From positions 1 to 37,097 of the forward strand of contig CALMVK010000310.1 in assembly GCA_937873145.1 (NCBI GenBank): 37,097 nt of DNA, given 5' to 3'. Below the pieces are notes generated by a model that was not told the origin of the DNA, did no database searches, and saw only the letters and a list, made by a program, of their open reading frames with translations. Shown in pieces: positions 1 through 37,097 of the stretch (positions are counted from its first letter, which is position 1; each line of letters starts with the position of its first letter). The DNA comes from an uncultured Granulicella sp. Its GTDB lineage: Bacteria > Acidobacteriota > Terriglobia > Terriglobales > Acidobacteriaceae. Made by a program: the position numbers and the translations under genes.

Positions 1-753
1 GTCGCCAACCCCGCCGTCGACGCCCACGGCAACGTCTACGCCACCCTCTCCGGCTCGCGCGGCCAGCAGACCCCCGTCTCCATCTTCCGCATCGCCCCTG
101 CGCCCGAGGGCGTCACGCACGAACTCCGCCCCTTTGTTCGCGATCTGCTCAACCCCACCGGCCTCGCCTTCGGCCCCGACGGCCTGCTTTACGTCAGCTC
201 ACGCGCCGAAGGCATCGTCTATCGCGTCGGCCACTCCGGCATCGCGCAGGTCTACGCCGAGGGCCTCGGCATCGCTACCGGCATCGCCTTCGACCCCGCC
301 GGTGACCTCTACGTCGGCGACCGCTCCGGAACCATCTTCAAAATCCGCACCCCATCCGCCACCCAAAACCAGGAGACCTTCGTCTTCGCCACGCTTGAGC
401 CCTCCATCTCCGCCTACCACCTCGCGTTTTCAAGCGACGGCACCCTTTACGTCACCGGCCCCACCACCGCCTCCAACCAGGTCATCCACGCCATCGACCG
501 TGACGGCAACGCCAGCATCTTCTTCCGTGGGCTAGGCCGCGCCCAGGGCCTCACCTTCGATCGCGCCGACAACCTCTACGTCGCCGCCTCGCTCGCCGGC
601 GACCGCGGCATCGTGCGCATCACACCCTCGCGCGAGGCCTCCGTCGTCGTCTCCGGCTCGAACCTCGTCGGGCTCTGCCTGCTGCCCAACGGCAAAGCCG
701 CGCTTGCCACCCGCGACGCCGTCTACGAGGTCGCGCTCGACTTTGCGGACTAA
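1..753 (+). CDS. Beta-propeller protein (SMP-30/NHL-like), 5' end outside window
   Basis: The frame is open from the first base to a TAA at 751-753, giving 250 residues with no start, so the gene begins upstream of the window. The protein shows at least five repeated propeller blades. Each has a Gly-Leu/Ile-Ala/Thr-Phe-Asp turn followed by a Gly-x-Leu-Tyr-Val strand, for example LAFGPDGLLYVSS, IAFDPAGDLYVGD and LTFDRADNLYVAA. This is the pattern of NHL/SMP-30/gluconolactonase-like propellers, which are often exported and bind sugars or lactones. No catalytic residues can be assigned on the visible part. The stop lies 47 bases before cinA on the same strand, so the two may be co-transcribed. 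The fold is fairly sure; the function is unknown. Confidence 0.75.
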   Translation, partial: VANPAVDAHGNVYATLSGSRGQQTPVSIFRIAPAPEGVTHELRPFVRDLLNPTGLAFGPDGLLYVSSRAEGIVYRVGHSGIAQVYAEGLGIATGIAFDPAGDLYVGDRSGTIFKIRTPSATQNQETFVFATLEPSISAYHLAFSSDGTLYVTGPTTASNQVIHAIDRDGNASIFFRGLGRAQGLTFDRADNLYVAASLAGDRGIVRITPSREASVVVSGSNLVGLCLLPNGKAALATRDAVYEVALDFAD

Positions 754-800
754 CCCCGCTTGCACGCCGCCTGACCCCGCTCGCGCGCATCCTAACCAAC

Positions 801-2054
801 ATGCTCGCTGAAATCATCGCCGTCGGCTCGGAGATGCTGACCCCTTTTCGCCAGGACACCAACTCCCTCTATCTCACCGCCCAGCTCAACGACCTCGGCG
901 TCCAGGTCGCCTTCAAAACTATCGTCGGCGACTCGCTCGAGCACCTCACCGGTGCCGCGCGCATGGCGCTCTCCCGCGCCGACCTCGTCCTCTTCTCCGG
1001 AGGCCTTGGCCCCACCGAGGACGACCTCACCCGCGAAGCCGCCGCCGCTGCACTCGGCATTGGCATGCGCCGCGACAACCCCACCTTCGTCTCGCTCCAG
1101 CGCCGTTTCGCCGAGCGCCGCATCCCCATGCCGCCCAACAACGCCAAGCAGGCCGACATCCTCGAAGGCGCCATCCTGCTCGATAACAAGAACGGCAGCG
1201 CCCCCGGCCAGTTCCTCCATACCCTTGTGGACGCGCAGCCGCGCACCATCATCCTGCTCCCGGGGCCTCCGAAAGAACTTAAGCCCATGTTCGCCGACCA
1301 GGTCAAGCCGCGTCTCGCCGCCACTTTGCCTCCGCGCTTTCTCGCCCGCCGCGAGCTCCGCATGGCCCTCATCCCGGAGTCCACCGTCGACGACCGCACC
1401 GCGCCTATCTATAAGCAGTACACCGACGTCGACACCACCATCCTGGCCCACAACGGCGAGATTCAGCTCCACTTTGAATGTGCGAAGCCGACCCTCGCCG
1501 AAGCGAAAGCTCGCGTCGACGCCCTCGCCGAAGCCATCGAGCACGAGATGACCGACGACATCTTCTCCTCGCACTCCGAGTCCCTCGACGAGGTCGTCCT
1601 GCTCATGCTCGGCATGCGCCACCTCACCCTGGCCGCCGCCGAAAGCTGCACCGGAGGCATGCTTGCCCAGCGCCTCACCGCCATCCCCGGCAGCTCGCGT
1701 TACTTCCTCGGCGGAGCTGTCGTCTACGCGGACGCCCTGAAAACCACCTTCGCCAACGTCTCTCAGGATCTCGTCCGCACCGAAGGCCCCGTGTCTGAAG
1801 CCGTCGCCCGCGCGCTCGCCGAGGGAATCCGCACCCGCACCGGATCCTCGATCGGCGTCGGCATCACAGGAATCGCGGGCCCCGGCCCAGGAACCGGCCC
1901 GGATGAAGGCAAGCCCATTGGACTCGTCTACATTGGCATCGCCGATGTCGACGGAACCCAGGTCAAAGAACTTCACCTCACCGGCGACCGCGAACGTATA
2001 CGCTGGTGGGCCACCCAGCACGCTCTTGAGCTGCTTCGCCGGCAGATGCTCTGA
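801..2054 (+). CDS. cinA: CinA-family protein (competence/damage-inducible; nicotinamide-nucleotide amidase domain)
   Basis: This 417-residue protein has the full two-domain CinA layout. Residues about 4-170 are the MoCF-biosynthesis-like domain, with FSGGLGPTEDDLTREA at 65-80 and LPGPPKELKPMF near 153-164. Residues about 265-415 are the CinA C-terminal domain, with the AAESCTGG signature at 279-286 and GITGIAGPGPGTG further on. In the family the C-terminal domain hydrolyses nicotinamide mononucleotide (pyridine nucleotide salvage) and the N-terminal domain can hydrolyse ADP-ribose. Length and motifs are complete. The start ATG at 801 gives the standard N-terminus reading EIIAVGSEML. The protein should be cytosolic. 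A 409-residue ORF antisense to it is a codon-bias shadow. Confidence 0.93.
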   Translation: MLAEIIAVGSEMLTPFRQDTNSLYLTAQLNDLGVQVAFKTIVGDSLEHLTGAARMALSRADLVLFSGGLGPTEDDLTREAAAAALGIGMRRDNPTFVSLQRRFAERRIPMPPNNAKQADILEGAILLDNKNGSAPGQFLHTLVDAQPRTIILLPGPPKELKPMFADQVKPRLAATLPPRFLARRELRMALIPESTVDDRTAPIYKQYTDVDTTILAHNGEIQLHFECAKPTLAEAKARVDALAEAIEHEMTDDIFSSHSESLDEVVLLMLGMRHLTLAAAESCTGGMLAQRLTAIPGSSRYFLGGAVVYADALKTTFANVSQDLVRTEGPVSEAVARALAEGIRTRTGSSIGVGITGIAGPGPGTGPDEGKPIGLVYIGIADVDGTQVKELHLTGDRERIRWWATQHALELLRRQML

Positions 2055-2160
2055 GAAAAATAGTGCCCACAGCTAAACAGCTTCTCTGCAACTCTGAACC
2101 TCGACCCTCCCCCAAAAATGTATGGAAAACCCGAAGCCAAATAGACTACAGTATGCATAG

Positions 2161-2337
2161 CTTCCGACGGGCTTCACACCGTCGGAAGGTTTGTGAAACC
2201 GCTTTACCTTACCAGGTAAAGCAGCGTTGCAATCCACCGCAAGGGTAGATGGATCGCAAGGTTGAACTTGACACTGATTCGTAGCAAGTTACATCCTCCT
2301 TTCAACGGGAATAACGGCCCTGTTCCTGCAGGGCCGT
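2161..2337 (+). ncRNA. Candidate structured RNA: run of five hairpins upstream of plsY
   Basis: The 464-base gap between cinA and plsY holds no credible ORF but a dense series of inverted repeats. Hairpin 1 pairs 2161-2170 with 2179-2188 (10 perfect pairs). Hairpin 2 pairs 2201-2209 with 2214-2222 (9 perfect pairs, loop TACC). Hairpin 3 pairs 2227-2238 with 2248-2259 (two mismatches). Hairpin 4 pairs 2265-2270 with 2285-2290. The last pairs 2314-2322 with 2329-2337 and resembles a terminator. The order suggests either a stand-alone small RNA or a cis-acting leader that ends in a terminator about 180 bases before plsY. I could not match it to tmRNA, SRP RNA, RNase P or a riboswitch class I know. 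From 2338 to 2518 I see only two small hairpins and the upstream region of plsY. Confidence 0.4.
2314..2337 (+). terminator. GC-rich hairpin, probable terminator
   Basis: ACGGCCCTG at 2314-2322 pairs perfectly with CAGGGCCGT at 2329-2337 across a 6-base loop. A moderately T-rich tail (GTTGCTTTTGG) follows. It closes the hairpin series after cinA and could end cinA read-through or the candidate RNA. Confidence 0.45.
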
Positions 2338-2518
2338 GTTGCTTTTGGCAACCTCGGTAGTTCTCCCCTGCTAAACCAAACGCGTATCATGAAGCCCCGT
2401 TGAAAGAACTTCTCCAGTCTCCCGGAGACAAATCCAAATTGGAATCCCGCGAAAGCTGCATCCCCGAAACCATCGACGCGCCCTCCACAGTTCATATTGA
2501 TAGACTCAGAGAGCACGT

Positions 2519-3139
2519 ATGAACCCTTGGCTTGTCTCCATTTCGCTCGCGTATCTGCTCGGCTCCATTCCGTTCGGCTATCTTCTCGTACGCTCCGTAC
2601 GCAAGCAGGATATTCGCGTCTCGGGAAGCGGCAACATCGGCGCCACGAACGTTGCGCGCTCCGGGGCCAAAGGCCTCGCTATGCTTACCTTGCTGCTCGA
2701 CGTGGCTAAAACCTTCCTTGCCGTTTTCGTCGCTCGCCATCTCGTCCCCGGCAACTTCGACTTCGCCGTCGTCGCTGCCGTGACTGCCATGCTTGGCTAC
2801 GTCTTTCCTGTTTGGCTCGGCTTCCGCGGCGGCAAAGGGGTCGCCGGCGGCCTTGGCGTCTTCTTCGCGCTGGTTCCCTGGATCGCCCTCTGCGCGCTAG
2901 GTGTCTTCCTGGTTGTCGTCACCACCAGCCGCTACGTCTCGCTCGCCTCGATCGCCGCCGCACTCTCCATCCCCATCATGAGCGGTCTCTTTCTGCGCCA
3001 TCCCAGCCCCATCACCATCGCCGGATTCCTCTTTATTCCTCTGCTCATCTGCGTACGCCACCAAAAGAACATTGAACGTCTCCGCTCCGGGACGGAAAGC
3101 CGATTCGGACGCGAGCGCGCCCGCAAGGTGGCCGCATGA
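2519..3139 (+). CDS. plsY: Acyl-phosphate:glycerol-3-phosphate acyltransferase PlsY
   Basis: PlsY transfers an acyl group from acyl phosphate to sn-glycerol-3-phosphate, the first acylation in phospholipid synthesis, at the inner membrane. The 206-residue protein has the family's membrane layout and its three signatures: GSIPFGYLL near residues 16-24, SGSGNIGATNVARS near 36-49, and the Gly-rich FRGGKGVAGGLG near 102-113. Length fits the family. The start at 2519 places the first membrane helix directly after MNPW. The gene overlaps gpsA by four bases (ATGA type), so the two are translationally coupled. GpsA makes the glycerol-3-phosphate that PlsY consumes. Confidence 0.96.
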   Translation: MNPWLVSISLAYLLGSIPFGYLLVRSVRKQDIRVSGSGNIGATNVARSGAKGLAMLTLLLDVAKTFLAVFVARHLVPGNFDFAVVAAVTAMLGYVFPVWLGFRGGKGVAGGLGVFFALVPWIALCALGVFLVVVTTSRYVSLASIAAALSIPIMSGLFLRHPSPITIAGFLFIPLLICVRHQKNIERLRSGTESRFGRERARKVAA

Positions 3140-4128
3140 GCCGCATCGCTATTCTCGGTGCCGGTGCCTGGGGCACCGCTCTCACCATCTCGCTCGCCCG
3201 CCGCGGAGGCCACCAGCTTACTCTTTGGGCACACTCCGTCCCGCTTGCCGACCAGCTCGCCGAGACCGGCGAAAATTTACCGTATCTGCCAGGCTTCACC
3301 CTACCCGCCGATGTCGCCGTAACCTCCGATCTGCCTGCCGCCATCTTCGAGGCCGACCTTCTGCTCTGCGTCACGCCCTCCCGGCACCTGCGCGAAACCA
3401 TCGCCGAGATCGCCCCTCTGCTCACTCGTAACCAGATCCTGGTCTCTGCCAGCAAGGGTCTTGAGCACACCAGCTTCCTGCGCATGACCCAAGTCTTCGC
3501 CTCCATCGCCAACAATCCCTGCGCTGTCCTCAGCGGACCCTCCTTCGCCCACGAGGTCGCGGCCGGCCTGCCGACCGCCATCGTCATTGCTTCCTCTCGC
3601 TCTGAGATCGCGCAGGCCATTCAGCGTGACTTTGCCTCACCTACCCTGCGCCTCTACACTAACGACGACGTTCCCGGAGTCGAGCTCGGCGGCGCGCTTA
3701 AAAACGTCATCGCCCTCGCTTGTGGCGTCAGTCAAGGCCTTGGCCTCGGCCTCAACACCTCCGCCGCGCTCATTACCCGCGGCATCGCCGAGATCACCCG
3801 CCTCGCCGTTGCCTGCGGCGGCCGTCGCCAGACGCTCGCCGGTCTAACCGGTGTCGGCGACCTCGTCCTTACCTGCACCGGTGCCCTCAGCCGCAACCGC
3901 TCCGTCGGCATCGAGCTTGGCAAAGGCCGCCGCCTCTCTGACGTTCTCACCGGCATGAACGGCAAGATCGCCGAAGGTGTCTCCTCCACCGCAGCCGCCC
4001 TCGGACTCGCCGCACGTTACGGCGTTGAAATGCCCATTATTCAGCAGGTAGATGACATCCTAGAAGGAAACAAGAGCCCGCGCGAGGCGATCCGCGAACT
4101 CATGTCGCGTCCCGGTCGCGACGAGTAA
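3136..4128 (+). CDS. gpsA: NAD(P)-dependent glycerol-3-phosphate dehydrogenase
   Basis: GpsA reduces dihydroxyacetone phosphate to sn-glycerol-3-phosphate for phospholipid headgroups, in the cytosol. The 330-residue protein opens with the Rossmann nucleotide-binding motif GAGAWGTA (residues 8-15). The conserved SASKGLE (104-110), GPSFAHE (134-140), the active-site lysine in GGALKNV (Lys189) and GLTGVGDLVLTC follow. Length matches the family. The start ATG sits inside the plsY stop overlap, an operon arrangement that joins supply of glycerol-3-phosphate to its first acylation. The 230 bases after it, up to 4358, hold no ORF or clear hairpin that I can support. Confidence 0.97.
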   Translation: MSRIAILGAGAWGTALTISLARRGGHQLTLWAHSVPLADQLAETGENLPYLPGFTLPADVAVTSDLPAAIFEADLLLCVTPSRHLRETIAEIAPLLTRNQILVSASKGLEHTSFLRMTQVFASIANNPCAVLSGPSFAHEVAAGLPTAIVIASSRSEIAQAIQRDFASPTLRLYTNDDVPGVELGGALKNVIALACGVSQGLGLGLNTSAALITRGIAEITRLAVACGGRRQTLAGLTGVGDLVLTCTGALSRNRSVGIELGKGRRLSDVLTGMNGKIAEGVSSTAAALGLAARYGVEMPIIQQVDDILEGNKSPREAIRELMSRPGRDE

Positions 4129-4358
4129 TAGAAGCAGTTACGCCGTAAACCTGAACCATGACTGTTTCTTCGGCGTCGGTAGTAGTAAGCGATCGCTCGC
4201 CGCTTGCAACGGCCAACAGTGCAGTATCGTCAGCACCGCCAAGGGTGGTACAGCCTGGATGCCGTTTGCAACATCCTAGACGGTGTGGCAGGGGATGACC
4301 TCGTGTGAGAGGTCCGCACAACCTTCCGCAAATCCTAAGAAAAGGCTGACTCCTAACC

Positions 4359-5444
4359 ATGCCGAATTACCTGATGTACCGGGACGATCTGGAAACGATC
4401 GCTCCCGATGAAACTGAAACCAAGCAGAAAATTGTTGAGTTGATGACCGGGGGAATGGAGTTGGCGCGCCAAAAGTATGGTCGTTCCGTGCGTATCTCGC
4501 ATGCCAAAGCTCACGCTCTGCTGAAGGGCGAGCTTACCGTGCAGGCTGGTCTGCCACGGGAGTTGGCCCAGGGTCTGTTTGCGCAACCCGGCCGGTATGA
4601 GGTTTTGGTCCGGATGGCGCAGCAGCCAGGCGAGCTGCTTGATGATTCGAAGCTTTCAACCGATCGCGGCATGTCGGTGAAGGTATTAGGCGTCAACGGA
4701 TCAAAGCTCGAGGGGCATACGGCGACCACGCAGGATTGGGTCTTCGACGTTGGCAAACAGTTTCTTGCCGGAGGCATGAAAGAGTTTCTGCAGGCATTCA
4801 AGCCGAATGCGGAGATCGCCCCCAAGCTCTCGGAGAGCGTCAAGGGAGCCGTCTCAGCTACGGCGCGAGCAACGAATACTGTACTGAATGCCGTCGGAGT
4901 GAACTCGGAAAAGCTCGCCTTTTACGGTCATCCCATCGTTCATCCGGCCAGTGAGGAGTACTTCTCACAGACGGCGTTTCGCTATGGTAACTACGTCGCC
5001 AAGTTGGGCTTCTTTCCCGTCTCTCCAGGCCTGAAGGCGTTGCAGGATCAGCCCTTCGATCCTCAAACTCCCGATGCTCTGCGGGAGGCGATGAATGCCT
5101 TTTTCAAGAACAATCCAGCCGAGTTCGAGATGCGTGTGCAACTCAACACCGGATTGGACGAGATGTCGATTGAGGATGCGCAGGCAGCGTGGCCGGAGAC
5201 AGAGTCCCAGTATCGGACGGTCGCCAAACTGGTCATCCCCGCGCAAACCGCATGGGATCCTGCGAAGGATGGCTACTATGAAGATCTTTCGTTCTCGCCC
5301 GCCCACTCTCTTGTCGCGCATCGTCCCCTGGGTGGAATCAATCGAGCGCGTCTACTTGCCTACACCATGCTTGCAGCGCGGCGCCTTGCGGATAACGGCA
5401 AGTCGGTCGAGCTGCCTACGAGCCTTGCTGAGGTTCCAGCGTAA
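4359..5444 (+). CDS. Catalase-like heme protein (y4iL-type)
   Basis: The 361-residue protein is related to catalases but is shorter. The distal region ISHAKAHALLKGELTV (near residues 46-61) matches the catalase His-Ala-Lys-Gly segment that carries the distal histidine, and TDRGMSVKVLG (near 109-119) matches the strand after it. Near the end, HSLVAHRPLGGINRARLL matches the catalase HRPLGGINRLR segment. I cannot find the usual R-x-F-x-Y motif that carries the proximal heme tyrosine, so the axial ligand and activity are uncertain. Such proteins are annotated as catalase-like heme proteins and may be peroxidases rather than true catalases. It stands 66 bases before a short-chain dehydrogenase on the same strand. 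Codon use is less C-rich than in gpsA, which could reflect transfer. Confidence 0.75.
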   Translation: MPNYLMYRDDLETIAPDETETKQKIVELMTGGMELARQKYGRSVRISHAKAHALLKGELTVQAGLPRELAQGLFAQPGRYEVLVRMAQQPGELLDDSKLSTDRGMSVKVLGVNGSKLEGHTATTQDWVFDVGKQFLAGGMKEFLQAFKPNAEIAPKLSESVKGAVSATARATNTVLNAVGVNSEKLAFYGHPIVHPASEEYFSQTAFRYGNYVAKLGFFPVSPGLKALQDQPFDPQTPDALREAMNAFFKNNPAEFEMRVQLNTGLDEMSIEDAQAAWPETESQYRTVAKLVIPAQTAWDPAKDGYYEDLSFSPAHSLVAHRPLGGINRARLLAYTMLAARRLADNGKSVELPTSLAEVPA

Positions 5445-5510
5445 CCAGGTTTGGCTCAACTAACGTCTCGCGCTACGTAAATTGTTCTCGCACATATTCA
5501 AAGGAGTTTT

Positions 5511-6407
5511 ATGCCATCCGATCTTTTTACTATGCAGGATCCGCGTTCCCAGTACCCCGGCCCACCGTCGGACGTCGAGCTCCAGTCTGCCCCCGCAACC
5601 CAGCAAGCCATGAGCGAAAAACCTGATTGCGGTGAGTCCTCTTACAAAGGTTCTGGTCGACTCGCCGGCCGTAAGGCGCTACTCACCGGTGCCGACTCTG
5701 GCATTGGTCGCGCTGCTGCCATTGCCTTCGCGCGTGAAGGTGCCGATGTCGCCATCTGCTATCTTCCTGCTGAACAGGAAGACGCGGAAGAGGTAGCCAA
5801 TTACATTCGCGAGGCCGGCCGTAAAGCCGTGCTTCTTCCCGGAGATGTCTCTCATGAAGGCTTCTGCCAGCGTCTGGTTGCCGATGCCATCGCTCAGCTT
5901 GGCGGGCTCGACATCCTGGTCAACAACGCTGGCCGCATGGGAAAGACCGAAGGCCTGCTTGAAACATCCACGGAGCGCTTCGACACTCTGATGAAGACGA
6001 ACGTGTATTCGATCTTCTGGATCACGAAGGCTGCGGTGCCGCACCTCAAACCTGGGGCTTCGATCATCAACACCACCAGCATTCAGGGTTACGACCCTAC
6101 CCCGAGTATCTTCGACTATGCCATGACCAAAGCAGCCATCGCCAATTTCACCAAGGGGCTAAGCGAGCCACTGATGGAAAAGCATGGCATTCGGATCAAT
6201 GCGGTTGCTCCAGGTCCCATCTGGACTCCATTGCAGGAAGCCGACGGCAGCAAAGACAAACTTAAAAAGCTTGGCCAGACGACCTGTTACAAACGACCCG
6301 GTCAGCCGGTTGAACTTGCACCCGTATACGTTCTGCTCGCCTCGCAGGAGTCCAGTTACACCACAGGCGAGATCTATGGCGTCACTGGCGGCATGGGCAT
6401 CGCATAG
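5511..6407 (+). CDS. Short-chain dehydrogenase/reductase, YghA-like
   Basis: This 298-residue NAD(P)-dependent oxidoreductase has the classical SDR fold: TGADSGIGR cofactor motif (59-67), VNNAG (137-141), and the catalytic triad Ser190, Tyr203 and Lys207 in FDYAMTKAA. The roughly 50-residue N-terminal lead, with YPGPPSD and SYKGSGRLAGRKALLTG, is typical of the YghA/glucose-and-ribitol-dehydrogenase-like branch, which is often stress-induced. The start ATG at 5511 is preceded by a strong AAAGGAG ribosome site. The natural substrate is unknown. It lies between the catalase-like gene and the photolyase homologue, so an oxidative or light-stress role is plausible but inferred from context only. 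Confidence 0.85.
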   Translation: MPSDLFTMQDPRSQYPGPPSDVELQSAPATQQAMSEKPDCGESSYKGSGRLAGRKALLTGADSGIGRAAAIAFAREGADVAICYLPAEQEDAEEVANYIREAGRKAVLLPGDVSHEGFCQRLVADAIAQLGGLDILVNNAGRMGKTEGLLETSTERFDTLMKTNVYSIFWITKAAVPHLKPGASIINTTSIQGYDPTPSIFDYAMTKAAIANFTKGLSEPLMEKHGIRINAVAPGPIWTPLQEADGSKDKLKKLGQTTCYKRPGQPVELAPVYVLLASQESSYTTGEIYGVTGGMGIA

Positions 6408-6479
6408 GCTCGCGCTTTGAACACACGCACAGGTCCTCCGCTCCGCAAAACGTGTGCGCGATGCAGCAGCTAGTCTGGA

Positions 6480-7802
6480 ATGATGACCAGTCAAGATCTA
6501 AAGAATTTGCAGGGACGGCAAGCGATTGTGTCGACCCTGCAAACCCTCTTCCCTCATCTCACAGCGTCGGATGTCGCTGTTAGCGCAACACGGGGTGGCC
6601 GTGTAGCAGCGGAAGCCATGCTTGCCGCTGTAAAGCCTCAGAACTACGAGCGCACGCGCAACTTCCTCACTGGCGATGTGACCCACTTATCTGCTTACCT
6701 TCGTCATGGAGTGTTGACCTTGGCGGAGGTACGTGACGATGCTCTACGCCGGGTACGCAACCCCCATGAAGCCGGCAAGCTGATCAACGAGTATGCCTGG
6801 CGAGACTACTGGCAGAGGCTCTACGAGCAGATCGGCGAAGGTATTTGGCAGGATCGCGAAGCCTGGAAGACCGGCTATCCTGCTTCCGCCTACCAGGAGC
6901 AGCTTCCCGCCGACATCCCCGACAGCACTACAACGCTTCGTTGCATCGATAGCTTTACACAAGACTTGCAGCAAACCGGTTACCTGCACAACCATGTACG
7001 GATGTGGTTCGCCGCGTACCTGGTGCATTGGCGAAGAATACGCTGGCAAGCCGGTGCCTACTGGTTTCTTGAGCACCTCATCGATGGCGATCCGGCAAGC
7101 AACAATCTCTCCTGGCAGTGGGTTGCTTCCACCTTCGCCGCCAAGCCGTACTTCTTCAATCGCGAGAACCTCGAGCGCTACACCGACGGAATCTACTGCC
7201 GGAACTGTCCGCACGCCCAGGCACGGACCTGCCCGTTCGAGCACGATTATGAGGCGTTGGAGCAGACCCTCTTTCCCCGTCTTCACATGCCGGTTGAGGC
7301 CAACGCGATGCCTTCCCCGCCTCACCCTTTTATTCCCAACGCCAAGAGGTCCTCGTCCAAGGCCTCTGGCAAACCGTTACTGTGGGTTCACACGGATGCT
7401 CTCAACCCGAAATCACCGATGCTGCTGGCTCATCCAGACAGCTACAGCGTGTTTGTCTGGGATCGGCAGTGGATTGTAGAAAGCGAGATCCGTCTGAAAC
7501 GCCTGGTGTTTCTCGCCGAGTGTCTTCAAGAGATGCCAGGCACGCTTGAGCTTCGTGTCGGTGATCCGGCTGTGGAGGTGCTCGCCGCAAGCCGTGCCGC
7601 CGGAGCCGAGTATGTCCTCGCGCAGCGTACACCCGATCCCCGCCTGCTCGCCGCTTCCACCGAGATTGAGAAGCATCTTCCGGTAGTTTGGTACGATCCG
7701 CCGCCCTTTGTTGAATCGGTACGTGGCTTCGATCTAAAGCGCTTTTCGCGCTACTGGCAACGCGCTCAAAGCTCCGCGATGCAGCTCACCCGCTCGCACT
7801 GA
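6480..7802 (+). CDS. Photolyase/cryptochrome homologue with swapped domain order
   Basis: Residues about 35-235 match the FAD-binding helical domain of DNA photolyases and cryptochromes: LSAYLRHGVL (70-79), WRDYW (107-111), HNHVRMWFAAYLV (170-182), and IDGDPASNNLSWQW (201-214), equivalent to the D-G-D-x-A-x-N...WQW signature. The usual N-terminal alpha/beta (antenna) domain is absent in front. Instead residues about 299-428 look like that domain at the C-terminus. There, LLWVHTDALNPKSPML resembles the WFRRDLRLxDNxAL start, a GDPAVEVL strand follows, and RFSRYWQR resembles the TPFxKxW linker. Cysteines 240, 243 and 251 (C-x2-C-x7-C) follow the FAD domain, with Cys155 near its start, so a metal or Fe-S site is possible. 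Function (CPD or 6-4 repair, or light sensing) cannot be assigned. Two ATG codons stand at 6480 and 6483. Confidence 0.8.
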   Translation: MMTSQDLKNLQGRQAIVSTLQTLFPHLTASDVAVSATRGGRVAAEAMLAAVKPQNYERTRNFLTGDVTHLSAYLRHGVLTLAEVRDDALRRVRNPHEAGKLINEYAWRDYWQRLYEQIGEGIWQDREAWKTGYPASAYQEQLPADIPDSTTTLRCIDSFTQDLQQTGYLHNHVRMWFAAYLVHWRRIRWQAGAYWFLEHLIDGDPASNNLSWQWVASTFAAKPYFFNRENLERYTDGIYCRNCPHAQARTCPFEHDYEALEQTLFPRLHMPVEANAMPSPPHPFIPNAKRSSSKASGKPLLWVHTDALNPKSPMLLAHPDSYSVFVWDRQWIVESEIRLKRLVFLAECLQEMPGTLELRVGDPAVEVLAASRAAGAEYVLAQRTPDPRLLAASTEIEKHLPVVWYDPPPFVESVRGFDLKRFSRYWQRAQSSAMQLTRSH

Positions 7803-7889
7803 TCAGAATGACTTAGCTTGAGTGCTGAATTTTTGAAATAATAAGGTGTAGAGGAGAGAATCCTCTTTCTCTTTAGTTAGAGATTCATT

Positions 7890-7903
7890 CTAAGTCGACT
7901 TAG
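7890..7903. repeat. 14-bp perfect palindrome
   Basis: CTAAGTCGACTTAG is its own reverse complement. It lies in the gap between two convergent genes, 30 bases before a long hairpin. It could be a protein-binding site or simply part of the terminator region; nothing decides between these. Confidence 0.4.
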
Positions 7904-7932
7904 GTTTGCCTGCACAGTCGTTTGCGTGCAGA

Positions 7933-7967
7933 ACCTCATCGTTCGTGTACAACACGAACGATGAGGT
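7933..7967. terminator. Long hairpin between convergent genes, probable bidirectional terminator
   Basis: Bases 7933-7947 pair perfectly with 7953-7967 (15 pairs, one more possible) across a tiny loop. The hairpin lies between the photolyase homologue (plus) and the TIGR03118-like gene (minus), whose stops face each other. T-runs are short on both sides, so termination may need a factor. Confidence 0.65.
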
Positions 7968-8016
7968 CGTCTTTCCGATCTAAAAGCCACGCCGCTCAAG
8001 GAGGCCCAAGAGGGCG

Positions 8017-9693
8017 TTACTGCACCGTGACGTTGATCGTGGCACTCTGCGTGACGGCTCCCGAAGTTGCGTTGACCACGAGATTGGCTGTGCCGGTAGG
8101 CGTGGGTATGACGATTGGAGAAGAGGTGCCACAACCAGTCACCAACGCCATCACAGCGAGAAGCACCAGGCCGCAAGCAGCGCTCAGAAGACCGCAATGC
8201 GACGCAAGTTTCTGGCGGAATCTGCGCCGCAGGCTCAACAGCGAGGCAAATGGAAGCAGCAGAGCAAGCGATGTGCCAGAGCCTACGCCTCGTCCCAAGA
8301 GGAATGGCTTTGCCTGAGCGGTCGCGGCCGTGGTGGTGATCGTCACGGTGCCAAGGCTTACGGCAGTAGAAGAGACGGTGTACTGGTTTGGCGCAAATGT
8401 GCAAGTTGCGCCAACAGGAAGACCGCTGCAACTCAACGCAACCGTACCGCTGAATCCGTTTACGGGTGCCACGCTTAGACCGACGGTCGCCGATGTACCG
8501 GCCTTTACGGTCGTCGCGCTGCTGGCGGAGGTAAAGCCGAAGGTGGGTGTACCACCCGCCACAGTGGCGTTGGAAATGGCTGCGAAGAGGCCGTGCGTTT
8601 CACCCGTGAGTCCAGCCGAGAAATAGACATTGGAGGTGCTACCGCCGCTGACGGAGGATGTTCCGGTGACTGTAGTGCCGCCCGTCAACAAGTCCCAAAG
8701 GCTGGCATAAGCAAGTGACTTGCCAGTGCCGTCCATCAATTGGCCGATGTAGCTGTAGGCCTTGGGGTCATAGACGTTGATCTTGCCGTCGCCGAAGTTG
8801 CCGATCAGCAGATCGTTGCTGTAAACGCCAAAGTTTGCAGGAGCGAAGGCGATGCCCCAGGGTGCGTTGAGGTTTGCGCCGGTCGCGACCCGGCTGACAA
8901 ACGTTCCGGTTGTGTCGAAGACGTCGACCACACCGGAACCGGGGGCGACTAGTTGCCGATAGGGTGGTGTGGTGCCGCTATGCTGGGCATAGGCAACAAA
9001 GATCTGTGTACCCAGAATGTGAATGGAATAAGGGTAGTAGCCGGAGGGCAAGTTGGGATCGGTAAAGGATCCGGCCAGCTTGGCAGGCTGGTACGAGGAG
9101 TTGTACACCTCTACCGCGCCGGAGCTGAAGTTGGGTGCGAGCAGGAAGCTGGCCGCGGTTGTGTTGAGCAGCGCAAGCCCTGTATACGAGGCACCGGTGC
9201 TGCTGTTGTTAACGACGATCTGAGCGACAGAACCGGCCGTTCCAAGCTTACCGTTCCAGCCCGAGATGGTGCCGTCCAGGGTGGAGAAAAAGAAGTTTGG
9301 GGCCGCGCCGTTTGGTAACAGAAATCCAGTGGAGCCTCCGGTCGTTACCGATCCTGCAGGCAAACCGGCCATGGTGGGTTGCGATGCTAAGGGCACCGTC
9401 ACCTTGAAAGCAGTGATGCCTGTGACCGGTAAAACAAAATTCAGGCCGCTGCCCTGCGCGCTGATCCACCAGTTGGGGCTTGCGGAAATACCCCAAGGAT
9501 TGATGAAGGCTGGGTCCATGGTCTGCGCGGCAACGGAGCCGTCCGAGACGATATTATTGACCGTAAAAGCCTGTGCATGAACCTGCACCGCCGACCCTGC
9601 ACTTACCGCACCAAGACATACAGCCATAAAGACATTGTGCCGCAAGGACCCTATCGCCGCTCTAGCTCGATCCATCAGTGTTTGCTTTTGCAT
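8017..9693 (-). CDS. Secreted TIGR03118-like beta-propeller protein with Ig-like C-terminal region
   Basis: The start chosen is the ATG at 9693, which gives 558 residues beginning MQKQTLMDRARAAIG and has GGAGAAGAGGG upstream. A longer reading from 9741 adds 16 residues and has no better ribosome site. A signal peptide ending near VQVHAQA precedes the mature start FTVNNIVSDG. The segment with DPAFINPWGISASPNWWIS and SGWNG is the pattern of the TIGR03118 family, a propeller of unknown function. A Ser/Thr/Gly-rich Ig-like region follows (VGLSVAPVNGFSGTVALSC). The last 110 residues hold two hydrophobic segments, the second reading LLAVMALVTGCG, then a short beta-rich tail. Expected location is the cell surface or periplasm. 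The family is reasonably clear; the role is unknown. Confidence 0.75.
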   Translation of the reverse strand: MQKQTLMDRARAAIGSLRHNVFMAVCLGAVSAGSAVQVHAQAFTVNNIVSDGSVAAQTMDPAFINPWGISASPNWWISAQGSGLNFVLPVTGITAFKVTVPLASQPTMAGLPAGSVTTGGSTGFLLPNGAAPNFFFSTLDGTISGWNGKLGTAGSVAQIVVNNSSTGASYTGLALLNTTAASFLLAPNFSSGAVEVYNSSYQPAKLAGSFTDPNLPSGYYPYSIHILGTQIFVAYAQHSGTTPPYRQLVAPGSGVVDVFDTTGTFVSRVATGANLNAPWGIAFAPANFGVYSNDLLIGNFGDGKINVYDPKAYSYIGQLMDGTGKSLAYASLWDLLTGGTTVTGTSSVSGGSTSNVYFSAGLTGETHGLFAAISNATVAGGTPTFGFTSASSATTVKAGTSATVGLSVAPVNGFSGTVALSCSGLPVGATCTFAPNQYTVSSTAVSLGTVTITTTAATAQAKPFLLGRGVGSGTSLALLLPFASLLSLRRRFRQKLASHCGLLSAACGLVLLAVMALVTGCGTSSPIVIPTPTGTANLVVNATSGAVTQSATINVTVQ

Positions 9694-10129
9694 AGTGACC
9701 CTCTTCTCCGCCAGGGCGGAAGCCATCTCACCGCGATGCATCTGCAGTTAGCAATAGCCTAGGGTGAAGCTTCGCCGTTGATGTCAAGCAATTGTCACGG
9801 ACATATCATTTGTTGTGAGACAGTGTAGCGGTATCTACGGATCGCTAGACCATGGCCCCAGCTCATCTTGCCGATGTCTAATGAAGCTGCGGTTAGAGCA
9901 GGTCCTCGACGGATCCTCCGTACGACTTCGTGACTTTTAATGATTCAGCGCGGTCTCCATCGCCGGTCTTCTCCTTGGCGGCAGATCCGGCTTTGTCGTC
10001 CTCGCGGCGCCGCTTGTCTTCGGTCAACTCCTCGCCTCCGTTCTCCTACGCCCTCATGCGCGTTTTTCAGAAGTTGTGCATCCTGCCTTCAGTCAGGTAC
10101 TGTACTCCCGTTTGCTCAGGAGTCTTATC
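9694..10129. other. Intergenic region between divergent genes, no supported gene
   Basis: These 436 bases separate the divergent TIGR03118-like and Tat-signal genes, so promoters for both should be here. One plus-strand frame is open from 9944 to 10129 and runs into the next gene. It encodes a hydrophobic stretch (SIAGLLLGGRSGFVVLAAPL) without an ATG, and may be a relic or chance. I cannot place a promoter with confidence. Confidence 0.4.
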
Positions 10130-11569
10130 ATGCCAAGCCAAACCGTCTCACGCCGCAGCTTTTTCGGCCTGGGAACATCTGCCGCCATGCTCGCCGGTCT
10201 GCCCGCCGGCCTAACCCTCACCTCCCCGGCACAGGCCCAGACCAGGCCCGTCACTCTGCTCCACGACGTAGAGCAGCTTCCCGACTCCCTCAACGCCGCC
10301 TTTGCCTTTACTTACCAGATGATGGACGCCTTCGCGACCGGCGCCACCGTCCGGCTCGCTCAAAGCTACAGCGACCAGGCTCTTGGCGCCACGGCCTTCA
10401 CCTACGACAACGCCGTCCTGCTTCACGCCCTGCTTGGTTCTGAAGACCCCGAGAATCTCTCCCGCGCCGAAGTCCTCGGCCAGGGCCTGCTCTATGCCCA
10501 GGCCAACAACTTTCCCGTTGCCGACGGCCGTTTCGCCCAGGCTTACTATGTCAACGTCGCCGGCCCTGGCGGCGCTTTTATCACTCCCGCCGCTGCCCCG
10601 TTCTACTTCTATTCGAGCGCCGTCGGCGACCAGGCCTGGGCCGGCATGGCCCTTGCTCAGCTCTTCGCTCGCACCCACAATTCCATCTACCTGAACGGCG
10701 CTCTGAAGGTTGCCAACTGGATTGTCGTCAACGCCTTCAGCACCAGCGGCGCCGGCGGCTATTCCTTCGGCACCACCATCAACCAGTACAACCAGTCCAT
10801 CCCCTCCACCAACGGCAAATCCACCGAGCACAACATCGATACCTACGCCTTCTTCACCATGCTCGACACCCTTACCAGCGGCGGCCACGCCACCGACGGC
10901 CAAACCTGGAAGTCTCTCGCCCAACATGCCCTCGTCTTCCTTGCGTCTGTCTACAACGCCGCCGGCCCTTACTTTTACACCGGCACCAATCCTGACGGCG
11001 TTACCCTCAATCTCACACCCATCCCAGAAGATTGCCAGACCTGGTCCTACATGGCTCTGCTCGGCAGCGGCCTCGATCTTCCTTCCCGCACAAAGACCAT
11101 CGATTGGGCACTCAACAATCTGCACTCCACGGACACCGCCGCAGCCCCGCACACCAGCATCACCGGCACCGAAAAGTTCAACGGCCTCGTCTTCGACACC
11201 GCCAGCCTAACCACCAAAGCTGACGATCCCGACGCAGTCTGGCTTGAAGGCACCGCCCACACCGCGGCGGCCCTGATTGCACGCGTCCTTCGTGGCGGCG
11301 ATACTGTCTCGTCCCTCATTGCCGACATCACCTCTACCATCACTTTGCTGCAGGATTGTATGCACGCCCAAAAGCTCCTTGGCGCAGGCCAGACCATTGG
11401 CGGTAAACCAATCCCCGTCGGTATCGGCCTCGTCGCCGCCACCAGCGTGTTGGACACCGGCTTCGGCTACACCTACGGACCCTCACTGCACATTGGCGCA
11501 ACCGGCTGGTTTTTGCTTGCCGGTTATGCCTCGAATCCTTTTCAACTCGGATACCGCATCCTCGGCTAA
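10130..11569 (+). CDS. Tat-exported protein, probable alpha/alpha-toroid (glycosidase-like) fold, function unknown
   Basis: The ATG at 10130 is chosen over the upstream GTG at 10076 because it has a TCAGGAG ribosome site and puts the twin-arginine motif SRRSFFGLG at residues 6-14, followed by an Ala-rich hydrophobic stretch and AQAQ cleavage region. The mature part (479 residues in all) has regularly spaced helical repeats with aromatic and Gly-rich turns, such as YDNAVLLHALL, DQAWAGMALAQLF, WLEGTAHTAAALI and HIGATGWFLLAGY. These resemble the (alpha/alpha)-toroid of bacterial glycosidase- and lyase-like proteins. I cannot name catalytic residues. It is likely periplasmic and folded before export. 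A clean terminator follows. Confidence 0.65.
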   Translation: MPSQTVSRRSFFGLGTSAAMLAGLPAGLTLTSPAQAQTRPVTLLHDVEQLPDSLNAAFAFTYQMMDAFATGATVRLAQSYSDQALGATAFTYDNAVLLHALLGSEDPENLSRAEVLGQGLLYAQANNFPVADGRFAQAYYVNVAGPGGAFITPAAAPFYFYSSAVGDQAWAGMALAQLFARTHNSIYLNGALKVANWIVVNAFSTSGAGGYSFGTTINQYNQSIPSTNGKSTEHNIDTYAFFTMLDTLTSGGHATDGQTWKSLAQHALVFLASVYNAAGPYFYTGTNPDGVTLNLTPIPEDCQTWSYMALLGSGLDLPSRTKTIDWALNNLHSTDTAAAPHTSITGTEKFNGLVFDTASLTTKADDPDAVWLEGTAHTAAALIARVLRGGDTVSSLIADITSTITLLQDCMHAQKLLGAGQTIGGKPIPVGIGLVAATSVLDTGFGYTYGPSLHIGATGWFLLAGYASNPFQLGYRILG

Positions 11570-11578
11570 CTCCACCTG

Positions 11579-11610
11579 CGCAAGCTGCGGGATGAGAGCC
11601 GCAGCTTGCG
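11579..11610 (+). terminator. Rho-independent-type terminator
   Basis: A 12-bp perfect stem pairs 11579-11590 with 11599-11610 across an 8-base loop and is followed by CTTTATAGT. It starts 10 bases after the stop of the Tat-signal gene. Confidence 0.7.
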
Positions 11611-11684
11611 CTTTATAGTCATAAAGCAGCGTAGCGATGTAATTGGATTTATGCGGTCTGCAACTACACTTGCAGGTAAGTGGT

Positions 11685-12671
11685 CTAGACCTCTACCACA
11701 GCGCCCGGAATTTGGGCCTGACACAGCCGCAGCGTGGCACCTCGAAGCCGGAGACCATCTGCTCGGTTCATGAAGTAGCGCAGGTTGAGTTCCTCGATCC
11801 CCACATCTTCTACGACACCTAAACCATAACGGTTTAGATCTTTGCGAAGCGATTCCGATGTGAAGAAAAGTCGCAATGGCTCACCCATGAGGGCTACCTT
11901 CGTGGCCACAATCCGGCGAATGATGAGGTCAAGCAGGGATGTTGCTGCCGATGAGTATCCATAGTCAAACACCACGCTTGAACCCGGATAACAGTCACCA
12001 AGCACCTCGAGAGTTCCAGCAAAGGCCTGCGCTGAAAGATAGGCAGTCACACCGAGCCACGCAGTCACGGTGAGCTGCGTAAAATCGAAGCCGGCGCTAA
12101 GCAGTTTCTGCCGCAACGACTCCTCGTCATAGTTCACCGGCACCAGGGTTGCATTCGGCGGCACTTGCAGGCCGGCAGCCTGGAGGCGTTCCCGCTTCCA
12201 GGCCTGAGTCGCCGGACGGTCTACTTCAAAGACCCGCACGCCCGGATAAGGATTGCGCAGGGCAAAGGTGTCGAGTCCCGCACCTAAGACCAAATACTGC
12301 ACAGCGCCGTATTTGCGCACCGCAGTGGCTAACGTGTCTTCCGCAAAGCGTGCCCGCATCACCATCCAAGCACGAATCGGTTTGGCGTAGAAACTATCCA
12401 GAATGGAAGGTCTGCGTCTTAACTCACGTTTCACTTTCTCGTCCAGAATGGGTATGGCATACTGGTCTCTAAAAATTAAAGGATCCGCGTCAGCTATCTG
12501 GTGAAGAGCTCGGCGCATGGCTGGACGTGACGCGGTCCATGAGGGTTTCGTATCTTTCACAAAGATGAGTGTACTGTCCTGCTCGGTGAAGTGCTGACAT
12601 TGCAGGCATCCAGAATGAATGCCGTACCTTCTTGTGAAGCGCTCTGCTTGCAGGGTCTTACTCACCGCCAA
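11685..12671 (-). CDS. Class I SAM-dependent methyltransferase, TIGR00027/LCMT-like
   Basis: The core matches the TIGR00027 methyltransferase family, related to leucine carboxyl methyltransferases. SAM-binding motif I reads VQYLVLGAGLDTFALR, the acidic motif reads VRVFEVDRPATQAWKR, and VTAWLGVTAYLS and VVFDYGY follow. The N-terminal PSWTASRPAMRRALHQ is the usual family opening. The first 40 residues from the ATG at 12671 do not look like the family, so translation may begin further in, for example at a GTG just before KDTKPSW. The substrate is unknown; relatives act on small molecules such as polyketides. It borders a zone of gene fragments on its 5' side. Confidence 0.8.
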   Translation of the reverse strand: MAVSKTLQAERFTRRYGIHSGCLQCQHFTEQDSTLIFVKDTKPSWTASRPAMRRALHQIADADPLIFRDQYAIPILDEKVKRELRRRPSILDSFYAKPIRAWMVMRARFAEDTLATAVRKYGAVQYLVLGAGLDTFALRNPYPGVRVFEVDRPATQAWKRERLQAAGLQVPPNATLVPVNYDEESLRQKLLSAGFDFTQLTVTAWLGVTAYLSAQAFAGTLEVLGDCYPGSSVVFDYGYSSAATSLLDLIIRRIVATKVALMGEPLRLFFTSESLRKDLNRYGLGVVEDVGIEELNLRYFMNRADGLRLRGATLRLCQAQIPGAVVEV

Positions 12672-12759
12672 ATTCGCAGAGTTCCAACAAAGTTCAGGCA
12701 GACATAAAATACTATGGTCTAACTACAAGCAGCAATGCAGGCTGACACCGATTTAATTC

Positions 12760-12966
12760 TTAAGCTTGGCCAACCCAGATAGACTGCCGATAGAGGATGT
12801 TGTAAATGCTGGCAATCTCGTCGGTCGCAGAAAGCACCGGAAATGCGCGGCGGCGATTGACTTGGTTCATCGCTGCTGACGAATCAGCATCAAGAGCAAT
12901 CACATCAATATCAGCAGCCTTGAATCCAGCGAGCGCATGGTCGAGCATGTCCAGCAACCGTGCGTT
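12760..12966 (-). pseudogene. Fragment of a redoxin (AhpC/TSA-type) domain
   Basis: Minus-strand residues starting at NARLLDMLDHALAGF, then IDVIALDAD, FPVLSATDEIASIYNILYR and a stop, match the C-terminal half of a thioredoxin-like redoxin. The closest pattern I know is the redoxin domain of TPR/ASPIC-type proteins, which read YNILYRYLFD at this point. The active-site Trp-Cys-x-x-Cys half is missing. The frame stays open upstream to an ATG at 13155, but that part lies antisense to the GH36 fragment and is a shadow. The fragment is therefore broken at both ends and not a working gene. Confidence 0.5.
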
Positions 12967-13401
12967 TGCACCGGCCATACCTCGCATGAGGCCAATCCAT
13001 GGTCCTCGATAGGCCGGCAGGACGAGACGACCGAAGAGGCCGGTCCGGTATGGTTCGGGGAACTTGGTTGGAGCGGCAGCTGGCACATCGTCATGGAGTA
13101 CACCTCGTTGCATCAGCCAAGGGTTACGGGAGGGTTCTATCCATTCGATTTTCAATGGACGCTCGCCGCCGGCACCTCGCTTGAAACGCCAAAGTTTTAC
13201 GGCAGATATACGGTGGGCGGAGACGGTGAGGTGTCACGCATCCTGAGCGAGTTTCAGCTCCAGGAAATTCTTCCCAAGCGCGGAGAGCCGCAGAGGCCGC
13301 GTCCACGTCCCATCATCTATAACTCCCGGGAAGCAACCGAAATGAACTTCACCGGCGACACGCAGATCATGCTGGCCGAACGCGCCGCCAAGGCAGGCGT
13401 G
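12967..13401 (+). pseudogene. Internal fragment of a GH36 alpha-galactosidase
   Basis: About 145 codons read in one frame with clear GH36 (RafA/AgaA-like) features in order: TGHTSHEANPW, GPVWFGELGWSGSWHIV, RVTGGFYPFDFQW, SLETPKFYGRYT, PRPRPIIYNSREATEMNF and MLAERAAKAGV. Similarity starts abruptly at 12967 and stops after AAKAGV, just before where the family has its DDGWF strand. The catalytic nucleophile domain and both ends are therefore missing. The frame itself is intact (an ATG at 12937 and a stop at 13467 exist), which suggests recent truncation, but it cannot be an active enzyme. Confidence 0.8.
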
Positions 13402-13505
13402 AGAGCGCCTTGTCATGGTCGGCAAACAAAGACGTTATCCACATTCTTCTGCACGCGCTTCCGCTGAGCGCTCACTAATTAAGGCAAACGCGGAGTCGAC
13501 CTATC

Positions 13506-13538
13506 GCTCCTTCGCTCCTTCGCTTCCTTCGCTTCCTT
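13506..13538. repeat. Short imperfect tandem repeat, 8-9 bp unit, four copies
   Basis: Two copies of GCTCCTTC are followed by two of GCTTCCTT(C). It lies in the non-coding zone downstream of the GH36 fragment and looks like slippage in decaying DNA. Confidence 0.75.
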
Positions 13539-13646
13539 ATGTAAGAAGGAGTCCACGCAATGGCCGAATGGATGCTAATGACACAGTCTCACCTTCAGCT
13601 TTACGCTGCAAAATCCTGTAGAGCACCTGCTCCTCTACCGAAGAGA

Positions 13647-13781
13647 TTAGCCACGCACCCGTCGCTGAGAGGGTTTCTTCATCTTCGCTCTTCCGCAGAG
13701 CGGACAACGAAACTTCCGCTTGCCATGATAGATGTGACCCTTCAACTCCACCATTGAGATACGGCATCGTTTACAAGTCAT
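13647..13781 (-). CDS. Small zinc-ribbon protein, 44 residues
   Basis: The minus strand encodes a complete short ORF from ATG (13781) to TAA (13647). It has two Cys pairs, TCKRC at residues 2-6 and CPLCG at 26-30, with GHIYHGKRKF between and a very basic tail (MKKPSQRRVRG). This is the layout of a single treble-clef or zinc-ribbon domain that could bind nucleic acid or a protein partner. The preceding CAGAGGGTCGG gives a possible ribosome site. It lies alone in a relic-rich zone, so it may be a real small gene or the N-terminal remnant of a larger zinc-ribbon protein. I do not recognise the family with certainty. Confidence 0.5.
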   Translation of the reverse strand: MTCKRCRISMVELKGHIYHGKRKFRCPLCGRAKMKKPSQRRVRG

Positions 13782-14114
13782 CCGACCCTCTGAGGACAAA
13801 GCTCAACGTGCTGTATCCGGCTTATTTGAAGGACCGCGCGTCGTCCGTCGAGCAATATCTTGTAACTTTCGTCGGCAAAGTTCTCTCAACTCCAGACCGG
13901 CTTTAGAGCGACTGCGGCGAACCGGAAAAACCGTTATCTCTGCACCGCGCAAGGAACACTTACCACGAACTCTAGAACAAGAGGCGCGGCGTTACTCTAG
14001 CGTCCGCCCCTTGCAGCCTCGCGAAGGTTAGCTTAAATCTGAACACCGCGGGAAACTATCGCAAGAGAGTCGCAGGCTACAATTGCTGCTCAGGAATACA
14101 AAGCATTTAGTAGT
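13782..14114. other. Non-coding stretch, nothing supported
   Basis: This stretch lies between the small zinc-ribbon ORF and tRNA-Ser. It carries only short ORFs without recognisable domains, and no clear hairpin or repeat. Confidence 0.5.
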
Positions 14115-14206
14115 TGGCGGAGAGGGAGGGATTCGAACCCCCGGTACCCGTAAAGGTACGTCTGATTTCGAGTCAGGTGCATTCAACCGGGCTCTGCCAC
14201 CTCTCC
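14115..14206 (-). tRNA. tRNA-Ser, anticodon CGA
   Basis: Read on the minus strand, the acceptor stem pairs GGAGAGG (5', at 14206-14200) with CCTCTCC (14125-14119). Discriminator G and an encoded CCA end the gene at 14115. The anticodon loop CTCGAAA gives anticodon CGA for the codon UCG. A long variable arm (GTACCTTTACGGGTAC) marks it as class II, and the T arm reads GGGGGTTCGAATCCC. All parts are present. A short ORF drawn across this gene is spurious. Confidence 0.96.
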
Positions 14207-14217
14207 GCACTGCTCCA

Positions 14218-14246
14218 AGTCTACCGAGAGACCTTCTTTTGTTCAA
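14218..14246 (-). promoter_or_regulatory. Candidate promoter of tRNA-Ser
   Basis: On the minus strand TTGAAC and TAGACT are separated by exactly 17 bases and lie 11 bases before the tRNA 5' end. This fits a housekeeping sigma promoter with a short leader. Confidence 0.55.
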
Positions 14247-14269
14247 TGGCCGAGACTTAGACTGAAACG

Positions 14270-15391
14270 ATGGATATCGCCTGGACTGCCGAACTGCGTG
14301 GATGGGTCGAAGACTCCGCGCTCCAACACGGATTCAGCCTCGCGGGAGTTGCGCCAGCCCTTGAGGCGGATGACCCCCTCGCGTCTGAGACCGGCGAGCG
14401 GTTTACCGCGTGGGTCGACGCCGGCCGGGCAGGAGAAATGGAGTATCTGAAGCGCCGCGACTCGGACGGCGCGTTATTACGTACATCGGCCCGCGTGGCG
14501 CTTCCCTGGGCGCGGTCGATTATAGTGTGCGCGCTGAACTATAACTCGGCAGGGCCGCGGTCGATCGATCCGACGGAGGCCGGCGCGGGCTGGATTGCAC
14601 GCTACGCCTGGCTAGGCGACGCCGAAGGCCGCCCTACCGACTATCACGACGATCTGCTGGCCAGGCTGCGCAACGTAGAGGCCGCACTCCGGCAGCGGGT
14701 GACCTGCCAGACGCGCTGCTACGTAGATACAGGCCCGCTGCTCGAACGGGACTTTGCGGCGCGGGCCGGCGTGGGCTGGATCGGCAAAAATACGTGCGTG
14801 CTCAATCAAGAGCACGGCTCGTGGCTGCTGCTGGGTGTAATCGTAACTTCCCTGACCGTTCCCGCAGAAGTGGTGCTCGACGTGGCGGCAGACCGCTGCG
14901 GCAGCTGTACCCGGTGCCTGGACGCCTGTCCGACCGGAGCGTTGATTGCGCCACGCCAGATGGACGCCTCGACGTGCATTGCGTATCTCACCATTGAGAA
15001 AAAAGGCAGCATTCCGCCGGAGTTGCGTGCCGGGATGGGCCGACAGGTCTTTGGCTGCGACATCTGCCAGGAGGTGTGTCCGTGGAACCGCAAGGCCCCC
15101 GTAATTGCGCGGCACGACCTGCAAACGCGGAAGGAATTGGTGAACCCGGACCTCGGCTGGCTCGCGGCACTCGACCAGGCTGGATTCAAGGAGCTTTTTG
15201 CGGGCTCGCCGCTCGAGCGGACCAAGCGCGGCCGTGTGCTCAGAAACGTGGCCATCGCCATGGGCAATAGCGGCCAGCGCGAGTTCGTTCCGCAGCTTGA
15301 AGCGTGGGCGGCCGGCGAGGATTCAGCGCTCGCCGAAAGTGCGCAGTGGTCGCTCGAGCAACTGCAAGCAAAGACCTCCGAGCAGCTTTGA
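14270..15391 (+). CDS. queG: Epoxyqueuosine reductase QueG
   Basis: QueG reduces epoxyqueuosine to queuosine in the wobble position of certain tRNAs, using cobalamin and two [4Fe-4S] clusters, in the cytosol. The 373-residue protein has the catalytic region YVDTGPLLER (Asp153), GVGWIGKNTCVLN (167-179), a first cluster motif with Cys210, 213, 216 and 220, and a second with Cys263, 266 and 270 (FGCDICQEVCPWN). A HEAT-like C-terminal part follows. Length is normal for the family. The start at 14270 puts the typical helix before FSLAGVAPA. The gene starts 63 bases from the divergent tRNA-Ser(CGA), which is not a queuosine-bearing tRNA, so the proximity is probably chance. Confidence 0.95.
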   Translation: MDIAWTAELRGWVEDSALQHGFSLAGVAPALEADDPLASETGERFTAWVDAGRAGEMEYLKRRDSDGALLRTSARVALPWARSIIVCALNYNSAGPRSIDPTEAGAGWIARYAWLGDAEGRPTDYHDDLLARLRNVEAALRQRVTCQTRCYVDTGPLLERDFAARAGVGWIGKNTCVLNQEHGSWLLLGVIVTSLTVPAEVVLDVAADRCGSCTRCLDACPTGALIAPRQMDASTCIAYLTIEKKGSIPPELRAGMGRQVFGCDICQEVCPWNRKAPVIARHDLQTRKELVNPDLGWLAALDQAGFKELFAGSPLERTKRGRVLRNVAIAMGNSGQREFVPQLEAWAAGEDSALAESAQWSLEQLQAKTSEQL

Positions 15392-15419
15392 TAGCATCGG
15401 AGCTGGGTGTCCATCGCCG

Positions 15420-16400
15420 ATGTTTTCGATCTCCCCGAAGCTGAAAAATCCGCCAGAGCAGGAGAAGCCGCTGCAGCCGGCTGCTGTTGCGAAGGTCAAG
15501 GAACCAGAAGAGCCGGCGCCGATCGAGCACGTCAAGCCCATTGTGCCGCAGTCCGGCTGGTGGCCGCAGACCAAGGCACTCGCGCTCTACCTGGCGGAGA
15601 CCGAGGTGCACACCTATGCGTTCAGCGTGGCGGCAAACACCATCCTGGCGCTGTTTCCGTTCCTGGTGCTGATGATTACGCTGGCCGAGCGAGTCTTCCA
15701 CTCGAAGGCGATGGTGGAGGTGCTGGGCGACCTAATGCACACCATGCTGCCCAGCAACCAGGAGTTCGTCATGCGCAACATGGTCGCGCTGGTGCATCCC
15801 CACAAGGGCACGCAGGCGTTCTCGGTGTTCATGCTGCTGGTCACCTCGACGGGAGTGTTTCTGCCGCTTGAAGTAGCGCTCAACAACGTCTGGGGCGTAA
15901 AGCAAAATCGCAACTACCTGATGAACCAGGTGGTTTCACTTGGGCTCGCAGCGGCCGTAGGCGCGCTGGTCATGGGGTCGGTGGCGGCGACGGCAGCGCA
16001 GCGTACGCTATTGACCTGGATCTTCTTCGGGCACACGGACAATCTCGTCTTTCGCCTGGTGGGAGAAGGAGTTCTAAACTTCCTTGCCGTCATCGCAAGC
16101 ATCCTGATCTTCTTTCTCATCTATTGGATCCTGCCGCATCGCAAGATTCCCGCAATGGCGGTGCTACCGACCGCCATCGTCGTAGGGCTGATGTGGGAAG
16201 TCGCAAAGTATCTGTATGTGCTGGCACTGCCGCGGCTGGATTTCGAGTCGGTTTACGGTCCGTTCCGGGTGTCGGTCGGCATTATGATGTGGGCGTTTCT
16301 CTCCGGGCTATTGCTGCTGGCGGGCGCTCACTTTTCAGCCACCCGGTACACGCTGCGGCTGGCGCGGGAGGCAGCCGCAGCGGAACAGATGGCAACTTAG
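15420..16400 (+). CDS. YihY/BrkB-family inner-membrane protein
   Basis: The ATG at 15420 is chosen because the frame upstream overlaps queG and does not look like protein. The result has 326 residues. A Pro/Glu/Lys-rich cytosolic lead of about 45 residues comes first. The YihY core follows with about six membrane helices, including TYAFSVAANTILALFPFLVLMI, the GVFLPLEVALNNVWGVKQNRNY loop that is characteristic of the family, and a final helix MMWAFLSGLLLLAGAHF. Members were once called ribonuclease BN, but that assignment is not supported for this family; the role is unknown. It follows queG by 28 bases. Confidence 0.88.
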   Translation: MFSISPKLKNPPEQEKPLQPAAVAKVKEPEEPAPIEHVKPIVPQSGWWPQTKALALYLAETEVHTYAFSVAANTILALFPFLVLMITLAERVFHSKAMVEVLGDLMHTMLPSNQEFVMRNMVALVHPHKGTQAFSVFMLLVTSTGVFLPLEVALNNVWGVKQNRNYLMNQVVSLGLAAAVGALVMGSVAATAAQRTLLTWIFFGHTDNLVFRLVGEGVLNFLAVIASILIFFLIYWILPHRKIPAMAVLPTAIVVGLMWEVAKYLYVLALPRLDFESVYGPFRVSVGIMMWAFLSGLLLLAGAHFSATRYTLRLAREAAAAEQMAT

Positions 16401-16473
16401 CTGCAGGAGCACTTGGGGAGTCGCCTGCCCCTTTGTTGTCTTTCCCCGAAGGGAATCTGCGGTTGCTCTTGCC

Positions 16474-17718
16474 TTAAGGCTTGGCAGGCATAGCCTTGAC
16501 GACGATGGCCGAAGGCGTGCCGCCGGCAGGAAGCATGGTCAGCAGCGCAGGCCCGAGCTTGCTGGTGGTACGGATAATAGCGATGTCGCCGGAGCGGGTG
16601 TCGGCGGCCAGCAAAAGATGTTCTCCGGAAGAGAAGGCAAGCGCATCGGGGCCGCTCCCGAGGCGAAGGCTTGAGATCAACTTGCCATCCGAAATGGAAT
16701 AGAGCGAAAGCGAATCGGCACCGGAGTTTGAAATCCAGAGCGCGCTGCCATCTTCACTCACCAGGCCATGCGCGGGTCGGTCGCCGATGGCGAAGGTGCT
16801 GCCGACCTCGTTGGTCTGAGTGGAGATCTCGCTGACGGAGTCGGAGGTGAGATTGGAGACAAAGATCTCGCCGCCGTCGGGCTTCAAAGTAAGCTGCTCG
16901 GGATCTTTACCGACATCGAGCAAGGCAAGCACGTGATCCTGCAGCAGCGTCGCATCCTGGCGGACAGCCCAGGAGCCGGGCGCAGCAGCCAGCGACAGCA
17001 CAAGAACCTGGTTGGCGCGCGAGCAGGCGACAAAGGCTTTCGAGGAGTCCGGCAGGATAACCGGGCTGGTCGCCTCAGAGCAGCCGGGGAAGGTGGCGCG
17101 CAAGACCAGCGGAGGAGCGGAATGCTCTGCTCCGTTTGCAGAGAAGAGTGAAACCGTGCCGCTGCCGCGATTGGCAACCACGAGCGTGCGACCGTCCGCA
17201 GAGAGTTGGGCAGCGCTCGGATGCTCGCCGGTAACGTAGGAGGCAATCTCGCGGCGGAGGTCCAGGTCCAGAACGCTGACAGTGTTGGAGCCGGTGTTGA
17301 CGACGTAAGCGCGCTGGCCGGAGGCGTCAATGCTGATCGACGCAGGATCGCGATGGACAGGGATGGTAGCGGCAATCGTGTTTCGGCGTGTGTCGAGGAC
17401 CGAGATCGAGCCACTGGCGCTCGCGGGCTGCGCATTCACAACGTAGACCTCATCGCGTCGCGGATTGACGGCCAACGCCACAGGAGATGCTCCCACCGAG
17501 AGGGTGCGGTCAGGACGAAGATAGACGAGGTCGAGTACCGTAACCGAGTTTCCGGTGCGGTTGGCGATGTAGGCGAACTCGCGGTAACCCTCCGGATAGG
17601 TGGGAAAAGAGGAGCGGCTGCAACCAGCAACGGCCAGCGTAAGCAGGAGTCCAGCACGGAGACAGCGAGGCGAGGAACTCACACTCGATAGTGTAGGGCA
17701 CGCGATCGTGCAAGACAT
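16474..17718 (-). CDS. YncE-like beta-propeller lipoprotein
   Basis: The 414-residue protein begins with a signal peptide ending in the lipobox LAVAGC, so it is probably lipid-anchored. The mature part is a seven-bladed propeller of the YncE/YVTN type. Repeats such as NRTGNSVTVLDL, NTGSNTVSVLDLDL, NRGSGTVSLFS and NLTSDSVSEIST alternate with GASPVALAVNP or GDRPAHGLVSED turns. Such proteins are structural or binding scaffolds in the periplasm or at the surface; the ligand is unknown. The gene converges on the YihY gene with 73 bases between them, which contain a small TTCCC/GGGAA hairpin. It follows the amidase gene on the same strand by about 70 bases. Confidence 0.8.
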   Translation of the reverse strand: MSCTIACPTLSSVSSSPRCLRAGLLLTLAVAGCSRSSFPTYPEGYREFAYIANRTGNSVTVLDLVYLRPDRTLSVGASPVALAVNPRRDEVYVVNAQPASASGSISVLDTRRNTIAATIPVHRDPASISIDASGQRAYVVNTGSNTVSVLDLDLRREIASYVTGEHPSAAQLSADGRTLVVANRGSGTVSLFSANGAEHSAPPLVLRATFPGCSEATSPVILPDSSKAFVACSRANQVLVLSLAAAPGSWAVRQDATLLQDHVLALLDVGKDPEQLTLKPDGGEIFVSNLTSDSVSEISTQTNEVGSTFAIGDRPAHGLVSEDGSALWISNSGADSLSLYSISDGKLISSLRLGSGPDALAFSSGEHLLLAADTRSGDIAIIRTTSKLGPALLTMLPAGGTPSAIVVKAMPAKP

Positions 17719-17789
17719 AGGAACGGACTAGAAGTTGCGAGAACCCGCCCCTTGCGCGGTCCCTTTCTAAAGGCAACCCCTTGGCACGC

Positions 17790-18719
17790 CTACTCTGCAT
17801 CGAGAAAACGTTTCGTGATACCGCTGTACGCGTCGATGCGGCGGTCGCGAAGAAAAGGCCAATTCCGGCGAGTGTCTTCCAGTAGCTTCGGGTCAATCTC
17901 CGCGAGAAGAATCTCTTCTTTATCGTGCGAAGCCTGAGCGATGACGCGGCCAAAGGGGTCGGCGATGAAGGAGCCTCCCCAGAACTCGAGGCCGGCGCCT
18001 TCCGGTCCTTTGAGGAGGACGCCGTTATGCTGGACGTCGCCGTGCTCGTGGCCGACGCGGTTGACGGCACCGACGAAGACTCCGTTAGCGATAGCGTGGG
18101 CGCGCTGCATGGTCTGCCAGGCGCTGTACTGGGCCTCACCGAACTCGGCTTTTTCGCTCGGATGCCAGCCGATGGCGGTGGGATAAAAGAGCGTTTCAGC
18201 GCCCATGAGGGAGGTGATGCGGGCGGCCTCGGGATACCACTGGTCCCAGCAGACGAGCGTGCCAAGCTTGCCTTGGCTGGTCGAGAAAGCGCGGAAGCCA
18301 AGGTCGCCGGGGGTGAAGTAGAACTTCTCATAGTAGAGCGGGTCGTCGGGGATGTGCATCTTGCGATACACCCCAGCCAACGATCCATCGCTCTCAATCA
18401 CCGCGGCGGTATTGTGGTAAAGCCCCGGAGCGCGGCGCTCGAAGAGACTGGCGATGAGCACAATCTTTTCTTCACGGGCGACTTGAGCGAGCACCTCGGT
18501 CGAGGGTCCGGGGATGGACTCGGCGATGTCGAACAGGGCGTGGTCTTCGCGCTGGCAGAAGTACTGGGCGCGGAAGAGCTCGGGGAGACAGATGATACTA
18601 GCGCCGGCGTGGGCCGCATCGCGGATGAAGCTGGCGGCTTTGTGCAGGTTGTCCTGGGTGTCGGGGGTGCAGGACATCTGGATGAGAGCGATTTTTTTGT
18701 TGGGCGCGTGGGGCGGCAT
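17790..18719 (-). CDS. aguB: N-carbamoylputrescine amidase
   Basis: The enzyme hydrolyses N-carbamoylputrescine to putrescine, CO2 and ammonia in the arginine-agmatine route to polyamines, in the cytosol. The 309-residue protein is a complete nitrilase-superfamily member with the Glu-Lys-Cys triad: Glu47 in CLPELF, Lys120 in VYRKMHIPDDP and Cys157 in TLVCWDQWYPEAAR. The segments ALIQMSCTPD, YYEKFYFTPGD and YPTAIGW are those of the AguB branch and separate it from general omega-amidases. The start has AGGAGCTCT before the ATG at 18719. No agmatine deiminase gene is seen in this window. Confidence 0.9.
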   Translation of the reverse strand: MPPHAPNKKIALIQMSCTPDTQDNLHKAASFIRDAAHAGASIICLPELFRAQYFCQREDHALFDIAESIPGPSTEVLAQVAREEKIVLIASLFERRAPGLYHNTAAVIESDGSLAGVYRKMHIPDDPLYYEKFYFTPGDLGFRAFSTSQGKLGTLVCWDQWYPEAARITSLMGAETLFYPTAIGWHPSEKAEFGEAQYSAWQTMQRAHAIANGVFVGAVNRVGHEHGDVQHNGVLLKGPEGAGLEFWGGSFIADPFGRVIAQASHDKEEILLAEIDPKLLEDTRRNWPFLRDRRIDAYSGITKRFLDAE

Positions 18720-18777
18720 AGAGCTCCTGTTGGTTTAGGCCCGCAGGCAGGGCGCGCAGAAACGCCTGATAGTTGAT

Positions 18778-18819
18778 CTAGACGTGTGTATCGAGCAGAA
18801 GCGCCGGCTTATTCGTCAC
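18778..18819 (-). pseudogene. Truncated PIN-domain toxin (13 codons left)
   Basis: A GTG at 18819 overlaps the end of the antitoxin gene, as in many toxin-antitoxin operons. The frame then reads VTNKPALLLDTHV and stops at TAG. LLLDTHV is the characteristic first strand of PIN/VapC toxins, where W-L-W normally follows and Asp is the first catalytic acid. After the stop comes unrelated DNA leading to aguB, so the body of the toxin has been lost. Confidence 0.65.
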
Positions 18820-19084
18820 CGACCGTCCACTCGATGCCGAGAGGCGAGACAATATCGCCCAACTCACGTGCTGTGCCAGCCATGGACCCGCGCAGAGGTG
18901 GAATAGCTGTACCTTGACAGGGCACAATTTGAGCAATGGGAACTCCGCGACGCAGGATGGTGACGGGGCTATGCTTCTTCTCAACTCCCTTGAGGATAGC
19001 GGATAGATCGGCTTTTGCCTGAGCGACGGAGACGCTTGCGGATATCGAAGCAGAGTGAGAGCCAGACTTCGCGGCAGTGGGCAT
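18809..19084 (-). CDS. Phd/YefM-family antitoxin, orphaned
   Basis: Residues about 19-57 of this 91-residue protein (VSVAQAKADLSAILKGV, then HSPVTILRRGVPIAQIVP) form the Phd/YefM DNA-binding fold, in which dimers bind the operon promoter. The C-terminal part (ARELGDIVSPLGIEWTVGDE) would be the toxin-binding tail. The start ATG at 19084 has GAGGTGACTCC before it. The overlapping downstream toxin gene is cut to 13 codons, so this is an antitoxin without its local partner. It may persist as a repressor, as protection against a related toxin elsewhere, or as a decaying remnant. Confidence 0.85.
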   Translation of the reverse strand: MPTAAKSGSHSASISASVSVAQAKADLSAILKGVEKKHSPVTILRRGVPIAQIVPCQGTAIPPLRGSMAGTARELGDIVSPLGIEWTVGDE

Positions 19085-19202
19085 GGAGTCACCTCGACAT
19101 GGCCTATTCTATCGTGAGCTCTCAGAAACTTGTAAGGACTCCATAAAGTGCCCAGGCTGAGCCTCTAGGTCCAGAAGTTAAGCGTTCAATTTCTGGTAAC
19201 TT

Positions 19203-19236
19203 GAAGGAGGAAGCAGCTTCAGCTTCTTCCTCCTTC
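19203..19236 (+). promoter_or_regulatory. Strong hairpin upstream of glnA
   Basis: GAAGGAGGAAGCAGC (19203-19217) pairs with GCTTCTTCCTCCTTC (19222-19236) with one mismatch and a 4-base loop. It sits 85 bases before the glnA start, between the divergent antitoxin and glnA. It may act as an attenuator or stabilising element in the glnA leader, or as a barrier to antisense transcription. There is no T-run directly after it. Confidence 0.45.
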
Positions 19237-19321
19237 ACCTTTAACTGACTTGTGTACGGGCCCGCAGGGGCAGCTTTGTATCTGACCGGCCGCCTGGAGC
19301 GGCGCGATCTTAAGGAGCGAC

Positions 19322-20752
19322 ATGTCGAGCGAATATCGTGATTTTCTAGAGCTTTCCTACAGCGAACTGGAAGACCTGAACCTGGCGGCCAAAGAGCAGC
19401 GCAAACAGCGCGTGCCAATGGAAAAGCTGCAGGAAGAGCGCCTTCAATACCTGGCCGGCGAGAAGCGGATCAAAGCCGTGACCGTGGTGTTCTCGGACCT
19501 CGAAGGCCGCCTGCACATGCTCGACTACGATAAGAAGTTCCTGGTCAACAGCTACGACAATCTCACCTTCGACGGCTCGTCGATCCGCGGCTTTACGGCG
19601 CAGCGGGAAAGCGATCTTCGCCTGGCGCTCGACTGGTCCGCATTCTACTGGACGCCTGCCGATATATTCGGCGCGGGCAAAGTGCTGGTTTTTGGCGAGG
19701 TAATCGATAAGAACGGCGGACACTATGCCGGCGACCTTCGCGGCGTGCTCAAAAACTTTGCAGGCGAGATGTTCGAAAAGAACGGCTACACGCTCAATGC
19801 GGCAAACGAGATCGAAGGCTTCCTGTTCGATGGCATCGACGCAGAGAAGGCTTTTCTAGAGACCGGGGTCTTCGAATACACGAACAAGGGCGGCTACTAT
19901 CACTCGCTGCCAGGCGACCCGCTGCGCGAGTTCATCGACACGACCGCGGAGGTGCAGCGGGCGATGGGCTTTGAGAATGAGAAGGACCACCCCGAGGTAG
20001 CGCCGAGCCAGTTTGAGATCAACTACACCTACGGCGATGTGGTGACGGCGGCGGACCAGATCCAGCTTTATAAGCTGATCTGCCGGCAGGTGGCGACGCA
20101 AATGGGGATGAGCGCAAGCTTTCTGCCCAAGCCGGTGACGGGCGTGAACGGCAGCGGCATGCACACCAACATCTCCGTTACTAAAGATGGCAAAAATCTA
20201 ATGTGGGATCCGGCCGGAGAAGAGAAGATCTCGAAGTTTGGCTGGGACTTTGTCGATCGCATCTTGACCGCGGGCAGCGACCTTTGCGTGTTGCTCAACG
20301 CAAGCGTGAATGCCTATCGGCGGCTCGATCCGCACTTTGAAGCGCCCAACCAGATCAAGGCTTCGGCAACCGATCGCGGGTCGATGGTCCGCATTCCCAT
20401 TGGCAACGAGAAGTCGTCGCGGGTAGAGGTGCGGTCGGTGGGTCCGGACGCCAATCCATACATGGTGCTGTACTCACTTTTCAGGACGGGACTTACCGGA
20501 GAGATCGCTCCGATCGAGAATCTGCGCCAGGCGGAGCGGTACCTGCCGGACAACATCTACACGGCGCTTGAAGACTTTCGCAAAGCAGCGTGGACGACCG
20601 AGATGCTGGGCGCGGATGTGAAGGCGCGCTATGCGGATCTGAAGCAGGCGTCGGCGGATCGTTGCCCGAGGCTGCTGGGAACGATCGTAAAGCCGAGTGA
20701 AGTCCAGTTCCATCACGATGTATACAACCAGCTGCTGTGGGGACAGTTTTAG
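19322..20752 (+). CDS. glnA: Glutamine synthetase, type I-related with variant motifs
   Basis: Glutamine synthetase makes glutamine from glutamate, ammonia and ATP in the cytosol. The 476-residue protein shows the family order: beta-grasp segment with FDGSSIRGF (83-91), the metal-binding EIEGFLFD (163-170), APSQFEIN (227-234, where most GSI have AxxGQxE), NGSGMHTNIS (276-285), and RVEVRSVGPDANPYM near the C-terminus. An N-terminal helix of about 45 residues comes before the core. I do not find the KNLYxLP segment that carries the adenylylated tyrosine of GSI-beta, so control by adenylylation is unlikely. Activity is probable but could be that of a glutamine-synthetase-like ligase. AAGGAGCGAC precedes the ATG. 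Confidence 0.88.
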   Translation: MSSEYRDFLELSYSELEDLNLAAKEQRKQRVPMEKLQEERLQYLAGEKRIKAVTVVFSDLEGRLHMLDYDKKFLVNSYDNLTFDGSSIRGFTAQRESDLRLALDWSAFYWTPADIFGAGKVLVFGEVIDKNGGHYAGDLRGVLKNFAGEMFEKNGYTLNAANEIEGFLFDGIDAEKAFLETGVFEYTNKGGYYHSLPGDPLREFIDTTAEVQRAMGFENEKDHPEVAPSQFEINYTYGDVVTAADQIQLYKLICRQVATQMGMSASFLPKPVTGVNGSGMHTNISVTKDGKNLMWDPAGEEKISKFGWDFVDRILTAGSDLCVLLNASVNAYRRLDPHFEAPNQIKASATDRGSMVRIPIGNEKSSRVEVRSVGPDANPYMVLYSLFRTGLTGEIAPIENLRQAERYLPDNIYTALEDFRKAAWTTEMLGADVKARYADLKQASADRCPRLLGTIVKPSEVQFHHDVYNQLLWGQF

Positions 20753-20943
20753 GCAAATTCAAAGCGAAGAGGAGGGACAAGAGGCAGGGATGTGCAGCCT
20801 TTTGTTCCTCGCCTGCCGACAAGTTCGAAGTACGCTATCGGCAGCACGGAATCAATCAACCCCAAGGCTGGAGCCGGTTTCATGAGCCATCCCCCAGGCA
20901 GTAGGCCCGGCTCGCCGCATCTCCCCGCTACACTGTAGCCACC

Positions 20944-22044
20944 ATGCAACGCTTTTCTTCCTACCGCGACTTCGACTGGGCGCTGCTTGCGTTGATCTCG
21001 ATTCTCTCTGTCTTCAGCGTGCTTGAGATACGGTCCGCCACCGCAATGACCAAGTTCCATGGCTTCGACCACAAGCAGGTACTCTTTCTGCTGGCCGGCA
21101 TGGCCCTGATGTTCATCGTCTCGCTGATCGATTACCACACTCTGCTCGACATCGTTCCTTGGGCCTACGGCATCTCGATCGTCGCCCTGGTCGCCGTGCG
21201 TGCGGTCGGAACCAAAGTCATGGGTGCCCGGCGCTGGATCAATCTCGGCGGAGGCGTCCACTTCCAGCCCTCGGAATGGGTCAAGCTGGTGCTGATCCTC
21301 ATCGTGGCCCGCTTCTTCTGGAATCTCGTCAACCGCGACCTTACCTGGCCGGACATCGGCAAAGCCTTCCTGCTCTGCGGCGTCCCCATGGCGCTGGTGC
21401 TCTCGCAACCCGATCTCGGCACCGCCCTGACCTACTTCCCTATCCTGGTTCTAGGGCTTTTTCTCGGCGGCATCAAGCTCCGCCAGGTGGCGGTTTTGCT
21501 CCTGGCTCTTGTAGTTCTGGGTGGGCTTGCGTTCCTCAGCGGCAAACGCCTGAAGCCCTACCAGCAGGCCCGCATCAACGCCTTCCTCGATCCCGACTCC
21601 GACCCCAAAGGCTCCGGCTACCAGATCCGCCAGTCCAAGATCGCCGTCGGCTCCGGAGGCATCTGGGGCAAGGGCGCCAACCGCGGCACCCAGACCCAGG
21701 GCGACTTCCTGCCCATCCCCTACACCGATTTCATCTTCGCCGCACTCGCAGAAGAGCATGGCTTCCTCGGTGCCGTCGTCGTCCTGCTGCTTTACTTCCT
21801 GATCCTCATGCGCCTCATCCAAAACGCCCAGACCGCCTCCGACATCCCCGGAACCTTCATCATCATGGGTATCGTCGCCGTGCTCATCTTCCAAATCGCC
21901 GTCAACGTCGGCATGGTCGTCGGCCTGATGCCCGTCACCGGCATCCCTCTGCCGCTGCTGAGCTATGGCGGGTCTTCTGTCCTGTTCACCTTTATCGCCT
22001 TGGGGATTGTGATGAACATCCGCATGCGCCGTTTTGTGAACTGA
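20944..22044 (+). CDS. rodA: Rod-shape-determining peptidoglycan polymerase RodA
   Basis: RodA is the SEDS-family glycosyltransferase that polymerises lipid II for cell elongation together with a class B PBP, in the inner membrane. The 366-residue protein has about ten membrane helices and the SEDS signatures: GARRWINLGG and FQPSEWVKL, LSQPDLGTAL, the loop SKIAVGSGGIWGKG followed by FLPIPYTDFIFAALAEEHG (with the conserved catalytic-site acid region), and MPVTGIPLPLLSYGGSSVLF. The length and the wording of the PYTDFIF and GIPLPLLSYGGS motifs favour RodA over FtsW. No partner PBP or mre genes are in the window on its right; its left neighbour is glnA, 191 bases away. Confidence 0.95.
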   Translation: MQRFSSYRDFDWALLALISILSVFSVLEIRSATAMTKFHGFDHKQVLFLLAGMALMFIVSLIDYHTLLDIVPWAYGISIVALVAVRAVGTKVMGARRWINLGGGVHFQPSEWVKLVLILIVARFFWNLVNRDLTWPDIGKAFLLCGVPMALVLSQPDLGTALTYFPILVLGLFLGGIKLRQVAVLLLALVVLGGLAFLSGKRLKPYQQARINAFLDPDSDPKGSGYQIRQSKIAVGSGGIWGKGANRGTQTQGDFLPIPYTDFIFAALAEEHGFLGAVVVLLLYFLILMRLIQNAQTASDIPGTFIIMGIVAVLIFQIAVNVGMVVGLMPVTGIPLPLLSYGGSSVLFTFIALGIVMNIRMRRFVN

Positions 22045-22051
22045 GCCGGAA

Positions 22052-22744
22052 TTACTTCTGGTTCGCGTCTGCTTTCTGGATCACGTCTGCGGCGTTCTCA
22101 GTAGAAGCCGGATCAACCCGGAAAACATAGACCACGAGCGAGTAGGCGTTTTCCTGCTTCATCACCGGCTCAAGCGCGTACTCTCCCGGAGCCAGAGCTT
22201 CCTTGGGCGTAATCTTGATCCAGCCCTCCGCCATAGGCTCGATTGCGGCGTCGACCTGGGTATCGCTCCGCTTGGCATTGCCGGTAAGCTGCGTGAACTT
22301 CACGGTTGAAAGCAGTCGCCGGTCCTTATCCTTGTCCACCAGGACGTGCACCACGACCCAACCGGCCAACGCACTCTGGCCCTCGTCAGCCTCAGGATTC
22401 AAACGGACGAAAAACACCGGCGCCGCCGTATGGAGCACAGTCTTGGCCTGCTTGCCCTCCAGTTCGGTCGTAAACTTGGCTTTGTAGAACGGTCCGGCCA
22501 GCAGTCCGCCAGTGACGTTGGATCCCTTGTGGTTATTCGTCTGCACAGCGCTTGAATGCATCGGCAGCAACTGGTTGGCTCCCTGGAAGGTGTCAAGGGT
22601 ATACGGCCGGCTGCCGTTCGGCAGGCTGAGACCGGGCGCAGCATCGACCCCGGTCTGGCATAAGGCAGGCGCACCGTCTCCTGCGCATCCCAGAACGAGC
22701 AGCGTAAACAGACAGACTTTGTACATGCCTAGCGATCTTAGCAT
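22052..22744 (-). CDS. Exported protein of unknown function, probable lipoprotein
   Basis: The frame is open from 22849. The hydrophobic signal segment YKVCLFTLLVLGCAGDG shows that translation more likely begins at the ATG at 22744 (230 residues) or at 22726 (224). LLVLGC could be a lipobox. The mature part reads as a beta-rich domain (FYKAKFTTELEGKQAKTVLHTAAPVFFVRLNP, in several strands) and ends with a segment on control of a reported value (APGEYALEPVM, SLVVYVFRVD). I do not recognise the family. It converges on rodA with only seven bases between the stops. Low Cys content and many Lys/Gln residues fit a periplasmic protein. Confidence 0.6.
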   Translation of the reverse strand: MLRSLGMYKVCLFTLLVLGCAGDGAPALCQTGVDAAPGLSLPNGSRPYTLDTFQGANQLLPMHSSAVQTNNHKGSNVTGGLLAGPFYKAKFTTELEGKQAKTVLHTAAPVFFVRLNPEADEGQSALAGWVVVHVLVDKDKDRRLLSTVKFTQLTGNAKRSDTQVDAAIEPMAEGWIKITPKEALAPGEYALEPVMKQENAYSLVVYVFRVDPASTENAADVIQKADANQK

Positions 22745-22849
22745 TTGGCTTTCGAGGAACCGCAACTTTTCTGTATTCCTCTTCCCGGTCCGTGACGAAG
22801 GGGTTACAATCTCCCTAAGTTCGCCCTGCAGCTTGCAGCGCCAGCCCAA

Positions 22850-23415
22850 GTCCTAACCTGAACGGCCAGATGCCGTCTCAGCGCTCTACCCCGCTCCCGT
22901 CAGCAAAATCGCTCGGCGGTTCCGAACAGAGCGGCAACAGATTCGTCGTATCGAAGTTTAGAAAAAGGCCGGCCAGGCTAAGAGATTGAACTCCGTTGGC
23001 CGGACAGGTTCCAGGAATGATTGCATCCGGAAGGCAAACGGCCCCGCCTCGTACTGAGGTTGATCTGGTCACCTTCCGTGTCTGCCCTCAACCGCTTGAA
23101 GCATCTGTATGTGGTTCCGATTCCGTCTGTGCAGCTCCATGCCCGCCTCCCTGGGTCCGTCTGCGCTGCTTCCCCTGGAAGCAGCGCACGTGGGGGTGGT
23201 TCGGTTTTGGGCCTGGTTTCCGGGTCGCGGTCTTGCCGCGTCTCTCTCCAGCTCCACGCCTTCTGACAGATCTACGATCCGCAGCTTCCGCACTCCTGCT
23301 TCTGTCCTCCCCAACGGTGAGCTGCGCGTAGCTCTTCGCGTCGCTCCCGGTCTCTGGCTCTGCCTGCCGCTCGTAAGGACGGTTCCCACCGTTCACGGGC
23401 AGAAAGAGTACCAGC
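22850..23415 (+). promoter_or_regulatory. Long structured leader of the RNase E/G gene
   Basis: No credible gene lies in these 566 bases. The plus strand carries several inverted repeats. The best is a 12-bp perfect stem with a 3-base loop (23162-23173 with 23177-23188). Weaker ones include CCGGCCA paired with TGGCCGG near 22972-23006 and GCGG/CCGC near 23233. In E. coli the rne mRNA has a long 5' leader whose hairpins mediate feedback cleavage by RNase E itself. A similar role here is inference from position and structure only. The promoter is not identified. Confidence 0.4.
23162..23188 (+). other. 12-bp perfect hairpin in the RNase E/G leader
   Basis: TGCGCTGCTTCC pairs with GGAAGCAGCGCA across the loop CCT, about 230 bases before the RNase E/G start. 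There is no T-run after it, so it looks more like an RNA structural element than a terminator. Confidence 0.55.
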
Positions 23416-26400
23416 ATGTCGAAAGAAATCTACATCTCCTCCACGCCGCATGAGACACGGCTCGCCATTGTCGAAAACGACAATCTCACCGAGATCTACT
23501 ACGAGCGCGAAAACGAGTACACCCTCGCCGGATCGATCTACAACGGCAAGGTCACACGCGTGCTCCCCGGCATGCAGTCCTCGTTCGTCGACATCGGCCT
23601 CGACCGCGACGCCTTCCTCTACATCACTGATTTCATGGAAGAAGCCGGAGATGCTGCCGACTTTGACGGAGCCGCCGGGGAACCACGCCGCAGCAGCCGG
23701 GATACCCGCGACGGAGCGCGAGAGCAGAATCGCGGCGAGTCTGGACGCGATTCCGGACGCAGCGAAGTTGGCCGTGACTCCCGTGGCGCGCGCGAATCTC
23801 AGCCCCGTTCCACCGAAACCCGCCCCTATGAGCCTAGCGATGCCGACCTCTTTGCCGAAGCCGTTTCAAGCCTTGATCCCCCCCGCTCTACCACCTCCGA
23901 CTCCGACCGCAGTGACCGTGGGGAGCGTAGCGAGCGCGATCGCAATCGCCGCGGAGGACGCACTCGCCGCGACCGCGGAGGCGCCAGCCAAGACGGAAGC
24001 CGCCGCGCCGGAGAGCGTCCCGCCTCGGCCGATCGCTCCGCCGCACCCCCTGACCGCTCCGTCGCATCCACCGATCGATCCTCGGGTTTCATCGATAGCT
24101 CCGCGTCGCCCATCGAGCGTCCCGCGCCTCCCGCCGAGATGGTCTCTGCCGTCGATCTCTCCGCTACCGAAGGCGCACAGGAACTTGGCGAAGGCGCTCC
24201 CGGTGCGGATGGAAGCCGGCGCTGGCGTGGCCGTCGCGGCCGCCGCGGCAACCGTTCCGGCGAAAGGTCGCGGGAGATCAGTCAGGCCGCGGCCGCGACC
24301 GCGGCCGGTGCGCAGCCACTCACGCCTCCCACCGATCTCGAATCGGAGGGCAGCAGCTTCCACGGCGCACCGGAAGAGCCACTGAGCCTCCACGCCGCAG
24401 CCGAAGAGTCTAGTCCCCGCAGCGAAGAGTTCAGTCCGCGCAGTGAAGAGTTCAGCCCGCGTAGCGAGCAGCCCAGGCAGCGAGCCGACCGGCAACCCCG
24501 CACGCCGCGTGGATTCGCCCCTTCTACCAGCCTCTACCAGGTCGACGAACCCTCCTACGGCGCAGCCGGCGAGGCCCCGGCAGAACCCATCATCTTGCCC
24601 GGCGAGTCGCTCTCAAAGTACCGCCCCGCCGGTTCCACACCTGAGGCAGTCGCCTCGCTCGCGCCTCCTCCAGCCGTCAGCAACTTCGTCGTCTCAGGCT
24701 GGGATGGCGGCACGGTCCTGCCCGGCGAAACCCTCCGTTCCCGCGGCCCGCGCCCCGACGCCTCCAAGGACGGCAGCAGCCGCCCGGACCGCGGCCGAAG
24801 CGGCGGACGTGACCGCGACCGCACTCGTGGCGAAGACCATCATCGTAGCGAAGACCGCCATCCTAATGAGGATCGCTCCCGCGGCGGCCGCAGCGGCCAG
24901 CCCTTCCGGGAAGATCGCCCTTCGTCTGTCGCCAGCACACCCCGTTTTGAAGCGCCCGTCTCGTCCCTCAGCACACCCACCGGCACAGAAAGTCCTGTTT
25001 TATCCCCCACGCCAGAGCAGGACGCTCAGGTCACCGAACCCACGTATCTCACCGACCCAGAGCACATCCCTGCAAGCCACCTCATCACTCCCCTCGATAC
25101 CACCCAGGTTCCGCCTCCACCGCGGCCCGAAGTGCCCTCGAACCTCTACGCGGAGCCCGTCCAATCCAATCCCGAACGCAGGCAACCAGAGCAGGACTTT
25201 GAGCCTACGGAAGGTTCCGCCTCCTTCCGCATCGACCCCGTACCTCCCAGCGAGTACCGCCAGTCCGCACCCACGGCCACCCTCGAACAACCCGCCGCTC
25301 CACGGCCCGCGGCCGAAGCATCCGTACTCCCCGATACCCTCGACGTACCGGAGAGTTTCGACGCACCTGAAGCCAGCATCCTGCGCGAGTGGACCTCCGA
25401 GCCTTCCACGCCGGTGCTCGACTCTGACCTCGAAACCGCCGCTACGCCACTCTCGAACGACCTGTCCGCCGCTCCTCAACCCCTCACGCATGATCTCACC
25501 TCTATTAACGCCTCAGGCGAGATGCAGTCCGAGCCCTTCAGCCTGATGACTCAGGACCTGGTCGCACCCTCCACCTCTGTTCAAGGCGAGCTGCAATCCA
25601 GCACGCCCGTCGCAGCCGACGCTGTCGCCGGCGACCAGACCCTGCCCGCCCCTTACTTCGCGCCGGGCGATGGCCTGCTTGAAGAGGAAGAGCTGTTCGA
25701 AGAGGATGAGCTTCCCTCCGCACCGCTTCCCTCGCTCCAGGCCAGTGCCGGCCACCCCGAGGAAGAGATGCTTGAAGGCGCGCCCGATCTCGCCACCATG
25801 CTCCGTGAGCGCTCCATCGACGAGCTGACCGGCAGCCACGCTGAAGAGATGGACAACGATGACTTTGAGGAAGATTTCCTCGAAGAAGACCAAAGCTTCG
25901 AGGGTGAAGAAGACGACGAAGAGTTTGGTGCCGAGCCCTCAGCCACGCACACAGAGACCTCTGAGCCGCTTGAAGACGTCTCCGACGCCGGCTTCCGCGA
26001 TCCTCACACCTCCGGGCACGAAGAGAGCTTCGCGCAGCCGGAAGCCACCACAGAAACAAGCGAGCCACGTCGCAGTGAGCGTGGACGCGAGGATCGTGGA
26101 CGCCGTGACGGCCGTCGCGGAGACCGCAGCCGCCGCTCTGGAGGCGCCAGCGGCTCGAGCGATCGCGGACGCCGCGACGGAGGCCAACGCACCTCCGCGC
26201 AGGCAACCAACCTGCCCGCCATCTCGGAGCTGCTCAAGCCCGGCCAGGAGCTGCTCTGCCAAATCGCCAAGGAGCCCATCGCTAAAAAGGGCGCCCGTAT
26301 CACCTCGCACATCGCCCTTCCCGGCCGCTTCCTGGTCTTCATGCCCACCGTCCATCACACCGGCGTCTCCCGCAAGATCGAGTCCGACGCCGAGCGCCGG

Positions 26401-27414
26401 CGCTTGCGCGAAATCCTGCTTTCGGAAAAGGGAGAGGCCGCCGGAGGCTTTATCGTGCGTACCGCCGCGGCCGGTGCGAGCGAGCAGGAGCTTCGCTCCG
26501 ACCTCCGCTTCCTGCTCAATCTCTGGGCCGACATCAAGGCGCGCTCCGAATCCTCCAAATCCCCCGCACTTATCTATCACGACCTCAACCTCGTAGAGCG
26601 CGTCCTGCGTGACCAGGTCACCGACACCTTCTCCGCCATCTGGGTCGACACCGAAACCGAGTACGAACGCGTCCTGCGCTTCCTGCAACGCTTCCAGCCC
26701 TCGCTCATCCGCCGTGTCAAGCTCTACACCAAAGAAACTCCGCTCTACGAGCAGTTCGGCATTACGGAAGAGATCAACAAAGCTCTGCGCTCGAAGGTCT
26801 GGCTCAAATCCGGAGGCTCCATCGTCATCAATCAGACCGAGGCTCTCGTCGCCATCGACATCAACACCGGCAAGTTCGTCGGCAAAACCGCGCGGCTCGA
26901 AGATACCATCGTCAAGACCAATCTCGATGCTATCCCCGAGATCGTTCGCCAGATTCGCCTGCGCGACCTCGGCGGCATCATCATCATCGACTTCATCGAC
27001 ATGGATGAGCGCAAAAATCGCAACAAAGTCATGGCCGCACTCGAAGACGAATTGAAGACCGATCGCGCTCCTTCAAAGATCCTGCCCTTCAATGACTTCG
27101 GCCTCGTCGCCATCACCCGCAAACGCGTCAAGCAGTCTCTCGAGCGCACCTTGTCCACCACCTGCGGCATCTGCGCAGGAACCGGCATGACCAAGTCGCC
27201 CGTCACGATCTGCAACGACATCTACGTCGAGATGCGCAAGATGCACAAGAACCTCGACCGCGGCGATGTCATGCTCCGCGTCCACCCCGAGGTCGTCAAA
27301 CAACTCAAATCGACCTCCTCGCATTGGCTTCAGGAGATGGAAGAGATGGTCGGCAAAACAATCTTGGTCAAGTCCGATCCAAGCCTACATCCCGAGCAGT
27401 TCGACATCCACTAG
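23416..27414 (+). CDS. rne: Ribonuclease E/G with a giant disordered insertion in the S1 domain
   Basis: This 1332-residue endoribonuclease (RNA decay and rRNA maturation) begins with the normal start of RNase E/G: residues 1-76, with LAGSIYNGKVTRVLPGMQSSFVDIG and AFLYITDF, form the first half of the S1 RNA-binding domain. About 855 residues of low-complexity sequence follow. It has Arg/Ser/Asp-rich and Pro-rich parts, two acidic blocks near nucleotides 25680 and 25850, and an Arg/Gly-rich block near 26070-26190. The S1 domain then resumes at residue about 933 (ISELLKPGQELLCQIAKEP, LPGRFLVFMP, GVSRKIE). The catalytic core is intact, with AIDINTGK (Asp1148), IIDFIDMDERKNRNKV (Asp1192 region) and the zinc link CGICAGTG (Cys1250, Cys1253). 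It ends soon after the zinc link, so there is no long C-terminal scaffold as in E. coli. Confidence 0.92.
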   Translation: MSKEIYISSTPHETRLAIVENDNLTEIYYERENEYTLAGSIYNGKVTRVLPGMQSSFVDIGLDRDAFLYITDFMEEAGDAADFDGAAGEPRRSSRDTRDGAREQNRGESGRDSGRSEVGRDSRGARESQPRSTETRPYEPSDADLFAEAVSSLDPPRSTTSDSDRSDRGERSERDRNRRGGRTRRDRGGASQDGSRRAGERPASADRSAAPPDRSVASTDRSSGFIDSSASPIERPAPPAEMVSAVDLSATEGAQELGEGAPGADGSRRWRGRRGRRGNRSGERSREISQAAAATAAGAQPLTPPTDLESEGSSFHGAPEEPLSLHAAAEESSPRSEEFSPRSEEFSPRSEQPRQRADRQPRTPRGFAPSTSLYQVDEPSYGAAGEAPAEPIILPGESLSKYRPAGSTPEAVASLAPPPAVSNFVVSGWDGGTVLPGETLRSRGPRPDASKDGSSRPDRGRSGGRDRDRTRGEDHHRSEDRHPNEDRSRGGRSGQPFREDRPSSVASTPRFEAPVSSLSTPTGTESPVLSPTPEQDAQVTEPTYLTDPEHIPASHLITPLDTTQVPPPPRPEVPSNLYAEPVQSNPERRQPEQDFEPTEGSASFRIDPVPPSEYRQSAPTATLEQPAAPRPAAEASVLPDTLDVPESFDAPEASILREWTSEPSTPVLDSDLETAATPLSNDLSAAPQPLTHDLTSINASGEMQSEPFSLMTQDLVAPSTSVQGELQSSTPVAADAVAGDQTLPAPYFAPGDGLLEEEELFEEDELPSAPLPSLQASAGHPEEEMLEGAPDLATMLRERSIDELTGSHAEEMDNDDFEEDFLEEDQSFEGEEDDEEFGAEPSATHTETSEPLEDVSDAGFRDPHTSGHEESFAQPEATTETSEPRRSERGREDRGRRDGRRGDRSRRSGGASGSSDRGRRDGGQRTSAQATNLPAISELLKPGQELLCQIAKEPIAKKGARITSHIALPGRFLVFMPTVHHTGVSRKIESDAERRRLREILLSEKGEAAGGFIVRTAAAGASEQELRSDLRFLLNLWADIKARSESSKSPALIYHDLNLVERVLRDQVTDTFSAIWVDTETEYERVLRFLQRFQPSLIRRVKLYTKETPLYEQFGITEEINKALRSKVWLKSGGSIVINQTEALVAIDINTGKFVGKTARLEDTIVKTNLDAIPEIVRQIRLRDLGGIIIIDFIDMDERKNRNKVMAALEDELKTDRAPSKILPFNDFGLVAITRKRVKQSLERTLSTTCGICAGTGMTKSPVTICNDIYVEMRKMHKNLDRGDVMLRVHPEVVKQLKSTSSHWLQEMEEMVGKTILVKSDPSLHPEQFDIH
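24412..24471 (+). repeat. In-frame 21-bp tandem repeat coding for SPRSEEF
   Basis: Three near-identical 21-base units (the last one incomplete) encode SPRSEEF, SPRSEEF, SPRSEQ inside the disordered insertion of RNase E/G. Differences are mostly at third codon positions, which points to an older duplication kept at the protein level. Confidence 0.85.
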
Positions 27415-27443
27415 CTCTCCGCTCAGCATCCCATCACGGGTAT

Positions 27444-27469
27444 CTCCACTTCCACATATGGAAGTGGAG
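27444..27469 (+). terminator. Hairpin after RNase E/G, possible terminator
   Basis: CTCCACTTCCA (27444-27454) pairs perfectly with TGGAAGTGGAG (27459-27469) around CATA. It lies 30 bases after the RNase E/G stop. No strong T-run follows. Confidence 0.5.
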
Positions 27470-27614
27470 GTCTCGTGTCATCCCATTTGTTTCGCAGCAC
27501 CTGTGGTCGCATCTCGTAGACCGTTGGCATTTTCTAACGTCTTAGAGAACAACAAGTGTGCTGGCCTTGGGTTTAACAACGGCAGAACGATCACCAGTTT
27601 TAGGAGCTTTCTAG

Positions 27615-28661
27615 ATGGATATGACTTCATTCCGCGTAGCCCGGGTGTCCGGTCTGGCCGGCCGGCTCTCCGCTCTCTCCGCACTCGCGCTTACTTCGAC
27701 ATTGGTTCTCCATGCTCAGAATCTTGTGTCAGATAACGATCTCAACGCGGCACCCGTCATGCATCTTGCCGCAAATGACACACCCGGAACGCTCGATCTG
27801 GCATACCACGCCGGCGTGGACTATAGCTCCTCATCCTCGTCGCTTGATGGCGGTGATCTATCCGCCACTGAGCGCCTTGACTTGCCTGCCGATAGCTCTG
27901 CTCTCCAGCCTCCGCCACGCCGTCGTTACGGTCGTCCGCGCTACAACGACAGTAGCCATAACTCCGATGGATCCAGCAAGTATGGCTTTCTAGCCGGTGC
28001 CGGATTTACCTTGCCTGTAGGGGACACCTACCATTATTTCAATACCAGTTACGGGTTCCAGGTAGGCGGCGGGCGTAACTTCAACAAGAATTTTAGTGTG
28101 AACCTGCAGTTTGACTGGGACAAGTTTGGAATTAATGGTGCGACTCTAGGCAGCCAGGAAAATCTCTACAACTACTACTGCACGCCGACGGACGCGGCGA
28201 ACGGCGTCTGTCCCATCTCCGGCTTGGATGGAAACAATCACGTCTGGTCGTTCTCAGTCGATCCCACCTATAACTTCTATCAGGGAGAAAAGCTGGGAGC
28301 TTATGGCGTTGTTGGAGTGGGTTTCTATCATAAGGTGACTACTTTCACCGTGCCTACCATCGGCGCCGTCGAAACCCTCTTTGGACCGATCGAGTACGAG
28401 CAGAACTCAAACTTCGACCACTACACCTCAAACGCTCCAGGCTTCAACGGCGGCTTTGGCTTGACCTACAAAGCATCCAGGTTCTCCAACCAGCGCCTCT
28501 ATGCTGAGGCGCGCTATGTCTTCATCGATAACTCCCAACGTACAGGCATTACCTACAACAGCTCTACAGCGGTCCTCAACAGCTATACCGGCTATAATGA
28601 TTTTCCCCAAAACAGTAATCGCACCACTTACATTCCAATCAAGTTTGGAGTACGTTTCTAG
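27615..28661 (+). CDS. Outer-membrane beta-barrel protein
   Basis: The 348-residue protein has a signal peptide ending near LVLHAQN. A polar Ser/Asp/Pro/Arg-rich segment (residues about 70-118, including PPPRRRYGRPRYND) follows. From about residue 122 there is a run of amphipathic strands (FLAGAGFTLPVG, YGFQVGGGRNFN, FSVNLQFDWDKFG, KLGAYGVVGVGFYHK, RLYAEARYVFID), and the last residues are KFGVRF. The C-terminal aromatic residue and strand pattern are those of OmpA/OMP-b-brl-type eight-strand barrels inserted by BAM. The start ATG at 27615 has TAGGAGCTTTCTAG before it. The role is unknown. A strong terminator follows. Confidence 0.75.
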   Translation: MDMTSFRVARVSGLAGRLSALSALALTSTLVLHAQNLVSDNDLNAAPVMHLAANDTPGTLDLAYHAGVDYSSSSSSLDGGDLSATERLDLPADSSALQPPPRRRYGRPRYNDSSHNSDGSSKYGFLAGAGFTLPVGDTYHYFNTSYGFQVGGGRNFNKNFSVNLQFDWDKFGINGATLGSQENLYNYYCTPTDAANGVCPISGLDGNNHVWSFSVDPTYNFYQGEKLGAYGVVGVGFYHKVTTFTVPTIGAVETLFGPIEYEQNSNFDHYTSNAPGFNGGFGLTYKASRFSNQRLYAEARYVFIDNSQRTGITYNSSTAVLNSYTGYNDFPQNSNRTTYIPIKFGVRF

Positions 28662-28669
28662 CTGAAGAA

Positions 28670-28707
28670 TGCAAAAAGGCCCGGCTTCGAAGCCGGGCCT
28701 TTTTGCA
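28670..28707. terminator. Bidirectional Rho-independent terminator
   Basis: A 17-bp perfect stem (28670-28686 with 28691-28707) has a TCGA loop, a GC-rich core, an A-run on one side and a T-run on the other. It lies between the convergent barrel gene and the glycosyltransferase gene and should stop transcription from both sides. Confidence 0.95.
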
Positions 28708-28721
28708 TCTTGGCGATCAAG

Positions 28722-30395
28722 CTAAATACCCACAGGATAAGGCTTTTCATGCGCTTGCCTGTCGGTTTGAGAATGCCGCTCAAAACGTCCCTGCAGCAGA
28801 CTTAGCAAACCGGTATACCAGTAGCCAAAAACAAAAAGCAGCAGAAATGGCACTGTAAAGTAGTTCTCACTCGATACGGCATACCACACCGTACAAGCGA
28901 AGTAGCTGCCAATCGCAAGCTCAATCCAAGGAACAATGCCCAGTCGTTTACGATACTTCTGCGCCTGCGTCTTCTGGCCTTTTTTGCGAACGCTGTACTT
29001 CGGTGTTCGTGCAAATGCGCTCTTCATGCCGAGCACTGCCTCGAGCACTGCCTTGGTATTGGTCACGGTAAGTCCCACGCCCAGCGCCACCAAATACGGT
29101 AGATAAAGAAGGGTTCTGTACCAGCGATCCGGAAACAACTCTTTCTGACTTACTAAATAAAAAGAGGAGACGGACATCGTACTTGCCACAAACAGCGGAA
29201 AATCGATCAGCATCATCTGCATCCAGCCCTGGTAGCTGCGGATAATCATCGCCGGCATCAACAACATGCTTAGCACAATCATCAGCGGATAGCTCACGTT
29301 CGCCGTCAGGTGATACCAGGCCTCAAGCTTTGTATGAAAGGGCGCGTTACTGCGCATCAGACGAGGCAAAATCTTGATCCCCGTTTGTACCAGCCCCTTG
29401 GCCCAACGCGCCTGCTGCGTCTTGAACGCAGTCATCTCGATCGGCAGCTCTGCTGGGCACTCTACATCTTGCAAGTATTTGAACTTCCATCCAATCAGCT
29501 GCGCGCGATAACTCAAATCTGTATCTTCGGTCAGCGTATCGTGCTGCCACCCGCCCGCCTCGCCGATGACTTTGCGCCGCCACATCCCCGCCGTACCATT
29601 AAAGTTGAAGAAGACCCCCGCGCGGCTGCGGCCTCCATGCTCCAGCACAAAGTGCCCATCCAGTAAAATTGCCTCTACCTGGGTCAGGAAACTATAGTTC
29701 CGATTCAGGTGCGTCCACCGCGTCTGCACCATGCCGATCTCCGGCTCGGCGAAGTGATGGATCACCTTCATCACCCAGTCGTGCGGCGGCACAAAATCGG
29801 CATCGAAGATCGCCACAAACTCCCCGCGTGCAGTCTGCAATCCCGCATCGAGCGCCCCCGCCTTATACCCATATCGATTTTCGCGATGAAGGTAGAAGAC
29901 CGGCTGTGGGGCAAGTCCGGCATGGCCCGCCGCATAGTGTTCCGCTAGTGCGCGGGCAACCTCCACCGTCTCATCCGTCGAGTCATCCAGCAATTGGATC
30001 TCAAACCGGTCGCGCGGATACTCCAGTTTGCAGCAGGCCTGGAGCAACCGCGCCACTACAAATTGTTCGTTGTAGATCGGAAGCTGAATTGTCACAAAAG
30101 GTAATTCGTCCAGCGGAAAACGCTGCGGCGGCTCACTTCCCTTGGCCATATTTTTCTTGTTCCGGTAGTACAGCCAGACGAGCTGGTACCGATGTAAGCC
30201 ATAAAATGCCAGCACAATCATGACCAGAAAATACGGCGTCAGCAGTGCAACGTCCAATCCGCTCAACTGGTAAAGATGCTCGAAGGTCTTATCAGCGTAG
30301 TGCGTCTTCCAGTAGTGGCCCAAGCCCTTCGGCGCGAGTAGCGCAAAGGCTACGGTGCGCGCGGTCGCTTCCGGTAAATTGCTGGCAAAGTTCAT
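28722..30395 (-). CDS. Membrane glycosyltransferase family 2, cellulose-synthase-like
   Basis: This 557-residue processive-type glycosyltransferase has an N-terminal membrane helix (about 50-70), a cytosolic GT2 domain and four to five C-terminal membrane helices. The catalytic residues are all present: VTIQLPIYNE (101-110), DD at 137-138, the DxD in FDADF (198-200), TEDTDL (289-294) with the general base, and QQARW (327-331), the Q-x-x-R-W motif that marks processive synthases. The closest pattern I know is that of beta-mannan/glucan synthases (CslA-like) and bacterial glucosyltransferases of exopolysaccharide or glycolipid. The product is not known. It is the last gene of a minus-strand set with VKOR and the MqnC-like gene, 27 bases after the latter. 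Confidence 0.88.
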   Translation of the reverse strand: MNFASNLPEATARTVAFALLAPKGLGHYWKTHYADKTFEHLYQLSGLDVALLTPYFLVMIVLAFYGLHRYQLVWLYYRNKKNMAKGSEPPQRFPLDELPFVTIQLPIYNEQFVVARLLQACCKLEYPRDRFEIQLLDDSTDETVEVARALAEHYAAGHAGLAPQPVFYLHRENRYGYKAGALDAGLQTARGEFVAIFDADFVPPHDWVMKVIHHFAEPEIGMVQTRWTHLNRNYSFLTQVEAILLDGHFVLEHGGRSRAGVFFNFNGTAGMWRRKVIGEAGGWQHDTLTEDTDLSYRAQLIGWKFKYLQDVECPAELPIEMTAFKTQQARWAKGLVQTGIKILPRLMRSNAPFHTKLEAWYHLTANVSYPLMIVLSMLLMPAMIIRSYQGWMQMMLIDFPLFVASTMSVSSFYLVSQKELFPDRWYRTLLYLPYLVALGVGLTVTNTKAVLEAVLGMKSAFARTPKYSVRKKGQKTQAQKYRKRLGIVPWIELAIGSYFACTVWYAVSSENYFTVPFLLLFVFGYWYTGLLSLLQGRFERHSQTDRQAHEKPYPVGI

Positions 30396-30422
30396 CGTAG
30401 GTTCGTCCCTGCTCCGCCAAGC

Positions 30423-31280
30423 CTAATTGAAAAACATGGCCGTAGATAGAGAGTTGCGCTGCACGGGCTGAAAGCCGGCATCGCGAATCAACCTGCGCAC
30501 CTCTTCCTCACTCGTCTGCGCGCGCCTCCCAAGCAGCGATCCAGCATCGTTCGCGCCAAATCGCAACGCCATCTGCATCACCTTCAGCCCCTGCTGCTGC
30601 CAGTTCGCCTCCACAGTATCCACGTTGTCGAGCACCATCCGGCAAATCGCCAGCGTCTTCAGATATTCAACAGCCGTAGGGTCATCGAGCTCCCGTCCGC
30701 TAGCCGCAGGTACACCGTGGAGCGCAAGCGCCCGCACACGCCCGGTCTCCGCCTGCAGATGCCAAAAGCCTTGCAGCCGCGCGACGAAATCGTCCTTGCG
30801 CTCGTCTTCTCCAAATTGCAACGAAGCCACCGTGACAAGTCCAGCCGCATGAGCCGCGCGATGTACGTCGACAGACGAGCTTGCCATCTCGTCCCCTTCA
30901 ATCCACGCCAGGCCGCACTGCGCAAAACGCTTCAGGATCTCACCCACAAGCCCTGCCTGGACCAGCATGGCGACCTCGCTTTCGAGCATACCCAACCGTA
31001 GCGCCGAAGCAGTTGTGCTCCATTCACTCAGCACCGCCTCTATCTGCTGCGCACTCGAAGCCCCAAAGCCACACAGGACGATCCCCGTTGCGCCCCGATC
31101 AACGGCTTCCGCGCCAGCCTCCCGTACCGCAGCTCCCGAGGCATCCGCATACGCGTTGAGAGCATAGCTGATTACGCCTTCCGGGTGCAGCCGCCGCCGC
31201 ACCGCATCCGCCTCCATCCCAATGCCGATCAGGTCGTCGCTTGCGAAGCACTCCCATGCCTGCTCGCGCGTAAGCCCCAT
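30423..31280 (-). CDS. MqnC/MqnE-like protein lacking the radical-SAM cluster motif
   Basis: The start ATG at 31280 overlaps the VKOR stop by one base, so translation is coupled; the frame is open further upstream but antisense to nothing useful. The 285 residues follow the layout of the futalosine-pathway radical SAM enzyme MqnC. The N-terminal VRRRLHPEGVISY (28-39) is like its LHPxGxVTY, and the C-terminal half has YLKTLAICRMVLDN, GLKVMQMALRFGANDAGSL (231-249), and EEVRRLIRDAGFQPVQRN (259-276). In MqnC the C-x3-C-x2-C cluster motif comes directly after the first segment. Here about 20-25 residues are gone at that point (SYALNAYADASG), and the four cysteines (11, 70, 122, 213) cannot form it. 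It cannot be a normal radical SAM enzyme. A quinone-related binding or regulatory role is a guess from context. Confidence 0.7.
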   Translation of the reverse strand: MGLTREQAWECFASDDLIGIGMEADAVRRRLHPEGVISYALNAYADASGAAVREAGAEAVDRGATGIVLCGFGASSAQQIEAVLSEWSTTASALRLGMLESEVAMLVQAGLVGEILKRFAQCGLAWIEGDEMASSSVDVHRAAHAAGLVTVASLQFGEDERKDDFVARLQGFWHLQAETGRVRALALHGVPAASGRELDDPTAVEYLKTLAICRMVLDNVDTVEANWQQQGLKVMQMALRFGANDAGSLLGRRAQTSEEEVRRLIRDAGFQPVQRNSLSTAMFFN

Positions 31281-31756
31281 CAGGCAATCCTCTGGGCGCG
31301 CCCAGCCTGCCAGCGCAGCACTAGGGCCAGTGCCGTCGCCAGCACGATCGACGTTACAATCACCTGCGACCAAACGCAGTAGATACACCATTTTTCAAGC
31401 ACAAACGCTTCAAGATACGTCAGAAAACATGCCGCACCAAACCCAATCTCCGCCAACTGCAGCACAATCCACCAGCGGCCCAGAGCCGCAAACACGATCA
31501 TCGCGCCATACCCCGCAATCCCGATCTCCGCCACTGGAATGTGCCGCTTCCCGCTCGCCGCGTCTTCATCCACCAGCTTCGGTGGAAATACTGCATAGCG
31601 CGAGTGATTCACAGCGCCGCAGTCCCAATGCTCATTCACCGCGCAGGGCGGCGCGGCAGCCGGATCCATGTTGTGTACCCGCAGCGCGAGTACGCTCACA
31701 ACCAGCCCGGCCAGAGCCAGCACCGCAACCAAGGCCCGCATTACTTTGTTCCGCAT
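31280..31756 (-). CDS. Vitamin K epoxide reductase (VKOR)-family protein
   Basis: Bacterial VKOR homologues are inner-membrane proteins that pass electrons from DsbA-like thiol oxidants to quinone, so they drive periplasmic disulfide formation. The 158-residue protein has four predicted membrane helices. The loop cysteines are Cys38 and Cys46 (in WDCGAVNHS, with the conserved Ser52), and the active-site pair is CIYC (124-127) in EKWCIYCVWS. All residues of a working VKOR are present. No fused thioredoxin domain is seen. It is the first gene of a minus-strand operon and is coupled by overlap to the MqnC-like gene. Confidence 0.9.
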   Translation of the reverse strand: MRNKVMRALVAVLALAGLVVSVLALRVHNMDPAAAPPCAVNEHWDCGAVNHSRYAVFPPKLVDEDAASGKRHIPVAEIGIAGYGAMIVFAALGRWWIVLQLAEIGFGAACFLTYLEAFVLEKWCIYCVWSQVIVTSIVLATALALVLRWQAGRAQRIA

Positions 31757-31835
31757 TGCTCCATTTTAGCCGTCTCGATCCTTCGCCGCCTCATCCATTC
31801 ACTGCATACACATCTCCGCGCAGTATTCTCCACCT

Positions 31836-32768
31836 ATGAGTGTGAGCACCCTCGACCGCCGCCACTTTCTCTCGCTCCTCGGAGCCTCCGCCGCCGCCTC
31901 AGCCCTGCCCGTGCTCGCCGCGCCCGCGACGCCCGCACCTGCCGAGCCCTTCAGCTTTCTCTTCCTCACCGACACTCACATCCAGCCTGAACTCGATGCA
32001 ACCCACGGCGTCGATCTCGCCATGCACCGCGCACGAGCTGTACGCGCGGACTTCGCCATCCAGGGCGGCGATCATGTCTTCGACGCGCTCGGCGTACCCA
32101 AAGCACGAGCCACTCAGCTCTTCGATCTCTACGCCAAAACCGAACAGGACCTCGGCCTCAAGGTTCACCACACCCTCGGCAATCACGACGTCTTCGGCGT
32201 CTATCTCGCCAGCGGCGCCGCGCCCACCGACCCCGCCTACGGCAAAAAAATGTACGCCGACCGCTTCGGCTCAACCTACTACTCCTTCGATCGCAAAGGC
32301 CACCACTTCATCGTGCTGGACTCGATCGGGATCACCGCCGACCACCACTATGAGGCGCGTATCGACGACGATCAACTCGCATGGCTCAGCAAGGACCTCG
32401 CCGCTCAGGCACCGGACACGCCCATCGTCGTCACAACGCATATCCCACTCGTGAGCGCGATCCAGGCATACACGCCTCCCGCGCCGCAGGCCGCCTCCGG
32501 CACCGGTTTCATCAACGGTCCGGCCGTCCTCCAGCTCTTTCGCGGTCATAACGTCCTCGGCGTTCTGCAAGGTCACACGCACATCAATGAGACCGTGCTC
32601 TGGCACGGCGTTCCCTACATTACCTCCGGCGCTGTTTGCGGCAACTGGTGGCACGGCACACGGCTCGGCACACCTGAGGGCTTCACCGTCGTCACCATCG
32701 CCAACGGCAAGCTGACCACACGCTACGAAACTACCGGCTTCCAGTCCGTCGACCCGCAAAACACTTGA
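31836..32768 (+). CDS. Tat-exported metallophosphoesterase
   Basis: The 310-residue protein starts with a twin-arginine signal (DRRHFLSLLGASAAASALPVL) and is therefore probably exported folded with its metals bound. The calcineurin-like phosphoesterase motifs appear in order: DTHIQ (Asp46, His48), GGDH (Asp79), GNHD (Asn116, His117), THIPL (His202) and GHTH (His247, His249). The dinuclear metal site looks complete. The substrate is unknown; relatives act on phosphodiesters, nucleotides or phosphoproteins in the periplasm. It is divergent from VKOR (79 bases apart). The ATG at 31836 is chosen because it places the arginine pair at residues 8-9. Confidence 0.88.
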   Translation: MSVSTLDRRHFLSLLGASAAASALPVLAAPATPAPAEPFSFLFLTDTHIQPELDATHGVDLAMHRARAVRADFAIQGGDHVFDALGVPKARATQLFDLYAKTEQDLGLKVHHTLGNHDVFGVYLASGAAPTDPAYGKKMYADRFGSTYYSFDRKGHHFIVLDSIGITADHHYEARIDDDQLAWLSKDLAAQAPDTPIVVTTHIPLVSAIQAYTPPAPQAASGTGFINGPAVLQLFRGHNVLGVLQGHTHINETVLWHGVPYITSGAVCGNWWHGTRLGTPEGFTVVTIANGKLTTRYETTGFQSVDPQNT

Positions 32769-32785
32769 TCGATAAAACCGATCAA
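32765..32785. terminator. Small hairpin overlapping both stop codons
   Basis: TTGATCG (32765-32771) pairs with CGATCAA (32779-32785) around an A-rich loop. The two arms contain the stop codons of the convergent metallophosphoesterase and protease genes. Short for a terminator, but it is the only inverted repeat in the 13-base gap. Confidence 0.4.
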
Positions 32786-34422
32786 TGCATCCGTTCCAGG
32801 TGCGGCGAATAAGACACATGCACCAGATCATCTCGATAATCGATCTGGATCATCAGCTGGTGCAGGATTGGATACCCGATAAACCCGGAGATCTCCACCC
32901 CTGAGCCACGCGTGATCTGCGAAGTATCGATCGCGTTCAATCCCTGCGAAATCTGCTGCCGAACTCCCGCAAACTGGATGAACAGCGAATCGGTTCCAGC
33001 TACATGATTCACATTACCGCTGATCCCGCGAACGCGGTCTCCATCGTTGTCGTGGACCTTGGTCACCTCGCGCGCAGCATCCGGCGAGATCAAGTTCTGG
33101 CCTGCCCCCGTGTCCAGAATGAACAGCTTCACCGGCGTATTCCCAATGTACGTTGGCACAATTAGGTAGTGTCCGGAACGGAACACCTTTTCCCAGTTTG
33201 CCATCTCCGGGGCGACGTAGCGATCCCGGCGGATCCGCGCTCCTGGGCCTTGTACCGCCTCGCCGTCCGTCCCAAGCGCAGGCGTTGCGGTCGTCTCCTC
33301 GGGCCGAGGAGGTAAAGGCGATAAGCGCAGTTCGCTGTTCGGAAAGTCCAGGGTCACCACAAAACTGTGGAAAACATCCGGCCCCAACAGTCCGTCGATG
33401 CCCAGTCGCGGGTCGCTTTCCAGCACCCGCACCATGCAGTTATGAAACTCCATGCTGCCGATCTTAACGTCATCCACATGCGCTAGAAACGTATTGCGGC
33501 TGCCCTCATCGCCGATCCCGCCCGTCTGCATCTCGGCCTCTGGCGTCAGTCCCAGCGCCTTCGCCGCACTGCGTGTCAGCATCAATCCAGAGGCTCCCGT
33601 ATCCAGCAGAAAACGCCGCCGCTTCCCATTCAAAATAACGTCAACGCCGCTACTGGTCGCAGGCCGGCTGCTGAGATTCGATTCATTGCTGGCAAACATT
33701 GGAACCTTCGCGTTCGTCACCGGCGCAGCTAGCGTACAGTCCCCTTTGCTTTGCGCCTGCACGGCCTTGATGGTGTTCTCAAGCGCAGCCTTCTTTTCCT
33801 CGCTCAGGTTCGGTTCGTTCGCGCGCTCGTGCAGCCGGTCTAACTCCTGCTCGGCGGTCAAAGGCACACGTTGACTGCGCTCCCATGCGCGCTTGATCTG
33901 CGGATCCTCCGGCGCCAGCTTATAAGCAAACTCAAGCTGCCGCTGTGCGGACGCGTACATGCCGTTCAAGTTCAGATAGCGTCCCACTTCATAGCGCGTT
34001 CGCGCCAGGCAAGGGTCGAGCCTGCCCGATTGATTGAGCGCTTTTGCCGCCTCCTCGACCTCACCGCGGCGATAACGTACCTCGCCCAGCAGACCGAGCA
34101 GAACAGCATCGTTGGGATGAGCGGCGTTCTCCTTCTCCGCCAGCTTCAGCGCCGCATCCAGCTTGTGTTGCGCAAGCTCCGCGTGCACCAGCCCCACCGT
34201 TCGACCGCTCGATTCAGGCATCGCCGTGTACAACCGCTCCGCCTCCTCAGAATGACCTTCTTTGAGCGCCTGATCCGCAGCAGAAAGAGCAGGTGCCGGC
34301 GAAACCGTGCAGGTCTTATGCTCGGGTGTCGGATCGCTCCCTTTCTGAGCCACCGCCCCAGGCACAACCATCCATAAGCCAAGCATCCCTAAACTTCCGG
34401 CATTGATTCGAAATTTCTTCAT
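32782..34422 (-). CDS. TPR protein with two retropepsin-like aspartic protease domains
   Basis: The 546-residue protein has a signal peptide (residues 1-25, ending AVAQ) and then about 130 residues of TPR-like helices (EEAERLYTAMP, DAALKLAEKENAAHPNDA, VEEAAKALNQSGRLDP). Two aspartyl-protease-like domains follow. The first has FLLDTGASGLMLT with Asp274, and its later GIDGLLGPDVFHSFVVTLDF. The second has LFILDTGAGQNLIS with Asp437, and its later VEISGFIGYPILHQLMIQIDY. Each DTGA motif is the active-site turn of retropepsins, which normally work as dimers; here two domains in one chain could pair internally. It should act in the periplasm. Proteolytic activity is not proven. The gene is 76 bases downstream of the DNA methyltransferase on the same strand. 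Confidence 0.82.
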   Translation of the reverse strand: MKKFRINAGSLGMLGLWMVVPGAVAQKGSDPTPEHKTCTVSPAPALSAADQALKEGHSEEAERLYTAMPESSGRTVGLVHAELAQHKLDAALKLAEKENAAHPNDAVLLGLLGEVRYRRGEVEEAAKALNQSGRLDPCLARTRYEVGRYLNLNGMYASAQRQLEFAYKLAPEDPQIKRAWERSQRVPLTAEQELDRLHERANEPNLSEEKKAALENTIKAVQAQSKGDCTLAAPVTNAKVPMFASNESNLSSRPATSSGVDVILNGKRRRFLLDTGASGLMLTRSAAKALGLTPEAEMQTGGIGDEGSRNTFLAHVDDVKIGSMEFHNCMVRVLESDPRLGIDGLLGPDVFHSFVVTLDFPNSELRLSPLPPRPEETTATPALGTDGEAVQGPGARIRRDRYVAPEMANWEKVFRSGHYLIVPTYIGNTPVKLFILDTGAGQNLISPDAAREVTKVHDNDGDRVRGISGNVNHVAGTDSLFIQFAGVRQQISQGLNAIDTSQITRGSGVEISGFIGYPILHQLMIQIDYRDDLVHVSYSPHLERMH

Positions 34423-34498
34423 AGGCGTTCTTTTCTTCGCCCAGCCTACAAAGCTCTTGGCCCGCTGTCTAGAAAATTAACGCAATTCGTCTAGAAAT

Positions 34499-35341
34499 TT
34501 ATAGCGATGCGCCCTCCCATCGCTGCGCCTCCATTCCCAGCCTTTGCTCCATCACCCGTACCGCTTCCTCGTTCTCATCCACCAGCAAAAAACGTCGTCC
34601 ATACTTCCGTGCCGCGACCCCCGTCGTCCCACTGCCGGCGAAAAAATCCAGCACCCGCTCCCCTGGCCGCGAGTGTACCCGCACAATCCGCTCCAGGATA
34701 CCCAGCGGCTTCTGCGTGGGATACCCGGTCTTCTCCTTGCCCGTCGGCGAAACAATCGTGTGCCACCACACATCGGTCGGCGTCTTGCCGCGCGCGGCCT
34801 TCTCCGCGCCCACCAGCGCCGGCGCCATATACGCAATCCGATCCGTCTGCTCAAGCTCGAACGTATAGAGCTTCGGATCGCGCGTATACCACAGCAAATT
34901 GTCGTGCTTGGCCGGCCAGCGCTTGGTCGCGCGCGCGCCGTAGTCGTACGCCCAGATAATCTCGTTTTGAAAACAGGCGCGCCCAAACACCTCATCCAGC
35001 ATCACCTTCGCGTAATGCACCTCGCGCGGATCGACATGCAAAAACAGCGAGCCGGTCTCGGTCAGGATGCGCCGCGCTTCGACCATTCGTGGCCGCAGAA
35101 ACCCCGTGTAGTCGTCGAACACATCCACATAGCCTGCCAATGAGCCCGCGATCTTCTCCGTCCGGTAGCGCGCGCCGCCAAAGCCGGTGCGGTCGCCCGC
35201 TGAGTCGCGCACGGTCTTCAGGCGCGGCCTGGCCTGGCGCTTGCCCGTGTTAAACGGAGGATCAATATAGATCAACTCCGCCGAACCGCCAGGCAAACTC
35301 TCTAGTACAGCCAGGTTCTCTCCATGTACGATTCCGTCCAA
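34499..35341 (-). CDS. Orphan site-specific DNA methyltransferase (beta-class, N6-adenine or N4-cytosine)
   Basis: The 280-residue protein has the beta-class motif order. The catalytic motif IV, IYIDPPFNTG (Asp27-Pro-Pro-Phe30), is near the N-terminus. GSLFLHVDPREVHY, the target-recognition region around residues 130-200, KTGYPTQKPLGILERIV (204-220) and the SAM-binding DFFAGSGTTG (232-241) follow. DPPF or DPPY is used by adenine-N6 methylases, and sometimes cytosine-N4 ones. No restriction endonuclease or specificity subunit is near, so this is solitary and may have an epigenetic or mismatch-related role. It lacks the extra C-terminal domain of CcrM. The start ATG is 26 bases from the divergent PP2C gene. 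Confidence 0.88.
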   Translation of the reverse strand: MDGIVHGENLAVLESLPGGSAELIYIDPPFNTGKRQARPRLKTVRDSAGDRTGFGGARYRTEKIAGSLAGYVDVFDDYTGFLRPRMVEARRILTETGSLFLHVDPREVHYAKVMLDEVFGRACFQNEIIWAYDYGARATKRWPAKHDNLLWYTRDPKLYTFELEQTDRIAYMAPALVGAEKAARGKTPTDVWWHTIVSPTGKEKTGYPTQKPLGILERIVRVHSRPGERVLDFFAGSGTTGVAARKYGRRFLLVDENEEAVRVMEQRLGMEAQRWEGASL

Positions 35342-35367
35342 CGATCTTCCCCCGTAAACTTGTGCCT

Positions 35368-36216
35368 ATGTCCTGGTTTCAACGCTCGTACAGAAACATC
35401 TATCGCCTGCAGCAGCGCGCGTCGCACAATGCCAGCACCACGCAAACGCTCCAATTCGCCATGCTCTCGCACCCGGGCCGCGTGCGCAAGGGCAACGAAG
35501 ACACCTGCGCCGCCGCAGCTGAGCTGGGAGCCTTTGTCGTCTGCGACGGCATGGGAGGAGCCGCGGCCGGCGAGGTCGCCAGTGCGCTCGCCACGCAGGT
35601 CTTTCTTGAGGCGCTGCGAGCCGACCCCAACCAAACCTCCACCGCCGACGCGTCACCCCAGCGGCTTGCAACCGCAGTCACGCTCTCCAACCGCGCCGTC
35701 TATCGCCAGGCCAGCAGTTCCCCCAAGCTGCAAGGCATGGGCACCACGCTCGTCGCGCTGCTGCACACGCCTGCCGAAGAGACAAGCCGCGCTGCGCTCA
35801 CCCTCGTCCATGTAGGAGACAGCCGCTGCTACCGCTGGCGCAATCACACCTTGACCCCGCTTACCCTTGATCACTCCCTCGTCGAAGAGCAGGTCCGGCT
35901 CGGCGAGATCACGCCGCTCGAGGCCGAGACGCATCCCATGCGCAACATCATCACCCGCGCCATCGGTGCCGCGCCCACTGTCGAACCCGAGATCCAGCGC
36001 CTTACCCCACAGCCCGGCGACCTCTACCTCCTCGCCTCCGACGGCCTCACCCGCGAGCTCTCGGATACGCTTCTGGCCACAGCGTTTCAGCAGGCAGCCA
36101 CCCGCAGCCGCCATCAGGCCAGCGGTTTGGCCAGCTTCGCAAGAAGCCTCATCGACCAGGCTAACGAGGCAGGAGGCCGAGACAACATCACCGTCCTGCT
36201 GCTTCAACTTCCGTAA
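35368..36216 (+). CDS. PP2C-family serine/threonine phosphatase
   Basis: This 282-residue Mg/Mn-dependent protein phosphatase (the frame also allows a GTG start at 35362) has the PP2C motifs in order: GRVRKGNEDTCA (38-48), VVCDGMGGAAAGEVAS (58-72), VGDSRCYRWRN with LTLDHSLVEEQVRLGEI, ITRAIGA, GDLYLLASDGLTREL and GGRDNITVLLLQ. Metal-binding Asp residues (Asp60, the ASDG and GGRDN aspartates) are intact. In bacteria such enzymes reverse Hanks-type kinases in the cytosol; no kinase gene is in this window. The MaoC-like gene follows by 38 bases. Confidence 0.93.
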   Translation: MSWFQRSYRNIYRLQQRASHNASTTQTLQFAMLSHPGRVRKGNEDTCAAAAELGAFVVCDGMGGAAAGEVASALATQVFLEALRADPNQTSTADASPQRLATAVTLSNRAVYRQASSSPKLQGMGTTLVALLHTPAEETSRAALTLVHVGDSRCYRWRNHTLTPLTLDHSLVEEQVRLGEITPLEAETHPMRNIITRAIGAAPTVEPEIQRLTPQPGDLYLLASDGLTRELSDTLLATAFQQAATRSRHQASGLASFARSLIDQANEAGGRDNITVLLLQLP

Positions 36217-36254
36217 CAACGATCCCTGCGATAATCACTCCTAAGGACGCCCAG

Positions 36255-36710
36255 ATGCCACAAGAGCTTTACTTTGAAGACTTCTACATCGGCCAGCTCT
36301 TCCACTCCGCCGGCACCGCCAAGGTCACCGCCGAAGAGATCAAGGAGTTCGGCCAGAAGTACGATCCGCAACCCTTCCACCTCGACGAAGCCGCCGGCGA
36401 AGGCTCCTTCTTCAAAGGTCTCGCCGCCTCCGGCTGGCTTACCGCCGCTGTCGTCATGCGGCTGCGCGTCGAGTCCATCAAGGTCTTCGGAGGCATGATC
36501 GGTGCCGGCGTCGAAGAGATGCGCTGGACCGAGCCCGTGCGCCCCGGCGACAGCATCCGCACCGAGATCGAGGTCGTCAGCGTCCGTCACTCCACCTCGC
36601 GCCCGGACTACGGCATCGTCCGCACCCGCACCCTCGCCTTCAACCAGGACAACAAAGTCGTCCTGCGCTCCACCGTCAATTTCCTCGCCCCGCTGCGCTC
36701 CGTCAAGTAG
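36255..36710 (+). CDS. MaoC-family hot-dog-fold hydratase/dehydratase
   Basis: The 151-residue protein has the MaoC hot-dog fold pattern. FEDFYIGQLF is the first strand. FGQKYDPQPFHLDEAAG (residues 32-48) holds the hydratase motif, with Asp37 and His42 in the positions of the catalytic Asp and His of (R)-specific enoyl-CoA hydratases. FKGLAASGWLTAAVVMRL is the central helix. EEMRWTEPVRPGDSIRTEIEV and a final strand RSTVNFLAP complete it. Its substrate is probably an acyl-CoA or related thioester, but the precise reaction is unknown. It follows the phosphatase gene and lies 16 bases before a small ORF on the same strand. Confidence 0.9.
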   Translation: MPQELYFEDFYIGQLFHSAGTAKVTAEEIKEFGQKYDPQPFHLDEAAGEGSFFKGLAASGWLTAAVVMRLRVESIKVFGGMIGAGVEEMRWTEPVRPGDSIRTEIEVVSVRHSTSRPDYGIVRTRTLAFNQDNKVVLRSTVNFLAPLRSVK

Positions 36711-36726
36711 GCCTAAGCCGACTCCA

Positions 36727-36984
36727 ATGACCCCCGAAGACATCGAACTCCTGAAGCAATGCGAAGGCCGTATCGTCGCCATCGAACTCACCAGCGGCCA
36801 ACAGTTCTTCGCCGAGATCGAGATCGTCGTCGATCAGCCACCAACCCCTGACGTCTTCCTGCTGCGCGTCAACCGCGAACCCGACGGAGCCTTCTCCGCC
36901 GCGACAGAGCACGGCGAGTCGGTCCTGCTCGCCGACATTCAGCGCATCGCCCTCATCCCCGGCGTCGCCTACCCTGACGTGTAA
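36727..36984 (+). CDS. Small hypothetical protein, 85 residues
   Basis: The protein begins MTPEDIELLKQCEG and then reads as a compact beta-rich domain (RIVAIELTSGQQFFAEIEIVV, then DVFLLRVN), ending ADIQRIALIPGVAYPDV. The pattern of short strands recalls small SH3- or Sm-like barrels, with no catalytic residues or membrane segment. The ATG at 36727 is chosen since the frame upstream is antisense-like Ser/Pro-rich shadow inside the MaoC gene. Codon use matches its neighbours, so it is likely real. Coupling to the MaoC gene suggests co-expression; the role is unknown. Confidence 0.7.
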   Translation: MTPEDIELLKQCEGRIVAIELTSGQQFFAEIEIVVDQPPTPDVFLLRVNREPDGAFSAATEHGESVLLADIQRIALIPGVAYPDV

Positions 36985-36994
36985 CCATGTCCCT

Positions 36995-37017
36995 GGATGT
37001 CCTTTTGAAGGACATCC
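36995..37017 (+). terminator. Hairpin after the small ORF, possible terminator or REP-like element
   Basis: GGATGTCCTT (36995-37004) pairs perfectly with AAGGACATCC (37008-37017) around TTG, 10 bases after the stop. The T-run is inside the hairpin rather than after it. From 37018 to the window end I see nothing further. Confidence 0.5.
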
Positions 37018-37097
37018 GCCCTACACCGATCCCTGAATGGCTCTAGGGCGTATCTACATATAGTCTTTGCCTGTGTGCTGATATTTGTTGAACTCGG

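Follow-up and report, generated by a model that had tools for sequence, protein, structure and literature searches.

The locus and the order of its domains

The window, that is the whole stretch of 37,097 nucleotides that was analysed, carries a soil acidobacterium gene (ORF 6480-7802, + strand) that starts with ATG and encodes a protein of 440 aa. This protein opens with a photolyase FAD domain (aa ~1-270), which is followed by the alpha/beta antenna domain of a photolyase (aa ~297-428). The names used here are those of the published phr4 and phr5 genes and of their fused form, phr6. The features are as follows.

5511..6407, + (same strand as 6480-7802): short-chain dehydrogenase (SDR) gene directly upstream (Pfam adh_short_C2, 4.7e-58)
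6480..7802, +: Phr6-type inverted photolyase homologue, 440 aa (ORF; full-length orthologues in 3 of 60 relatives; AlphaFold2 pLDDT 92.9, pTM 0.92)
6480..7289, +: catalytic (FAD) domain at the N-terminus, aa 1-270; counterpart of the stand-alone Phr4 or short photolyase-like protein (Pfam FAD_binding_7, 3.2e-20; VIA-align; stand-alone homologues)
6942..6944, +: Cys155, first predicted [4Fe-4S] ligand (conserved in 119 of 119; aligned with the first PhrB-type ligand)
7197..7232, +: Cys240-x2-Cys243-x7-Cys251, the other three predicted [4Fe-4S] ligands (conservation; aligned with PhrB-type ligands)
7290..7370, +: linker of about 27-30 aa that joins the two halves (least confident part of the model; gap between profile matches)
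7371..7784, +: antenna-type alpha/beta domain at the C-terminus, aa ~298-435; counterpart of the stand-alone Phr5 (Phr5-type profile, 187 bits; VIA-align; hhalign)

The stop-to-stop frame around the ORF has just 442 codons, which rules out a start further upstream and with it an antenna domain concealed ahead of the FAD domain. Pfam FAD_binding_7 matches aa 103-225 and photolyases of the PDB match aa ~54-227 in a sequence search, while Pfam DNA_photolyase at aa 336-400 falls below its cut-off (16.2 bits vs 26.6). The classical class I/III layout, with the antenna N-terminal to the FAD domain, is not that of the 440-aa protein. Three of 60 related genomes, each from the same genus as the window, have an orthologue that matches over its full length with the domains in this order and 61-70% identity, which excludes an assembly artefact. 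The gene is patchy within this genus, being present in 4 of its 37 genomes in that search. Three weaker matches from the same search are antenna-first photolyases of 470-535 aa, as judged from their translations.

The AlphaFold2 model was built on a 104-row alignment of fused, Phr4-type and Phr5-type sequences, and its confidence is lowest in the linker (pLDDT about 60 at aa 271-290). When aa 1-276 were compared with known structures using VIA-align, Z scores of up to 17.6 were obtained and 49 of the 50 rows shown are photolyases or cryptochromes, the sole exception being 7pub_Ff (Z 14.9). An earlier note on this DNA had placed the FAD domain before the antenna domain, and this order is borne out by Pfam, the AlphaFold2 model, VIA-align, hhalign and the absence of an upstream frame. 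Its premise that all known photolyases start with the antenna domain is wrong, the reversed order having already been published (PMC9426592 and PMC13274461, both in part).

The gene most probably encodes a two-domain photolyase of inverted order that belongs to the Phr4/Phr5/Phr6 kind and arose when two neighbouring genes fused in frame, one for a short FAD-domain protein and the other for a separate antenna-domain protein. In relatives these two proteins probably form one enzyme. A probability of roughly 0.7 is given to this reading. It is built upon the computed domain order and folds, the homology of both halves, the fusion history, the Fe-S ligand set, the active-site residues and the co-occurrence of the halves.

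The window genome has two other photolyases, making three different types in one genome. One is an antenna-first photolyase of 473 aa (G000:C147; L010:655-2076 -), which by its look is presumably class II, and the other is a separate PhrB-type protein with Pfam DPRP (G000:C274; L178:511-2265 -). Two genes upstream of the ORF, a 361-aa protein (4359-5444 +) has no Pfam or NCBIfam match at E <= 0.001; we take it to be catalase-related from its appearance. Downstream, a 574-aa protein (8017-9741 -) has a TIGR03118 domain and a putative C-terminal lipo-anchoring domain.

Cysteines, active site and predicted substrate

The C-x2-C-x7-C motif that the earlier note had proposed as a metal or Fe-S site was placed correctly (C240, C243, C251), although a fourth invariant cysteine, C155, had been overlooked. 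Among the 119 distinct sequences from loci L001-L171, C155 is present in 119 and each of the other three in 118. All four align with C381, C469, C472 and C485 (L172) of the PhrB-type proteins (hhalign 97%, four sequences, from 4 of 7 PhrB-type loci). This pattern suggests that the cysteine set of the 440-aa protein probably holds an Fe-S cluster. In a wider set of 140 sequences over 150 bits, outside which most NewPHLs fall, all four cysteines are found in 132. The eight exceptions are L027, L189 (broken frame), L190, L191, L214, L215, L216 and a fragment in L172. Of these, L027 (G294) keeps only C155 and L190 (G593) has none of the four; both are split pairs that retain the CPD-type active-site residues and the second gene.

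Conservation extends to the active site, with E104, W107, N171, W189 and W214 in 118-119 of the 119 sequences and M175 in 116. By alignment these six fall on E. coli E274, W277, N341, W359, W384 and M345, respectively, which, apart from W359 of the Trp chain, we take to be active-site residues of the photolyase. At the N171 position the inverted family has Asn in 119 of 119 (GYLHNHVRM) and the PhrB-type proteins have His (GFAHHIQRL), for which a catalytic role is assumed here. Asn171 and Met175 make up a CPD-type pair. According to the titles of PDB entries 3cvw (H365N) and 3cvx (H369M), the two His of the Drosophila (6-4) enzyme were mutated to Asn and Met.

The biological evidence on this family comes from cyanobacteria and from E. 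coli. Disruption of the cyanobacterial phr4 lowers survival after UV-C, and phr4/phr5 protects E. coli after UV-C in a manner that is not significantly light-dependent, with no UV-B effect in either host, Synechococcus or E. coli (PMC9426592, in part). Light-independent protection against UV-C together with no UV-B effect does not fit a simple photolyase. Since the protection is without significant light dependence, photolyase activity of the Phr4/Phr5/Phr6 family is not proven by PMC9426592.

With Asn at N171 and the E. coli-type residues kept, repair of CPD rather than of (6-4) photoproducts would be expected, contrary to PMC9426592. Haney et al. suggested from the Fe-S ligands that Phr4/5 and Phr6 are (6-4) photolyases, and in this respect the alignment of the four cysteines with those of PhrB-type proteins is in agreement, as is the harm that loss of phr4 does to Synechococcus after UV-C and not UV-B (PMC9426592, in part). 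The active site argues otherwise, having Asn in place of the PhrB-type His in 119 of 119 sequences and Met175 in 116, and these correspond to the substitutions named in the 3cvw and 3cvx titles. The window genome, moreover, already carries a PhrB-type protein. On the active site, (6-4) specificity is judged the less likely of the two and is considered improbable.

Slightly less probable again is that the protein serves as a flavoprotein sensor or confers tolerance of DNA damage independently of light, with no light-driven repair. This would account for the UV-C protection of E. coli by phr4/phr5, for which light and dark did not differ significantly (PMC9426592, in part). It sits poorly with the retention of the active-site E, W, N, M and W and of two residues of the Trp chain in nearly all members, and with the ordinary photolyase gene that comes directly after the pair in G164 and G278.

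As an inverted CPD-type photolyase, the protein would bind FAD in its FAD domain, and this FAD would be photoreduced through a W212-W189 chain. UV dimers, most likely cyclobutane dimers, would then be split by electron transfer. The [4Fe-4S] cluster would be structural. The C-terminal domain would pack on the FAD domain in the way the usual N-terminal one does, and might close the FAD site or feed it, whether or not an antenna pigment is bound.

The antenna half, split genes and fusion

Structure searches with the C-terminal domain used an earlier, poor model (4-row alignment, pLDDT 52.5), of which this domain was the searchable piece. Using VIA-align, aa 297-410 match residues 1-128 of CryB (3zxs) with Z 10.1 and rmsd 2.4 A over 111 residues, and residues 2-133 of PhrB (4dja) with Z 9.6. 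Photolyases and cryptochromes fill the top 25 rows (Z 8.3 to 10.1), with alignments that begin close to the N-terminus of these proteins, and the best non-photolyase structure is a universal stress protein (Z 8.3). Foldseek with the same model found no match for the domain at E <= 0.001. In profile-profile comparison by hhalign, five classical photolyase N-domains against 52 diverse Phr5-type domains give 95.8% over 111 columns, where ten column shuffles give at most 3.5%, and the PhrB-type N-parts give 87.5%. The Phr5-type profile scores 187 bits on the C-terminal domain of the 440-aa protein. Its sequence matches in the PDB are weak (best E 0.0047), with five of the six being photolyases or cryptochromes, and Pfam DNA_photolyase is found at E <= 0.1 in 8 of 15 Phr5-type family members (best 0.0002).

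By fold and by profile-profile comparison, the C-terminal segment is a photolyase antenna domain. The identity that the earlier note had proposed from pattern is thereby confirmed, and its reading of RFSRYWQR as the linker-like end of the domain stands. The structure prediction has a Rossmann-like antenna fold in this segment, and no unrelated C-terminus was encountered in the homologue search. An unrelated Rossmann-type domain, for example a universal stress protein, of which there are also some in the Foldseek list, was rejected as extremely improbable on the top VIA-align rows and the hhalign value of 95.8%, with the weak PDB and the Pfam matches on the same side.

In relatives of the window genome the two halves are generally encoded separately. 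Among 299 genomes of the window's class, the FAD half is present in 18 and the antenna half in the same 18. In 17 of these, all but the window genome, the FAD half stands alone and is followed by a separate frame for the C-terminal half. The stand-alone FAD-half homologues are 55-62% identical. At all 17 acidobacterial split loci (L011-L027) the second gene has a start codon within the end of the first, and the two overlap by 4 nt at 16 loci and by 8 nt at the remaining one. L011, L017 and G164 have an SDR gene ahead of phr4, as is also seen upstream of ORF 6480-7802. In L028 and L031 (G164 and G278) phr4 and phr5 are followed directly by an ordinary photolyase gene, with overlapping frames.

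A scan of bacterial genomes was also conducted. Its best 80 named loci include 2 fused ones and 45 in which the second half is a separate gene downstream on the same strand; the other 33 have none there, seven of these last having less than 1.5 kb of downstream sequence. For all 33, a second half is present somewhere in the genome (36 of 36 genomes searched were positive, two with fragments). It was also found in all eight further genomes, mostly of Chloroflexota (8/8; G366 is also among the 36). In 292 cyanobacterial genomes around Microcoleus, the FAD half is in 58 and the antenna half is in the same 58 (Fisher 1e-62, kinship ignored), using for the Phr4-type a cut of 290 bits that was set after viewing the list, at a gap from 292.6 to 213.9 bits. 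For this sample as for the 299 genomes, that the searches for the two halves covered the same genomes was judged from equal totals and the listed genome handles, genomes without a match being listed in part. The second half is downstream within 3.5 kb, or in the same frame (G634), in 40 of the 58; in 10 a single contig carries both halves at a distance of over 0.4 Mb, and in 8 they are on different contigs.

This co-occurrence is new here: the 58 genomes of 292, and the 18 of 299, that have one half also have the other, and in 10 of the 58 they are over 0.4 Mb apart. The short photolyase-like FAD half thus appears, from the genomes searched, normally to have an antenna partner. That the halves occur together even when far apart argues that the 'short' photolyases are half of a two-protein enzyme.

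Fused genes are also found on Deinococcus plasmids in three strains, where they are annotated merely as 'FAD-binding domain-containing protein', and a fourth strain has a pair overlapping by 4 nt. The linker between the profile matches is 30 aa in the window protein and 30-117 aa among the fused forms. The earlier note had called the protein circularly permuted or re-fused, and it is the second of these that the two-gene relatives support. Circular permutation of an ordinary one-gene photolyase would give this domain order, but it was rejected as highly improbable because most of the relatives examined carry the halves as separate genes, in some cases far apart, the fusions are scattered on the tree and the linker varies in length.

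A tree of 58 FAD domains requires two changes between split and fused states, and its well-supported branches force two. With support of 100/99 it separates three classical photolyases from all the fused and split members together with L191 and three NewPHLs of the Prochlorococcus type, although its bootstrap had not settled and the order within the inverted group is weakly resolved. Here the FAD domain of the 440-aa protein groups with cyanobacterial members that are called Phr4/Phr6 on domain order, cysteine set and phylum. In a 45-row analysis that also took in Deinococcus and another fused form from cyanobacteria, the best tree has four changes, while well-supported branches force only two. 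Both trees are of chosen subsets of loci and many of their inner branches are weak; the split Deinococcus L213 is a long branch. A single clade of all fused forms, from acidobacteria, Deinococcus and cyanobacteria, was rejected in the 45-row tree (p-AU 0.024), and one event for the acidobacterial and Deinococcus fusions is compatible with it (p-AU 0.357). By this test the acidobacterial fusion is independent of the cyanobacterial one, and it may share its origin with that of Deinococcus.

One locus, L064, is from a MAG labelled Tatlockia sp. (Legionellaceae) and lies next to Nostocales in the 58-row tree. Its 'phylum' sample consists for the most part of genomes that are also in the Microcoleus sample, and the MAG is probably a mislabelled cyanobacterial bin.

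Ancestry and comparison with known systems

NewPHLs, with their inverted domain order, were reportedly described by Emmerich et al. in 2020, and the relationship of their C-terminal Z-domain to the antenna half was investigated using hhalign. Against the Phr5-type domains, the Z-domains of the group made up of Persicobacter and G393 give 94.3% (at most 1.0% in 20 column shuffles) and all seven non-Prochlorococcus Z-domain sequences give 93.8% (shuffles at most 0.4%). The four alphaproteobacterial NewPHLs alone are weak at 38.8% (shuffles at most 1.0%), the Prochlorococcus Z-domains give 0.3% and all Z-domains pooled give 3.0%. Comparison with the Persicobacter and G393 Z-domains gave 0.3% for the alphaproteobacterial Z-domains and likewise 0.3% for the classical N-domains.

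The Fe-S cysteines have been lost from the NewPHL-like proteins that Persicobacter and G393 encode, whose C-terminal domain is similar to Phr5. Those of L191 (G393), L214 and L215, similarly NewPHL-like and without these cysteines, have a Phr5-resembling C-domain ending in FSQFW, FFAYW or FFAFW. It is possible that these three are intermediate to the Z-domain, which may itself be a decayed antenna domain.

Tentatively, and with chances that fall a little short of even, the inverted photolyases could all be one old and widespread two-subunit family, in which the short FAD protein always acts together with a separately encoded antenna protein, fused behind it at least twice, and the NewPHL Z-domain descends by decay from that antenna domain. 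Antenna-less SPLs have been suggested as possible ancestors of the photolyase/cryptochrome family (PMC9649867 and PMC9498864, both in part), an idea on which the co-occurrence of the halves bears. If the single-family history is true, the SPLs and NewPHLs proposed as ancestral antenna-less models would be neither antenna-less nor primitive.

In a search of the open-access literature no paper came up on photolyases with reversed order in acidobacteria or Deinococcus, Deinococcus not having been searched by name and subscription papers being mostly outside its range. The protein is nevertheless a Phr6-type acidobacterial member of a kind already in print, and a claim of novelty for it fails. The analysis adds that the fusion is independent, that the distribution is wide and that the two genes co-occur, along with an argument on substrate and ancestry. 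Reversed-order photolyases in fused form, previously described in picocyanobacteria, now have members in acidobacteria and Deinococcus as well, and the range of the split pair now takes in acidobacteria, Chloroflexota and many filamentous cyanobacteria. A repair-type enzyme is thus seen to move between two genes and one, in a fixed order that is not that of the textbooks.

Short photolyase-like proteins (SPL) are said to go back to Xu et al. in 2021. They have been reported in several papers (PMC9649867, PMC9498864 and PMC9178010, all in part) and lack the alpha/beta domain (PMC9649867, in part). The short FAD domain is common to them and to the 440-aa protein, which differs from SPLs as described in that an alpha/beta domain is fused behind (aa 297-428), this being a separate gene in the relatives of its FAD half. 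SPL and Phr4 are presumably the same group.

The NewPHLs, cited as inverted (PMC13274461, in part) and also described as NewPHL or Phr7 (PMC9426592, in part), are alike in having the FAD domain first and a second domain behind, and the one that was scored (Ruegeria) has a CPD-type active site. They are without the Fe-S cysteines (PMC9426592, in part); the C-x2-C...C group is likewise missing from the NewPHL-type sequences inspected, whereas the 440-aa protein has all four cysteines. The C-terminal Z-domain of the NewPHLs is also far more divergent.

With the PhrB-type FeS-BCP (6-4) photolyases (4dja, 3zxs) the protein shares the four aligned cysteines and the fold of both domains. It differs from them in that their antenna domain is N-terminal and they have His at the N171 position, and the PhrB-like N-terminal domain (Pfam DPRP) has no match in the 440-aa protein.

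The closest known systems are in marine picocyanobacteria, where in a study of 81 genomes phr4 and phr5 occur as two genes, or fused as phr6, in reverse domain order (Haney et al. 2022 mBio, PMC9426592, in part). Phr4 and Phr5 were suggested to be a heterodimer in 2012 (PMC3441193, in part), and Nostoc punctiforme has already been noted for the split pair (PMC9426592, in part). The Phr6 or Phr4 plus Phr5 of marine Synechococcus and Cyanobium have in common with the present protein the FAD domain first and a photolyase domain second, fused or as two genes. For Phr4 of strain RS9916 the Fe-S residues are C169, C254, C257 and C263 (PMC9426592, in part). The first two steps between cysteines, of 85 and 3 residues, are the same as here (C155, C240, C243, C251), but the last spacing is C-x7-C in the 440-aa protein and C-x5-C in RS9916 Phr4. 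Compared with the cyanobacterial Phr4/Phr6, the acidobacterial protein belongs to another phylum and has a separate fusion with a linker of about 30 aa.
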